The translations under genes and the position numbers were made by a program. Positions 1-57,522 of a stretch of 57,522 nt of DNA are shown piece after piece; positions within the stretch are counted from its first letter, which is position 1, and the number at the start of each line of letters is the position of its first letter. The notes under the pieces were generated by a model that made no database searches, was not told where the DNA came from, and saw only the letters and a list, made by a program, of their open reading frames with translations. The DNA comes from Bacteroidales bacterium (GTDB taxonomy: Bacteria; Bacteroidota; Bacteroidia; Bacteroidales; P3): contig JAGBOF010000004.1 in assembly GCA_017633985.1 (NCBI GenBank), positions 1 through 57,522 on the forward strand. The letters are read 5' to 3'.

Positions 1-141
1 GGTTTGTCTGGTATATTTAATTATTGAGACGGGAAATAAAAATTTTCTGCCCGCTGATAATTCAAAACCATTGAGACGGCAAAAAAGTTTTTTGATTTCG
101 GACATTTCCCCGCCCCTCAAAACGCTTCAAATGCCTGTTTT
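1..141. repeat. Left arm of a 141-bp terminal inverted repeat
   Basis: Bases 1-141 are the exact reverse complement of 57382-57522, and the match stops at base 142. The arm includes the last eight codons and stop of yraN (117-141). Bases 1-116 contain no gene; they hold two copies of TTGAGACGG, at 24 and 71. The perfect match ending at exactly 141 bp fits a shared terminal k-mer in an assembly graph, so it may mark a branching inverted repeat rather than a true molecule end. Confidence 0.95.
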
Positions 142-485
142 ATGTGCGTTATTTGAGGCTGTGAAGTTGGCATCAGCGTTATCGAAATGATGTCAAAACG
201 GGCTTCCGAATCGATGTTATACCGCCGCAGATAGTTGTCGGCAACGTCAATAATTTTGCGTTGTTTGGCTTTTGTCACCGCCTGATACGGCATGCCGAAA
301 ACCTCGGTGGCACGTTCTTTGACTTCGACAAAAACGACTGTATTGCCGTCCCGTGCAATTATGTCAATCTCTTTTTTGCAATAAACGTAATTGCGGGTCA
401 ATATGCGGTAGCCCAATGATTCCAGATATTCGGCAGCAATGTCTTCACCCTTACGTCCTATGATGTAAGTGGATTCTTTATTCAT
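117..485 (-). CDS. yraN: YraN/UPF0102 family endonuclease-like protein
   Basis: A 122-residue protein of the UPF0102 family, which has a PD-(D/E)XK nuclease-like fold; its physiological role is not settled. The N-terminus carries G-R-K-G-E-D-x-A-A-E-Y-L, and the core E-I-D-I-I-A-R-D followed by V-V-F-V-E-V-K matches the expected acidic/lysine metal site. Length is normal for the family. Its ATG overlaps the stop of the upstream dipeptidyl-peptidase gene by 8 bp (ATGAATAA), suggesting translational coupling. Its 3' end lies inside the terminal inverted repeat. Confidence 0.93.
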   Translation of the reverse strand: MNKESTYIIGRKGEDIAAEYLESLGYRILTRNYVYCKKEIDIIARDGNTVVFVEVKERATEVFGMPYQAVTKAKQRKIIDVADNYLRRYNIDSEARFDIISITLMPTSQPQITHIKQAFEAF

Positions 486-2472
486 TGAAAGAATACTCTT
501 TGGCGTAAAACAGTTGCTGGTCGATAAAAGATTTAGGGTAAATAACCAAAATATCTTTCACCTTGCCTTTGGAATCGATAAGCTGAACCAAATCAGGATT
601 GACAAAACCGCCGTAAGGTTTTATATTAAGGTTTTCGTATCTTTTCAAAATTTCGCTGTGCAAATCGTTGTCAATCTTTACTCCGTATCTTTCCACCAAA
701 TCCTTGCCTGCATCATAATCTCCGCGTGATTTGATGTCCTGGATTATGTAAAGCAATTGTCCGAAAACTTTGCGCAGTTGCTGATAATCGGTTACAACGA
801 AATAAGTCTTGCCGTCCTTGGTTTCTTTTTTGACGCAGCCATTGCCGTTTTGCAATGCATATTCGCATATAAGTTTACGGTTCTGCATATGTGCTTCGGT
901 AATGTTTTCGCCCAAAGGAATGCGGGCAAGTTGTATCAAAAGACCGTTGCGTATATATGAGTCATATTGGGCTTTTCCCGTTTCCATGGAAGAAATTAGC
1001 CCCAAATCCATCATTTTCTTATCCATAAGGTAATAAAGTGCGAACAAATCGGCACGGGCTTCCTCCAAAGTGGAAGAATATTCCTTCAAAGCGTTTGCAG
1101 GAGTGGTTTCAAGCAATTGCCCCGAAGCATGTCCAAGGCATTCATGCATATCGGTGTGCAGATTATCCGAAAGCATACCGTATTGCAGCTCTCTGTCAAT
1201 CTCTTGTTGGGAGTAAGCAAATTCTTTCAATGCGCTTTTCGGGCTTTCCATAGAAGCGTAGAAATAAGCATCGGAAAGGTTGGCAATAGTTACCGATTTG
1301 CTGCCGTATTGTTTGCGTATCCAGTCGGCATTAGGCAGGTTGATGCCTATAGGAGGGGTTGGATAGCTGTCACCTGCTAACATTGCGGCATTGATAACCT
1401 TTGCACTTACGCCAGTAACCTTTTTCTTGCGGTATTCAGGCTTGACAGGTGAATTGTCTTCGAACCATTGGGCATTGTTGCAGATGATTTCGGTTCTTTT
1501 TGTGGATTTCAAATCCTTGTAATCAACGATTGATTCCCATGCACCTTTCATTCCCAAAGGGTCGTTGTAGGTCTCCACAAAACCGTTTACATAATCACAG
1601 ACGGATTCGGTGTCCTGCGACCACAGGATATTGTATTCGTCCCATGTTGTCAAATCTCCCGTTTTGTAGAACTCAATTAATTTTTTTGTGTAAGCAATTT
1701 GTTTGTCATTTTCCGCAAACTCAAGTGATTTTTCCAACCATCCGACTATTTTTTGCAGGTATTTGCCGTACATTTGTGACGTTGTGGCGATTTTTTCGGT
1801 TATTTTGCCGTTTTCTTTCACCAATTTGCTGTTAATACCCAGTGAAACGGGACGCAAAGAATCAGTCTCAATGCCGTTATAATAGTCTTCGGCTTCCTTA
1901 CGGGATATGTTTTCGTAGAAATTCACTGCAGAAGTTTGGACAATGTCATTGTCAGGGTTATTGTCCCTTCTGACAGGTGCAATATCAGGGTCGTAAATCT
2001 GCTGCAAAACAAAGTCCGCATCTTTTTGTCCGCTTAAAAGCGAAGCAAAATACGCTTTGCTGCAGTCAGGGAAGAATTTTTTCTCTCCGTAAAAATGATG
2101 TATACCGTTGGCAAAGAAGAAACGTTTGGCATAGACTTCGAATTTCTTCCAGTCTTCGCATGTGCGGTCTCCTTTATAGGTGTTAAGGATGGTTTCAAGG
2201 GCTTTGCGTATTTTCAGATTGTGCTTATAGTTCTGATCATAATAAATGTCCCTTCCCCACAATGCCGCCTGCGAAAGGCAAAACAGATACTGCTTTTGTT
2301 TCAAAGAAAGGGAATCCCAATCGGGCATTTGATATTTCATTACTTTACAATCGGCGAATTCGTCAATTATAAATTTAAAATCTTCCGGTTTTTGTGCATG
2401 TATACCGTTACACATAACCGTTGCACCAATTAATGCTGCCATAATTGTTGAATGTTTAAAGAATTTTTTCAT
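478..2472 (-). CDS. Dipeptidyl-peptidase III (peptidase family M49)
   Basis: A 664-residue zinc exopeptidase expected to release dipeptides from peptide N-termini. The M49 signature HEXXGH is present as H-E-C-L-G-H at residues 443-448. The second zinc motif EEXRAD is present as E-E-A-R-A-D at 470-475. A signal peptide at residues 1-26 (MKKFF..., hydrophobic stretch, ending near G-I-H-A-Q) indicates export, most likely to the periplasm. Length agrees with bacterial M49 enzymes. It starts 3 bp after the glycosidase gene and overlaps yraN, so the three genes look like one operon. Together with the S46 peptidase and peptide transporters nearby it points to peptide catabolism. Confidence 0.93.
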   Translation of the reverse strand: MKKFFKHSTIMAALIGATVMCNGIHAQKPEDFKFIIDEFADCKVMKYQMPDWDSLSLKQKQYLFCLSQAALWGRDIYYDQNYKHNLKIRKALETILNTYKGDRTCEDWKKFEVYAKRFFFANGIHHFYGEKKFFPDCSKAYFASLLSGQKDADFVLQQIYDPDIAPVRRDNNPDNDIVQTSAVNFYENISRKEAEDYYNGIETDSLRPVSLGINSKLVKENGKITEKIATTSQMYGKYLQKIVGWLEKSLEFAENDKQIAYTKKLIEFYKTGDLTTWDEYNILWSQDTESVCDYVNGFVETYNDPLGMKGAWESIVDYKDLKSTKRTEIICNNAQWFEDNSPVKPEYRKKKVTGVSAKVINAAMLAGDSYPTPPIGINLPNADWIRKQYGSKSVTIANLSDAYFYASMESPKSALKEFAYSQQEIDRELQYGMLSDNLHTDMHECLGHASGQLLETTPANALKEYSSTLEEARADLFALYYLMDKKMMDLGLISSMETGKAQYDSYIRNGLLIQLARIPLGENITEAHMQNRKLICEYALQNGNGCVKKETKDGKTYFVVTDYQQLRKVFGQLLYIIQDIKSRGDYDAGKDLVERYGVKIDNDLHSEILKRYENLNIKPYGGFVNPDLVQLIDSKGKVKDILVIYPKSFIDQQLFYAKEYSFNE

Positions 2473-2475
2473 ATA

Positions 2476-3879
2476 CTATTTCATTACCAATTCTATAACT
2501 GTATTTCCGTTTAAAGTGTTTACCGCTTGTTTTGCGCTTTGTTTTTTACCGTTTACAATAATGTGGGATAGTTTTTCTCCGCTGCCTGTTTTTATTATTG
2601 TAAGCGTTGCATTTTTGTAACGTAGACCTTCAAGTTTAGTAAATCCTGTTTCGTTTATTACTTTGCCCTCAGGGCGGAATATTATGCCTTGTTCGGTAAA
2701 ATCCATACCGGGCAGACCGTATATCACCATCCGCAAGAATCCTGTTGCAGACCATGTTTGGTCGTGTACAGAATTCCATGCGTATCCCTGTTGCCAACCG
2801 CCGTCTTGTAAGCCCGTGTTGCCGTTATATATTTCATAAAAACAGTTGTCGGACTTATTGACAGCCAAATCCGCCAGATTAAAGAACTCTTGTAAGAATA
2901 CATCCGTATTGCCTGTCTTATAGCAAGCTTGGGCAAAGAATGCATTGACAAAAGGCCACACAATCTGATTGTGCCTTCCGGGTTTGTCAGCTGAAAATCT
3001 CTCAAAGCAAGGATATATGCTCGGTAAACCGTATTTGTCCCTGTAAACACCCTCAAGAAGTAACCGCGCTTCTTTTTTATCAACTATATTAAATAGCACG
3101 GCAAAGGAAATGCCCAAACCTTCCTGGAACTTATGAATTTTTCCAGTGTTGTCAATCAAATAATATAACTTATTATTTTCCTTATCATAGAAATTATTTC
3201 TTACGGATTGCTTTAGTTTTTTTGCTTTTGCCGTATAGATTTTTGCATTTGCTTTGTCGTTAAATTCTTGTGCCATAAGAGCTAAACAGTTATATGATTG
3301 AAAATATACGCAATTGGTACTCAAACATTTGATATACTTGCTGGAGGGGTGATCAAGCACAAACGATGAAACGATATAAGGATCGAAAACAGGAAATTCA
3401 TATCCGGCAATACCGTCGTTAAATACCGACGGACCTGTAAACAGATTGTAATTCTTGTCAAAGGCAGTTAGTTCCAATTCTTCCATAGTATTTTTGCACG
3501 TTGTGTATGCCTGCTGTAAAAATGCCGTATCTGCGGTTTTTAAATAGTAATCCCACGCCGCTATTGTCCAGATAATTTTATCCCAATACTGATGAGAGAT
3601 AGTTTTTCTGCCGTTTTCGGTTACACTCCACAGAGAATACTTTGTTTTTTCGGGTATTAACAAAGTAGATGCGTTCCATGCATTGATAGATACATCTCTT
3701 GTCCATTCTCCGCCGTATGTTCCGCCTGCTTTTATCAAACTGTCGGGTGAATTCTTATACAGCGTATTTACAGCCAGAGTGAATGCCTTGTTTAAAACGG
3801 AATCCTTTGTATATAGGTTTTGCGCATAAGCGTTCGGCAGTATCAGAAGAGCAAACGTTATAAGGATTTTACATTTCAT
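2476..3879 (-). CDS. Secreted (alpha/alpha)6 six-hairpin glycosidase-like protein
   Basis: A 467-residue protein with a signal peptide (residues 1-19, ending A-Y-A-Q). The motif G-G-E-W-T-R-D near residue 57, an alternating helix pattern, and the C-terminal Q-Q-G-Y-A-W-N-S-V-H-D-Q-T-W block resemble the six-hairpin toroid of MGH1/GH63-type glycoside hydrolases and debranching-type enzymes. The exact GH family and substrate cannot be decided by eye. It is the first gene of the glycosidase/DPP III/yraN run and is divergent from the LptF/G-like gene. The sequence just upstream (ATATTTTG) is only a partial match to the -7 consensus. Confidence 0.65.
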   Translation of the reverse strand: MKCKILITFALLILPNAYAQNLYTKDSVLNKAFTLAVNTLYKNSPDSLIKAGGTYGGEWTRDVSINAWNASTLLIPEKTKYSLWSVTENGRKTISHQYWDKIIWTIAAWDYYLKTADTAFLQQAYTTCKNTMEELELTAFDKNYNLFTGPSVFNDGIAGYEFPVFDPYIVSSFVLDHPSSKYIKCLSTNCVYFQSYNCLALMAQEFNDKANAKIYTAKAKKLKQSVRNNFYDKENNKLYYLIDNTGKIHKFQEGLGISFAVLFNIVDKKEARLLLEGVYRDKYGLPSIYPCFERFSADKPGRHNQIVWPFVNAFFAQACYKTGNTDVFLQEFFNLADLAVNKSDNCFYEIYNGNTGLQDGGWQQGYAWNSVHDQTWSATGFLRMVIYGLPGMDFTEQGIIFRPEGKVINETGFTKLEGLRYKNATLTIIKTGSGEKLSHIIVNGKKQSAKQAVNTLNGNTVIELVMK

Positions 3880-3977
3880 ATAAGTGCAAAATATTTATTA
3901 AAATCATTGTTTTTCCGTGCAGTGTAATGCTGTGGTATAATTTTTACTGTTTTTTGCAAAATTACAAATAAAAATCG

Positions 3978-3985
3978 TAACTTTG
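3978..3985 (+). promoter_or_regulatory. -7 box (TAACTTTG) for the lptF/G-GT4 operon
   Basis: TAACTTTG matches the Bacteroidota sigma-ABfr -7 consensus TAnnTTTG. It lies 25 bp upstream of the TTG start at 4011, giving a short leader and supporting that start. Confidence 0.6.
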
Positions 3986-4010
3986 CCGCCTGAAAAGAAA
4001 AAATTTAATT

Positions 4011-5441
4011 TTGAAGAAATTAGACAAACTTATATTAAAATCCTATCTCGGACCCTTGGCATTGACGTTTTCGATATCAATGTTCGTTTTGTTGTTGGAA
4101 TTTCTTTGGCGAAAAATAGAATCTCTGATAGGCAAAGGTTTGGAGATTGCGACACTGGCTGAACTATTTGCCTATGCAGCCGCTTCAATCGTCCCGATGG
4201 CACTTCCTTTAAGCATATTGCTTGCATCCATTATGACAATGGGTAATTTCGGAGAGAAATACGAGCTTGTGGCAATGAAAAGTGCAGGCATATCCTTGTG
4301 GAGAATATACCGCCCGCTGATAATCTTAAGTTTGGTGCTTTCTGTTACGGCATTTTATTTTTCCTCATACGTTATTCCCAATGCCGAATTGAAAGTAAAG
4401 CAAATTATAGGGGATATAAAGGATAAAAAACCTGCATTGAATATCCGTCCCAATGAGTTTTATAACGAGATATCGTCTTATGTCATCAGAATAAATGCCA
4501 AAGATAATAACACGGGGAAGATGTACGGCATTATAATATACAATCATTCCAAGGATATAGGCAATGTGGAGGTTATAAAGGCTGACAGCGGATATATGTA
4601 TTCGGCGGAAAACAATCTGACAATGGTTTTTAAACTTTATAACGGTGAGGTATTTACCGAAAACATAACTAACGGAAATTATCACAACCGTCCGCTTACG
4701 AGAATACATTTCAACCAGCAGACGATGCGATTTGATGTGAGTGATTTTGCAATGCAAAAGTCGGATGATGATAAATACTCTGATTCTTATAAGACGATGA
4801 ATATAAGCCAACTGTACAGACGTATAGATTCTTTGCAACATGCGCAAAACGATCAATTAAGCGGGTATGAAAAGCATTTGGCTAAAAAACTTACAATAAT
4901 GTGTGACGGCACCACAGCCCAACAACAGGTGTCTGATTTTTATAAAGATTTTTCCGAACTTGATGTGCAGCAGCGTAAGCAAGTTGAAAGAGTTGCCGGT
5001 GACATGATTCAATCGCTCAATGAAGAGTATTCTTCCAATATTTTGATGAGGGAATACGACAGACAGTATCTTTCAAGAAACAAGATAGAGTTTTACCGTA
5101 AGTTTACTTTGTCTTTGGCTTGTATAATCCTGTTTTTTATAGGTGCACCTTTGGGTGCTATAATAAGAAAAGGCGGATTGGGTATGCCCGTTGTGGTGTC
5201 TATAATCGCCTTTGTGATATATTATGCAATAGGAATGTTGGGTGAATCGGCGGCAAAGGTTGGTTCTTTATCACCGCTTGTTGCAATGTGGTTGTCTTCC
5301 ATAATCTTTTTCCCGTTAGGGTTGTTTTTTACATTGAAGGCAACTTCGGACAGTAAGATATTTTCACTTGAGAATTGGGAGAAAATATTTTCTAAATTAT
5401 TTATTTCGCTCAAATTACGTAAAAACCGTATTGATCAATGA
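4011..5441 (+). CDS. LptF/LptG family permease (YjgP/YjgQ)
   Basis: A 476-residue inner-membrane permease of the LPS-transport family, which works with LptB and LptC to pass lipopolysaccharide to the periplasmic bridge. Three N-terminal membrane segments (about 15-35, 55-78, 100-123) are followed by a large periplasmic domain (about 125-365) and three C-terminal segments (about 366-450), the usual 3+3 layout. The motif F-G-E-K-Y-E-L-V-A-M-K-S-A-G-I-S is the cytoplasmic coupling helix. The start is TTG; M-K-K-L-D-K-L-I-L-K-S-Y-L is a typical family N-terminus and no better ATG exists. I cannot tell LptF from LptG. Its stop overlaps the next ATG by 4 bp. Confidence 0.88.
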   Translation: MKKLDKLILKSYLGPLALTFSISMFVLLLEFLWRKIESLIGKGLEIATLAELFAYAAASIVPMALPLSILLASIMTMGNFGEKYELVAMKSAGISLWRIYRPLIILSLVLSVTAFYFSSYVIPNAELKVKQIIGDIKDKKPALNIRPNEFYNEISSYVIRINAKDNNTGKMYGIIIYNHSKDIGNVEVIKADSGYMYSAENNLTMVFKLYNGEVFTENITNGNYHNRPLTRIHFNQQTMRFDVSDFAMQKSDDDKYSDSYKTMNISQLYRRIDSLQHAQNDQLSGYEKHLAKKLTIMCDGTTAQQQVSDFYKDFSELDVQQRKQVERVAGDMIQSLNEEYSSNILMREYDRQYLSRNKIEFYRKFTLSLACIILFFIGAPLGAIIRKGGLGMPVVVSIIAFVIYYAIGMLGESAAKVGSLSPLVAMWLSSIIFFPLGLFFTLKATSDSKIFSLENWEKIFSKLFISLKLRKNRIDQ

Positions 5442-6646
5442 ATATACTTCAATTTTGTTATAAACCTCCTTATCCTGCCGTTGACGGTGGGACTATAGGA
5501 ATGTATTCGGTGGCACAGGGATTTGTCAATGCAGGACATAAAGTCAAAGTCCTTACTTTTTGTTCGGATAAGAATCCTTTTCAAAAAGATATGCTCCCGC
5601 AAAATTATATTGAGACATATAAACCCGAAGCCGTATGGGTGGATTTAAAGACCAATGTGTTCGACGCATTGCTTTATGTTATGATTGCACGGAGTTATGT
5701 AGTTGAAAGATTCGTAACTTCCAAGATGAAAAATAAGTTGATGAGCGTTTTGCAGAAAGACGATTATGATATAGTACAGATAGAAAGCATTAATTTGGTG
5801 CCTTACATACCTTTGATAAGACAAATCAGCAAAGCGGCGGTTACTTTTCATTGTCCCAATGTGGAGCATCTGATTTGGAAGCGGATGTACATGAATCAAA
5901 AAAACAATATATTCAAGCGCTGGTATCTGAAAAACACTTATCAAAACATGAAGTACTTCGAAACGGCGCATATAAATGATTTTGATTTGGTTTTGCCTGC
6001 AACTGACGTGGATGCGCAGTATTTAAAACGTGAGATGAAGTGTGTTAAACCTTGTAAAGGCGTTCCTATAGGTTTTGAAGTCGCAGAGGATTTGCCCGAA
6101 GTAGCAGTAGAAGAAAATTCATTGTTCCATATAGGCAGTATGAACTGGTTTCCGAATCAGCAAGGTATAAAATGGTTCTTAAACGAAGTCTGGCAGGAAG
6201 TGTTAAAAGCTTCTCCCGATGTTAAACTCTATTTGGCAGGCCGTCAAATGGGCAGTTATTTTACGCAGGGCAGTTGGAAAAACGTCAATGCAGTGGGGGA
6301 AGTTGCCGACAGTACGCTGTTTATGTGCTCAAAGCAGATAATGGTTGTTCCGTTGTTATCAGGCAGCGGCATAAGAATCAAGATTCTTGAGGCGATGAGC
6401 CTTTCAAAGGCGGTTATTGCCACAACTATCGCCGCCGAAGGCATAATGTACACCGATAAGGTGAATATCCTGATTGCCGATACACCGCAGGAATTTGCAC
6501 AGGCGGTTAAAAAACTTACCCAAGATAAAGAATATTGCACCCAAATAGGCAATAACGCCGCAGAGTTGATAAAAGAAAAATATAACATCAATACAGTGGC
6601 AAATCAAATATTGGATGAATACGGTAAACTGCTGAATAAACAATAA
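5438..6646 (+). CDS. GT4-type glycosyltransferase
   Basis: A 402-residue GT-B fold transferase, presumably adding a sugar to a surface glycan or lipid-linked intermediate. The N-terminal donor of the fold begins with N-I-L-Q-F-C-Y-K-P-P-Y-P and a glycine-rich D-G-G-T turn. The C-terminal half has the GT4 signature G-S-G-I-R-I-K-I-L-E-A-M-S-L-S-K-A-V-I-A with the E-x7-E-like region. There is no signal peptide, so it is cytoplasmic. ATG overlaps the permease stop (ATGA). Donor and acceptor are unknown; co-transcription with an LPS-transport gene suggests outer-membrane glycolipid synthesis. Confidence 0.85.
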   Translation: MNILQFCYKPPYPAVDGGTIGMYSVAQGFVNAGHKVKVLTFCSDKNPFQKDMLPQNYIETYKPEAVWVDLKTNVFDALLYVMIARSYVVERFVTSKMKNKLMSVLQKDDYDIVQIESINLVPYIPLIRQISKAAVTFHCPNVEHLIWKRMYMNQKNNIFKRWYLKNTYQNMKYFETAHINDFDLVLPATDVDAQYLKREMKCVKPCKGVPIGFEVAEDLPEVAVEENSLFHIGSMNWFPNQQGIKWFLNEVWQEVLKASPDVKLYLAGRQMGSYFTQGSWKNVNAVGEVADSTLFMCSKQIMVVPLLSGSGIRIKILEAMSLSKAVIATTIAAEGIMYTDKVNILIADTPQEFAQAVKKLTQDKEYCTQIGNNAAELIKEKYNINTVANQILDEYGKLLNKQ

Positions 6647-6650
6647 CGAT

Positions 6651-7889
6651 ATGAATATTTTGGTATTTCTTCCGCGTTTTCCTTACCCATTGAATAAAGG
6701 AGATAAACTCCGGGCATTCAATCAAATCAAAGAACTGTCAAAAAAACACAGTATATACCTGTTTGCTTTGTCTGACGGCAAAATAAAAGACAGCCAATAC
6801 AATGCGGTAAAAAAATATTGTAAAGACATACACGTTGAAAAACTCTCATTGGCGGGCAGATTTGTCTCTTTGCTGAAATGTCTTGTCAGCAAATTGCCTT
6901 TACAAGTGGCTTTGTTTACAACCGCCAAGGCAAAAAAGCAATTTTGTAAGTATTTCAATACTGTGAAGCCCGACAGCGTTTACTTCCAATTCGTACGCAG
7001 CGGTGAGTATGCCAAAGAAATAAGAAAAAAGTGCGGCAATACGGAAACAAGGCTTGTTTTGGATTTTCAGGATTGTTTATCCATGAATATGTTCCGCAGG
7101 GCTGAAGTTTCTTCTTATATTGCCAAGAGTTTGTTTTTGCAGGAAACCAAACGTTTGCGTGATTACGAAGATTCGATGTTCGGTGTTTTTGACGGCTTTT
7201 GTATAATTACCAAAGAAGACAAGAGTTGTATAATGTCGCAACAACGCAGGCAGATAAAGGTTGTGGAAAACGGCGTAAGCATTCCGTATCTTAAACCTGC
7301 AAATGACGGTAAAAAAACATTGAAGAAGGAATTTGACGTATTGTTTTCGGGTAATATGTCATACAAACCCAATATCGTGGCGGCACAATTCCTTGTTAAT
7401 GACATAATGCCGCTTGTTTGGAAAAAGAATAAGGACGTTAAAGTTTGTTTGGCGGGCAGTAATCCCGTTAAGGCAGTAAAGAAATTGGCTTGTGACAGGG
7501 TTACGGTCACAGGATGGGTTGAAGATATGAACGAATATTACGCCAAAAGTACGGTATTCGTTGCCCCGATGCAGATAGGTACGGGATTGCAGAACAAATT
7601 ACTGGAAGCAATGGCAATGATGTTGCCTTGTGTGACCACACCGCTGGCAAATTGTGCATTGAAAACGGAGGATGGAGTACATATACTTGTAGGTACGCAA
7701 GCCAAAGAGATAGCGCAGCATATATGCAGCCTTTTGAAAAACCCGTCGTACCGTTTCAATATAGCCAAACAAGGCAATGCGTTTGTCAAAGAGAATTATT
7801 CCTGGCAGACGTCAGTATATAAATTGGAGAAATTATTGACTAAATCCGACAGACGTATACACCGTGAAAATAATACGCCGTCAGAGTAA
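6651..7889 (+). CDS. GT4-type glycosyltransferase with repeat-derived C-terminus
   Basis: A 412-residue GT-B transferase. The start F-L-P-R-F-P-Y-P-L-N-K-G-D-K-L-R resembles the PEP-CTERM/exosortase-associated sugar transferases, and the donor-binding region has I-G-T-G-L-Q-N-K-L-L-E-A-M-A-M. It follows the preceding GT4 by 4 bp and shares only its general fold, so the pair probably adds different sugars. The last eight codons and the TAA stop lie in a degenerate unit of a 21-bp tandem repeat that continues downstream. The repeat therefore supplies the C-terminal tail. Confidence 0.85.
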   Translation: MNILVFLPRFPYPLNKGDKLRAFNQIKELSKKHSIYLFALSDGKIKDSQYNAVKKYCKDIHVEKLSLAGRFVSLLKCLVSKLPLQVALFTTAKAKKQFCKYFNTVKPDSVYFQFVRSGEYAKEIRKKCGNTETRLVLDFQDCLSMNMFRRAEVSSYIAKSLFLQETKRLRDYEDSMFGVFDGFCIITKEDKSCIMSQQRRQIKVVENGVSIPYLKPANDGKKTLKKEFDVLFSGNMSYKPNIVAAQFLVNDIMPLVWKKNKDVKVCLAGSNPVKAVKKLACDRVTVTGWVEDMNEYYAKSTVFVAPMQIGTGLQNKLLEAMAMMLPCVTTPLANCALKTEDGVHILVGTQAKEIAQHICSLLKNPSYRFNIAKQGNAFVKENYSWQTSVYKLEKLLTKSDRRIHRENNTPSE

Positions 7890-7988
7890 AATAATCTGCG
7901 ACGTCAGTAAAATAATCTGCGAGATTAATAAAATAATCTGCGAGATTAATAAAATAATCTGCGAGATTAATAAAATAATCTGCGACGG
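7866..7988. repeat. 21-bp tandem repeat array 1
   Basis: TAAAATAATCTGCGA recurs at 7887, 7908, 7929, 7950 and 7971, exactly 21 bp apart, with a degenerate copy beginning at 7866 inside the glycosyltransferase gene. Within each unit AGATTA and TAATCT can pair, so the array can form a row of small hairpins. Units match those of the array at 49804 in reverse orientation. It fills most of the gap between the glycosyltransferase and smpB. Confidence 0.95.
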
Positions 7989-8087
7989 AAATTTCAGACA
8001 TCTTTACATATCGGTCGGGATATAGCATAATTTGAATTTTCTGCAAAAATATTTTCCGTAAGTACAAGATATTTGCTGCAAAGTTTG

Positions 8088-8095
8088 TAACTTTG
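8088..8095 (+). promoter_or_regulatory. -7 box (TAACTTTG) for smpB
   Basis: TAACTTTG matches TAnnTTTG and ends 10 bp before the smpB ATG, implying a very short leader. A TTTGCTGC about 17-20 bp upstream could serve as the -33 element. Confidence 0.6.
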
Positions 8096-8105
8096 CAACT
8101 CGGTT

Positions 8106-8567
8106 ATGATAACGGCTGAAAAACATATTACGGAGATAAAAAATAAGAAGGCTTCGTTTGAGTATTTCCTTATGCAGGAGTATACGGCGGGCATTGTTCT
8201 GTTCGGAAGCGAGATAAAGAGCATACGGGCGGGCAAAGCCAATTTGAACGATGCGTGGTGCAGTTTTCTTAACGGGGAGTTGTGGGTTAATCAAATGCAT
8301 ATTGCCGAATACAGATTCTCCTCTTACGGAAAATTTAACGCCAAACGTGAGCGCAAATTGCTGTTGAATAAAAAGGAATTGCGTAAACTTGAAGCCAAAA
8401 GTAAGGAAAAGGGTTACACAATAGTCCCTGTAATGTTGTATATCAATGAAAAAGGTTTGGCAAAACTGCAGATAGCTTTGGCAAAAGGTAAGCATTCTTA
8501 CGATAAACGTGAGAGCATCAAAGCAAAGGATATCAACAGGGATGTGGAAAGGATAATAAGAAGTTAG
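8106..8567 (+). CDS. smpB: SsrA-binding protein SmpB
   Basis: A 153-residue tmRNA partner needed for rescue of stalled ribosomes by trans-translation. Family hallmarks are F-E-Y-F-L near the start, [14 protein letters not shown], the A-K-R-E-R-K-L-L-L stretch, and the basic tail [10 protein letters not shown]. Length is normal. It has its own promoter element and stands apart from the glycosyltransferase operon. No tmRNA gene is seen nearby. Confidence 0.97.
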
Positions 8568-8646
8568 CAATAGGGTAGAAGCGGATTGAAACAAGTGCAT
8601 CCGAAACCTTTTGTACGGAGTAAAGAATAAAGATACAAAATAAAAT

Positions 8647-10611
8647 ATGAAGAAACTGTTTTTATTGGTGATAAGCGTCTGTTTGGGAATAGGATTATAC
8701 GCCCAACAGTACGTAATGACTTCAAAAGGATATATAATTGAAGGTGAAATAAAAAAAGGAGTGGGTTACGTTACCTTAAGAAGTTTGCTTAATGACGGTA
8801 ATGAACTATATGATTCGGTTTGGATGGACAAAAAAGGCAAATTTACATTCAGAGGTTATACCGAAAGAAGCATTCCCGCAACTTTAACGGTTAACGGAAA
8901 GAAAACATACCGCATATACCTTGAACCGTCAATGGAAATGAAACTTCAAATCAATATGAAGAAAAATTCCTTTAAGACAAAGAACGCTCCTTTGACTGAT
9001 AAATGGTATTCAATAGTCAATCCTGTGGGCATTGAAGATAATACGGTGTATTTGTCAAGGCTTGAGAATTGGGCGTTAAACAATCCTGAAGATATATTTT
9101 CGCCTGATATTATGGCGTCGTATTTGGCTTACGGGTGGGATTATGACAAACTGCGTTTGAGACTCAACGTCCTTAAAGGAAATGCGGTTAATACTTATTT
9201 CTATTACCATTTGAGAGAAAGACAAAAACAGCTTGAAAGCATCAGACAGGGTGCCAAAGCTCCTGATATAACCACTGCAAAGGATATAAACAGCAAGACG
9301 GTGTCTTTAACTTCGTTTTATAAGTCAAAGAAATATGTGTTGATTGATTTTACAGCCTCTTACTGCAAACAATGCAGGGACAACATACCGTCTTTGTCGG
9401 GCGTTTATTCGGCTTATAAACCTAAAGGATTCGATATCTATGCAGTTTCTTTGGACGATAACCGCAAGCAATTGGATGCATTTATAAAAGAAAGCGCTAT
9501 TCCGTGGACTGTGGTCTGTGACGGCAAGAAATGGGAAGGCGATGCAGTAAAAAGTTATATGATAAAGTCAATCCCTGACAATGTGTTGGTGGATAATACG
9601 GGTAAGATAGTTGCAAGAAACCTTTCGGTCAGTGATTTGAAAAACAAATTGGCGGAACTGTTGGATTATAAAGGTTATAATATAACCGGAAAGATAAACG
9701 GAATAAACGAAGGTATTGTAAAGATGGATCTTTTGCTTGAAAACGGGAAGAAAGAAAGTTCATCCGTTAGAATAAAGAACGGAACCTTTACGTTTTCCGG
9801 CACGGTGGATAAGGTATGTATGGCAATGATTACCCTGCCTGTGAAAGACGGAGAAATATCTTTCTTTATGGATAACGACAATATAACAATCAGCGGAGAG
9901 AAGCGGCAGTTGGAGAACGTTAAAATACAAGGTTCTTCTTCGCAGGACGGTTTCGCAGCAATAGCATCCTCATGCAATAACAGGAAGAATCCTATGCAAT
10001 GTTTAAGTGATTATGTCCGCAACAATCCGTCAAGCATTTATTCGCCTTTTATTATTTCTTCGTATCTTTATCCGTATTTAAGTGAGGATGATTTGGCAAA
10101 AGCTGTCAATTCTTTAAACGGTCAAGCAACCCAAATGTATCAATACGCATTATTAAAAGAAGATGCACGCAAAACTCAAGAGGCAAAAGACATGCAGACC
10201 GATAAGGCAAAGGATTTTCTTTTAAAGAACATAAAAGGAGAAGACGTAACGCTTTATTCGGAAATAGGATTTACGGATTATACATTGCTGATTTTCTGGG
10301 CATCGTGGGATAATATCTCGGTAAACAGAAATCTGGATTATTTGAAAATGCAGAACAATCTTACAAAGAAACAATCTTTGAGAATCATTGCAGTGTCATT
10401 GGATGACAGCAGGGTACAATGGGAGAATGCGGTGAAAGATGGCGGATTGCAGGTGTTTGAAAATGTCTCCGATTTGAAACGTTGGTCGTCTTCGGTTGTA
10501 AGATTGTACGGTTTGAACAGTATACCGTCCAATATGTTGTTGGATAATCAGGGTAATATACTTGGAAAAAATCTCGGTATAAACGATATTTTGAATATCA
10601 TAAGCAGATAA
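8647..10611 (+). CDS. Exported protein with two tandem DUF4369/TlpA-like modules, second one without cysteines
   Basis: A 654-residue protein with a signal peptide (residues 1-19, ending G-L-Y-A-Q). It is an internal duplication: each half has a beta-rich DUF4369-like segment, a short helical segment and a thioredoxin fold. The first thioredoxin has the redox pair C-K-Q-C and the cis-proline loop S-I-P-D-N. The second aligns (S-I-P-S-N, A-V-S-L-D-D-S-R) but reads W-D-N-I-S where the CxxC should be, so it cannot be a classical oxidoreductase. The protein is probably periplasmic and may act in thiol chemistry with a redox-dead second module. It follows smpB by 79 bp. Confidence 0.8.
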   Translation: MKKLFLLVISVCLGIGLYAQQYVMTSKGYIIEGEIKKGVGYVTLRSLLNDGNELYDSVWMDKKGKFTFRGYTERSIPATLTVNGKKTYRIYLEPSMEMKLQINMKKNSFKTKNAPLTDKWYSIVNPVGIEDNTVYLSRLENWALNNPEDIFSPDIMASYLAYGWDYDKLRLRLNVLKGNAVNTYFYYHLRERQKQLESIRQGAKAPDITTAKDINSKTVSLTSFYKSKKYVLIDFTASYCKQCRDNIPSLSGVYSAYKPKGFDIYAVSLDDNRKQLDAFIKESAIPWTVVCDGKKWEGDAVKSYMIKSIPDNVLVDNTGKIVARNLSVSDLKNKLAELLDYKGYNITGKINGINEGIVKMDLLLENGKKESSSVRIKNGTFTFSGTVDKVCMAMITLPVKDGEISFFMDNDNITISGEKRQLENVKIQGSSSQDGFAAIASSCNNRKNPMQCLSDYVRNNPSSIYSPFIISSYLYPYLSEDDLAKAVNSLNGQATQMYQYALLKEDARKTQEAKDMQTDKAKDFLLKNIKGEDVTLYSEIGFTDYTLLIFWASWDNISVNRNLDYLKMQNNLTKKQSLRIIAVSLDDSRVQWENAVKDGGLQVFENVSDLKRWSSSVVRLYGLNSIPSNMLLDNQGNILGKNLGINDILNIISR

Positions 10612-10643
10612 ATAAATTAATAAGAATATAAATAAAACTTGAC

Positions 10644-11549
10644 ATGAATTCAGAGGTAAAAATCTCGGTTTGGAAGACATTGAGGATTTATTTATCCATC
10701 GCATTGGGTATTTCGTTATACGTTATTGCGTGGACAGTATTTTTAATTCCCAACCATATCGTCGGCGGAGGTGTAGTCGGTTTGGCATCTGTCATATATA
10801 TTATAACCTCGGAGGCTATTCCCGTCGGTGTAAGTAACCTTGCAATCAATGCCATATTGTTTTGTTTCGGTCTTTACTTCTTGGGAAAGAAATTTGCAAT
10901 CAGTAATATTTTCGGAATATTGGTTACATCTTTTTGGTTCATGCTTTTTCAGCAATGGTTGGCAATTCAAAACATACCTGAATTGATTAAATTGTCCCAA
11001 ACATTGGATCCAGCGGTTTGTTCACTTATCGGCGGCGTTATGTCAGGTATAGGTATCGGCATAGTGTTGTCTAACGGCGGCAATTCAGGCGGAAGTGATG
11101 TTGTGGCATTGATACTGAACAAGTTTTACAATGTATCTTTGGGCAGCGTTATCATGGTTGCGGATGCGTTGGTTATATTTTCTTCCATAATAATACCGGG
11201 TAACGATATTACGGAGATAGTTTACGGATTTTTGGTATTGGCTTCTTACACCTTTACCATTGATTACATCGTTGACGGAAGGAAACAAACTTATAAGATA
11301 TTGATTTTTTCCAAAAAGAATGAAGAATTGGCGGATATAATAGGCAACAAAATCCACAGAGGTGTTACATTTTTGAATGCATCTGGCTGGTATTCGAAAC
11401 AGGATGTGAAAATCCTTATGGTCGTTGTGCACCGCACTGAAAAGGTACAGCTTATGCATTTTGTAAAGGCGGTGGATCCCGAGGCTTTTATGACCGTTGA
11501 GAAAACCGAAGGGGTATTCGGAAAGAACTTTGATACAATTAAAAAATAG
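10644..11549 (+). CDS. YitT family membrane protein (DUF161 plus DUF2179)
   Basis: A 301-residue protein with five or six hydrophobic segments in residues 15-200, typical of YitT/DUF161, followed by a soluble C-terminal DUF2179 domain (about 215-295; G-V-T-F-L-N-A-S-G-W-Y-S and V-V-H-R-T-E-K). The conserved loop G-G-N-S-G-G-S-D is present. The molecular function of the family is unknown. It starts 32 bp after the thioredoxin-like gene in the same direction. Confidence 0.88.
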   Translation: MNSEVKISVWKTLRIYLSIALGISLYVIAWTVFLIPNHIVGGGVVGLASVIYIITSEAIPVGVSNLAINAILFCFGLYFLGKKFAISNIFGILVTSFWFMLFQQWLAIQNIPELIKLSQTLDPAVCSLIGGVMSGIGIGIVLSNGGNSGGSDVVALILNKFYNVSLGSVIMVADALVIFSSIIIPGNDITEIVYGFLVLASYTFTIDYIVDGRKQTYKILIFSKKNEELADIIGNKIHRGVTFLNASGWYSKQDVKILMVVVHRTEKVQLMHFVKAVDPEAFMTVEKTEGVFGKNFDTIKK

Positions 11550-11550
11550 T

Positions 11551-13257
11551 ATGTTACATTATGCGGAAATAAAACGTTGTTTTATTTTACTGAAACGGCG
11601 TTTTATTTTTTTTAAACAGCGTTTTAAAAATTTTTTCAGCCTGATTAATCCGAAGGCTTTATATGCGGTTGTTTTGTCATGTCTTTTGGTGCTTACAGGA
11701 TGCGGCAAAAAGGCGGTTAATTCCGATAAAAAAATATTTTATTACAATGAGAGTGCGGGCATATCGACATTGGATCCCGCCTTTGCAAAGGATCAGGCAC
11801 TGATATGGGCTTGCAATCAGCTATATAACGGTTTGGTGCAGTTGGATAATGATATGAATGTCCTGCCGTGCATAGCCAAATCGTGGCAAATAAGCGAAGA
11901 CAAAAGAACATATACTTTTACAATCCGTGACGATGTGTATTTCCATGATGATAAGTGCTTTTCAGAACCTCAAAAGGTTACTGCGCATGATTTTGTCTAC
12001 TCTTTCAACCGCATAACGGATGAAAAAACCGCATCACCCGGCATTTGGATATTCTCACATATAGAAAAGACGGATAAATATCATTTCATTGCATTGAACG
12101 ACACAACGCTTGAAATCAAGTTAAAGGAACCTTTCGCACCGTTTTTGGGCCTGTTGACGATGCCTTACGCTTTTGTAATTTCCCAAAAGGCTGTTGAATA
12201 TTATAAAGAGTCCTACAGAACGCATCCTGTGGGTACGGGAGCGTTCAGATTCAAGTATTGGAAAGAAGGAGTTAAGTTAGTGCTTTTGAAAAATGATAAC
12301 TATTTTGAAAAGGATTCGCTCAACAATCCGCTGCCTTATCTGGATGCCGTCAATATATCGTTTATTACGGACAAACAAAGTGTTTTCTTGGAATTTATCA
12401 AGGGTAACATCGATTTTATTTCGGGAATAGATCCGAATTATAAGGATGAGGTCTTGACAAAAAAAGGCACATTGCAACCTAAATATAAAAACAGAATCAA
12501 TCTTTTGCGGCAAAGTTACCTGAATACGGAGTATCTGGGATTTTTCTTGGGCGGTGATGCTTCTGATCCGCTTAACAACCGATTGATAAGGCAGGCAATA
12601 AATTACGGATTTGACAGAAAAAAGATGGTGAAGTACTTAAGAAATAATATAGGTACTGCGGCATTGGGCGGAATGGTGCCTCCTGTTTTGTTAGGCGGCG
12701 TGCAATCCGAAAAAGGCTATGATTACAATCCAGAAAAGGCAAAAGAGCTGTTGACAAAAGCTGGATATTACAAAACAACACCCGAGATAACTTTGACCAC
12801 AACGGCATCTTATTCGGATTTATGCAAATATATTCAGCAGCAATTGATACTTTTGGGTATGAAAGTGAAGTTACAGACGGCTCCTGCGGCTGAATTGAGA
12901 CAAAATATGGCGGAGGGAAAAGTGCCTTTCTTCCGCGGATCTTGGATAGCGGATTATCCTGATGCGGAAAACTATCTTTCGTTGTTTTACAGTAAGAATT
13001 TTGCTCCTGTAGGTCCTAATTATACGCATTTTTCGGATAAGACATTTGATTTGTTGTATGAACAGTGTTTAAAGGAAACGGACGAAGTTAAACGCAGGGA
13101 ACTTTACAGACGGATGAACGACATGGTTATTGAACAAGCTCCGGTAGTTGTTCTTTATTATGATGAAGTTCTGCGTTTTGTTCAGCGTAATATTACGGGG
13201 TTAGAACCCAACGCAATGAATCTTTTGATATTGAAAAACGTTAATAAGCAACAATAA
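11551..13257 (+). CDS. ABC-transporter substrate-binding lipoprotein, family 5 (oligopeptide-binding)
   Basis: A 568-residue peptide-binding lipoprotein of the OppA/DppA type. Using the ATG at 11551, the lipobox L-V-L-T-G-C puts the lipidated cysteine at residue 51, an unusually long signal region. Residues 4-34 are encoded by a dispersed 21-bp repeat and form basic heptads (I-K-R-C-F-I-L, L-K-R-R-F-I-F, F-K-Q-R-F-K-N). The mature protein has the family blocks T-Y-T-F-T-I-R-D-D-V-Y-F-H-D and H-P-V-G-T-G-A-F-R-F. An in-frame upstream start at 11497 would lie inside the yitT gene and is less likely. No permease or ATPase genes are adjacent. Confidence 0.85.
   Translation: MLHYAEIKRCFILLKRRFIFFKQRFKNFFSLINPKALYAVVLSCLLVLTGCGKKAVNSDKKIFYYNESAGISTLDPAFAKDQALIWACNQLYNGLVQLDNDMNVLPCIAKSWQISEDKRTYTFTIRDDVYFHDDKCFSEPQKVTAHDFVYSFNRITDEKTASPGIWIFSHIEKTDKYHFIALNDTTLEIKLKEPFAPFLGLLTMPYAFVISQKAVEYYKESYRTHPVGTGAFRFKYWKEGVKLVLLKNDNYFEKDSLNNPLPYLDAVNISFITDKQSVFLEFIKGNIDFISGIDPNYKDEVLTKKGTLQPKYKNRINLLRQSYLNTEYLGFFLGGDASDPLNNRLIRQAINYGFDRKKMVKYLRNNIGTAALGGMVPPVLLGGVQSEKGYDYNPEKAKELLTKAGYYKTTPEITLTTTASYSDLCKYIQQQLILLGMKVKLQTAPAAELRQNMAEGKVPFFRGSWIADYPDAENYLSLFYSKNFAPVGPNYTHFSDKTFDLLYEQCLKETDEVKRRELYRRMNDMVIEQAPVVVLYYDEVLRFVQRNITGLEPNAMNLLILKNVNKQQ
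11562..11650. repeat. 21-bp repeat array 2, inside the substrate-binding protein N-terminus
   Basis: AAACG/AAACAG cores recur at 11572, 11593 and 11614, 21 bp apart. AATAAAAC at 11568 and GTTTTATT at 11579 form a perfect hairpin, and CAGCCTGATTAATC at 11637-11650 matches the other arrays. The whole array is read in frame as basic heptads ahead of the lipoprotein signal peptide. Confidence 0.85.
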
Positions 13258-13380
13258 TCTTTTATTTATAGGTGTAACTTTATTTATTCTTCCGTATAAA
13301 TAAACGGGAGTGATAAAAAATATTTTAAACTCATGTGAAAATAATTCCCCTTTGCACATTGTCTATTCAATATTATTTTG

Positions 13381-13388
13381 TACTTTTG
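13381..13388 (+). promoter_or_regulatory. -7 box (TACTTTTG) for nhaD
   Basis: TACTTTTG matches TAnnTTTG and lies 61 bp before the nhaD ATG. Confidence 0.55.
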
Positions 13389-13449
13389 CAACTTCTTTTT
13401 AAAAGATGTTTAATAAAATATAAAGATTAATTAAAAACTACAAAACATT

Positions 13450-14754
13450 ATGACAAGTGCTATGATAATCATGGTTGTTGTATTTGTGATAGGTTACTTC
13501 TTCATTGCGATGGAGCATACCTTCAAAATCAACAAAAGTGCAACCGCTTTGTTATTGGCAGTTGCGATGTGGACACTGTATGTTGCCATAGGAGGCTTTC
13601 ATGCGGGCGAGCACCACGAAGTATTAATAGAAGCCTTGGGAGATACGGCCGAGATACTGTTCTTCCTTTTGGGTGCTATGACGATAGTGGAAACTATTGA
13701 TCAGCACGGCGGCTTTTCTATTATCACGGACAGAATTACCACAAAGAGCAAACGTAAATTGCTTTGGGTAATTGCCATCCTTACATTCTTCATGTCCGCA
13801 GTTTTGGACAACTTAACTACATCTATCGTTATGTGTGCGTTACTCCGTAAACTTATATCTGACAAAAAAGACCGTTGGTTCTTCGGCGGTGTGGTTATTT
13901 TGGCTGCTAATGCCGGCGGAGCATGGAGTCCGATAGGCGATGTAACCACTATTATGCTTTGGATCAAAGGAAACATAACGGCAGGCGGAGTTATAAAAGA
14001 AACTTTGTTGGCTTCAATAGTTTGCTTGATAGTTCCTGTTGCAGGAATATCCATGATGCTTAAAGGAGAAATAGAAAAATCTCCTGAAGCACAGACAGGA
14101 AACAGTTTATCACCGGTTTCCAAATTCCAAAGCAAAGTTGTTTTATTCACAGGTGTGGGATTCCTTGTATTTACTCCTGTATTCAAAACAATAACACATC
14201 TTCCTCCTTATATGGGAATCTTACTTGGTTTAGGTGTTTTGTGGGTTGTAACAGAACTTATGCACAAACACAGCCCTGAAGTTTACCAAAAGATGAACAT
14301 AGGTAACATTATTACCCGCGTAGATACCCCTTCGGTATTGTTCTTCTTGGGTATATTGATGGCTGTTGCTTGTTTGTCAGACGCAGGTCACTTGAAACTG
14401 TTGGCACAGAGCCTTGACAAACTCGGAAACTTCTATTTGACAGACCTTATCATAGGTGTATTGTCATCAATAGTTGATAACGTTCCTTTGGTTGCCGCTG
14501 CAATGGGTATGTATGACATAGAGGCGGTAGGACATTTCGGAGTAGACGGCTCATTCTGGGAATTTTTGGCATACTGCGCCGGAACAGGTGGATCTCTACT
14601 TATCATAGGTTCTGCAGCAGGCGTTGCAGTTATGGGAATGGAGAAAATAGATTTCGTTTGGTATTTAAAACACATATCAATCTGGGCATTGCTTGGTTAT
14701 CTTGCAGGTGCAGGAGTATATGTTTTGATGTCAATGTTCATTTTCCACTCGTAA
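13450..14754 (+). CDS. nhaD: Na+/H+ antiporter NhaD
   Basis: A 434-residue inner-membrane antiporter of the ion-transporter superfamily, expected to expel sodium in exchange for protons. About 11-12 hydrophobic segments are visible. Family blocks include S-A-V-L-D-N-L-T-T-S-I-V-M, A-N-A-G-G-A-W-S-P-I-G-D-V-T-T-I-M-L-W and S-S-I-V-D-N-V-P-L-V-A-A, with the paired D-N motifs of NhaD. It has its own promoter element and is followed by a strong terminator, so it is monocistronic. Confidence 0.93.
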   Translation: MTSAMIIMVVVFVIGYFFIAMEHTFKINKSATALLLAVAMWTLYVAIGGFHAGEHHEVLIEALGDTAEILFFLLGAMTIVETIDQHGGFSIITDRITTKSKRKLLWVIAILTFFMSAVLDNLTTSIVMCALLRKLISDKKDRWFFGGVVILAANAGGAWSPIGDVTTIMLWIKGNITAGGVIKETLLASIVCLIVPVAGISMMLKGEIEKSPEAQTGNSLSPVSKFQSKVVLFTGVGFLVFTPVFKTITHLPPYMGILLGLGVLWVVTELMHKHSPEVYQKMNIGNIITRVDTPSVLFFLGILMAVACLSDAGHLKLLAQSLDKLGNFYLTDLIIGVLSSIVDNVPLVAAAMGMYDIEAVGHFGVDGSFWEFLAYCAGTGGSLLIIGSAAGVAVMGMEKIDFVWYLKHISIWALLGYLAGAGVYVLMSMFIFHS

Positions 14755-14795
14755 CAGACAGAAATTTTGACATTGATTTGATCAATTGTATAATT

Positions 14796-14832
14796 AAAAA
14801 ATCGGGGAATGTTTGTTCTCCGATTTTTTTAT
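14796..14832 (+). terminator. Rho-independent terminator of nhaD
   Basis: A 14-bp stem (14796-14809 with 14816-14829, one G-T wobble) around the loop TGTTTG is flanked by A and T runs. It could act in both directions. Confidence 0.85.
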
Positions 14833-14923
14833 ATCATTCACTTGCATAGATATTTGTCATTGTGTATTTATTTGATAGGGTAAACAAGATTTAATATTAT
14901 TTTGTCATGTTATAAAATTGTAT

Positions 14924-14931
14924 TATTTTTG
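14924..14931 (+). promoter_or_regulatory. -7 box (TATTTTTG) for panB
   Basis: TATTTTTG lies 77 bp upstream of the ATG at 15008. It falls downstream of an in-frame ATG at 14918, which argues against that earlier start. Confidence 0.55.
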
Positions 14932-15007
14932 TTTCCTGTTAATAAATGCAGATATATTGTTTGATGTACATCTGCGTATAAGTAAAAGAAGAGTTATAAT
15001 AATAAAT

Positions 15008-15829
15008 ATGTCAACAGTAACAACGACAAATTCAAAAAAAGTAACGGTACATACGTTAGAGAATATGACGCACAGAGGAGAGAAAATCTCCATGATAACC
15101 GCTTATGATTATTCGATGGCTAAACTAGTGGATGCGTCCAACATAGATGTTATTTTGGTAGGAGACAGTGCAGCCAATGTAATGGCGGGATACGAAACAA
15201 CGTTGCCTATTACTTTGGATGAAATGATATATCATGCCAAAAGTGTTGTCCGCGGAGTAAACCGTGCGTTGGTAGTAGTGGATATGCCGTTCGGAACATA
15301 TCAGGGCAATAGTAAAATGGCGTTGCAAAGTGCTATTCAGATAATGAAAGAAACCCAAGCAGGTGCCATTAAGTTGGAAGGCGGAAAGGAAGTTCTGGAA
15401 TCAATATCACGTATACTTTCTGCAGGTATTCCTGTTATGGGGCATTTGGGTTTGACTCCGCAATCAATAAATAAATTCGGAACTTATGCCGTAAGGGCGA
15501 CGACACAGGATGAAGCAGAAAGAATTCTTGCCGATGCTCATGCTTTGGAAGATGCAGGTTGTTTCGCTTTGGTGTTGGAGAAGATTCCTGCCGTATTGGC
15601 TAAACGTATTGCGGAAGAATTGACAATACCTGTAATAGGAATAGGAGCGGGAAGGTATACAGACGGACAGGTATTGGTATTGCATGACATGTTGGGAATT
15701 ACGCAGGATTTTTCACCGAGGTTTTTACGTCGATATCATTCGTTGGGAGATGAAATCCGTTCCGCCGTAAGACAATATTCGTCAGATGTCAAAAGCGGTA
15801 ACTTCCCTAATGACTCGGAGCAATATTAG
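15008..15829 (+). CDS. panB: 3-methyl-2-oxobutanoate hydroxymethyltransferase
   Basis: A 273-residue enzyme making ketopantoate from 2-oxoisovalerate and methylene-tetrahydrofolate, the first committed step of pantothenate and CoA synthesis. Signatures are [33 protein letters not shown] and [15 protein letters not shown]. The start at 15008 gives the usual length and a conventional N-terminus. panC and panD are not in the window. It converges with the membrane-protein gene at 15871. Confidence 0.96.
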
Positions 15830-15870
15830 TAAGTATGTCAGTATTATATTAAAAGTTCCGTATAATATTC

Positions 15871-17106
15871 CTACCAGTTACGTTTATTGTATTTAGACAA
15901 ATCGTAACGCTTGAATCCGTATTTCTGGGAATTGGCAAAATCTATTTTAGCAGGTTCTTCATTATCATTTTCTTCATGTTTGCTGTCTTCAGCCTGAAGA
16001 AAATGACTGTATTTGTCAAGATTGATTTTGTTTTTGGTCTCCCAGTCTTCTTCGCCTGACATCATGCTTTGGTAGTTCATATAATCGATTTCGGCTTTTT
16101 GTTTCTCCCAAGCTTTCTTTCTCGCATTTGCCCGTTTATTATAAACTCTTATGCTTATAATTAATGTTATTACGGCAACGGCTATTATAAGAAACATGAT
16201 GGTGTTTTCAATGAAAAAGAATCTGTAAGCCGAATTCTCAAGTAAAACTCCCTGTATAAGGATTATATCGGCAATACAACAAATAGCCAAGATACCTAAA
16301 GGCAGTAAATTGATTTTTTCATCGTATGGTTCATCGTGTTGCTCTTGTAGTGTGCCGCGGTATATGAACAGAAACGGTCTGCACATAAAAAACGAAACAC
16401 AGAAAAGCATCATTAACAAACAACCTATTTCATTGGCAGGCAGATAAGGAAGATTAAACAATGCCAAGAATATGCATCCTATAAGAACAGGAAGAAATAT
16501 ATTGGAGATAAGATTATTAAACCTTCCGTTTAAGTAAGGATTGAACAGTTTCTTTATTTCTTTGGTCATGGCAATGAATAACACTGCAGTAATTATAAAG
16601 ACAATGATTACAACAGTGTATTTCAGAAATGTGCTCGGATAGGTAAGTCCCATAAAGTCAGTAACCAGGTTCCAAGACCATAGATGGAATAACTGTCCGA
16701 AAATAAAATTGCCGTTAATCCTTATTATAAGACATAATATCAGCCAAAACAGAAATCTTCGCATATTAAGTCTGTCGGAATTCCATTTGATGAGAAACAA
16801 AACGGCAGTCAGAGCTAATATTACGGAAAAGATTACAGGAGTAAAAAATACTGTATTGATATTATCAGCAGAAGACCACAGGTCTTTATCACTTGCAGCG
16901 GTATTTACACTGTTGAAGTCAATAAAGCTGTTATATATCAGCATTTTTACACCCAAGGAAAAAGCAGGTAGGAGTGTAAAAAAGCTAAAGAACCAATAAG
17001 CACAAATCCATGCTAAAATAAACAGCACGGCATTATTCACCATCGCGGGAATGTCTATTTTAGACTTATATATTTTTTTTATCGTATCGTTAATCTCATT
17101 CATCAT
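15871..17106 (-). CDS. Multi-pass membrane protein of unknown function
   Basis: A protein of 411 residues (start at M-M-N-E-I-N, ATG 17106 or 17103) with about eight hydrophobic segments between residues 25 and 325, then a charged soluble tail of roughly 85 residues rich in Lys, Glu and Asp. The conserved-looking stretch G-N-F-I-F-G-Q-L-F-H-L-W-S-W-N lies in a membrane-flanking region. I do not recognise the family. A longer reading would overlap the upstream gene by 71 bp; the chosen ATG begins 10 bp after that gene's stop. It is last in the S46 peptidase/pheT/small protein/membrane protein run. Confidence 0.75.
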   Translation of the reverse strand: MMNEINDTIKKIYKSKIDIPAMVNNAVLFILAWICAYWFFSFFTLLPAFSLGVKMLIYNSFIDFNSVNTAASDKDLWSSADNINTVFFTPVIFSVILALTAVLFLIKWNSDRLNMRRFLFWLILCLIIRINGNFIFGQLFHLWSWNLVTDFMGLTYPSTFLKYTVVIIVFIITAVLFIAMTKEIKKLFNPYLNGRFNNLISNIFLPVLIGCIFLALFNLPYLPANEIGCLLMMLFCVSFFMCRPFLFIYRGTLQEQHDEPYDEKINLLPLGILAICCIADIILIQGVLLENSAYRFFFIENTIMFLIIAVAVITLIISIRVYNKRANARKKAWEKQKAEIDYMNYQSMMSGEEDWETKNKINLDKYSHFLQAEDSKHEENDNEEPAKIDFANSQKYGFKRYDLSKYNKRNW

Positions 17107-17116
17107 TATTACAATT

Positions 17117-17530
17117 TTACCGTTTTCTGTAAGGGAATACTTGTTCTTTTTGTTGCAATTCCTGTATTGTTTGAACTTCCTTTGCAATTAATACAAAGAT
17201 TTCCAGATTTTTTTTCTGTAACCATCTGATACCGTACATATCTTTTTTGCACGCAGCCGTGAAATAAATCAAAAAATCATCGTTTGTATCATTTATCCAC
17301 TTTTGCGCATCGGCATGCCCGTCTACTGCTATTGTTATTATTGCAATTGACTGGAAGCCGTTATTAAACAACCAATGCAAAGCTTCTTCATCACCGCGTA
17401 CTACATTGCTCCATGCAGCAAGTTCGGGATAACCGTTAGTTGCAAGGAACTTAAAGAATTTTTTGTCTCCTTTAAGTGCCTGCAACAATGCCATCAGAAC
17501 TTTTATGTCGTAATGTAAAAAACTTTTCAT
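17117..17530 (-). CDS. Small soluble protein of unknown function
   Basis: A 137-residue helix-rich protein with no signal peptide or membrane segment. It has several W-L and L-A-T-N-G-Y-P-E-L-A-A-W / W-L-F-N-N-G-F-Q-S-I-A type helical motifs, hinting at short alpha-hairpin repeats of about 32 residues. I do not recognise the family. It sits between pheT (60 bp upstream) and the membrane protein (10 bp downstream) and is likely co-transcribed with the latter, so the two may act together; that is inference from spacing only. Confidence 0.75.
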   Translation of the reverse strand: MKSFLHYDIKVLMALLQALKGDKKFFKFLATNGYPELAAWSNVVRGDEEALHWLFNNGFQSIAIITIAVDGHADAQKWINDTNDDFLIYFTAACKKDMYGIRWLQKKNLEIFVLIAKEVQTIQELQQKEQVFPYRKR

Positions 17531-17590
17531 GTGCTTTAAAGGTTTAAAGTTTAAGTTTCGTTAATTCCTAATCACTCTTGCTTTAAACGT

Positions 17591-20047
17591 TTATCTTAAT
17601 TTAGCTCCTATTTTAGTCTCAAGTGTTTTTACGATCTTATTGACAACTGCTTCGATTTGTTTGTCAGTAAGCGTTTTCTGTTCATCCTGTAAGATAATGC
17701 TTATTGCATATTGTTTTTTGCCCAATTCCTGCAGTTTGTCATAAACGTCAAACAGTGTTACATTCTTTATAAGTTTTTTGTCACACTCTTTAACCACTTG
17801 TTCTATGGAAGCAAAAGATGTATCTTTATCCACAACCAATGCCAAATCCCTTTTAACTGACGGGAATTTAGAGATGTTTTCGTATTTTACCTCTTTTTTA
17901 GGCATAATTTTCACAATAGCATCCCAGTTCAAGTCAGCAAAGAATACGTCTTGTTTGATGTCAAATTTTTTGCGCAGTTGCGGGTTAATACTTCCCAATA
18001 CGGCAATCGTTTTCTTGCTTTCTTTATTTACAAGAGCCAATCCTTGTGACAAATATCCTGCATCGCTATCTTTTTGTTCTATATTATCCAAATTGATACG
18101 CAATCTTTGCAAAATATTCATTACAATATTTTTCAAATAAAAGAAATCCGTATCCTGAACCTTACCCTGCCAAGACTGATTACTCAATTTGCCCGTAGTA
18201 AACAGCGAAAGATGCTTTTCTTCTTTGAATCTTTTATCTACTTTTAGGTTATCAGGTGCACCGATATTCTTTTGATAGCAATTGCCGAATTCAAAAGTTT
18301 TCAGGTTTGTTGTTTTGCGGTTAATATTAAACGAAATAACCTCCAAACCCGAATAAAGAAGAGTTTGGCGCATCACGTCCAAATCAGTAGACAAAGGATT
18401 GAGAATCTTAACACTCTTTTCAATCGGATAATCTGCGTTATTATCGTAATAATTTCCCACGGTAAGAGAATTATTCAGCGTTTCGTTAAATCCGTTTGCT
18501 GCCAAAAACGCAGTAATGGTGTATTGGATTTTTTCTTTGTCAGGTTTAGGGTTGTAGGACAAAGAAGATTTAACTCCGTCAGGGAATTCAATATTATTAT
18601 ATCCGTATATACGCAAAATTTCTTCCGCTAAATCGCAAGGACGTGTTACATCCACCTTATTGGTAGGTATATGGGCAACTAAATGTTCAGTATCAAAAAC
18701 AGAAGTTTCGATATTCAGTCCGTTAAGTATTTCTTTTATCTTCTCTCTTTCTATTTTCTTTCCTATAAGTGAGTCAAGATAAGAAAAAGATAAATCAATA
18801 ACGGCTTTTTCTATTACTTTAGGGTAAACATCATTGATGTTACTGCTGATTTTACCGCCGGCAATTTCTTTGATAAGCAAAGCAGCACGTTTTAATGCAT
18901 AAACGGTTATATTAGGATCGGCTCCGCGTTCGTAACGGAAGGAAGCATCGGTGCTTAATCCGTGATATTTTGCCGCTTTTCTTATAACAACAGGATTGAA
19001 ATAAGCACTTTCCAAGAATATTTCCGTAGTAGCATCGGTAACACCCGAATCCTGTCCGCCGAATATTCCTCCGAGACACATAGGCTCTGATTCATTGCAA
19101 ACCACAGCCTCTTTGCTGTTAAGTTTTCTTTTAATACCGTCCAAAGTTACAAATTCAGTTCCTTCAGGCATTGTCTTAACGTTGATCTGCAGCCCTTTTA
19201 TTTTATTCAAATCAAAAGCATGCAGCGGTTGTCCCGTTTCCATTAAGACAAAGTTGGTAATGTCAACTATGTTGTTGATACTTCTTATGCCTATTGCAGC
19301 TAAATGTTCTTTCAGCCATTTAGGAGATTCGCCCACTTTTACATCCGAGATTGTCACTCCGGAATATCTGCCGCATAAGTTCTCGTCTATATTGATAGGA
19401 ATATCGTATTTTTTTTCATCAACAGCGAATTTATCAACGTCAGGCATTAACAAATCAACTTTTTCATTCTTCTGTGATGCCAAAATCGCTACCAAATCCC
19501 TGCCTACACCCAAATGTGACGCTGCATCCGAACGGTTTGCAGTCAAGCCTATTTCAAATACTGTGTCTTCTTCCAATTTGAAATATTCTTTGGCAGGAGT
19601 ACCTGGTGTACCTGATTGAAGAACCATAATACCGTCGTGATTATTGCTTAATTGCAATTCTTTTTCGGAACAAATCATTCCTTCTGAAGGTTCTCCGCGC
19701 AGTTTGGATTTTTTAATCTCGAAACATTCGTCTCCGTCATATACTTTAGCACCTACGGTAGCAACGACTACTGTCTGACCTGCTGCAACGTTAGGGGCAC
19801 CGCATACGATATTCAAAGGCTCTCCTCCGCCGATGTCAACCGTTGTTATATGCAGATGATCGCTGTTAGGATGCGGTATACAAGTAAGCACTTTACCTAT
19901 CAAATATTTTTCCATACCGCCTTTAACGGATTCTATTTTTTCCAAACCTTCCACTTCCAATCCTGAAAATGTCAAAAGATCGGCGGTTTCCTGTGCATTA
20001 TGCTTTGTAGGAACATATTCCTTAAGCCAATTATATGAGATTTTCAT
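17591..20047 (-). CDS. pheT: Phenylalanine--tRNA ligase beta subunit
   Basis: An 818-residue subunit of the (alpha-beta)2 synthetase. The order is the N-terminal tRNA-binding EMAP-like domain (residues about 40-155), the B3/B4 editing region, the B5 domain, a catalytic-like core and the C-terminal anticodon-binding (FDX-ACB) domain from about 725 (K-F-P-S-V-K-R-D-L-A-L-V-V-D). Length fits the long bacterial form. pheS is not in the window. It begins 14 bp after the S46 peptidase gene, so transcription probably starts at that gene's promoter. Confidence 0.97.
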   Translation of the reverse strand: MKISYNWLKEYVPTKHNAQETADLLTFSGLEVEGLEKIESVKGGMEKYLIGKVLTCIPHPNSDHLHITTVDIGGGEPLNIVCGAPNVAAGQTVVVATVGAKVYDGDECFEIKKSKLRGEPSEGMICSEKELQLSNNHDGIMVLQSGTPGTPAKEYFKLEEDTVFEIGLTANRSDAASHLGVGRDLVAILASQKNEKVDLLMPDVDKFAVDEKKYDIPINIDENLCGRYSGVTISDVKVGESPKWLKEHLAAIGIRSINNIVDITNFVLMETGQPLHAFDLNKIKGLQINVKTMPEGTEFVTLDGIKRKLNSKEAVVCNESEPMCLGGIFGGQDSGVTDATTEIFLESAYFNPVVIRKAAKYHGLSTDASFRYERGADPNITVYALKRAALLIKEIAGGKISSNINDVYPKVIEKAVIDLSFSYLDSLIGKKIEREKIKEILNGLNIETSVFDTEHLVAHIPTNKVDVTRPCDLAEEILRIYGYNNIEFPDGVKSSLSYNPKPDKEKIQYTITAFLAANGFNETLNNSLTVGNYYDNNADYPIEKSVKILNPLSTDLDVMRQTLLYSGLEVISFNINRKTTNLKTFEFGNCYQKNIGAPDNLKVDKRFKEEKHLSLFTTGKLSNQSWQGKVQDTDFFYLKNIVMNILQRLRINLDNIEQKDSDAGYLSQGLALVNKESKKTIAVLGSINPQLRKKFDIKQDVFFADLNWDAIVKIMPKKEVKYENISKFPSVKRDLALVVDKDTSFASIEQVVKECDKKLIKNVTLFDVYDKLQELGKKQYAISIILQDEQKTLTDKQIEAVVNKIVKTLETKIGAKLR

Positions 20048-20061
20048 TTTATATTTCCTTA

Positions 20062-22191
20062 TTATTTTATTATTTCCAATTCGTCAATAAGATTCTGTGC
20101 TTCCAGATATTTGTCAATAATCAACAGACAATAGCGGATGTCCAAGGTTATATTACGGCATAAGTCTTTGTCGTAAAGAACGTCCGACATGGTGCCTTCC
20201 CAATTCCTGTCAAAGTTAAGACCTATCAAATTGCCGTCGGCATCCATTACCGGCGATCCGCTGTTTCCTCCCGTAGTGTGGTTGGTTGCGATAAAGGCAA
20301 CTCTGTCACCGTACGGAGCCATATCATTATTGTAATAAATATCCTTTAGTTTTTGTTCAACTACATAATCGTAAATATTAGGGTCTTCTTTCTCCATAAT
20401 ACCTGCAATTGTCGTGTAATGGCGGTACTCAACACCGTCTTTAGGTTTGAAAGGTGCGATATTGCCGTAAGTAACCCTCAAAGTAAGGTTGGCATCGGGG
20501 AAAATGCCGTCATTCATTGACACGTCTTTATTACCTTTCGCTTTGTATTCTTCAAGAATCTTTGCAACGTGGATGCGGTACAATGAGTCCAATTTATTAC
20601 GGTTGTCTTTCAGATGCAAAGCCGTAGAATTATAGTATTGACCCCATATAGGAGACAGGAATTCAACTGCAACATCATCCTGCAGTTTCTTATAATCTTT
20701 GCGTTTATAGTTTTTAAGAAGTTTCTTTATCTTGTCAGGATTGTTAAGTATACTTTTGCCGTATATTTGTGCGAAATAGTTTTCCGCAGACTTAACGGTA
20801 TTGACTTTATATCTTAAAAACGTATAATTATCTTTTGCAAAATCATTGTAGAAAATGATCATCGTGCGTACGAATATCAAACTGTCAACCTCTCTGTGCT
20901 GTTTAAAATCATTATCATAGTATGCTTCCAAAGAATACAATGTGTTTTTGGCTTTTGTCTGCAATTCGTTATCGCTGACGGTGTCTGTCATCGAAGCATT
21001 TATTAAGTTAAGCAAACGTCTTGTGTTTTGCATAAAATCACTTGCCAATACGGCTTCGGTTATGTATAATTGCTCCATCTTATATTTGCGGTTCTCATCA
21101 TAAATTTGTTTGAACTGCGGCATAAGACTGTTGCTTATTTCCTGTTGTTTCTTCTTTTCTACGGCATTAAGGAATTTCAATCCTTTTACTTCGCCCTGCC
21201 ATTTCTTCCAACCGTTAGCTATCGAAGCCACATCGGAAGCATAACGCAATCTTTGTGCAGGCGAAGAATTCATAGCCTGATTGTAAACTTTAAGTCTTTC
21301 GTCTCTCAATTTTATTCTCGCAGGATCTTCAAGGTTTTGAATATCTTCTACAGCGTATGAGGTTAAAAACTGTTGCGTAGTTCCCGGATAGCCCATAACA
21401 AAGGTAAAATCACCTTCCTGTTTGTCTTTTAAAGAGATTTTTAAGAATTTTTTCGGCTGGTAAGGTTTGTTATCTTTGCTGTATTCCGCAGGTTCATTAT
21501 CCGCATTGGCATAAACACGGAATACGGAGAAGTCTCCCGTATGACGCGGCCACATCCAGTTATCCGTATCTCCGCCGAATTTGCCTATATTGCTCGGAGG
21601 AGCGGCTACAAGTCTGACATCTTTGTATATTTTATTGACATAAAGCATATATTGGTTGCCGTAATACAGCGGTTTGATATATGCGTTAAGGTTAGTGCCT
21701 TTGGTGGTGTTGTCAACAATGGTTTCTATGTTTTTATTTATCTTTTCGCTGCGTTGTTGTTCCGTCATAGAGGAGCTTACGCCTTGTAAAACTTCGTCGG
21801 TTACGTCTTTCATATATTGCAACAGTGTAACAGTAAGTCCGGGACACGGCAACTCTTCGTCTTTGCTTTTTGCAGCGAAACCGTTAGTCAAATAGTCGTG
21901 ATCAACCGTGGAGTGTTTGACAATTTCTCCGTAACCGCAATGATGGTTTGTAAACAAAAGTCCCTGATTGCTTACAAACTCGCCCGTACATCCCCTTCCG
22001 AACAGGACAACGGCGTCCTTGACTGACGGATTGGTCTCATTGTAGATGTCGGATGCTGAAATGCGCGCACCTTTGGACTGCATGTCTTTTTGGTTGGCTT
22101 GTAAAAGTGACGGCAACCACATTCCGCCTTGGGCAAATACTCCCAAAGGAAGCATAAGCGATAAACATACGGTAGTAAAAAACTTTTTCAT
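20062..22191 (-). CDS. S46 family dipeptidyl-peptidase (DPP7/DPP11 type)
   Basis: A 709-residue serine exopeptidase with a signal peptide (1-20, ending G-V-F-A-Q), expected in the periplasm. The chymotrypsin-like triad is visible: T-N-H-H-C with His84, G-G-D-T-D-N-W with the Asp near 208-210, and G-G-N-S-G-S-P with Ser644. In P. gingivalis the residue in the F-D-x-N block separates DPP7 (Gly) from DPP11 (Arg); here it is Arg662 (N-F-D-R-N), which suggests release of dipeptides with Asp or Glu at P1. The subtype is an inference from that one position. It heads the pheT operon. Confidence 0.92.
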   Translation of the reverse strand: MKKFFTTVCLSLMLPLGVFAQGGMWLPSLLQANQKDMQSKGARISASDIYNETNPSVKDAVVLFGRGCTGEFVSNQGLLFTNHHCGYGEIVKHSTVDHDYLTNGFAAKSKDEELPCPGLTVTLLQYMKDVTDEVLQGVSSSMTEQQRSEKINKNIETIVDNTTKGTNLNAYIKPLYYGNQYMLYVNKIYKDVRLVAAPPSNIGKFGGDTDNWMWPRHTGDFSVFRVYANADNEPAEYSKDNKPYQPKKFLKISLKDKQEGDFTFVMGYPGTTQQFLTSYAVEDIQNLEDPARIKLRDERLKVYNQAMNSSPAQRLRYASDVASIANGWKKWQGEVKGLKFLNAVEKKKQQEISNSLMPQFKQIYDENRKYKMEQLYITEAVLASDFMQNTRRLLNLINASMTDTVSDNELQTKAKNTLYSLEAYYDNDFKQHREVDSLIFVRTMIIFYNDFAKDNYTFLRYKVNTVKSAENYFAQIYGKSILNNPDKIKKLLKNYKRKDYKKLQDDVAVEFLSPIWGQYYNSTALHLKDNRNKLDSLYRIHVAKILEEYKAKGNKDVSMNDGIFPDANLTLRVTYGNIAPFKPKDGVEYRHYTTIAGIMEKEDPNIYDYVVEQKLKDIYYNNDMAPYGDRVAFIATNHTTGGNSGSPVMDADGNLIGLNFDRNWEGTMSDVLYDKDLCRNITLDIRYCLLIIDKYLEAQNLIDELEIIK

Positions 22192-22217
22192 AAAATGTTA
22201 TTCTTTAAAACAAAGTG

Positions 22218-22225
22218 CAAATTTA
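22218..22225 (-). promoter_or_regulatory. -7 box (TAAATTTG, minus strand) for the S46 peptidase-pheT operon
   Basis: TAAATTTG on the minus strand matches TAnnTTTG and lies 26 bp before the ATG at 22191. Confidence 0.55.
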
Positions 22226-22289
22226 CGAAAAATTCACTTAAAATTGCCTATAATTCCGATAATTTTACAACATGGCAAAAATAAAACGG

Positions 22290-22345
22290 CGTTTCAGTAA
22301 AATAATCAGGCGTATTATTTTACTGAAACGTCTGATTATTTCGGG
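22290..22345. repeat. 21-bp repeat array 3 (hairpin)
   Basis: A perfect 17-bp stem pairs 22290-22306 with 22314-22330 around the loop CAGGCGT, made of two inverted 21-bp units (TTTCAGTAAAATAATC and its complement). It lies between the S46 peptidase promoter and the 3' end of the FemAB-like gene. Confidence 0.9.
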
Positions 22346-22372
22346 GTATTCCGCTTGTTTTGTAAGTGATTG

Positions 22373-23296
22373 TTAATAAACGTATTTCGAGATGACTTGC
22401 CCCAACCGTTTTGTGATGAAAAACGGCAGCATTCCCCACAGTTTGTAAAGCAATTTGTAATCCCTTATATTTTTCTTCTTCTTTGAATACGACCAATAAA
22501 GCGGGATGTCTTCTCCTTTATAATGTTTCTTATAATTATGCACCGAACTGTTCCGCGTACTTCGCCCCAAGGAATAGTAAACAGCGTTTTTGTCTTTTGA
22601 AAAGTTTATCATTGCGTTGTGAAGTGCGTATGAGACATAAAAATGATTGAATTTCGAAAGCGTAGAAAACAGTCCGTTTGCCATAACTCCGTTATCCATA
22701 TCGTCAAGTGTGGCACTTCCCACTGCTTGTTTGCCTTTATAGGCGACAAACAATACAGTCCGTTTGCATTTTATGCTTCTTGTAATTATGTTTTTATGAA
22801 TGGGGGCGACTCCTATCTCTTTCATACGCAATTGATACACTCTGTAAAAATCTTTTATCAAATGTTTGTCCGTTCCGTGCTTGATGATAATTCCTTCTTT
22901 TTCGCTTTTGCGTATTTTTCTGCGTATATCGGAGGAATAAAGCTGCATCGTGTTTTGTTTTTCCGTAAGATTTATCCATGTAAACAACTTATCGGAATAA
23001 ATATACGGCGAATGGGCAAGTGTATCTCTTATTTCCCATTGTTTTTTTGAGGTGGAAATGATATTTCCTTCCTCTGTTTCGAACAGCATAAACGGCGCAG
23101 TTTTTCTGTCCGTTATTTTATTTTCCGTAACACCCAAAGACAAATACGGCAAGCTGATAAACGTTTTGCCGCATTGGCACATCAAAATAGTTTTCCGCAC
23201 ACCCTCTTTCGTAGTATATGGGATACGTATGATTTTTTTCGAATATATGAATTCGAAATCGCTTATAAATTTTGAGGCATCGGAAAATTCTATCAT
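22373..23296 (-). CDS. FemAB/GNAT-like acyltransferase
   Basis: A 307-residue cytoplasmic protein. The block D-I-R-R-K-I-R-K-S-E-K-E-G-I is typical of FemAB-like proteins, and the C-terminal half (V-L-F-V-A-Y-K-G-K-Q-A-V-G-S-A-T) has the GNAT beta-strand and acyl-binding pattern. Family members transfer amino acids or acyl groups, often in cell-wall or surface-polysaccharide synthesis. The substrate is unknown. It lies next to a WlbA-like sugar dehydrogenase, which makes a role in modifying an amino sugar plausible but unproved. The next gene upstream ends 153 bp away. Confidence 0.75.
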   Translation of the reverse strand: MIEFSDASKFISDFEFIYSKKIIRIPYTTKEGVRKTILMCQCGKTFISLPYLSLGVTENKITDRKTAPFMLFETEEGNIISTSKKQWEIRDTLAHSPYIYSDKLFTWINLTEKQNTMQLYSSDIRRKIRKSEKEGIIIKHGTDKHLIKDFYRVYQLRMKEIGVAPIHKNIITRSIKCKRTVLFVAYKGKQAVGSATLDDMDNGVMANGLFSTLSKFNHFYVSYALHNAMINFSKDKNAVYYSLGRSTRNSSVHNYKKHYKGEDIPLYWSYSKKKKNIRDYKLLYKLWGMLPFFITKRLGQVISKYVY

Positions 23297-23449
23297 TTTG
23301 TTTGTGTTTTACGTCTTTAAGTTTGCGGTTTGTGATTAAGATATAGCGTTTAGCGCGTGAAGTTTGCCGGTTTATGATTGCATTTTACGGTTTAATGCCT
23401 ATAATGCAGATGTTCTGAAGTTTTAAGCATTAAACCGCAAAACATTTTA

Positions 23450-24421
23450 TTACAAATTAAACGGATGAGGAGAAAGCGGAAGCCGTGCAAGCGGATGATA
23501 ATCTCCTTTTAATCCGATAGGGGCGGAGTTTCTTATCGTGCTGACAATCTCAATACAGTTGCGGGCGTCTTCCAAAGTGAATCCGTTACCCGCAAGTATG
23601 TTCTTGTAACTCTCCGTATGCAGTTCGGTAAATCCTCCCGAGAATTCAATTTCTTCACCCTCGCAGGTAATTTTTCGGTATGTGCGTTTGCCTTCTTTTT
23701 TTATCTCATCGGGGATTGTATCATAGTTTATAGACAAAAAATATCTCACTCTGGCGCGTTTAAACCTCAAAAGACCTGCCGCTCTGTCGTGAGTGTAGAT
23801 ATGAACCGTGTTTTCCTGCAAATCTCCGAATATCCAAGAAAGCATATCATAGAAATGAACGCCTATATTTGTGGCAACGCCGCCCGATTTGCTTACATCA
23901 CCTTTCCAAGACGTGTAATACCAAAGCCCGCGTGAGGTAATATAAGTCAGATCTACATCAAAAATTTTGTCCTGCGGCGAATTGTCGATTTTTTTCTTCC
24001 ATTCAATTATCGCAGGATGCAATCTGAGCTGAAGAATATTGAAAACTCTGTGTCCCGTTTCCTTTTCCAATTGCTCAAGAGCGTCAATATTCCAAGGATT
24101 GAGCACAATAGGTTTTTCGCATATAACATCGCAACCGTTTTTTAATCCGAAACGGATGTGTGAATCGTGAAGATAGTTAGGTGTGCAGACAGTAACAAAA
24201 TCAAGTTTCTTATCCGTGCGTTTGATCTTGTCTACATAGCGGTCGAACCTCTCATACTCGGTATAAAACGAGCATTGCGGAAAATAAGAGTCCATAATAC
24301 CGACGCTGTCACTCTTATCCAAGGCAACGATAAGCTCATTGCCCGTATCTTTTATGGCTTTTAAATGACGCGGAGCTATATAACCGCCCACACCTATGAT
24401 TGCAAAATTCTTTTTTGTCAT
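23450..24421 (-). CDS. Gfo/Idh/MocA oxidoreductase, WlbA/WbpB-like UDP-amino-sugar dehydrogenase
   Basis: A 323-residue NAD-dependent enzyme. The N-terminal Rossmann motif I-G-V-G-G-Y-I-A-P-R-H-L-K-A-I and the E-K-P-I motif near residue 105 are characteristic of WlbA/WbpB, which oxidise UDP-N-acetylglucosaminuronate at C3 for 2,3-diamino sugars. Length is typical. In P. gingivalis the WbpB pathway makes the linking sugar that anchors T9SS cargo to A-LPS, so the gene fits with the two T9SS cargo genes downstream in this window. The rest of that pathway is not here. It starts 32 bp after the DUF4236 gene. Confidence 0.85.
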   Translation of the reverse strand: MTKKNFAIIGVGGYIAPRHLKAIKDTGNELIVALDKSDSVGIMDSYFPQCSFYTEYERFDRYVDKIKRTDKKLDFVTVCTPNYLHDSHIRFGLKNGCDVICEKPIVLNPWNIDALEQLEKETGHRVFNILQLRLHPAIIEWKKKIDNSPQDKIFDVDLTYITSRGLWYYTSWKGDVSKSGGVATNIGVHFYDMLSWIFGDLQENTVHIYTHDRAAGLLRFKRARVRYFLSINYDTIPDEIKKEGKRTYRKITCEGEEIEFSGGFTELHTESYKNILAGNGFTLEDARNCIEIVSTIRNSAPIGLKGDYHPLARLPLSPHPFNL

Positions 24422-24453
24422 AATTTATGTTGTCCTTTGCGGATTGTGTTTTG

Positions 24454-24780
24454 TTATTCCGTCTTTTTCTTTGTTTTTGTCTTCGATTTATTGCTGCTGA
24501 CTATCCCTAATACGGCAACGGCTGCGGTTATCAACCAATTTAACCACGATTTACTTCCGCCGTCTTTGGATTTGGAAGAAACTTTTTTGCGGTACGAAAG
24601 CCCCGTTCCCGGAATGCCTACCGTATAATTAGTTCCCGTTTTGCCGACAGTGGCTTTTGCGGATTTGTTACCGAAAGACAAACTCGCACCGTTTTGTCCT
24701 ACATTGATATATACGCCGGGGAAGATTTTTATTCTCCTGCTTGTCGGGGCGTAATAACGTCTGCGCCGTGTAGTTGCCAT
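24454..24780 (-). CDS. DUF4236 domain protein
   Basis: A 108-residue protein starting at M-A-T-T-R-R-R-R. Residues about 15-65 match DUF4236 (I-F-P-G-V-Y-I-N-V-G-Q-N-G-A-S-L-S-F-G, then V-G-I-P-G-T-G-L-S-Y-R-K), a short beta-rich module of unknown function. One hydrophobic segment near 78-95 is followed by a Lys/Thr-rich tail. ATG 24780 begins 2 bp after the pyrH stop; an upstream in-frame start would overlap pyrH. It appears co-transcribed with pyrH. Confidence 0.8.
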   Translation of the reverse strand: MATTRRRRYYAPTSRRIKIFPGVYINVGQNGASLSFGNKSAKATVGKTGTNYTVGIPGTGLSYRKKVSSKSKDGGSKSWLNWLITAAVAVLGIVSSNKSKTKTKKKTE

Positions 24781-24782
24781 AG

Positions 24783-25493
24783 TTAACAAACCAAAGTGCC
24801 TATATTTTCCCCTTCAACGACCTTTTGCAGATTGCCTTGTTTGTTCATGTCAAAGACATATATAGGAAGATTGTTTTCCTGACACAAAGCAAAAGCCGTA
24901 AGGTCCATAACCTTGAGTTTTTTACTCAAAGCCTCGTCAAAAGACAATGTCTCATACTTAACAGCCGTTTTGTCTTTTTCGGGATCTGCCGTATAAACGC
25001 CGTCAACCCTTGTTCCCTTCAATATAACGTCGGCTTTGATTTCTATTGCTCTCAAAGTGGAAGCCGTATCTGTCGTAAAGAAAGGATTACCCGTTCCTCC
25101 GCCGATGATAACCACCTTTTTGTCTTCCAAAGCCGTTATTGCACGTCTGCGGGAAAACGCTTTGGCGATAGGTTCTATCGAAAGACCGCCCAAAAGTTCC
25201 GTCTTTACACCCTGACGCTCCAATTCACCCTGCAAAGCCAATGAATTAATCATCGTAGCCATCATTCCCATATAATCGCCCTGCACTCTGTCCATGCCTT
25301 TAGCCGATCCCTGCAAACCGCGGTATATGTTGCCTCCGCCGATTACCACAGCCACTTCAACGCCTTTGAGATAAGCCTGTTTTATTTCGTTACAATACAT
25401 CGTCAGCATGTCGGAAGAAATACCGTATGCTTGGTTTCCCATCAAACTTTCGCCAGAAAGTTTAAGTAATATTCTTTTATATTTCATATCCAT
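24783..25493 (-). CDS. pyrH: UMP kinase
   Basis: A 236-residue amino-acid-kinase-fold enzyme that phosphorylates UMP to UDP in pyrimidine nucleotide synthesis. Signatures are L-K-L-S-G-E-S-L-M-G, V-V-I-G-G-G-N-I-Y-R-G, G-G-T-G-N-P-F-F-T-T-D-T and D-G-V-Y-T-A-D-P. Start is ATG 25493 or ATG 25487 (M-K-Y-K-R-I); both are plausible. It has its own promoter element. Confidence 0.97.
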   Translation of the reverse strand: MDMKYKRILLKLSGESLMGNQAYGISSDMLTMYCNEIKQAYLKGVEVAVVIGGGNIYRGLQGSAKGMDRVQGDYMGMMATMINSLALQGELERQGVKTELLGGLSIEPIAKAFSRRRAITALEDKKVVIIGGGTGNPFFTTDTASTLRAIEIKADVILKGTRVDGVYTADPEKDKTAVKYETLSFDEALSKKLKVMDLTAFALCQENNLPIYVFDMNKQGNLQKVVEGENIGTLVC

Positions 25494-25507
25494 TGTTATT
25501 TACCGTG

Positions 25508-25515
25508 CAAAAATA
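25508..25515 (-). promoter_or_regulatory. -7 box (TATTTTTG, minus strand) for pyrH
   Basis: TATTTTTG on the minus strand lies 14 bp before the pyrH ATG at 25493. Confidence 0.55.
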
Positions 25516-25544
25516 ATAAAAAAAATTAAAATGATACCGTTATG

Positions 25545-25700
25545 CCGTAATAAAACGCTTTTTTAATGCAGCAAAACGTTCTTTTGCGGCAGCAAAATAT
25601 CTTTTCAAAAATACAAGACGCCTTCCCTTAAAATTAATCACGCTGATTAAAAAATTTTTATCGCAGATCAGTAAAATAATCAGCCTGATTATTTCGGGCA
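25545..25700. repeat. 21-bp repeat array 4
   Basis: AAAACG/AAAATA cores at 25552, 25573 and 25594 are 21 bp apart. A hairpin-rich part follows at 25630-25697. Bases 25630-25684 (55 bp) are identical to 28481-28535 in the same orientation, so the T9SS cargo gene between them is flanked by direct repeats. A 50-bp run also matches 35000-35049 in inverted orientation. The array occupies most of the 338-bp gap between the cargo gene and pyrH. Confidence 0.9.
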
Positions 25701-25752
25701 TTTGTAACTTGCTTAATTTAAAACATATACAAAGGGCTTTTTTTACCAAGAA

Positions 25753-25833
25753 CGGGAGACCGAAAAGTCTCCCGAAAGAACGAATTAAACAAACTAATTA
25801 TATTTATGATGAGTAAATAAATTAGTCAAAACT
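25753..25833 (-). terminator. Conserved 3' UTR and terminator hairpin of the minus-strand T9SS cargo gene
   Basis: On the minus strand the stop codon is followed by a segment (25833-25775) nearly identical to the 3' UTR of the plus-strand paralogue (37950-38010), including a perfect 27-base match. It ends in an 8-bp hairpin CGGGAGAC/GTCTCCCG (25753-25774). The hairpin sequence itself differs from the paralogue's terminator. Confidence 0.7.
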
Positions 25834-28145
25834 TATTTAATAACTATTTTACCAGATTTGCTTCCCAAAGCGGTTGTTACCTTATAAATATAGACGCCTG
25901 AAGGTTGGTTGAAGTCAAATTGATGCCAATCGGAGTTAATGTCCTTGTTATAAACCGTCATGCCCAAAGTATTAATCATTTTTACATTCATCAGATTGTA
26001 ACCTTTTATTTGTATGCGGTTGTTGTCGTTTATAACGGAAACATTAACTTCCGATGCATCATTATCTATTGCCGATTTCTTTTCGGCGAATGCTATGACA
26101 AATCTGCCTTCGTTTTCGCCTTCATCTGCAGTAAAGCGGTAGGAAGTACCGTCAGAAACCAACGTCATATTGCCGTAAGTCAAATCTTTGATGTAAACGT
26201 CAATTCCTTCGGGTACATTACCGACAGTAAAATCAGTTTCTACGCTTTTTTCTGTATGGAAATTAACAGGAACTTCATAAGGCAGTGATTTAAACTCGTT
26301 TTTAAGTATTTTTCTTTGCTCTACAACGAAATAAGGTTCTGCATTGCCGTTATCTTTCGAAGAAAGAAGTATAAAAGCATCCTTCTTGTCAAAACCGTTT
26401 TCCGCTTTGTCATTCATTCTTGCGTAAACGGTGTTTTCATTACCGCCTGCCGTGCATGTAAAAGTCATCAAAGAGTTGTCAAGACTGCTTTTCTTTGCTG
26501 CACTTTCATATTCGGTAGGTTTGCTGAAGGTAAATGTTTTTTCGCCTTTGTCGGCAAATGCGACCATAAAGCCTTGTCCCGGTTTGATTGTAAGGTCTGT
26601 GTTTTTAATATTGTCAGACCATCCGTCGTTGTATACATATACTGCTTCGCCTTGCATGTCTTTTGCCAGTTGTGAGGCTTTTAATGCGGCGGTATAAGGG
26701 TTTGCCAGTGCCATCCAGTAGCCTTCGTTGGTTTTGTCGCCCGATAATGTTTTTGTTACGCTGATAGTGTTGTCCGTAAATATGTTTCCGTTTACGGCAA
26801 GTGTTATTTTCTCACCTTTAGAGGCTGCTTCACCCTCAAGAGACTTGTCTTCGGGTTTTGCATCAAACGGCCAAATGAAATAACCTTCGCCTTTAACCAA
26901 CTGATCACCGTTTTTAATTGACAGATATGTGCCATCACTCCAGTTGCCTGCATCGTAATTGTAAGCAACTACCGCCATATCGTTCGCAGAAGCCTTTTGG
27001 GAATTGTTAAAACGGCTGTCTAATGAAGTTTCATTAACGTCTATTCCCCTTAAATTCCATTGTCCGACGGTAAGTGCATACTCCGAAGTGATTTTGCTTA
27101 ATGTGCCTGAATTGTCAATAAGTTCTCCGCCTTCTTTAAGGGTGACGGATTTGATTGGAGGGTAATCCTCTTCAATACCTTCGCTTGGAATCAAAGCCTG
27201 ATTGTTTATAGATATATTGCCGTTGCCTATTGCCGTTTCCAAATCGGCTTTTGTTACTCTTGTGCTATAGGTTGCACCCTCTGTAAGGGCGAAATGGTCG
27301 AAGTATTTACGGTTTGCGTTTATTTTGGTATTGACTTTTCCGCCTATTTCTTCGGTATTGGAACCTGTTGTGGATAATAGGCATACGTATTTCGCATCGT
27401 CGTCTCCGCTTGAAACGTTGCACCGTGTGTTAGTCTTACCGCTGTTTACCGTTCCCGTGTAATTATAGGCGTAGGTGTTTGTTATTATGATTTTATTTGT
27501 AGAAAGGCTGAAGTAACCTACCAAACCTGCAACATAACACGTCCCCGTACCCGTTGAAGTTATCGTACTGTTTAAAACGGCACAGTTGTTAATGCTTAAA
27601 CTGTTGTTTGTAACGTAACCGATAAGGCTGCCTATTTTTGCATTTGCTTGGGTTGATGTAATAGTAAGGTTTTCCACCCAACAGTTTTCTATTTTCACGT
27701 TAGCGTTTATGCATGTCATTGCCAGCGCACCCGAATTAGCACCTGCTGCGGTGATGTTTGAATTGTACAAACCGAGGTTTTGTACCGTTCCTCCTGCGGC
27801 AAGAGAAGTGAAAAGAGGCTTTGTCATGTTTTTAATCACGAATCCGTCGCCGTCCAATGTGCCGCCGAAGTATAGAATAGGTGAGAAGGTTTGATCTTTT
27901 GCGTCAATGTCGCATGCCAATTTATAAGACCCTTTGTTGGATGCGGATGATGTGCCGTTTAACGCCGACAATTCTTCCATATTATGGATAAGCGTTTGGG
28001 CGTAAAGCGTATTAAAAGAAAGCAACAAACAAAAAACCAAGCCTATGAAAGACTTTAAGAGGCTGTTTTACGAATCCCCCCCCCCGAGAGGTCTTTTAAC
28101 CGATACAAAATCAGTTAATTGTAGATTAAATCTATAAATCATCAT
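25833..28145 (-). CDS. T9SS cargo beta-helix surface protein with G-tract leader; in-frame stop after the tract
   Basis: Reading from ATG 28145, 25 codons (M-M-I-Y-R-F... V-K-R-P-L-G-G-G-D-S) end in TAA at 28068-28070, two codons after a 10-G tract. The same frame then continues open to 25833 with a signal peptide (K-S-F-I-G-L-V-F-C... ending L-Y-A-Q), a parallel beta-helix-like region (I-E-N-C-W-V, I-N-N-C-A-V, I-I-I-T-N-T-Y repeats) and a C-terminal type A sorting domain ending S-G-K-I-V-I-K. The product would be T9SS-secreted and surface-attached. No ATG exists between the TAA and the signal peptide; TTG 28040 would cut off the basic n-region. Expression is therefore uncertain: nonsense-silenced, or in need of readthrough, reversion or a non-standard start. 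It is a paralogue of the gene at 35265. Confidence 0.75.
28076..28085 (-). repeat. Poly-G tract (10 G on the coding strand)
   Basis: Ten consecutive C on the plus strand are ten G in the leader of the T9SS cargo gene, between its ATG and its signal peptide. Homopolymers of this length are prone to slippage. At 10 G the leader is in frame with the downstream gene apart from the TAA at 28068-28070. Confidence 0.9.
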
Positions 28146-28199
28146 TTTAAAATTAAGTTTTATTTGTTTAATAAATTATATTCGCTCGTAAAGAGATGA

Positions 28200-28207
28200 C
28201 AAAATTA
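28200..28207 (-). promoter_or_regulatory. -7 box (TAATTTTG, minus strand) for the T9SS cargo gene
   Basis: TAATTTTG on the minus strand lies 54 bp before ATG 28145, as in the plus-strand paralogue where the distance is 46 bp. This places the G tract in the transcribed leader, not in the promoter. Confidence 0.6.
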
Positions 28208-28339
28208 TATCAATTTTGCATATTGACCAAATATTTTACCGAAAAAATTTCGTAGGAAGATGAAAACCGTTTTATAATCAGTAGATTAAATAATCTAAAA
28301 AATCGCTGTATTTTAATTTTATCAAACTAAAATTAGGAG

Positions 28340-28382
28340 AAAATGTAACTAAAAACTCAAAAAAGAAGTTACATTTTTTTTA
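28340..28382. terminator. Terminator-like hairpin
   Basis: An 11-bp perfect stem (28340-28350 with 28367-28377, AAAATGTAACT/AGTTACATTTT) with a 16-nt loop and a T run on the plus strand. It lies downstream of the minus-strand barrel gene and would separate that transcript from the T9SS cargo promoter. Confidence 0.6.
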
Positions 28383-28470
28383 AAAAGTTATTTGAAAAAA
28401 TTAAAATGCAGAATTAATAATTGAAAAAGTTATCCGAAGCGATTAAAACTGCGGTTCAAAAAAGCGTGTA

Positions 28471-28557
28471 GGCGTATGGCAAAATTAATCACGCTGATTA
28501 AAAAATTTTTATCGCAGATCAGTAAAATAATCAGCGTGATTAATTTTGCCACACGCC
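28471..28557. repeat. 21-bp repeat array 5 (30-bp stem palindrome)
   Basis: Bases 28471-28500 pair with 28528-28557 over 30 bp with a single mismatch, around a 27-base loop. The inner part is built from the common 21-bp units and shares 55 identical bases with array 4. It lies immediately after the stop of the barrel gene. Confidence 0.95.
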
Positions 28558-28567
28558 TTATTATTTT

Positions 28568-29812
28568 TTAGAATGAGCATCTGACTTTTAAGGACCATTG
28601 CGGCATGTTGTACGGATTGTCTTTTGCGATGCGTTTTACAACTTCCAAACCCAAGAAACCGAAGATATGATCGACTCCGAAGCCTGCTTCGCAGTACGGA
28701 TCGTCGTTTTCGGTAAACAAAGCCTTGAAGTTGATAAATTCGTTAGGGCGGAAATTTTTGAAGAAACTGATATTGTCAAGCAATATGCCGCCTAAATTCA
28801 GTTGCGTATAGGTCTGGACGTATTGTTTGTACATATATTCCCCCGGCATATAGCAATTAAACCCGAACATGTTGCTTACCGATGCCAAAGAGTAGTTAGG
28901 CGTGAAGTACATGTAGCCGTCGCTTTCCCCGAATATCTTTCCTCCGCTTATTTTTATATCCAAAGCCATCGGTTTGAAGGAAAAACGGTGCTGGGCGGAG
29001 AGTTCCAAACGGTTATATTCGTGTTTATATATATATTGTTGTATATTGTAGGAATAATCCAGTGATATTTGGGTTTGGAAAGCATAAAATCGGGAATTTA
29101 AGATATTGAATATACCGATTCCTTTGCGTGACGGGGTGTAAGAAAGTTCTGCTCCGAATGATTTATTGGTGTAATCGTAATCGGGATCAATCAATTCGGT
29201 GACGTTTCCTCCGTCATAAAGCATATAAGAAGTTATTTGCCTGTGGTAAAAGAACGGCCGAACGGCAAATGTAGACGGGAATTCATGCAGATAAGATGCC
29301 GAAAATTGGCGTTTTCTTGCAAAATAAAATTTGTCCCACGATCCGAAGGAAAAATATGCGACATCATAGTTCGGATATGACGGCATGTAAGTATTGTCTT
29401 CCCAATTTACGCTTAAAGTTGAGCACGGAAAACCGTAAACGCTTCTTGCCTTGGGCATGAAATTATAAGCCGCTCCCAATGCATACTTGAATTTGTTGTC
29501 TTTGGTGCCGTATGCTGCCATTAAAGACAATGCCAAATGCTTCGAAAACGAAGAATTGGTTTCTCCGCTTATTCTTAAACGCGTTCCTTCAATAGGATTG
29601 TAAGAAACCATATTCACTACGTTTGTCAGACTTACGGGTCCTAATGGAATACGGTCATTAACCAAGAATGTGGATACGTTATGTGCGAACATATAGTTGT
29701 CAATCTCCGATTTTTGGTTACGTGTCATCGGCTGATAACTGTATTTGGTTTGGGCATTCAGGCTTGTTATGCAAGCCAAAAGCATGAAAATAATTACGTG
29801 CGTTTTATCCAT
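28568..29812 (-). CDS. Outer-membrane beta-barrel protein resembling the C-terminal half of DUF5686
   Basis: A 414-residue protein with a signal peptide (1-20, ending L-N-A-Q) and alternating amphipathic beta strands ending in phenylalanine, typical of outer-membrane barrels. The motif E-G-T-R-L-R-I-S-G-E-T-N and the end G-F-G-V-D-H-I-F-G-F-L-G-L-E-V-V-K-R resemble DUF5686 barrels. Those proteins are usually about 800 residues with a carboxypeptidase-regulatory-like N-terminus, which is absent here. Function is unknown. Its ATG lies 19 bp inside the flippase gene, so the two are translationally linked. Confidence 0.7.
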   Translation of the reverse strand: MDKTHVIIFMLLACITSLNAQTKYSYQPMTRNQKSEIDNYMFAHNVSTFLVNDRIPLGPVSLTNVVNMVSYNPIEGTRLRISGETNSSFSKHLALSLMAAYGTKDNKFKYALGAAYNFMPKARSVYGFPCSTLSVNWEDNTYMPSYPNYDVAYFSFGSWDKFYFARKRQFSASYLHEFPSTFAVRPFFYHRQITSYMLYDGGNVTELIDPDYDYTNKSFGAELSYTPSRKGIGIFNILNSRFYAFQTQISLDYSYNIQQYIYKHEYNRLELSAQHRFSFKPMALDIKISGGKIFGESDGYMYFTPNYSLASVSNMFGFNCYMPGEYMYKQYVQTYTQLNLGGILLDNISFFKNFRPNEFINFKALFTENDDPYCEAGFGVDHIFGFLGLEVVKRIAKDNPYNMPQWSLKVRCSF

Positions 29813-31026
29813 TTTAAAAAGTATATAAATTCGATTAAAAATCCCGTTAAATAGGCTGTCACCGCAGTCAGTGCCGCCCCTGTTATATTATATATAGGTA
29901 TAAGTATGTAGCCTAATATCAGTGTTACCCCTAAAGAAGCAAAAGACGCCCCTGCGGATATAGTGAAATTGCCTCTTGAGGCAAAATATTGACTGATATT
30001 ACTCGTTGAACTCAACAGCAGTATTCCCAAAGCAAGTATGCGTATGTAATAACCTACCTTTTCAAATCCGTTTCCGAACAGAAAGACCCAGAAACTTTCG
30101 GGTAAAAGGCATATAACAAGCAGTCCTATCGCCGTAACTGCGACGTTTACCGCCGTCATCTTTATCGTAAGGTCTTTAGCCTGCGTATTGCTTTCCGTAT
30201 TGCTTAACGACGAATATTGGACAAGCGCCAATGAGGTACCGAAAAGCAGTATGGCTTCGGCTATACTGGTGGAATTGGAGTATATGCCGCTGTATTGTTC
30301 GCCTTTTGTGCCGAAAAAATAAACCATGAACATCAACGAAACCCTGTAAACAAATGTCTGGGCGATGGAACCCAACTGTCTGACCGTGCCCAAAGAGAAA
30401 AGCGTTTTGGTTGTCTGCAAAAAACTGTCTTTATCGGGCAGATGCAGGTTTTTGTATTCGTCTTTAAGAATATAAACTCCGTAAATAAGGCTTAAAATAT
30501 ACGCAATCCAAAGCGAAAATACGTATTGACCTATATCGTTAAAGTGTCCCGTAAGCCACAAAAGGCATATCACAACCGCATTGCTTAACGGGTAGATAAG
30601 TTTGAGGTTGTTAGCTTTGATAACTTGTTGTTTGCCCATAAGGACATAGTAATTTATCTCGGTAATTGACGCCAAAAGCGATATCCCTATCGTTTGCAGG
30701 AAATATTTTCCCGTTTCTTGTGTACCCGTAAAGATGGTTAAAAGTCCTGTTTTGTTAAGTGCGGTGAACAATATAGCGCACAGCACCGACCAAAGGACGG
30801 AAGGGATAAACATCTGCGAAAAACTTTTCCTCGGGGTGAGATAAACCAAGGTGGAATTGCCCAAAAGAGTGAAAAAAAGCAATATAATATTGATATTAAA
30901 CGCTATTACCGCCTGTTGTCCTTTGCCTGCCGTGCCGAGCAAATGCGATACGAGGATTATGATAGCGAATCCCGTAGCGGCGGTAAAGAATTTCATGAAC
31001 AAAGTATTTAATATCTTTTTAAACAT
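29794..31026 (-). CDS. Wzx-like polysaccharide flippase / MOP superfamily protein
   Basis: A 410-residue inner-membrane protein with about 12 hydrophobic segments. The N-terminus F-T-A-A-T-G-F-A-I-I-I-L-V-S-H-L-L-G-T-A-G-K-G shows the polysaccharide-biosynthesis (Wzx/RfbX) pattern, implying transport of lipid-linked sugars across the inner membrane. ATG 31026 is preferred: a longer reading starts at a TTG inside the -7 promoter box. It is co-transcribed with the overlapping barrel gene, which suggests a surface-export role for the pair. The glycan is unknown. Confidence 0.85.
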   Translation of the reverse strand: MFKKILNTLFMKFFTAATGFAIIILVSHLLGTAGKGQQAVIAFNINIILLFFTLLGNSTLVYLTPRKSFSQMFIPSVLWSVLCAILFTALNKTGLLTIFTGTQETGKYFLQTIGISLLASITEINYYVLMGKQQVIKANNLKLIYPLSNAVVICLLWLTGHFNDIGQYVFSLWIAYILSLIYGVYILKDEYKNLHLPDKDSFLQTTKTLFSLGTVRQLGSIAQTFVYRVSLMFMVYFFGTKGEQYSGIYSNSTSIAEAILLFGTSLALVQYSSLSNTESNTQAKDLTIKMTAVNVAVTAIGLLVICLLPESFWVFLFGNGFEKVGYYIRILALGILLLSSTSNISQYFASRGNFTISAGASFASLGVTLILGYILIPIYNITGAALTAVTAYLTGFLIEFIYFLKWIKRT

Positions 31027-31047
31027 ACTGTTTTTTATTACAAGGTG

Positions 31048-31055
31048 CAAAGATA
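31048..31055 (-). promoter_or_regulatory. -7 box (TATCTTTG, minus strand) for the flippase operon
   Basis: TATCTTTG on the minus strand lies 21 bp before ATG 31026 and fixes the start of the flippase gene. Confidence 0.65.
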
Positions 31056-31210
31056 AGAAAAATTACTTAAATGAGAACATTACGCTAAAAAGACATTTCT
31101 TTTGTACCTTATATTATATTAATGTATATATGAGTCAAAACAGATGAAATTTACCTTAAAAAAATACCTCGAAAAACGTCTTTGTAAATACCTGATATTG
31201 AGCTGTCGGA

Positions 31211-31288
31211 AAAAGACGCCGTTTTAAGAAATTTTTACGGCGTTTTAATAAAATAATCAGGCTGATTAATTTTTTAAAACGCCGTCTT
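31211..31288. repeat. 21-bp repeat array 6 (hairpin)
   Basis: Three to four 21-bp units; ACGGCGTTTTAA (31237-31248) pairs with TTAAAACGCCGT (31274-31285), and AATCAG/CTGATT pairs inside. It lies in the 381-bp divergent gap between the flippase and glyA promoters; nothing else is seen in that gap. Confidence 0.9.
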
Positions 31289-31345
31289 ATTTTTTTTATT
31301 TTAAAATAAACATATAATTTTTCGTATTTATAAAATAAAAATTCT

Positions 31346-31353
31346 TAATTTTG
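31346..31353 (+). promoter_or_regulatory. -7 box (TAATTTTG) for glyA
   Basis: TAATTTTG lies 54 bp before the glyA ATG. Confidence 0.6.
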
Positions 31354-31407
31354 CAACTTCAAAACAAAGTTATAATTGTGTAAATTATTTAAAAAATTAA
31401 ATAAACA

Positions 31408-32688
31408 ATGACAAGAGACGCACAAATATTTGATTTGATTGCACAGGAACGTGCAAGACAAACAAAGGGTATAGAGTTGATTGCTTCTGAAAACTTCGTA
31501 TCCGACCAAGTTATGGAAGCAATGGGTTCGGTTATGACCAACAAGTATGCAGAAGGCTATCCCGGAAAACGTTATTACGGAGGATGCCAGATAGTAGACC
31601 AGTCAGAAACCATAGCAATAGAAAGAGCAAAACAATTGTTCGGTGCATGCTGGGCAAACGTTCAGCCGCATTCGGGAGCACAGGCTAATTTGGCTGTATT
31701 CTTCGCTTGCTTGAATCCGGGCGAAACATTCATGGGATTAGACCTTAACCACGGCGGACACCTTTCCCACGGATCACCGGTAAATATCTCCGGAACATAT
31801 TACCGTCAGGTAGCATACGGTGTAAAAGAAGAGACAGGCACTATTGACTACGACATGATGGAAGAAGTTGCCAGAAGAGAGAAACCAAGACTTATCATAG
31901 GCGGAGCATCTGCTTATTCAAGAGAATGGGATTGGGCAAGAATGCGTAAAATTGCTGACGAAATAGGAGCGATATTGCTTGCCGATATTTCACATCCTGC
32001 AGGTTTGATAGCAACAGGCGAATTGAATAACGCAGTTAAATATTGTCACATCGTTACGACCACAACTCACAAGACTTTGAGAGGTCCCCGCGGCGGTATG
32101 ATAATGATGGGTGAAGATTTTGAGAACCCATGGGGAAAGAAAACACCTAAAGGTGCCGTTAAGATGATGTCTGCACTTTTGGATTCTGCAGTATTCCCGG
32201 GTATTCAGGGAGGTCCGCTTGAGCATGTGATAGCTGCCAAAGCCGTAGCATTCGGTGAAGCTCTTACTCCTGAATATCATGAGTACATTAAGCAGGTTCG
32301 CAAAAACGCTTCCGCTATGGCTGCAGAGTTTGTAAAGAGAGGTTACAAGGTTATATCGGGCGGAACGGACAATCACCTTATGTTGATAGACCTTAGAACC
32401 AAATTCCCTGAATTAACGGGTAAAGTGGCTGAAAATACTTTGGTAAGAGCCGACATAACTATCAACAAAAACATGGTACCGTTTGATTCACGTTCTGCAT
32501 TCCAGACATCAGGTTTGAGAGTAGGTACTCCTGCAATTACAACAAGAGGTTTGAAAGAAGATGCAATGGGCGAAATCGTATCAATGATAGATGCAATTCT
32601 TTGCGATGTTGAAAACGAGACATTGATCGACAACACGAGAAAGAAAGTTAACGATATGATGCAAAACCGTCCGTTGTTTGCTTGGTAG
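31408..32688 (+). CDS. glyA: Serine hydroxymethyltransferase
   Basis: A 426-residue PLP enzyme interconverting serine and glycine with tetrahydrofolate, the main source of one-carbon units (also used by PanB). The PLP lysine is K222 in [14 protein letters not shown]. Other signatures are [12 protein letters not shown] and Q-P-H-S-G-A-Q-A-N. Length is normal. It is monocistronic with its own promoter, and converges on yidC across a shared terminator. Confidence 0.98.
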
Positions 32689-32714
32689 AAAATAAAGATA
32701 ACTGATTTAAATAA

Positions 32715-32745
32715 GAAGGCGGGTAAGAAATTCTTACCCGCCTTC
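32715..32745. terminator. Bidirectional terminator between glyA and yidC
   Basis: A 14-bp GC-rich stem (32715-32728 with 32732-32745, GGCGGGTAAGA core) with a three-base loop lies between the convergent glyA and yidC genes. The T run is weak, so termination efficiency is uncertain. Confidence 0.65.
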
Positions 32746-32755
32746 GGTTTGTTCA

Positions 32756-34756
32756 TCATCTTCTTTTGGCATTCTTTTGTCTTTCTTCCAAAAGTTTGCG
32801 GTTTTGTTTTTCCAAAGCTTCCATCCGTTGTTGCCATTTGGATTTTTTCATCGGCTTTTTGGAGTTTTGCTGAAGCGTTTCAAGTATCTTTTGTTCGTTA
32901 GTTGTCTTCCTTATTATATACATCTGTATAACGGAGATGAACAGCGACAGAAGATAATAGTAATTCAATGCAGCGGAGAAATTATTCAGCACGAAAAACA
33001 TGAATATAGGCATTCCGTACATCATAAACTTCATTCCCGGCATGGCATTGGTCTGCGCCTGTTGGTTCATCGTCATTTTGGTATAAAGAAGCTGCGCAAC
33101 GGTCATCAAAACGCAGAACAAAGAGATATGATTGCCCGCAAACGGAATGTTAAACGGAAGATTTACGATACTGTCGTAGGTAGATAAATCGTCAGCCCAT
33201 AGGAAAGGTTGTTGCCTTAACTCTATTGACGAAGGGAAGAAGCGGAACATGGCTATCAATATAGGGAACTGGATCAGCATAGGCAGGCATCCTGCCGCAG
33301 GATTGATACCCGCACGGCGGTAAAGTTGCTGGATAGCCATTTGTTTTTGCTGCATCTGATCCTGTTTAGGGTATTTCTCGTTTATTTTGTTTATTTCAGG
33401 CTGTAAAACCCTCATCTTGGCTGTGGAAGAATACGATTTGTAAGCCAACGGGAACAAAACAATCTTCACAAGCAATGTAAGAATCAAGATAATCAATCCG
33501 TAGTTCAATCCGTAACTTACCAAAAAGTCAAAAACAGGAATGATAACAAAACGGTTTACCCATTGCATTAAGAAAAATCCCCATCCCAAAGGTATAGTCC
33601 GCTCAAAATCGATTTTAAATTTCTTTACAATATTATATTTGTTAGGTCCGAAGAAGAAATCCATGCTGTAGGCTGTCGCAGGTTTGGAGTTATCGTAACC
33701 AAGCGTCATCGAGGTTGTCATCGTACGCATGTAATCTTGGCTTTGCTGCTTTTGAGTCACTGTTTTTAGCGACGCACTCTCGAACCATGACTCTTTGTTG
33801 TTGCAAATCAATGCCGCAGAGAAAAATTGTTGCTTAAAGGAAATCCATTTAACGGGAACGCCAGTCTCTTGCTTGCTGTCGTCGCGGCCTTGCTCTTTAA
33901 GATATTCGACATCATCGGAAAGTTTGTAATAAAGCGTGGAATTCTTTCTTTCAATGTCCACGTCTTTTTCTTTCAACCGCAAATCGCTTGACCAATTCAT
34001 CTCTATCTGCGAATCATCGCTGATAACATCCTGCATATTGTTCAAGACAATATTGTACCCCAACCTGTAGTCGTCACCCCTTAATATATAGCGGTATTCG
34101 ATGTATGTCTTGCTCGCACGGTAAAAATCCTCCTCCGAAAGGTTTATGCTGTCAGGTTTGTTAGGATACAAACGCATGCTTACAATCAGCGAATCCTTAC
34201 CAGATACCTTCAATTTGTCCGTGCCGTTGTACATTTTGCCGTTTACAAACGGAACGAAATACAAATCCTGCGTAGAGATAATGATGTTATCCGCCGAAAG
34301 ATTCAGCCCGTAGGAGTTACCGTTTTCGGTAAAAAACGTAACGGGTTTTTTGTAATAAGTTTTATAGTCTTTAAGCGTTACTTGATTGACAATTCCGCCC
34401 TTGTTAGCCAAATCAACCGTGAAAACGTCGTTCTCCAATGTCAGATGCTTGTCTTCTTTCAATGCACTGTTGGAAAACGATGCGAATTTCTCGTTTACTT
34501 TCTTTGTCAACTCGGCTTTAAGCGAGTCGTTGCCTTCGCTTTGCGCCATCATTTGGGCAAGTTGTGCCGTCTCGTCCTCTTTAGCCTCTTTGTTGTTTGC
34601 TTTGTCGGCCTTACGGGCGGCTGCCTGCGCCGCAGCAATCGAATCCTGTTGTTTTTTTATTTGTGCCCTTTGTTCTTCGCTCGGACGGTTCAGCAAACTG
34701 AACACCAGAAACACCAAGCATATAAGCACCAGTCCTATTATTGATTTTTTATCCAT
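32756..34756 (-). CDS. yidC: Membrane protein insertase YidC
   Basis: A 666-residue inner-membrane insertase of the long Gram-negative type. The order is an N-terminal anchor (5-22), a Gln/Ala/Lys-rich linker, a large periplasmic domain (about 85-390) and the conserved C-terminal membrane core (about 395-625), with G-C-L-P-M-L-I-Q-F-P-I-L-I-A-M-F-R-F and a basic tail. It inserts and folds membrane proteins alone or with SecYEG. Two -7 boxes lie upstream. Confidence 0.97.
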   Translation of the reverse strand: MDKKSIIGLVLICLVFLVFSLLNRPSEEQRAQIKKQQDSIAAAQAAARKADKANNKEAKEDETAQLAQMMAQSEGNDSLKAELTKKVNEKFASFSNSALKEDKHLTLENDVFTVDLANKGGIVNQVTLKDYKTYYKKPVTFFTENGNSYGLNLSADNIIISTQDLYFVPFVNGKMYNGTDKLKVSGKDSLIVSMRLYPNKPDSINLSEEDFYRASKTYIEYRYILRGDDYRLGYNIVLNNMQDVISDDSQIEMNWSSDLRLKEKDVDIERKNSTLYYKLSDDVEYLKEQGRDDSKQETGVPVKWISFKQQFFSAALICNNKESWFESASLKTVTQKQQSQDYMRTMTTSMTLGYDNSKPATAYSMDFFFGPNKYNIVKKFKIDFERTIPLGWGFFLMQWVNRFVIIPVFDFLVSYGLNYGLIILILTLLVKIVLFPLAYKSYSSTAKMRVLQPEINKINEKYPKQDQMQQKQMAIQQLYRRAGINPAAGCLPMLIQFPILIAMFRFFPSSIELRQQPFLWADDLSTYDSIVNLPFNIPFAGNHISLFCVLMTVAQLLYTKMTMNQQAQTNAMPGMKFMMYGMPIFMFFVLNNFSAALNYYYLLSLFISVIQMYIIRKTTNEQKILETLQQNSKKPMKKSKWQQRMEALEKQNRKLLEERQKNAKRR

Positions 34757-34859
34757 ATTCCTTATATTTATAATATACAGTATAAATTAAGCCGTGCGTT
34801 GCGCCGCACCTGCCGTTTTGCCGCTAAAGGCATGCAAAGTTATTAAAAATTTAAGGGTG

Positions 34860-34867
34860 CAAAGATA
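34860..34867 (-). promoter_or_regulatory. -7 box (TATCTTTG, minus strand) for yidC
   Basis: TATCTTTG on the minus strand lies 103 bp before the yidC ATG. A second candidate, TAACTTTG at 34835-34842, lies 78 bp before it. Either or both may be used. Confidence 0.5.
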
Positions 34868-34910
34868 CACAAAAATTTTATACTGACAAAACGAAACGCC
34901 TATGTTTTGT

Positions 34911-34918
34911 TATTTTTG
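34911..34918 (+). promoter_or_regulatory. -7 box (TATTTTTG) upstream of a short repeat-containing ORF
   Basis: TATTTTTG matches the consensus and lies 47 bp before the ATG of a 65-codon reading frame (34966). It could instead drive a non-coding transcript through array 7. Confidence 0.4.
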
Positions 34919-34965
34919 CAATGTGCGGCAAAATTTATACATTAATATATAATAAGGTATAAAAA

Positions 34966-35163
34966 ATGCAATTTGCGGAAAAAATGCGTCGTCAGGCGAA
35001 AATAATCAGGCTGATTATTTTACTGATCTGCGATAAAAATTTTTTAATCTGCGTGATTATTTTTGCCTCTTGTAACTGCGTGAAAATCAAATGCTGTTTT
35101 AAGGCAATTTTTTGCTGTTTTTCAAAGGCAAAATGCCGCAAAAAGAGGTATTTTGAGGCTTAA
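34966..35163 (+). CDS. Possible 65-residue hydrophobic peptide encoded across a repeat array
   Basis: An ATG frame preceded by a consensus -7 box. Residues 13-36 (I-I-R-L-I-I-L-L-I-C-D-K-N-F-L-I...) are hydrophobic and are translated from array 7; the tail is Cys/Lys-rich. The same hydrophobic string occurs in an unsupported frame over array 4, as expected of repeat DNA, so the coding signal is weak. It may equally be a non-coding RNA or nothing. Confidence 0.2.
   Translation: MQFAEKMRRQAKIIRLIILLICDKNFLICVIIFASCNCVKIKCCFKAIFCCFSKAKCRKKRYFEA
34990..35068. repeat. 21-bp repeat array 7
   Basis: Bases 34994-35008 pair with 35054-35068 (15 bp, one mismatch), with further inner hairpins. Bases 35000-35049 are the exact reverse complement of 50 bases in array 4. 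A degenerate continuation shows TGCTG at 35092 and 35113, again 21 bp apart. The array lies in the 508-bp gap between yidC and the plus-strand T9SS cargo gene, which otherwise holds only promoter elements. Confidence 0.9.
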
Positions 35164-35210
35164 AAATAAAATTTTTGGTAAAATTGTTTTGCTGGTAAAT
35201 AAAAAAGAAG

Positions 35211-35218
35211 TAATTTTG
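35211..35218 (+). promoter_or_regulatory. -7 box (TAATTTTG) for the phase-variable T9SS cargo gene
   Basis: TAATTTTG lies 46 bp before ATG 35265; the TTG near 35190 could be the -33 element. The G tract at 35333 is thus well inside the transcript. Confidence 0.6.
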
Positions 35219-35264
35219 CAAACTGATTAACAGCGTAGAAACATATAAAATAACAATAAAACAA

Positions 35265-37951
35265 ATGTTTAGAAAAATGATGACACGTAAAAATGTATTA
35301 ACTGTTGATAAACAGTTAATTAAACGACCGACGGGGGGGGGGGGATTTTAAGAAGTAATCCCGTAAAGACCCTAACATTAATCCTTTTAGGTATATTCCT
35401 TTTACCCAATATAGCCTCCGCACAGCCAAGTTTAAGCGGTTCAGGTACACAAAGCGATCCTTACTTAATACAATCCTACGACGATTTTATCTACTTTGCT
35501 AATTATTGTAACAACAATGCGAACGGCACATTATTAACTGTTCAGATAACTCAGTGGAATTCCGAACAAAATGCTGCTTATTTCTCAATAGAAACAGATA
35601 TTACTTTAACAGGTAGTGAAACATGCTTTCCTATTAAGAATTTTAAGGGAAGAATAAATGGTAACGGACATACTATTTCGGGACTTGTGATAGATAAGGC
35701 AGCAGAAGATAATGTGGCTTTATTTTCTAATCCTGGTTGGAGAGGTAGCACATGGAACGGTTCTACTACGGCTGAACAAGAAAAATATATTTCTGCAATA
35801 GAAGGAATAGGTCTGATAGATCCTGTCATTAAAGGAAAAAATTATGTGGCATGTTTCGTTGATTATTTTTCAGGTACATTGCAATATGTTAAAAATTGCT
35901 ATGCTCAAAATCCTACAATAGAAATGTTGAACGGCGGACAAAAGGGCGGAGGTATAGCAGGTGAAGTAAACGACGGTAATAATGATTTGGCAGATTCAAA
36001 GTCGGGAATAATAGAAAATTGTTACGTTTCCGGAGGTACTCTTACATTTAAATATTCAGGACAGTCTGAAATTATGATAGGCGGAATTGTCGGAGGAGAG
36101 CATTATAAACTTGATAAATGCTTCTCTACGATGAAGATAATTGTCGAAGATTGCCCTTCCGATCAAGATATGGGAGTGTCTCCTATAGCTTATAGACAAG
36201 GATCGAATAGTTATATTGAAGACGCTTTTTATTTGAGTGGAACGATAGAGCCTTCAACTATAAAATTGAATACAGGTTCTTATCCGCAGACAGCAGAAGA
36301 AAAAGCCGCATCAGAAAAAGCAGATATGGAATCTTTGATTGAAGCTGTAACAGCTTTAACAGATGATGACGGAAATCAAATCTTTGTAGAAAATCCTAAA
36401 GATCCTACAGGTGCCCCTATTTTGGCATCACAATTATCCTCCGCTGTTAGTTCAGGTAGTTTGGTTAAGTTGTATATTGATAAATGGAACTTGGTAGGAA
36501 GTTTTGGTAATGTGGCTCAGTTAAACGAAAATACTGACGGTAATGATATGGCTGCAGTAGAGTTTAATTATGATGAAAACAATTGGCAGAACAAGTACAT
36601 GCATGCAACTGACGAAAGCAAAGGAAGTACAAAGATGACACCTGGTTTGGGTTATTTCGTATGGCCGTTTGCATACAAACCATTGACAGAAGAACAGAAC
36701 AATAACGGTTCGGAAAACGGCGATGAAGTAACGACAAATAAGAGTGATAAAATCGGTAAATATACTTATGTGCCGAGAAATGATTCCTTTGTTAAAGACG
36801 GTGATTTCACTGTATCTTTAATAAACAGCAATGACCCTCATTGGTACGCTCTTTCCAATCCTTATACAAAGAATATATATGTAAAACCTTTCGCAGACGA
36901 TAACAGTTTAAACGGAGAGTATGTTTATACGTATGATGTAGATAAAGGATGGAATTATGTAGCAATTAATGCATATGTCAGATATGATACAGTTGTGACT
37001 GTTCCTTATAATCAGTACAATAGTTGGTTGGAAGTAACAACAACGATTAAAAAAGTTGAGTTTGACGGTACTAAAACAACAGAAGAAGAATTATCTACGA
37101 CAAAAGTAACTAGACAAGTTTCTGATGCCGAAAAAGGGACAACTACAACAACAAGTGGAACAACTTATGGATCTTATATTCAGCCTACACAGGGCTTTGT
37201 TATAAGCGGACAAAATGCTTCTTATACAGCTTCGTTTAAATCAACACATGCAAAACAAACGGTAGAGAACTCTTCCAAAGTATCATCGAAAAGTTTGGCA
37301 CAGCCATTAGAAAAGATGGTATTTAGCAGCGTTGCAAACAATACTGAAAGGAAGATGTTGGCTGCACAGACAGAGTTAGCAAGCAACGGTTATGACAACG
37401 GCGATTCATACGTAATGTTATCAACAAACAGAACTGATTATGTTGAACCTTACTTCGTAGTGGAAAATAAGAATCTGTATTCGAATAGATTTAAATCACT
37501 TCCTTACGAGGCAGAGATAAACTTCCATGCAGCAAAACAGAGTGAGACTGAATTCTCTGTAAGCAATGTTCCGCAGGATATGGATGTTTATATTGTTGAT
37601 TTGGCAAAACAAACAGAGACTTTGTTATCTGACGGCAGCACATTCACCTTTACGGCAGAAGAAGGCGAGAATGAGGGCAGATATAAGATAAAATTCATCA
37701 ATAAGAAATCAGGAATTAACGATGTTACCGAAGCTGATGCGAACGTTGTGTCTTACGACCGTAACGTTTCGGTTAGCGGAACAGACTTGAAGAGTGTAAA
37801 AGTGGTGAATATGTTAGGCCTGCAAGTTTACAAGGCGAACATCAACTCCGGCACACACCGTTTTGATTTGGAAGGCGCAGAGGCAGGCACATACGTGGTA
37901 GTAGTTGAGACTGCAAAGGGCACAAAATCACAGAAGATAATAATAAAATAG
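35265..37951 (+). CDS. Predicted phase-variable T9SS cargo surface protein (frame OFF at 12 G)
   Basis: From ATG 35265, 23 codons (M-F-R-K-M-M... L-I-K-R-P-T) run into a 12-G tract and stop at TAA 35348-35350. One frame over, an uninterrupted frame runs from the tract to TAG 37949-37951: signal peptide (V-K-T-L-T-L-I-L-L-G-I-F... ending A-S-A-Q), a GLUG/beta-helix-like region (G-R-I-N-G-N-G-H-T-I-S-G-L, V-K-N-C-Y-A, I-E-N-C-Y-V), and a type A T9SS sorting domain ending S-Q-K-I-I-I-K. The total length of 2687 bases is one short of a multiple of three; 13 G (or 10) would give one frame of about 895 residues. The downstream frame has no ATG before the signal peptide; the first GTG (35687) lies within the mature domain. 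Paralogue of the gene at 25833. Confidence 0.8.
35333..35344 (+). repeat. Poly-G tract (12 G), candidate slipped-strand switch
   Basis: Twelve G between the leader codons K-R-P-T and the signal peptide. At 12 G the ATG frame terminates three codons past the tract; 13 or 10 G joins it to the mature protein. A TTAACTGT/ACAGTTAA stem-loop (35298-35319) lies just upstream. Length calls at such tracts can be inaccurate in assemblies. Confidence 0.9.
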
Positions 37952-38038
37952 TTTTGACTAATTTATTTACTCATCATTATAAATTAGTTTTGTTTAATAA
38001 ATTCGTTCTTAGGAGCAGGTGTTCTACCTGCTCTTTTT
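37950..38038 (+). terminator. Conserved 3' UTR and terminator of the plus-strand T9SS cargo gene
   Basis: The segment 37950-38010 is shared with the minus-strand paralogue (27 identical bases, then similar through TTCGTTCTT). It is followed by the hairpin GAGCAGGT/ACCTGCTC (38013-38020 with 38026-38033) and a T run, a good rho-independent terminator. Confidence 0.8.
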
Positions 38039-38083
38039 CTTTTTCGTATAAACAAAACAAACAAATATAATCTAACGGAAATA

Positions 38084-38163
38084 AGACGCCGTTAAAAAAA
38101 ATTAATCAGCCTGATTAAAAAATTTTTAAGGCTGATTAAAAAATTTTTACGCCTTAAAAATTT
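38084..38163. repeat. 21-bp repeat array 8
   Basis: CTGATTA recurs at 38111 and 38132, 21 bp apart. Bases 38096-38163 (68 bp) are identical to 43069-43136. The array includes the stop codon and last codons of nnrD (38154-38163). Confidence 0.95.
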
Positions 38164-39050
38164 TGCATTATTGCATTAGGTAGGTATTTTATTATGTCAG
38201 AGGCAATTAAGCTGACTTCTCCGACATTTGTTTTGGCACTGTCGCCAGCCGCTGCGTGAAGGTAAACGCCAAGTTTCGCCGTCTCTTGTGCAGAAAAGCC
38301 TTGAGCGAGGATTCCCAAGAGAATGCCAGTCAATACATCGCCGCTTCCCGCCGTTGCCATGCCCGCATTACCTGTTGTGTTAAAGAAAATATCGCCTGTC
38401 TGGACGGATACAGCCGTTATGCCGCCTTTTAAAACGATTGTAACGCCCGTTTGAGCGGAGAAATTACGCATAAATTCCAATTTGTCTTTGTAAGAAGGGA
38501 ATTTGCCGAAAAGGCGTTCGAATTCTTTGGGGTGGGGCGTAAGTATGGTGTCCTTATGCAGGAGGGATTCGAAGTCAGGTATTTGCGAGAGCAGATTAAG
38601 TCCGTCCGCATCGATGATAAGCGGTTTTTTATTTGTGTTTAAAAGATGTAAAAGTGCCTGTTTGGTTTCTTCTTTGGTATCAAGCCCGGGACCTATTGCC
38701 ACGGCGGAATATTTGTCAGTGTTTATATTTTGGGTAAAAAACTTGTCGCTGCCGTCAATTGACACCATGGCTTCGGGAACGGACGTTTGCATTATATTAT
38801 ATAATAAGGTAGGTATGTGAACTGTCAAAAGACCCAAACCCGAGCGCAGCGCCGCTTTGGCGGAAAGCACACTTGCGCCACCTTTGCCGTAAGAGCCTGC
38901 GATGAGTAGCCCGTGACCGAAATTGCCTTTGTGTGCAAACTCATTGCGGGGCTGAAAGAACGTTTTATCAAGCGATTGTTTGTCTATAACTTGATAAAAA
39001 GTCCCGTTATTTAAACCGTTGGTTTGAATGAAATAATTAAAATCTTTCAT
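38154..39050 (-). CDS. nnrD: ADP-dependent NAD(P)H-hydrate dehydratase
   Basis: A 298-residue ribokinase-fold enzyme that repairs hydrated NAD(P)H. Signatures are G-H-G-L-L-I-A-G-S-Y-G-K-G-G-A, I-I-D-A-D-G-L-N-L-L, T-P-H-P-K-E-F and N-A-G-M-A-T-A-G-S-G-D-V-L-T-G-I. Only the dehydratase domain is present; many Bacteroidota fuse it to the NnrE epimerase. ATG 39050 is chosen because the longer reading starts at a TTG overlapping the promoter. The last codons and the stop lie in repeat array 8. Confidence 0.93.
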   Translation of the reverse strand: MKDFNYFIQTNGLNNGTFYQVIDKQSLDKTFFQPRNEFAHKGNFGHGLLIAGSYGKGGASVLSAKAALRSGLGLLTVHIPTLLYNIMQTSVPEAMVSIDGSDKFFTQNINTDKYSAVAIGPGLDTKEETKQALLHLLNTNKKPLIIDADGLNLLSQIPDFESLLHKDTILTPHPKEFERLFGKFPSYKDKLEFMRNFSAQTGVTIVLKGGITAVSVQTGDIFFNTTGNAGMATAGSGDVLTGILLGILAQGFSAQETAKLGVYLHAAAGDSAKTNVGEVSLIASDIIKYLPNAIMQNF

Positions 39051-39070
39051 GTAGCAAAAAAATCTTTTTG

Positions 39071-39078
39071 CAAAAATA
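39071..39078 (-). promoter_or_regulatory. -7 box (TATTTTTG, minus strand) for nnrD
   Basis: TATTTTTG on the minus strand lies 20 bp before ATG 39050. Confidence 0.6.
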
Positions 39079-39112
39079 GGCAATATTTTCTGATTGTTTG
39101 CAAAAAAATAAT

Positions 39113-39120
39113 TAACTTTG
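39113..39120 (+). promoter_or_regulatory. -7 box (TAACTTTG) for the POT transporter
   Basis: TAACTTTG lies 45 bp before ATG 39166, divergent from the nnrD promoter. Confidence 0.6.
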
Positions 39121-39165
39121 CAAACTTGAAAATAAAAATAATTAATTAATAAAATACAAAAAGTT

Positions 39166-40773
39166 ATGGTTACATGGATTTTAATTGCAGTGGCTGCTAT
39201 TTGGCTGCTGGGCTCCTTGGGAGTGCTTATCTCGGGCAGTATTAAAGGACATCCTAAAGGTCTTATTCCTGCCGCATTGAGTAATATGGGAGAACGTTTC
39301 GGCTATTATATAATGAACGCCGTTTTGTTGCTCTTCCTTTGTTCCAAATTCGGACTTTCCGACGGTACATCGGGCTTGATTTACTCTGTTTTCTATGCTG
39401 CTATCTATGTGTTGTCACTTGTGGGCGGTATAATTGCAGACCGTACCCAGAATTATAAAGGTACGATACAGAAAGGTTTGATAGTAATGGCATTGGGCTA
39501 TGTTCTTCTGGCTATTCCTATCACCGCAACGAGCGGTAATCTGTCATGGCTGCTTCCTTTCACATGCGTTGCTTTGGCTTTGATTGCTTTCGGTAACGGA
39601 TTATTCAAAGGAAACTTGCAGGCTATCGTCGGACAGATGTATGACGATTATGAAGCACAGGAAGCCAAGAAAGGCGAAGATGCTTTAAGAGTTGCAAAAG
39701 AGAAAAGAGATTCGGGCTTCCAGATATTCTATGTTTTCATCAATATAGGCGGTTTAATAGCACCGTTTGTTGCTCCTTCAATCCGTCAGTGGTGGTTAAA
39801 AGCCCATGATTTTATCTACAATGCCAATCTTCCTGAACTTTGCCACAAAGCAATTGCAGGCAATTTGGGCGAGAGTGCCGATAAATATGCTACATTGTCA
39901 CAAGAGGCTGTAATAAGCGGCGGAACTTTTGACCCGAGTGCTTATTTGGAAGTATTCAATCAAGGTGTTCACTTCTCATTCTGGGCATCCGTTGCAGCAA
40001 TGGTGTTGTCCTTGATAATCTTTATAGCAAGTAAGAAAATGTTCCCTACACCTGTAAAGAAAGAAGCTGCAGCTGCAGTGGAATATACAGCAGCAGAAAA
40101 ACAGGCAATGGCTAAAGAAATCAAACAAAGAATGTATGCATTGTTTGCAGTATTGGGTATAGCAATCTTTTTCTGGTTCTCATTCCATCAAAACGGTCAG
40201 TCGTTGTCCGTATTTGCGAGAGACTTCGTTAAAACCGACGCTATAGCTCCTGAAATCTGGCAGGCAGTCAATCCGTTCTTCGTAATAGTTTTGACACCTA
40301 TAATTATGGCTATTTTCGGTTCCTTGGCAAGAAAAGGAAAAGATATCTCCACTCCGCGTAAGATAGCATACGGTATGGCAATAGCAGCCTGTGCTTACTT
40401 ATTCCTTACAGCATTCTCCTATATGCAGGGATACCCTTCGGGAGAAGAATTCAGAGCAACGGGCAATGAGGCAGACAAAGCCGGATGGTGGGTTTTGATT
40501 GTGACTTACTTCTTCCTTACGGTTGCCGAATTGTTTATCTCGCCTTTGGGATTGTCATTTGTTTCCAAGGTAGCCCCTAAACATCTTTTGGGATTGTGTC
40601 AGGGACTTTGGTTAGGCGCAACTGCAGTCGGTAATCTTCTTATTTGGATAGGACCTGTTATGTATAACGCTTGGCCTATATGGAAATGCTGGACTGTTTT
40701 CGCATGCGTATGTATTATATCAATGGGCGTAATGTTGGGAATGGTTAAATGGTTGGAAAGAGTAACCAAATAA
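39166..40773 (+). CDS. POT family peptide/proton symporter
   Basis: A 535-residue major-facilitator protein with 12-14 hydrophobic segments, expected to import di- and tripeptides with protons. The helix-1 motif normally written ExxERFxYY appears as N-M-G-E-R-F-G-Y-Y, so the first glutamate is replaced. The helix-2 to -4 region contains G-G-I-I-A-D-R and F-G-N-G-L-F-K-G-N-L. A soluble insertion (about 165-185) follows F-K-G-N. Monocistronic: own promoter and strong terminator. Confidence 0.9.
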   Translation: MVTWILIAVAAIWLLGSLGVLISGSIKGHPKGLIPAALSNMGERFGYYIMNAVLLLFLCSKFGLSDGTSGLIYSVFYAAIYVLSLVGGIIADRTQNYKGTIQKGLIVMALGYVLLAIPITATSGNLSWLLPFTCVALALIAFGNGLFKGNLQAIVGQMYDDYEAQEAKKGEDALRVAKEKRDSGFQIFYVFINIGGLIAPFVAPSIRQWWLKAHDFIYNANLPELCHKAIAGNLGESADKYATLSQEAVISGGTFDPSAYLEVFNQGVHFSFWASVAAMVLSLIIFIASKKMFPTPVKKEAAAAVEYTAAEKQAMAKEIKQRMYALFAVLGIAIFFWFSFHQNGQSLSVFARDFVKTDAIAPEIWQAVNPFFVIVLTPIIMAIFGSLARKGKDISTPRKIAYGMAIAACAYLFLTAFSYMQGYPSGEEFRATGNEADKAGWWVLIVTYFFLTVAELFISPLGLSFVSKVAPKHLLGLCQGLWLGATAVGNLLIWIGPVMYNAWPIWKCWTVFACVCIISMGVMLGMVKWLERVTK

Positions 40774-40824
40774 CAACAGCAGAACATAAAAAAGAAGTTT
40801 TTTAGTAAAAATTTCATAAAAATG

Positions 40825-40858
40825 AATACGGGTAACGTTTTGTTATCCGTATTTTTTA
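40825..40858 (+). terminator. Rho-independent terminator of the POT transporter gene
   Basis: A 12-bp stem (40825-40836 with 40842-40853, one G-T wobble) with a five-base loop and a T run. Confidence 0.85.
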
Positions 40859-40866
40859 TATCTTTG
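40859..40866 (+). promoter_or_regulatory. -7 box (TATCTTTG) for the S4-domain gene
   Basis: TATCTTTG directly follows the preceding terminator and lies 33 bp before ATG 40900. Confidence 0.6.
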
Positions 40867-40899
40867 CAAACTCAAATCACAAACGGCGGATATTGAATA

Positions 40900-41118
40900 A
40901 TGAAAGAAATACATTTCAAAATACGAACGGAAGACGAGTTTATACAGCTTATTCAGCTTTTGAAGGCATCTAATGCGGCAGAATCGGGCGGTATGGCACA
41001 AATTTTGGTAACCCAAGGCATGGTAAAACGTAACGGAGAGACAGAATTGAGGAAAAGAGCAAAGATAAAAAGAGGTGAGAGGATAGAAACGCAGGGTTTT
41101 GTGATTATTACGGAGTAG
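40900..41118 (+). CDS. S4-like RNA-binding protein (YbcJ/YaaA type)
   Basis: A 72-residue protein that is essentially one S4 domain: F-I-Q-L-I-Q-L-L-K, G-G-M-A-Q-I-L-V-T-Q-G-M-V-K-R-N-G-E-T-E-L-R-K-R, then a basic loop. Such small proteins bind RNA, probably ribosomal; the precise role is unknown. It is read from its own promoter, with 130 bp to the next gene. Confidence 0.85.
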   Translation: MKEIHFKIRTEDEFIQLIQLLKASNAAESGGMAQILVTQGMVKRNGETELRKRAKIKRGERIETQGFVIITE

Positions 41119-41248
41119 GATTAGGAAGTTTTAAGTTTTAAAGCAGTGTTTAGGGTGAGTGGTTTAGTGTTTGGGGATTTGGAATCATAGAAAAAAGAAA
41201 GCAAGAAAACAATAAAATTTACTGAACAGAAATAAAAAACTAAGAAGT

Positions 41249-41680
41249 ATGGATCTTAACGCAATTTTATCAATTTCCGGCAAACCCGGATTATACAAAT
41301 TGATATCAAGAACTAAAAGCGGTGCATTGGTTGAGTCATTGATTGACAAAAAACGTATGCCTGCATTTTCCAATGAAAGAATTTCTTCCCTTAAAGACAT
41401 AAGTATTTTTACGGAAGACGAAGATAAACCGCTTACGGAGGTATTCCAAAATATCTACCGCATTGAAAACGGCGGCAAATGTATTGATCACAAATCCGAC
41501 GAGAAGACTTTGAAAGATTATATGTCTAAAATTCTTCCTGACTATGATAAAGACCGCGTGCATTTGTCGGATATGAAAAAACTTTTCTCTTGGTACAACA
41601 TTTTGTTGGAAAACGGTCTTGTTGATTTGGACGAAGATAAAGCCCAAGAGCAGGAGCCATCCACTCAAGACGGACAATAA
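41249..41680 (+). CDS. DUF5606 family protein
   Basis: A 143-residue cytoplasmic protein conserved in Bacteroidota. It begins M-D-L-N-A-I-L-S-I-S-G-K-P-G-L-Y-K-L, the family hallmark, and ends with an acidic Glu/Asp/Gln tail. Function is unknown. It is followed by a terminator-like hairpin before the WbqC-like gene. Confidence 0.85.
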   Translation: MDLNAILSISGKPGLYKLISRTKSGALVESLIDKKRMPAFSNERISSLKDISIFTEDEDKPLTEVFQNIYRIENGGKCIDHKSDEKTLKDYMSKILPDYDKDRVHLSDMKKLFSWYNILLENGLVDLDEDKAQEQEPSTQDGQ

Positions 41681-41704
41681 AACAATAAAAATACTATAAC
41701 ATTC

Positions 41705-41737
41705 AGCGGAGCAATGCAAAAACTCCGCTTTCTTTTT
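41705..41737 (+). terminator. Terminator hairpin after the DUF5606 gene
   Basis: AGCGGAG (41705-41711) pairs with CTCCGCT (41723-41729), followed by TTCTTTTT. Confidence 0.65.
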
Positions 41738-41751
41738 ATCTTAATCTATTT

Positions 41752-42396
41752 ATGGAGAATATTTACAATCTGAAAACGGATAACGGTTTTACAATATCAC
41801 ATCTGGAGTTCTTCCCGTGCGTAAAACAGTTGGCATTATTCGAAAACAAAAAAAATATAAGCATAGATATTTACGAGAATTTTCCTAAACAGACATTGAG
41901 AAACCGTGCCGTTGTGATGTCTTCGCAGGGCATTTTGAATATTATAGTTCCCGTTAATAAACACGGACGTGATAAGGTGATGACATCCGATATTGAAATA
42001 TCTTATTCGCAGAATTGGCACGTGCAGGCATGGCGTACGGTATATTCTTGCTATGGCAAGAGTCCTTATTTCATATATTATGCCGACAGAGTGAAGGAAA
42101 TTTTGTTTAAAAAGCACAAATATCTTATGGATCTGAATATTGACGCTTTTTATTTCCTAAAAGACGTATTCCGTTTGCAGTGCGAATTATATCTTACCTC
42201 TGATTATATTGAAACGGCGCAGGATAATTACCGCAATTGTTTTATTCCCAAAGACAGAATCAAGGACGGAGAGAATTTAAAACCGTATTACCAATGTTTT
42301 GAGGAAAAATACGGATTTCAGACTAATCTTTCCGCCCTTGATTTGTTGTTTAATTTAGGCAATCAGGCTAACGGATATATCAAAAACTCCTTTTAA
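41752..42396 (+). CDS. WbqC-like family protein
   Basis: A 214-residue protein of the WbqC family, often found in O-antigen and polysaccharide loci and possibly acting in amino-sugar or glycine transfer. Visible blocks are H-L-E-F-F-P-C-V-K-Q, T-L-R-N-R-A-V-V-M-S-S-Q-G and W-H-V-Q-A-W-R-T-V-Y-S-C-Y-G-K-S-P-Y-F. The biochemical role is not established. It converges on the gene at 42419. Confidence 0.85.
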   Translation: MENIYNLKTDNGFTISHLEFFPCVKQLALFENKKNISIDIYENFPKQTLRNRAVVMSSQGILNIIVPVNKHGRDKVMTSDIEISYSQNWHVQAWRTVYSCYGKSPYFIYYADRVKEILFKKHKYLMDLNIDAFYFLKDVFRLQCELYLTSDYIETAQDNYRNCFIPKDRIKDGENLKPYYQCFEEKYGFQTNLSALDLLFNLGNQANGYIKNSF

Positions 42397-42418
42397 GCCG
42401 CTGCCTTGACCTTACGGT

Positions 42419-42844
42419 TTAATTATATGTTACCGTAGGTTCGTAATTAAGCTCAAATTTGATTTTTGCTATCGAATCAGGATTAGGTTCAACGCTTATA
42501 AGCAACAATGCAAGCCAAAATTTAGGATGTTCAAGCTCTTGTTTGTCGGCACCCAATACTTTGGTTTTGTCTTTTATGCTTATATAAAGTGTGTAACCCA
42601 TCGTGGTGAATTTCAAAAGGTGTTTGCCGTCATATTCACGCTTGATGTTTTGGTCAACAATCACCATTTCCATAACTTCTTCCAAAGTTTTGTCGGCAAG
42701 TTCTTCTTCCTTACGGCAGATGTTGTACTCACGGATAATATCTCCCACGGTAGGTTCTTTGATAGGTGAATAAGGGTGGAATTTCTCGATTTCCTTTCTT
42801 ACATTGTTCGCAAAATCATTTGCCAATAATTCTAATGTTCTCAT
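42419..42844 (-). CDS. Conserved-looking cytoplasmic protein of unknown function
   Basis: A 141-residue soluble protein, mostly alpha-helical at the start (M-R-T-L-E-L-L-A-N-D-F-A-N-N-V-R-K-E-I-E) with a mixed alpha/beta C-terminal half. No signal peptide, membrane segment or known motif. It has its own -7 element and is flanked by converging wbqC-like and upstream ruvC. I do not recognise the family. Confidence 0.7.
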   Translation of the reverse strand: MRTLELLANDFANNVRKEIEKFHPYSPIKEPTVGDIIREYNICRKEEELADKTLEEVMEMVIVDQNIKREYDGKHLLKFTTMGYTLYISIKDKTKVLGADKQELEHPKFWLALLLISVEPNPDSIAKIKFELNYEPTVTYN

Positions 42845-42886
42845 ATTATTAAGTGTTTTTTATTTTATTTCCATGATTAATTTTTG

Positions 42887-42894
42887 CAAATATA
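42887..42894 (-). promoter_or_regulatory. -7 box (TATATTTG, minus strand) for the 141-residue protein
   Basis: TATATTTG on the minus strand lies 42 bp before ATG 42844. Confidence 0.5.
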
Positions 42895-43051
42895 GTAAAA
42901 AAAATGTTATTTCTGCAAAAATTTTGCTTTTTTCGTCTTTTTGTAGTGAAAAAAGTGTAATTGACGGCATCAAAATACTGAAAAAAGATTCGGATTCCGC
43001 ATATTAAGAGTTTAAAACATATCGGCAGAAAAATATTAAAATATTGCGTCA

Positions 43052-43136
43052 AAATAAAACGCCGTTTTAAAAAATTAATCAGCCTGATTAAAAAATTTTT
43101 AAGGCTGATTAAAAAATTTTTACGCCTTAAAAATTT
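43052..43136. repeat. 21-bp repeat array 9
   Basis: Same structure as array 8, with 68 identical bases (43069-43136). It is preceded by AAAACGCCGTTTTAA as in array 6. It accounts for most of the 348-bp gap between the unknown gene and ruvC; the rest is AT-rich with one promoter element. Confidence 0.95.
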
Positions 43137-43192
43137 ACGCCCTTATTGTATCAATGTTTTAAGGCGTGGCTTTCGTAGGTTAATGTGCTGAT

Positions 43193-43792
43193 TTATTGAC
43201 CGATTATGCGGTTTTTGTGCTCATTTACGAATGCAGCCCAAGACAAAGTCTTCGTTTTGGGTTTCTTTTGGGCAAGTTGAGAGTTTACACCCGTGTCCAT
43301 TTTCTGCGATTGTCCGCAATAGCAAACAGCAACTGCCAAAGCATCGGACGCATCCAGGTATTTGGGATTTTCATCAATGAGTTTCATCATTTGCAACATT
43401 TTCATGACTTGTTCTTTTGAGGCGTTGCCGTTGCCCGTTATGGATTGCTTTACCCTTTTGGGCGGAAACTCCACAAAAGGTATGCTTTGGGATAATCCCG
43501 CAGCGATACAAATACCCTGAACACGCCCCAATTTGAGCATACTTTGCACGTTTTTGCCGAAAAACGGGGCTTCCAATGCCAGAATATCGGGTTTGTATTC
43601 GTTGATTTTCGCAATTATAAAATCAAAAATCTGTTTCATACGTGTGGACATCTCTGTTTTAGTGCTCAATTTCAGTACGTCCATCTCCAAAACTTCCATT
43701 TGTTTGCCTGTTTTTCGGACAAACGAATATCCCATTACGTTTGTGCCTGGGTCAATGCCCAAAACTATTTCTTCTTTTGCCGTGTATTCCAT
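43193..43792 (-). CDS. ruvC: Holliday junction resolvase RuvC
   Basis: A 199-residue endonuclease that cuts four-way junctions with RuvAB. Catalytic acidic residues are visible in L-G-I-D-P-G-T-N-V-M-G, A-L-E-A-P-F-F and D-A-S-D-A-L-A-V-A, with P-P-K-R-V-K-Q-S-I-T-G-N-G before the helical cap. ATG 43792 (M-E-Y-T-A-K-E-E) is the conventional start; the open frame upstream overlaps the divergent gene and has no family similarity. Confidence 0.97.
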   Translation of the reverse strand: MEYTAKEEIVLGIDPGTNVMGYSFVRKTGKQMEVLEMDVLKLSTKTEMSTRMKQIFDFIIAKINEYKPDILALEAPFFGKNVQSMLKLGRVQGICIAAGLSQSIPFVEFPPKRVKQSITGNGNASKEQVMKMLQMMKLIDENPKYLDASDALAVAVCYCGQSQKMDTGVNSQLAQKKPKTKTLSWAAFVNEHKNRIIGQ

Positions 43793-43844
43793 GTTATTTT
43801 GATAAAAAAACGCATAATATAAACGTAATTTGGTATAAATATTG

Positions 43845-43852
43845 TATCTTTG
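43845..43852 (+). promoter_or_regulatory. -7 box (TATCTTTG) for the dksA-like/lspA/CBS-protein operon
   Basis: TATCTTTG lies 63 bp before ATG 43916. Confidence 0.6.
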
Positions 43853-43915
43853 CACTTTATAAAAGCAGAAAATATTATAAAACAGTAGAATAAAACATTC
43901 ATTATATAATAGGAA

Positions 43916-44299
43916 ATGGAAGACAGAACAAGATATTCCGATGAAGAGTTGCAGGAATTCAAGCAGATAATTCTTGAAAAGATTGCCAAGGCGAAGGAAA
44001 ATTTGGAGATGTTGGAAAACGCAGCATATAATAAGGATTCCAATGACATTACCGACACTTCGGCGGTGTACCATACGCTTGACGATGATTTTACTTCGGA
44101 TGCGGAAAATAAAGAGGAGAACGTGCGTCAGGCTTTGAGACAAAGAAAGTTTATCAAGGATTTGGAAGCGGCATTGGTACGTATAGAAAATAAGACATAC
44201 GGTATATGCAGGGTAACGGGTAAGTTGATACCGAAAGAAAGATTGCGTTTGGTGCCGCATGCAACATTGAGCGTGGAAGCAAAAATGCAGAGAAAATAA
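43916..44299 (+). CDS. TraR/DksA-family protein lacking the zinc-finger cysteines
   Basis: A 127-residue protein with a helical coiled-coil half (about 5-85) and a C-terminal TraR/DksA-like end, Y-G-I-C-R-V-T-G-K-L-I-P-K-E-R-L. Classical DksA has a four-cysteine zinc finger; only one Cys remains here. DksA proteins enter the RNA polymerase secondary channel; whether this one does is uncertain. The next gene starts 8 bp downstream. Confidence 0.85.
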   Translation: MEDRTRYSDEELQEFKQIILEKIAKAKENLEMLENAAYNKDSNDITDTSAVYHTLDDDFTSDAENKEENVRQALRQRKFIKDLEAALVRIENKTYGICRVTGKLIPKERLRLVPHATLSVEAKMQRK

Positions 44300-44307
44300 G
44301 CAGACTT

Positions 44308-44937
44308 ATGAAAAAACCGCTTATTCTTATATTTCTGGTCTTATTGATTGACCAGATAATAAAGATATACGTTAAAACACACTTTTATTTAGGAGAAGAG
44401 ATTGAGTTTTGGGGTTTGTCTTGGTTCAGAATTCATTTCATAGAAAACAAAGGCATGGCTTTCGGAATGAATTTCGGGGACAATATAGGCAAACTGTTGC
44501 TTACCGTTGTAAGGATAATAGCCTCTGCGGCGATATTCGTATTGCTTGTCAGATTGGTTAAACGGAAAGAAAACAGTCTTATTATTTATGCGTTTTCTTT
44601 AATCTTTGCAGGTGCTGCGGGCAACATAATAGACTCTTTGTTTTACGGACTTATTTTTTCTCAAAGTACGTTTTTTCAGGTTGCAACACTCTTTCCGCAG
44701 GGCGGAGGTTATGCTCCGATGTTGTTCGGCAAGGTAGTTGACATGTTTTATTTCCCGTTGATTGATACGTATTGGCCTGATTGGCTGCCGCTGTTGGGAG
44801 GCAAACATTTGAGTTTTTTTGATGCGATATTTAATTTCTCCGATGCGGCTATAACAGTGGGCGTAGGAATGTTGATAGTGGCATTGATAAAAAAGGATAA
44901 CAAACAAAGTGAAGACGAAACGGCTTCGGCGCAGTAG
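44308..44937 (+). CDS. lspA: Lipoprotein signal peptidase (signal peptidase II)
   Basis: A 209-residue inner-membrane aspartyl protease that removes signal peptides from prolipoproteins. Four membrane segments are visible. The catalytic motifs are G-N-I-I-D-S-L-F-Y-G with V-V-D-M-F-Y-F-P, and F-N-F-S-D-A-A-I-T-V-G-V. It is longer than the E. coli enzyme because of an insertion between the two halves (about 115-160), usual in Bacteroidota. It starts 8 bp after the DksA-like gene and ends 8 bp before the next. Confidence 0.96.
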   Translation: MKKPLILIFLVLLIDQIIKIYVKTHFYLGEEIEFWGLSWFRIHFIENKGMAFGMNFGDNIGKLLLTVVRIIASAAIFVLLVRLVKRKENSLIIYAFSLIFAGAAGNIIDSLFYGLIFSQSTFFQVATLFPQGGGYAPMLFGKVVDMFYFPLIDTYWPDWLPLLGGKHLSFFDAIFNFSDAAITVGVGMLIVALIKKDNKQSEDETASAQ

Positions 44938-44945
44938 ATAGTTAT

Positions 44946-46250
44946 ATGGAAATTCTTATAATCGTATTTTTTGTTATACTGAACGGATTTTTTTCTTTGG
45001 CGGAAATAGCAGTGGTTTCGTCAAGAAAAACCAAATTGGAATTAGAATCTAAAAAAGGTAATAAAAATGCAGGGAAGATTCTTTCGGTTATAGAAAACCC
45101 TGACAAATTCCTTTCAACCGTTCAAATATGTATTACTACCATAGGATTGATTATAGGTTTGTATACAGGGGAATCATACGTAAACAGGCTTTCATGTTTG
45201 TTTGCAGGAATGAATATAGACCCTGCATTGGCTACGATAATATCGCGTGTTGTAATAGTCGTAGTGGAAACGTTTTTTATGTTGGTCTTCGGCGAACTGT
45301 TGCCTAAACGTATAGGTATGGCGAATCCCGAAAAGGTGGCTTCGCTTGTTATCCGTCCGATGGGCACATTGTCTTATTTGTTTGCACCGTTTGTTTGGTT
45401 GTTGTCAAAGACTACGGGCGGATTGGCAAAGATTTTCGGAATAAAACAAGTATCAGGACAAAAGGTTACGGAGGATGAAATAAAATCAATAATTGATGAC
45501 AGCGCCAATGCGGGTGAAATAGCTTTGGCTGAACAGGATATTGTAAACAGAGTGTTTGATCTGGATGACAGAAGAATAGAATCTTTGATGACTCCGAGAA
45601 AAGATTTGCAGTGGGTGGAACAAGACGAGTATTTAAAGGATTTGGTAAAACGTGTGGACAGGGAAGATATACATTATATATATCCTGTTTGCGAAAAATC
45701 TCTTGACAATATCGTAGGGGTTATGTTTATTAAAGATATGTTTCCTATATCGCCGAAGTCAGTAGACTATAAGGTGAAGGATATTATGCGTGAGCCTAAT
45801 TTTATTCACGAGAGCGTGTCCATTTATAACTTACTTGAGGTTTTCAAACAATCCAAAATACATTATGCTTTCATTATTGATGAATTCGGTCTTGTGCAGG
45901 GAATGATTACGATGAACGATATTTTGGAGACATTGGTAGGAAATTCCTCCGAACTTGAGACCAATCCCGATGAACAGGAATTTTTAAAACGTCAGGACGG
46001 AACATATTTGATTGACGGGCAATATCCGTTTTATGATTTTTTGAGTCATTTTGATTTGGAGGAACAATATCAGAACTATAAATATAATACTGTAAGCGGA
46101 TTGATCCTTGCCATAACGGGCAAAGTGCCCAAAACGGGAGATAAGATAAATTGGAGGAATTTTACATTTGAAATAATGGATATGGATTCGGTTCGTATAG
46201 ACAAATTATTAGTAACTGAAAATAAGGAAGAAAAAGAAAAAAATAATTAA
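44946..46250 (+). CDS. CNNM/CBS/CorC-domain membrane protein (hemolysin C/TlyC family)
   Basis: A 434-residue protein with an N-terminal CNNM (DUF21) membrane domain of three to four segments (1-155), two CBS domains (about 205-330; L-M-T-P-R-K-D-L, I-I-D-E-F-G-L-V-Q-G-M) and a C-terminal CorC/HlyC domain (about 345-425; G-Q-Y-P-F-Y-D-F). Relatives take part in magnesium or cobalt efflux; the hemolysin name is historical. Last gene of the DksA-like/lspA operon. Confidence 0.92.
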   Translation: MEILIIVFFVILNGFFSLAEIAVVSSRKTKLELESKKGNKNAGKILSVIENPDKFLSTVQICITTIGLIIGLYTGESYVNRLSCLFAGMNIDPALATIISRVVIVVVETFFMLVFGELLPKRIGMANPEKVASLVIRPMGTLSYLFAPFVWLLSKTTGGLAKIFGIKQVSGQKVTEDEIKSIIDDSANAGEIALAEQDIVNRVFDLDDRRIESLMTPRKDLQWVEQDEYLKDLVKRVDREDIHYIYPVCEKSLDNIVGVMFIKDMFPISPKSVDYKVKDIMREPNFIHESVSIYNLLEVFKQSKIHYAFIIDEFGLVQGMITMNDILETLVGNSSELETNPDEQEFLKRQDGTYLIDGQYPFYDFLSHFDLEEQYQNYKYNTVSGLILAITGKVPKTGDKINWRNFTFEIMDMDSVRIDKLLVTENKEEKEKNN

Positions 46251-46299
46251 AAAAACGCAAAAAATCAGAAATATTTATTGTGTTTTGAAAATAACGTTG

Positions 46300-46307
46300 T
46301 ATTTTTG
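46300..46307 (+). promoter_or_regulatory. -7 box (TATTTTTG) for the exbB-exbD operon
   Basis: TATTTTTG lies 59 bp before ATG 46367. Confidence 0.6.
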
Positions 46308-46366
46308 CAACTAAATTTTGAAATTAGAATAAAAGGACAAATAATTAAAAAAACAATTAAAAAACT

Positions 46367-47182
46367 ATGAAAAAAGTATGTGCTTATTTGTCAATAATGT
46401 TCTTATTATTGACATTCGTATCAAACAGAGCTTTTGCACAAGATGCTAAAGCAGCAACGGAATCCGCTACGGAAACTGTGGCAACTGCAACGGAGACTGA
46501 AGAGTCTGCAACAATGAATGCAGCGGAAGAATCTGCACCTGTGGCAGAGAAACAATCTTTCCACCAAGTATTGAAGACCAAATATATCGAAGGTGGTGTA
46601 GGTTGGATGACTCCTATTCTTATTTGTTTGATTTTAGGTTTGGGTTTGGTTATTGAAAGAATCATTTACCTTAACCTTGCTACTACGAATACGGATAAAT
46701 TGCTTCAGAAGATAGAGGATAACGTAAAAGCAGGTAATTACAATGCTGCTAAAGACGTTTGCAGGAATACAAGAGGTCCTGTTGCTTCAATATTCTTCCA
46801 AGGTCTTGACAGAGTTGATAACGGTTTGGAAGACGTAGAAAAATCCATCACTTCTTACGGCGGAGTTCAGATGGCAAGATTGGAAAGCAACATGGTTTGG
46901 ATTTCTTTGTTCATCGCTATTGCACCGTCATTGGGATTCTTGGGAACAGTTGTCGGAATGGTACAGGCATTTGATGATATCGAAAAAGCCGGTGATATTT
47001 CTCCGACAGTCGTTGCAGGCGGTATGAAAGTGGCTTTGATTACCACAATCTTCGGTCTTATCGTGGCTTTGATTCTTCAGGTTTGTTACAACTATTTGTT
47101 ATCAAAGATAGAAAGTTTGGTTTCTTCAATGGAAGATGCTTCTATATCATTTATGGACATCTTGGTAAAGAACAGAAAGTAA
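46367..47182 (+). CDS. exbB: MotA/TolQ/ExbB proton channel protein
   Basis: A 271-residue inner-membrane protein that, with ExbD, uses the proton gradient to energise TonB-dependent outer-membrane uptake. An N-terminal signal-like segment (1-24) is followed by an Ala/Thr/Glu-rich stretch (25-62), then the channel core with membrane segments near 78-98, 180-205 and 225-250 (P-S-L-G-F-L-G-T-V-V-G-M-V-Q-A-F). The extended N-terminus is seen in other Bacteroidota. First gene of a four-gene operon. Confidence 0.93.
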   Translation: MKKVCAYLSIMFLLLTFVSNRAFAQDAKAATESATETVATATETEESATMNAAEESAPVAEKQSFHQVLKTKYIEGGVGWMTPILICLILGLGLVIERIIYLNLATTNTDKLLQKIEDNVKAGNYNAAKDVCRNTRGPVASIFFQGLDRVDNGLEDVEKSITSYGGVQMARLESNMVWISLFIAIAPSLGFLGTVVGMVQAFDDIEKAGDISPTVVAGGMKVALITTIFGLIVALILQVCYNYLLSKIESLVSSMEDASISFMDILVKNRK

Positions 47183-47272
47183 ATGATGTTTTAGCCTGAA
47201 GATAACTGATGTTTAATAAATACAGGCACGTTAACCGGTTATTTACTTAATTAAAACCAAGGAGGAAATATA

Positions 47273-47722
47273 ATGAAAAAAGAAAAGAGACCTATATTAA
47301 TAGTGGCATTGGTGGTTGCAATATTGGCAGTTATTGCTGCATTGGGATATGCTTTTACATTTGATAAAAACATACCTGTAAGTGAACAACCTACTGCTTC
47401 TATGTTTTGGGGAATAGCATATTGGACGGCATTTATTCTTACAGTATGTTCGGCATTAGTCGGAATAATTTTCCTAATAAAAGATGCAATAGGAGTTAAG
47501 GCTAGATTCCTTATAATTTTAGCAGCTACTATTGTCGTATTTTTCGTATCATATTTTGTTGCATCGGGAACGGATATTTCAGCAGCTTTGTTTGAAAAAA
47601 CCGGTGCTGCATTGAGTTCTTCTAAATGGATCAGTGCGGGATTATACACTGTATATGTATTGTTTGCAGGTGTAGTAGTTTCATTGATTTACGCAGAAGT
47701 ATCAAAACTTATAAAAAAATAA
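47273..47722 (+). CDS. Four-helix membrane protein in the ExbB/ExbD operon
   Basis: A 149-residue protein with four hydrophobic segments (about 8-30, 45-68, 75-98, 115-140) and no recognised domain. It is preceded by a strong Shine-Dalgarno sequence (AGGAGG, 7 bp before ATG), unusual for Bacteroidota. The same exbB/membrane protein/exbD/exbD order is common in the phylum, so it is probably an accessory component of the energising complex. Confidence 0.8.
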   Translation: MKKEKRPILIVALVVAILAVIAALGYAFTFDKNIPVSEQPTASMFWGIAYWTAFILTVCSALVGIIFLIKDAIGVKARFLIILAATIVVFFVSYFVASGTDISAALFEKTGAALSSSKWISAGLYTVYVLFAGVVVSLIYAEVSKLIKK

Positions 47723-47729
47723 CGGAACT

Positions 47730-48320
47730 ATGGCAGGAAAAAAGTTACCGGCATTAAACAGTTCATCAATGTCAGACATTTCGTTTCTGTTGTTGACCTT
47801 CTTCTTGATGGTTTCTTCCATCAATACGGATCAAGGTATCCAGAGACGTTTGCCGCCGCCTGCAGACCCTAATCAAAAACCGCCAGAGATACATAAGCGA
47901 AACACATTTACCGTTTTGGTAAACATGAATGACAATCTGCTTATTAACGGCGAAATTGGTGACATTAATGCCTTGAAAGAACGGGCAAAGGAATTTTTGG
48001 GTAATCCTAACAATTCACCAGATTTACCTGAAAAAGAAAATATAGATATTCCTTTGTTAGGAAATACTCCTGTATCAAAAGGTGTTATTTCTCTACAAAA
48101 CGACCGCGGAACTTCGTATGATATGTACATTAAAGTACAGAATGAATTGACGGCAGCCGTTAATGAATTGAGAGACGAACTTTCCCGCGAGAAATTTTCA
48201 AGAAAATACGTTGACTGCAATGATGAACAAAAGGAAGCTATAGATAAGGCGGTACCTGTTGCTATATCGGAGGCAGAACCTAAGAATATCGGCGGTCAGA
48301 AAACACAAGGAGGTAACTAA
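47730..48320 (+). CDS. exbD: ExbD/TolR family protein, first copy
   Basis: A 196-residue single-pass inner-membrane protein. The N-terminal anchor S-S-M-S-D-I-S-F-L-L-L-T-F-F-L-M carries the conserved Asp that conducts protons; a periplasmic TolR-like domain follows, longer than usual (about 45-180). It starts 7 bp after the membrane-protein gene and shares one base with the second exbD (TAATG). Confidence 0.92.
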   Translation: MAGKKLPALNSSSMSDISFLLLTFFLMVSSINTDQGIQRRLPPPADPNQKPPEIHKRNTFTVLVNMNDNLLINGEIGDINALKERAKEFLGNPNNSPDLPEKENIDIPLLGNTPVSKGVISLQNDRGTSYDMYIKVQNELTAAVNELRDELSREKFSRKYVDCNDEQKEAIDKAVPVAISEAEPKNIGGQKTQGGN

Positions 48321-48790
48321 TGGCAAGATTTAAGAAAAAAGGTTCTAATGATTTACCTGCAATGAACTCCGGTTCAATGTCAGATATAGTATTTATCTTG
48401 TTGTTCTTCTTTATGGTGATTTCCAATATGCGTGAAGCAACGGTTTTGGTACGCTTAACCGTTCCGCAGGCATCGGAAATACAGAAATTGGAGAAAAAAT
48501 CATTGGCATCCAATATATATATTGGTACACCGATGGAGACAAATAAATACGGATTGGGAACACGAATTCAATTAAATGACCAATTAAGTGAGGTTTCTGA
48601 TATTGCGGCATTTGTGGAAAGTGAAAGAGCTGCAAGAAATGAATCAGACCGCCCTTATATTACAACTACATTAAAATGTGACAAAGACGTGCGTATGGGA
48701 GATGTGACTGACGTTAAGCAAGAATTGAGAAAATCAGGTGCTTTACGTATCATGTATTCAGCATCACGCAGAGTTAAAGACACATATTAA
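48320..48790 (+). CDS. exbD: ExbD/TolR family protein, second copy
   Basis: A 156-residue paralogue of the preceding gene with the same anchor (S-G-S-M-S-D-I-V-F-I-L-L-F-F-F-M) and a shorter periplasmic domain. ATG overlaps the previous stop and is preceded by AAGGAGG. Two different ExbD copies beside one ExbB suggest a heteromeric complex. A strong terminator follows. Confidence 0.92.
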   Translation: MARFKKKGSNDLPAMNSGSMSDIVFILLFFFMVISNMREATVLVRLTVPQASEIQKLEKKSLASNIYIGTPMETNKYGLGTRIQLNDQLSEVSDIAAFVESERAARNESDRPYITTTLKCDKDVRMGDVTDVKQELRKSGALRIMYSASRRVKDTY

Positions 48791-48809
48791 GATTGATATT
48801 GTGAGTGTG

Positions 48810-48853
48810 ACAACTGCTTAATGAAGTATAACAAATTAAGCAGTTGTTTTTTT
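48810..48853 (+). terminator. Rho-independent terminator of the exbB-exbD operon
   Basis: A perfect 13-bp stem (48810-48822 with 48835-48847) with a 12-base loop is followed by a T run. Confidence 0.9.
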
Positions 48854-48918
48854 ATTTTATCAATTTGAAGTGTAGTTTTGTTGAATTTAAATAGGCAGAA
48901 TAGAACTTATTATTGTGA

Positions 48919-48926
48919 TAACTTTG
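48919..48926 (+). promoter_or_regulatory. -7 box (TAACTTTG) for the trmN6-like gene
   Basis: TAACTTTG lies 52 bp before ATG 48979. Confidence 0.6.
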
Positions 48927-48978
48927 CGAAAATAATCTTTTACAATAAAGCATTATATGAATTTTATAGTAGAATTAT

Positions 48979-49794
48979 ATGGAATTTAGATGCAAACAAT
49001 TTTCTTTAAACCATTCGAATTCTTCGATGAAAGTCGGTACGGATGCAGTGTTGTTGGCTTCCGTTGCGGCTGAATTCTTTAAGGAAATAAACATATTGCC
49101 CTTACCTGAAAATAAACTATCCAATGATGTAAACGGAGTGTTTGACGGATTAGGCGGCATAGATGAACTATCCGACAGACAGAGAGATAATATTAAAATT
49201 TTGGATATAGGTACAGGTTGCGGGATATTATCTTTATGTATGGCGCAGGTGTTTGATAATTCTGATGTTACTGCGATAGATATTGACAAAGAGTCTGTCA
49301 AAGAGGCTGAATCTAACTTTTTAAACAGCCCGTATTGCAAAAGAATGACGGCAAAATGTATATCCGTTCAGCAATTTGCAGCAGAAACAAAGGGAAGATT
49401 TGATTTGATTATTTCCAATCCTCCGTTTTTTACTTTGTCGTTGCATTCTCCTGATGTAAGGCGTTCAAATGCACGGCATAATGATAGTTTGGGGCTGACG
49501 GATTTTGCTTATTGTTGCTCAAAGTTACTTAATCCAAATGGCTATATCGCTGTCGTTTTGCCTGAAAAGGAAATGGCGGAATTGACATTGTTATTTGATT
49601 CACAAAGTATTTATCCTGTATTAGTTACAGATGTTTTTGCAAAACCGAATACGCCTGTAAAAAGGCAGATATGTATTTTTGCCTATTCACGGCAACACGC
49701 TGCCAAGAAACAATATCAAACGCTTTATATAAGAGACGCAGATAATGAATATTCGCGGGATTATAAGCAATTGACTTCACTGTTTTTGTTGTAA
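48979..49794 (+). CDS. tRNA1(Val) adenine-N6-methyltransferase-like protein (TrmN6/YfiC)
   Basis: A 271-residue SAM-dependent methyltransferase. Signatures are M-K-V-G-T-D-A-V-L-L-A, L-D-I-G-T-G-C-G-I-L-S-L (SAM loop) and the adenine-methylase motif N-P-P-F-F. It is expected to methylate A37 of tRNA-Val. About 30 extra residues (roughly 35-70) separate the K-V-G-T-D motif from the SAM loop compared with ordinary TrmN6. It has its own promoter and is followed by repeat array 10. Confidence 0.87.
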   Translation: MEFRCKQFSLNHSNSSMKVGTDAVLLASVAAEFFKEINILPLPENKLSNDVNGVFDGLGGIDELSDRQRDNIKILDIGTGCGILSLCMAQVFDNSDVTAIDIDKESVKEAESNFLNSPYCKRMTAKCISVQQFAAETKGRFDLIISNPPFFTLSLHSPDVRRSNARHNDSLGLTDFAYCCSKLLNPNGYIAVVLPEKEMAELTLLFDSQSIYPVLVTDVFAKPNTPVKRQICIFAYSRQHAAKKQYQTLYIRDADNEYSRDYKQLTSLFLL

Positions 49795-49803
49795 TCATTT
49801 TGA

Positions 49804-49937
49804 ATTATTTTACTAATCACGCAGATTATTTTATTAATCACGCAGAATAATTTTTTCTTATCGCAGATTAATTTCGCGGGACGGCGTGATGGTTTTTCAG
49901 AATGCTGTTTTATTTCCCGCGGAATTCGTTTTATTTG
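49804..49937. repeat. 21-bp repeat array 10
   Basis: Three units of 21 bp lie at 49804, 49825 and 49846 (ATTATTTTAxTAATCACGCA in the first two). GTTTTATTT recurs at 49907 and 49928, again 21 bp apart. Reversed, the units match array 1. It lies between the trmN6-like gene and rsfS. Confidence 0.9.
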
Positions 49938-49967
49938 TATAAGTGGTGAAATTTGGCAAAAAATTTG

Positions 49968-49975
49968 TATCTTTG
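49968..49975 (+). promoter_or_regulatory. -7 box (TATCTTTG) for the rsfS-ftsH operon
   Basis: TATCTTTG lies 24 bp before ATG 50000. Confidence 0.65.
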
Positions 49976-49999
49976 CACCTTGATTATAATTAGTAAAAT

Positions 50000-50374
50000 A
50001 TGACAAAAGACAGAAAAGCGGCTGAATTGTTAAGCAAGATAGCAGTGAAAGCCATTCAGGATAAATTGGGAAAGGACATAACGCTGATAGATTTCGACGG
50101 CGTGAAAGGCTCTTTGTTTGATTTTTATGTGATTTGCACTGCCAATTCGCCGTCACATGCTGACAGTTTGGCAGAACATATACGCAAAAAAATTAAAGAA
50201 GAAATAAACTTAAAACCGACTAAAGAAGAAGGATTGCAAAATTGTCAATGGGTGCTGTTAGATTATTTTGACGTGATTGTTCACATATTTTTGCCCGACA
50301 CAAGGGAGTTTTACAATATTGAAAGTATGTGGAAAGACGTAAAACAGACTCATTATCCAAATGTTAATGAATAA
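50000..50374 (+). CDS. rsfS: Ribosome silencing factor RsfS (Iojap family)
   Basis: A 124-residue protein that binds uL14 and blocks subunit joining in slow growth. Family blocks are D-F-Y-V-I-C-T-A-N-S-P-S-H-A, N-C-Q-W-V-L-L-D-Y-F-D-V-I-V-H-I-F and R-E-F-Y-N-I-E-S-M-W. It starts the rsfS-ftsH-LUD-cdsA-psd run, 3 bp before ftsH. Confidence 0.95.
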   Translation: MTKDRKAAELLSKIAVKAIQDKLGKDITLIDFDGVKGSLFDFYVICTANSPSHADSLAEHIRKKIKEEINLKPTKEEGLQNCQWVLLDYFDVIVHIFLPDTREFYNIESMWKDVKQTHYPNVNE

Positions 50375-50377
50375 ATT

Positions 50378-52537
50378 ATGGCTGATAATAAGAAAAAAGA
50401 ATTTAAAGTAAATCCGCAGGGCAATAAAGATAAGAAACCTAAATTCAGTATTACATGGATTTATCTTGCAGTGCTTGCTGTAATTATTTTCTTGTGGACT
50501 TCAGGAGAAAAAACCTCCAAAGTTGACCGTGAAGTCAGTTGGGATAAACTTCAAAAGGTACTTGTTCAAAGGGATTACACCAAAATAACGGTTGTCAACG
50601 GACAGTTTGCCGAAATTGCCATAAGTACCGATGCCGTAAGGCGTGATACAATGTATAATGACTTGTTCAATACCGACGGCGGAATGTTTTCCGACGATAA
50701 GTTGGATATAAGTAAACTGCAGGCGATGTATGTCTATAAGTTTGTCACCTTTGAGGATTTCAGGGATCAGTTAAAGACAGTTGAAAACCAATGGATAGCA
50801 CAGGATACGACGGATAAGAATTTGACGGAATTGCAAAAACAGGAAGTTATTGCAAACGACAGAATCAATACCGTGAGTGAAAAACGCAGCAGTCTGTTCG
50901 GAGAAAATATGGGATGGATTTGGTCTACCGTCTTTATAATCTTGATATGGGTTGTTTTCTTCAGACTGATGAGCCGTGGCAGCGGCGGCGGAGCAATGGG
51001 CGGCGGCTTGGGCGGTATATTCTCTGTAGGCCGCAGCAAAGCCAAGTTATACGAAAAAGGCAAGAATGTTGATGTTACTTTTGCCGACGTTGCGGGATTG
51101 GAAGAAGCCAAGGTGGAGATTATGGAGATAGTAGATTTCCTTAAAAACCCTGATAAATATACTAAACTCGGAGGTAAGATACCTAAAGGCGCATTGCTTG
51201 TCGGCCCTCCGGGAACGGGAAAAACTCTTTTGGCTAAAGCCGTTGCGGGAGAGGCGAAAGTGCCGTTCTTTTCCATGAGCGGAAGTGATTTTGTGGAGAT
51301 GTTCGTCGGTGTCGGCGCATCACGTGTAAGGGATTTGTTTGCTAACGCCAAAAGTAAAGCACCGTGTATTATTTTTATAGACGAAATAGATGCTATAGGA
51401 CGTGCACGTGGTAAGACTTTGGCAAGCGGTGCCAACGATGAAAGGGAAAATACCCTTAATCAGTTATTAACCGAGATGGACGGGTTCTCTACCAATGCGG
51501 GTGTTATCATTCTGGCAGCCACCAACAGAGCGGAGATATTAGATCCTGCACTTTTGCGTGCCGGCAGATTTGACCGTCAGATATATGTGGAACTTCCGGG
51601 GGTTAAGGAACGTGAGGCTATATTCAACGTTCACATGAAAAACCTTAAGTATGATAAGAATGACGTTAATGTCTCATTTTTGGCAAAACAGACACCGGGA
51701 TTTTCGGGTGCGGATATAGCAAATATATGTAATGAGGCAGCATTGTTTGCCGCAAGGCACAGTCGTAACAATATAACCAGACAGGACTTCCTTGATGCGA
51801 TAGACCGTATTGTCGGCGGAATGGAGAAAAAAAGCAAGATAATATCTCCGAAGGAAAAAGAACGTATTGCTTATCACGAAGCAGGACATGCATCGGTAAG
51901 TTGGTTGAGGGAGTTTGCCAATCCATTGATAAAGGTTACCATTGTTCCGAGAGGTCAGGCTTTGGGCGCAGCGTGGTATGTTCCCGAGGAAAGGCAGATT
52001 ACTACCAAATCGCAGCTGATAGATCAAATGATTTCTTTGTTAGGCGGACGTGCAAGTGAAGAAATTGTATTCGGTGAAGTTTCTACTGGAGCGTTGAATG
52101 ATTTGGAGCGTGCCACCAAGATGGCAATGAGTATGATAACCTATTACGGTTTGGACGAACAAATAGGCAATCTGTCTTATTATGATTCCTCGCCTGAAAG
52201 GGAATATTCATTCGGCAAACCTTACAGTGAAAAAACTGCGGAACTTATAGACAAACGTGTGCATGATTTGATAGAGGATATATACCGTCAGGCAAAACAA
52301 ATACTTCTGGAAAACCGCGGCAAATTGGATCAACTTGCCAAGATATTAATAGAGCGTGAGGTAATATTCAGAGAGGATGTCGAAGAAATATTCGGACCGC
52401 GCCAATGGGATGACAATATTGAGGGGATAAAAGATATGGTAACTCCGAAAGAGAATTCCCAAACGGTAACGGAGAATGCGGATATCAACGTAAGTTATGA
52501 CGTTAAATCAGAGGATAATAAGGACAATCAGGATTAG
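50378..52537 (+). CDS. ftsH: ATP-dependent zinc metalloprotease FtsH
   Basis: A 719-residue inner-membrane AAA protease for quality control of membrane and short-lived proteins. Two membrane segments (25-41 and 180-197) flank a periplasmic domain; a Gly-rich linker follows. Walker A is G-P-P-G-T-G-K-T at 276-283, Walker B I-I-F-I-D-E-I-D at 331-338, and the zinc site H-E-A-G-H at 500-504. The Asp/Asn-rich tail is typical. It follows rsfS by 3 bp, an arrangement common in Bacteroidota. Confidence 0.98.
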
Positions 52538-52582
52538 ACGGACAGTTTAAAATTGCGGATTGTTTGAAATACAGGCAATGTT

Positions 52583-53167
52583 ATGAAGAACTCATCCGAG
52601 AAGGAGAAAATTTTAAAATTATTGCGTGACTCTCTTTTCAGGGGAGACGAGCAAATATCCATAGCGGATACGCACGAGGAGATATTCACTCCTTGTAATG
52701 ATGACCCTGTTATGGTATTTGCCGAGAAATTATCTTCCGACGGCGGACGGTTCGTATATTGTCAGAATGAGGCTGAATTGTTTGAAAATCTCAAGAATCT
52801 GGCTTCTTACAGGAATTGGACGCATTACAATGCTTATTCCTCAAATTTACAGAATTATTTGCAGCAAAACGGACTGTCATCAACTTTGGCCGATCCTTCT
52901 ACCAATGTAGGTATTTCATTGTGCCAAGGCATAGTTGCACCTACGGGAAGCATAATTATCACTTCCGCACAAGGTGTAGGCTCATCGTTGATTCATTTCC
53001 CGCAGATAATGATTGTTGTTGCAATGACATCACAGATATACACCTCATATAAACAAATCCTCAATTTGCTTCCTCCGACTCCTCCCGAATGGATTATTTC
53101 CATCAAATCTTCCAAACTGATAGAGGAGGAGATTAAGGAATTGTATCTTTTTGTTGTTGATGAATAA
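52583..53167 (+). CDS. LUD domain protein (LutC/YkgG-like)
   Basis: A 194-residue cytoplasmic protein of the LutC/YkgG (DUF162) type. Residues about 95-190 carry V-G-I-S-L-C-Q-G-I-V-A-P-T-G-S-I-I-I-T-S and the P-Q-I-M-I-V-V core. LutC relatives take part in lactate oxidation, but lutA and lutB are absent here and its location in the ftsH-cdsA operon suggests another role. The N-terminal half is divergent. Confidence 0.8.
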   Translation: MKNSSEKEKILKLLRDSLFRGDEQISIADTHEEIFTPCNDDPVMVFAEKLSSDGGRFVYCQNEAELFENLKNLASYRNWTHYNAYSSNLQNYLQQNGLSSTLADPSTNVGISLCQGIVAPTGSIIITSAQGVGSSLIHFPQIMIVVAMTSQIYTSYKQILNLLPPTPPEWIISIKSSKLIEEEIKELYLFVVDE

Positions 53168-53193
53168 TAGAACTAAACACTTTATACAAGTAT

Positions 53194-54009
53194 ATGAATA
53201 ATTTAGTAAAGCGTGCAATCACGGGTACAATATATGTTTTGAGTGTCATAGCGGCTGTATTTATCCATCCGATAGTTACTGCCGTTTATTTTTTAATCGT
53301 TGCAATGTTAGGATTGCGGGAATTCTACTCGGTATCTGGCAAAAAGGATATATCGGTTAACAGGATTGCAGCTCTTGGATTAGGTTTTGTGGCTTACGCC
53401 TGCGTTTTGCTTGTCTCCAAAGCCCAGTATCAGACTGCGGAGATTGTTATATGTTTTTTAACGGCTTTTATTCTTTTTCTGTTTATTAATGAACTTTACC
53501 GCAAAAATAAAAATCCTTTTACAAATATAGCATATACCGTTACGGGTGTTGTTTACGTTGTCTTGCCTCTGGCATTGACCAATGTGATAATTAACTTTAA
53601 CGGTGTTTATTCCCCGATGATACTTATGAGCGTGTTTATCTTCGCATGGTGTAACGATACTTTTGCTTACTTAACGGGAATGAAACTGGGCAAACATAAA
53701 CTTTTCGAACGCATATCCCCGAAGAAAACATGGGAAGGCTGGGTCGGCGGATTTTTATTCACAATCATCGCAGCCGTTATAATTTCTTCTTGTTCGGATG
53801 TGCTGAAAACGGGAGACTTTATCGCCATAGCAATAATAACTTCGGTTATCGGAACATTCGGAGACCTTGTCGAAAGCATGTTCAAACGTCAGATGGAAGT
53901 AAAAGACAGCGGCAATATCCTGCCGGGTCACGGCGGCATATTGGACAGATTCGATATTCTTTTGTTGGTTCTTCCTGCCGTATGGTGCTATCTGCTTATC
54001 AGGTTCTGA
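53194..54009 (+). CDS. cdsA: Phosphatidate cytidylyltransferase
   Basis: A 271-residue membrane enzyme making CDP-diacylglycerol from phosphatidate and CTP. About eight membrane segments are visible, and the family signature near the C-terminus includes S-P-K-K-T-W-E-G-W-V-G-G and G-D-L-V-E-S-M-F-K-R-Q-M-E-V-K-D-S-G-N-I. It lies directly before psd, so consecutive phospholipid steps are co-transcribed. Confidence 0.95.
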   Translation: MNNLVKRAITGTIYVLSVIAAVFIHPIVTAVYFLIVAMLGLREFYSVSGKKDISVNRIAALGLGFVAYACVLLVSKAQYQTAEIVICFLTAFILFLFINELYRKNKNPFTNIAYTVTGVVYVVLPLALTNVIINFNGVYSPMILMSVFIFAWCNDTFAYLTGMKLGKHKLFERISPKKTWEGWVGGFLFTIIAAVIISSCSDVLKTGDFIAIAIITSVIGTFGDLVESMFKRQMEVKDSGNILPGHGGILDRFDILLLVLPAVWCYLLIRF

Positions 54010-54057
54010 ATATAAAATCCCGAAGGTCAAATATATGAAATCAAAAAAATAAAAGCG

Positions 54058-54708
54058 ATGTATATTCACAAAGAAGGTTATAAGATTTCGTTTATTACGC
54101 TGGTTTGTTTTGTAATTCTTACCTGCGTTATATTAATATTCTCCCACGGTTGGATAAAATGGTTATTGGAATTTATGGTCTTCGCTTTAAGTTTCTTTAT
54201 AATCCGTTTCTTCCGCATACCTAACAGAGAACTGTTGGACAATCCGAATAAAGTTTTGGCATCTGCCGATGGGACGATCGTCGTTGTGGAACAAGTCTTT
54301 GAAAACGAATACCTGAAATGCGACTGTCTGCAAATCTCTACTTTTATGTCGCCCAATAATGTACACGTCAACCGTTACCCTATATCGGGAAAGATAGTTT
54401 ATCAAAAATATTACGACGGCAAAAAACTTTATGCCCGCAATCCCAAATCCTCTTTTCTTAACGAACGGACAAGCGTCTGCATTGAGCATGAAAGCGGCAA
54501 AAAGGTTTTGGTAAGACAAATAGCGGGAGCATTGGCACGCCGTATTGTCTGCTATGCAAAGGAAGGTGAGAGCGTAAAACAAGGGCAGGAACTGGGATTT
54601 ATTAAATTCGGCTCACGTGTTGATTTGCTTATCCCGTTGGAAAGCGAAGTGCATGTGGAGATTGAGGATAAGGTACGTGCAGCACAGAGCGTTATAGCGA
54701 CATTGTAA
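54058..54708 (+). CDS. psd: Phosphatidylserine decarboxylase (short form)
   Basis: A 216-residue proenzyme that converts phosphatidylserine to phosphatidylethanolamine. Two N-terminal hydrophobic segments (about 10-50) are followed by the catalytic region with V-N-R-Y-P-I-S-G and the self-cleavage site K-F-G-S-R-V-D-L, where cleavage before Ser makes the pyruvoyl group. The short form is usual in Bacteroidota. It follows cdsA by 48 bp; a phosphatidylserine synthase gene is not seen. Confidence 0.93.
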   Translation: MYIHKEGYKISFITLVCFVILTCVILIFSHGWIKWLLEFMVFALSFFIIRFFRIPNRELLDNPNKVLASADGTIVVVEQVFENEYLKCDCLQISTFMSPNNVHVNRYPISGKIVYQKYYDGKKLYARNPKSSFLNERTSVCIEHESGKKVLVRQIAGALARRIVCYAKEGESVKQGQELGFIKFGSRVDLLIPLESEVHVEIEDKVRAAQSVIATL

Positions 54709-54743
54709 CATTCCTGAAAGGCATCATAACAAATACACAAGCT

Positions 54744-55478
54744 ATGGAGACGGGAAATAATTTTGCGCTGTTTGATCAAATCGATTCTCAGGTGTTGTAT
54801 GAGGACAACCACATCATAATAATAAACAAAAAATGCTCTCAAATCGTACACGGTGACAAAACGGGCGACGAAAGTTTGGACAAAAAAGTAATGCAATACC
54901 TGAAAATCAAATACAACAAGCCGGGTAATGTATTTTTGGGCGTAGTCCACCGTCTGGACAGACCTGTCAGCGGAGCGGTGATATTTGCCAAAACCTCCAA
55001 GGCGCTTTCCCGTTTGAATGAAATGATAAAAAACCGTGAGGTAAAAAAGACTTATTGGGCTGTAACGCGCAACAATCCGCCCAAGGACGCAGATACGTTG
55101 AAAAATTACGTGCTTAAAAACGAAAAAAACAACAAATCCTACATAACAAACGACGTTATTCACGGTCTGTATGCTGAACTGTCATACAAGGTCATTGCAA
55201 AAAGTGATTATTATTGCTTGTTGGAGATTAATTTGGCAACAGGACGCCACCATCAAATAAGACTGCAATTGGCAAACATCGGTTGTCCGATCAAAGGCGA
55301 CTTAAAATACGGTTTCGGACGCAGTAATAAGATTGCATCAATAAGTCTCCATGCCCGTAAGTTGGAATTTATCCATCCGGTAAGCAAAGAAAAGATCCGT
55401 ATTGTTGCACCCTGTCCGCAGGAAAGCCTTTGGCAATATTTTGAAGATGTAGTAGCGCAAGACGAAGCGGAGAGGTAA
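54744..55478 (+). CDS. RluA/RluD-family pseudouridine synthase
   Basis: A 244-residue RNA-modifying enzyme. The catalytic motif H-R-L-D-R-P-V-S-G carries the active-site Asp; A-T-G-R-H-H-Q-I-R-L-Q-L and G-D-L-K-Y-G are also conserved. No S4 domain is seen at the N-terminus, unlike RluD, so the substrate RNA is uncertain. It follows psd by 35 bp. The first codons (GGAGACGGGAAATAA at 54746) resemble part of the terminal inverted repeat, perhaps by chance. Confidence 0.88.
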   Translation: METGNNFALFDQIDSQVLYEDNHIIIINKKCSQIVHGDKTGDESLDKKVMQYLKIKYNKPGNVFLGVVHRLDRPVSGAVIFAKTSKALSRLNEMIKNREVKKTYWAVTRNNPPKDADTLKNYVLKNEKNNKSYITNDVIHGLYAELSYKVIAKSDYYCLLEINLATGRHHQIRLQLANIGCPIKGDLKYGFGRSNKIASISLHARKLEFIHPVSKEKIRIVAPCPQESLWQYFEDVVAQDEAER

Positions 55479-55530
55479 AATATTTACTCACTTATTTATC
55501 TGATTTATTAATTCTGCGGGAAATTTGTAT

Positions 55531-55538
55531 TATCTTTG
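55531..55538 (+). promoter_or_regulatory. -7 box (TATCTTTG) for the transglycosylase gene
   Basis: TATCTTTG lies 20 bp before ATG 55559. Confidence 0.6.
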
Positions 55539-55558
55539 CAGTCTCAATATTTAATCAC

Positions 55559-56554
55559 ATGAAAAAACATAACAAACTTATCACCTTGTCGGTTATTGCT
55601 ATAGTCTTAAGCAGTATAGCAATAATGTCGCAGATTTTCGTTTTTGCCACCCATCACCGCAATGAAGATGAAAAATATGCGGAGATACTTAAAGAACATT
55701 TCCACAATTTCGCAGCCCCTGTGCCTAAAGAAGTGACCTTCTGCGGAGAAAAAGTACCTTTGGAGAATACTTTTGTTTACGAAGCTTTGGACAGGGAACT
55801 TTCTTATATAACCTATCAGCATGCCTCTACGTTTATAATCTTAAAGCGTGCATTCAGATATTTTCCGCAGATAGAAAAGGTACTTAAATCGCAGAACGTG
55901 CCCGAGGATTTGAAGTATTTGGCAGTTGCGGAAAGCAGTCTTAACAATGCGGTATCGCCTGCCAAGGCTGAAGGGTTCTGGCAGTTTATGCCGCAGACGG
56001 CAAAAGAGTACGGATTGGTTGTCAATGCGGAATATGACGAGCGTTACGACGTGGAAAAATCGGCAATGGCGGCTTGTAAGTATCTTAAAGGGAGTTATTC
56101 ACGTTTGGGCAATTGGCCGTTGGCATGTGCAGCCTATAATTGCGGCGAAGGCGGCATTAAAGCACGTATCAAAGAACAGAATGTGAGGAATTATTGGGAT
56201 TTGGCACTGAATAACGAGACCGCGCGGTACGTATACAGGATTATAGCCTATAAGATTATTATGCAAAACCCGCAGGCGTACGGATTTTATATCCGCAATA
56301 TTGACTGCCACCAACCATTGGAATACGACACCATAACTGTGGATACGACGATAAACGATTTTTATGCTTTTTCCAAACAGATAGGCACCGAATATAAGTA
56401 CTTTCGGTTAGCCAATCCGCAGCTGCAAGCAAAAAAACTTACGAACAAAGAGGGCAGAAGATACACCTTGAAAGTACTTAATAAGAATTCTTACAACCGC
56501 AAATATCTTACCGACAAATTGGAAGACCCTTACGGTTTTGCGGAAGGATTTTAA
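55559..56554 (+). CDS. Lytic murein transglycosylase (SLT domain, MltD-like)
   Basis: A 331-residue exported enzyme that cleaves peptidoglycan glycan strands. An N-terminal hydrophobic anchor (8-30) is followed by an SLT domain (about 110-230) with the catalytic Glu in V-A-E-S-S-L-N-N and the blocks G-F-W-Q-F-M-P-Q-T-A and A-A-Y-N-C-G-E-G-G-I. A short C-terminal extension lacks an obvious complete LysM domain. It has its own promoter and converges on the ThiF-like gene. Confidence 0.93.
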   Translation: MKKHNKLITLSVIAIVLSSIAIMSQIFVFATHHRNEDEKYAEILKEHFHNFAAPVPKEVTFCGEKVPLENTFVYEALDRELSYITYQHASTFIILKRAFRYFPQIEKVLKSQNVPEDLKYLAVAESSLNNAVSPAKAEGFWQFMPQTAKEYGLVVNAEYDERYDVEKSAMAACKYLKGSYSRLGNWPLACAAYNCGEGGIKARIKEQNVRNYWDLALNNETARYVYRIIAYKIIMQNPQAYGFYIRNIDCHQPLEYDTITVDTTINDFYAFSKQIGTEYKYFRLANPQLQAKKLTNKEGRRYTLKVLNKNSYNRKYLTDKLEDPYGFAEGF

Positions 56555-56597
56555 AAGGCAAAACAATAAACAGGAGCGTTTTTATTGACTTGTGCGC

Positions 56598-57320
56598 CTA
56601 TTTGACGGGCAGTTTGAATTTCATTGTATTCAGCGTAAGCAAATCAATCATAAACAAAGTATCTTTCATTACCTCACCCGTACCTGTAATCATCTTGACG
56701 GCTTCATTGACCTGCAAGGAAGCGATAACTGACGGCAATACACCCATCACACCCTTATTGATGTTGCCTTGGGCAATCAGTTCCTTTTCGTTAGGGTATA
56801 AAGTGCGGTAATCGGCACACGGCTTTTTGTAGTTAAACACTGCCAACTGTCCTTTAGTGTCTCCGATAGTGGCGTAAATAAACGGTTTGCCTGATTTAAC
56901 GCACGTGTCGTTAATCAGATAGCGTGCAGCGTAGTTATCGGTGCAGTCCAATACAATATCATAGTCCTTGATTATGCTTTCGGCATTGTCTTTGGTTAAA
57001 AAACAGTCATACGGCACAAATTTCACTTCCCTGTTCAGGCGCTTAAGTGTGCTTACAGCCAGATCCAATTTGGATTTGCCTATTTCGTCTTCGCGGTAAA
57101 GCACTTGGCGTTGCAGATTGTGCAGACTTACCGTATCTTTTTCCACTAAACCTATCGTTCCTATTCCCGCCGCAGTGAGGTACAGCGAACTTACACTGCC
57201 CAATCCACCTACGCCTACGACTAACACCTTGGCGTCAGCCAGTTTGCATTGTCCTATCTCGCCGAAATCAGGTAACACCAGTTGCCGTTGATACCTCTGC
57301 AATTCGTAATCACTTAACAT
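56598..57320 (-). CDS. ThiF/MoeB/HesA family adenylyltransferase without the zinc cysteines
   Basis: A 240-residue E1-like protein. It begins Y-Q-R-Q-L-V-L-P-D-F-G and has the nucleotide loop V-G-V-G-G-L-G-S and D-C-T-D-N-Y-A-A-R-Y. Family members activate the C-terminus of small sulfur carriers (ThiS, MoaD) by adenylation. The usual paired CxxC zinc sites are missing: the first region reads P-C-A-D-Y-R-T-L-Y-P. No thi or moa genes lie nearby, so the partner is unknown. Its start is 61 bp from the terminal inverted repeat. Confidence 0.88.
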   Translation of the reverse strand: MLSDYELQRYQRQLVLPDFGEIGQCKLADAKVLVVGVGGLGSVSSLYLTAAGIGTIGLVEKDTVSLHNLQRQVLYREDEIGKSKLDLAVSTLKRLNREVKFVPYDCFLTKDNAESIIKDYDIVLDCTDNYAARYLINDTCVKSGKPFIYATIGDTKGQLAVFNYKKPCADYRTLYPNEKELIAQGNINKGVMGVLPSVIASLQVNEAVKMITGTGEVMKDTLFMIDLLTLNTMKFKLPVK

Positions 57321-57337
57321 AATAACGTTTGTTTTTG

Positions 57338-57345
57338 CAAAAGTA
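57338..57345 (-). promoter_or_regulatory. -7 box (TACTTTTG, minus strand) for the ThiF-like gene
   Basis: TACTTTTG on the minus strand lies 17 bp before ATG 57320. Confidence 0.6.
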
Positions 57346-57381
57346 CGAAGAAAATTTAAAACAGGCTTTATTTAAACAGCA

Positions 57382-57522
57382 AAAACAGGCATTTGAAGCG
57401 TTTTGAGGGGCGGGGAAATGTCCGAAATCAAAAAACTTTTTTGCCGTCTCAATGGTTTTGAATTATCAGCGGGCAGAAAATTTTTATTTCCCGTCTCAAT
57501 AATTAAATATACCAGACAAACC
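57382..57522. repeat. Right arm of the 141-bp terminal inverted repeat
   Basis: Exact reverse complement of bases 1-141. It carries a detached copy of the yraN 3' end (K-Q-A-F-E-A-F and stop, read on the plus strand) with no yraN body next to it; a few similar codons precede it (57371-57381). Confidence 0.95.

Follow-up and report, generated by a model that had tools for sequence, protein, structure and literature searches.

The locus considered here raises the question of whether a run of twelve guanines, lying within the coding start of a gene for a secreted surface protein, switches that gene on and off. The window (the whole stretch of DNA that was analysed, 57,522 nucleotides long, corresponding to contig C3 of a Bacteroidales genome, G000, of 2.39 Mb in 36 contigs) carries this run at positions 35333-35344 of the forward strand. 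The frame that starts with ATG at 35265, the first base of which precedes the tract by 68 nt, reads MFRKMMTRKNVLTVDKQLIKRPTGGGGF, ends with GGGGF and is closed by TAA at 35349. According to ORF translation, the protein itself lies one frame over, where 875 codons are open from 35324 to the stop codon TAA at 37949-37951. This frame is shut upstream by TAA at 35321-35323, no ATG ahead of the signal peptide was present in the ORF start list of the window, and the first start listed in the frame is a GTG at 35687. The sequence-only reading had described just this arrangement, i.e. an ATG, a G tract and an in-frame TAA, followed by an open frame of about 870 codons with a signal peptide and a T9SS tail and without an ATG before the signal peptide. 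Its frame arithmetic, by which a change of tract length would fuse leader and protein, proved correct as well.

Immediately 3' of the tract (35345-35358), two TAA codons at 35349-35351 and 35356-35358 close two of the frames 4 or 11 nt past the tract, and the third frame reads ILRS. The core of the putative signal peptide, KTLTLILLGIFLLPNIASA, was assigned to 35366-35422 by eye, including comparison with relatives. On the 5' side, TAATTTTG at 35211-35218 on the forward strand, 122 nt from the tract, matches TANNTTTG, which we take to be the consensus of the Bacteroidota -7 promoter box. Between this box and the tract lies the leader (35265-35332). Its likelier start is ATGATG at 35277/35280 rather than ATG at 35265, because several relatives begin at ATGATG (L175, L181, L182, L184, L185 and L192).

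The encoded protein has the features expected of type A cargo of the type IX secretion system, namely a C-terminal sorting domain, a signal peptide (by eye) and a translocon encoded in the same genome. The sorting domain (37766-37948) was recognized by TIGR04183 with 36.3 bits (cut-off 23), and SprA (TIGR04189) was found in G000 with 2531 bits, in agreement with the earlier claim of a T9SS sorting domain on a surface protein. Pfam PF18962 scored 25.3 bits, under its cut-off of 27, and DUF6383 and one GLUG motif (Pfam) were each detected below cut-off. A beta-helix fold is plausible; the search of solved structures returned none relevant to this protein.

The tract is not a product of chance. 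Runs of G or C in the window are one to five bases long, apart from two of 10 and 12 bases, and none has a length of 6-9. Matches to nine consecutive G numbered six, as compared with a mean of 0.07 and a maximum of 2 in 100 dinucleotide shuffles. In the whole genome, 15 tracts of at least 9 G and three of exactly 8 G were present, and the 13 other genomes of the genus contained from 0 to 41 tracts each.

The second long run in the window, absent from the sequence-only reading, comprises 10 G at 28076-28085 on the reverse strand and stands out by the same run counts and shuffles. It lies between the leader of a paralogous gene (28086-28145, reverse strand, by frame reading; MMIYRFNLQLTDFVSVKRPL) and the body of a T9SS protein of 744 aa (25833-28067, reverse strand; TIGR04183, 26.7 bits), which is 35% identical to the window protein. 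Here the leader meets a stop in all three frames before the body is reached, and no tract length joins the two. Either an assembly error affects this copy or it carries damage outside the tract as well. No change of tract length would by itself open it, so that in the assembled sequence not every gene of this kind can function as a switch between two states.

We then compared the window gene with its relatives. Matches to the window protein were present in 13 of the 14 genomes of the genus, mostly limited to its C-terminal part, and 30 stretches of the same family were read. In the genome_contigs collection, no relative was confirmed with the window protein; by pheT, the nearest entries were MAGs of rumen Bacteroidales, at best 92% identical (RGIG5007), in a collection from which the record of the window itself may be missing. 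A run of at least 8 G occurred in seven of them. As a check, the sequence-only reading had suggested looking in related genomes for G tracts ahead of T9SS signal peptides; four of the 30 stretches carried a tract at the place it occupies in the window gene (absent there from the other 26), with lengths of 9, 10, 10 and 11 and in both states. Two of these relatives are ON (L182 with 9 G, and L191 of genome G003 with 11 G) and two, each with 10 G, are OFF (L190, and L347 of G003), so that together with the window gene (12 G, OFF) two ON and three OFF states were recorded. In all five genes, both off-frames are closed within 15 nt past the tract. The bases that follow the tract in the window gene, L190, L191 and L347 are ATTTTAA, two purines and AGTA; in one frame this flank encodes ILRS or ILKS, in the second a stop follows F, and in the third it follows DFKK or DFKE. 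L182 has a different 3' flank, yet early stops are present in both of its off-frames. In L347, the leader frame reads MRVKNPVGGG and the body frame GGGILRSKTLL...; it is matched in the same genome by L194 (MRVGNPMKGVFRRKTLL...), which has no tract at this place and carries one 5' of its promoter-like box instead.

Relatives without a tract at this place also clarified what the leader is. In L175, L181 and L192 (from ATGATG) and in L194 (from ATG), the long stretch and the signal peptide are read in one uninterrupted ORF. L184 and L185 likewise have one ORF leading into the signal peptide, with a short n-region, and a promoter-like box is also found 5' of several tract-less relatives. As several of these genes are read from ATG through the n-region into the signal peptide in a single ORF, the leader is best read as an extended n-region with the tract inside it. 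The leader architecture that had been put forward needs two changes. The leader is not a separate element, and some tract-less relatives share this n-region; the architecture is also less new than was claimed, because switches based on poly-G close to the beginning of a coding sequence are well known.

Several further arrangements were observed in the family. L191 and L347 have two tracts per gene, one 5' of a promoter-like box and one in the n-region of the signal peptide. The signal peptide of L346 ends with a tract of 8 G (OFF), and another tract, of 10 G, lies farther upstream in this stretch; L345 (genome G009) has a 10-G tract within the body of the family member, in frame in an ORF of 1008 codons. 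Besides this family, a second orthologous secreted protein was found in two species with a tract in the signal peptide (L007, 9 G, and L078, 10 G, both OFF).

The tract length in the window might have resulted from assembly or sequencing error, the gene being in fact an intact and constantly expressed T9SS gene. A single assembled length is available, from a draft of 36 contigs, and homopolymers of 12 are prone to error. Tracts at the same place in other genomes, however, differ in both length and frame, tracts of at least 9 G number 15 in the genome whereas runs 6-9 bases long are absent from the window, and the tract would stay prone to slippage whatever its true length. We consider such an error decidedly unlikely as the explanation of the locus.

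A difference in tract length was also encountered within a single assembly, that of the sister genome G013. Two of its contigs (C4 and C7) carry the same region, aligned over 119,960 bp with 3 mismatches and 1 gap; the statement of a single gap rests on the alignment, the base-by-base walk having reached 113 kb. This sole gap is a poly-G tract, of 11 versus 12 G, which lies less than 40 bases from one contig end, where strain variation and assembly error are indistinguishable. Two other tracts in the shared region (9 and 11 G) are identical in length.

From these observations, we put the probability at about 0.85 that the window gene is subject to translational ON/OFF phase variation by slipped-strand changes in poly-G and that the assembled state is OFF. 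The gene shows what is looked for in contingency genes: a long homopolymer in the 5' coding region, the length of which joins or separates start and body, early stops in the off-frames, and length variation among relatives. The stochastic switch of a T9SS protein, captured OFF, that the sequence-only reading had proposed is thus the best reading, given relatives in both states with 9, 10, 10 and 11 G, the 11/12 difference in G013, and the TIGR04183 and SprA matches. According to this model, the 12-G tract would act as a hypermutable simple repeat in that part of a T9SS protein gene which encodes the n-region of the signal peptide. Translation would begin at ATG 35265 or, likelier, at ATGATG 35277/35280; with the n-region brought into frame by tract length, a normal exported protein would result, and either of the remaining frames would bring translation to a stop 4 or 11 nt past the tract, with no useful product. 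Slippage during replication would divide cells into ON and OFF with respect to the protein, and it is the OFF version that was assembled. Slippage in the population of this organism, secretion of the ON product and the function of the protein are what we infer.

Some observations count against phase variation of the window gene. The 26 of 30 family stretches without a tract at this place are among them, as is the short n-region of the tract-less L184 and L185. Another is MutS, which was found in the genome of the window and over cut-off in 13 of the 14 genomes of the genus; because it is present, expected slippage rates are lower than in bacteria without it. Loss of mismatch repair as a cause of tract survival was unsupported by the same count.

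Slippage might also take place during transcription or on the ribosome. In that case, in-frame and out-of-frame products would arise in constant proportions whatever the tract length, and the gene would be dampened, not switched. Homopolymers can indeed be slippery for polymerases and ribosomes, as stated for poly-A/T (PMC3711429). The early stops in both off-frames are compatible with dampening and with switching alike, and we regard dampening as unlikely.

The abundance of tracts in the genus allowed us to ask where else they occur. In four genomes, 111 tracts were considered: 18 in G000 (all with 8 or more G), 39 of the 40 found in G007, all 26 found in G005, and 28 in G013 (31 found, 3 duplicate copies left out). 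Automated sorting placed 36 of them between a promoter box and a terminator, eight upstream of promoter-like boxes, 20 in N-terminal and 15 in internal or C-terminal coding sequence, and 32 in no class. Of the N-terminal coding tracts, several of which are doubtful assignments, seven were ON and 13 OFF, near the one in three expected if they slip freely.

Since tracts elsewhere in the genus lie 5' of promoter-like boxes or between promoter box and terminator, and L191 and L347 of G003 have their second tract 5' of such a box, the window tract could itself act on transcription, through promoter spacing or attenuation, with an incidental change of coding. In the window, however, the promoter-like box is 122 nt away from the tract, no terminator hairpin was found after it, and the ORF that follows contains no start codon ahead of the signal peptide; a transcriptional role is highly improbable. 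Attenuation in particular was rejected for the window tract, as no terminator was found 3' of 35344.

The tracts lying between promoter box and terminator were examined further. A TANNTTTG box 65-130 nt 5' of the tract was present at 53 of the 111 tracts (mean 6.65 and maximum 13 in 100 shuffles), and seven of these 53 tracts run into long coding frames. Among the remaining 46 promoter-anchored, non-coding tracts, 36 were followed on the 3' side by a strong terminator, i.e. a hairpin plus T-run with dG of -13 or lower, and ten were not; dinucleotide shuffles gave 6/276. At the equivalent place of promoter-like sites without a tract, terminators were detected in 4 of 35 cases (window) and 8 of 58 (120 kb of G013), and at such sites with long UTRs in 1 of 6 and 1 of 19. 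A second promoter-like box between hairpin and gene was seen at one of 33 attenuator-type loci.

In 32 of the 36 loci, an ATG-initiated ORF 3' of the box was open through the tract under a strict rule that tests the codon spanning the tract start (mean 13.5, maximum 23 in 200 shuffles), and a laxer rule without that codon raised this to 33. The first ATG was the one used by the tract-crossing ORF in 28 of 36 (mean 8.5, maximum 18 in shuffles). The leader rule was failed by L062, L080, L085 and L276: L080 fails the strict rule because the first G of its tract completes a stop codon, and for L062 the sole reason is that, of two promoter boxes, the one closer to the tract was taken. As assembled, the 32 loci with a leader comprise 24 OFF-like and eight ON-like states. 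Both kinds of frame, those reaching the hairpin (to within 10 nt of it or beyond) and those stopping short (at least 20 nt before it), were available at 35 of 36 loci (mean 21.8, maximum 29 in 500 shuffles), with cut-offs that are post hoc, as they were chosen after the pil1 figures given below and our own stop table, and that the shuffles share. Because the 36 loci are not independent, forming 13 clusters by similarity, we also took one locus per cluster. Both frame kinds were then found in 12 of 13 (mean 7.0, maximum 12 in 1000 shuffles), and the leader was open under the laxer rule in 12 of 13 (mean 4.4, maximum 10 in 1000 shuffles).

In one group of four terminators, both partners differed at 4 of 14 pairs, and no such double change was present in three other groups. 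In six groups of similar leaders, differences numbered 60, 59 and 67 at codon positions 1, 2 and 3. Selection on the leader peptides was rejected on account of these flat counts; they give no sign that the leader amino acids matter, and openness of the frame alone is supported. The genes 3' of attenuator-type loci include, by eye, apparent lipoproteins and secreted proteins. Outside the genus, promoter box, leader ATG and strong hairpin occurred together at none of 30 tracts examined, out of 74, in seven genomes of other genera or families.

At attenuator-type loci, tract slippage would decide whether the ribosome reaches the terminator and melts it. Taking all classes together, it appears fairly likely that this uncultured rumen Bacteroidales genus possesses a genome-wide system of poly-G contingency, with frame switching in signal peptides, tracts 5' of promoters and, most often, leader-peptide attenuators.

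Some individual loci deserve mention. In the genome of the window, L008, L011, L014, L015, L016, L017, L024 and L025 have short leader ORFs ending in poly-G; promoter and strong terminator were both assigned to six of these eight, the others being L016 (weaker hairpin) and L008 (hairpin by eye only). Similar leader peptides, MTNQKLHTNSQNN..., MNGEKLHTIAQSN... and MIEQKLHTSKQNN..., occur at L011 (G000) and at L146 and L152 (G013), ahead of apparently unrelated genes, as if a module of promoter, leader and tract had moved between genes. L026 (8 G, in G000) and L075 (10 G, in G013) look like orthologous tracts; each lies where the C-terminus of a membrane protein is encoded, with an ATP-binding gene (FtsE-like by eye) just 3', and C-terminal switching is possible there. 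In G007 and G005, the tracts of L055, L059, L061, L064, L067 and L073 are situated in coding sequence or at its start, and several of these genes resemble, on visual inspection, glycan or polysaccharide genes. Finally, the tracts of G007 showed a preference in their flanking sequence, TAT preceding 22 and TA following 25 of the 39.

The phasome of Campylobacter reportedly includes poly-G contingency genes. Poly-G contingency genes are also described for H. canadensis, some with tracts near the 3' end (PMC2823697). In comparison with Helicobacter and Campylobacter, the host here belongs to Bacteroidales, the product is T9SS cargo, and the tract lies in the extended n-region of a signal peptide. 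Furthermore, the sister species add the placement in a leader ORF between promoter and terminator, the commonest class in the automated sorting. To our knowledge, phase variation in Bacteroidales is known mostly through DNA inversions. ON/OFF variation by inversion is reported for Bacteroides (PMC11868660); the loci described here share with those systems ON/OFF variation of the surface in Bacteroidales and differ in relying on simple-repeat slippage, inversion not being seen here. The literature searched yielded no account of T9SS cargo being switched by poly-G in Bacteroidales. The kind of switch in the window gene is known; as far as that literature goes, the host, the T9SS cargo and the placement in the n-region are new.

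The attenuator-type loci, as distinct from the window tract, have a closer parallel in pil1 and pil3 of S. gallolyticus, where a leader peptide with a GCAGA repeat either reaches a terminator or does not (Danne et al. 2014, PMC3894217). There, a distance of at least 28 nt separates the stop codon of the leader from the hairpin when pil1 is OFF; when it is ON, the stop codon falls 4 nt short of the hairpin or lies in it (PMC3894217). Both systems are composed of a promoter, a leader ORF with a slippable repeat, a terminator and the gene, with reach dependent on frame. They differ in that the repeat here is poly-G and not GCAGA, the hosts are Bacteroidota, one genome (G007) has 21 loci as compared with two pilus loci, and the loci here are known from sequence alone. 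The 36 sister loci appear to share the attenuator anatomy of pil1, from which we infer attenuation in the genus.

The set of attenuators across the genus is the more surprising part of these results. If true, the leader attenuators would mean that the pil1 mechanism occurs a second, separate time, at dozens of loci and in a different phylum, and would make the pil1/pil3 mechanism of one streptococcus a recurrent solution. Dozens of natural loci would permit comparison of frame, stop position and terminator. As for the rumen communities, a genus that has poly-G tracts on secreted proteins, T9SS cargo among them, changes how strain variation is to be read, because assemblies give one arbitrary state per locus and genes that are OFF look truncated.
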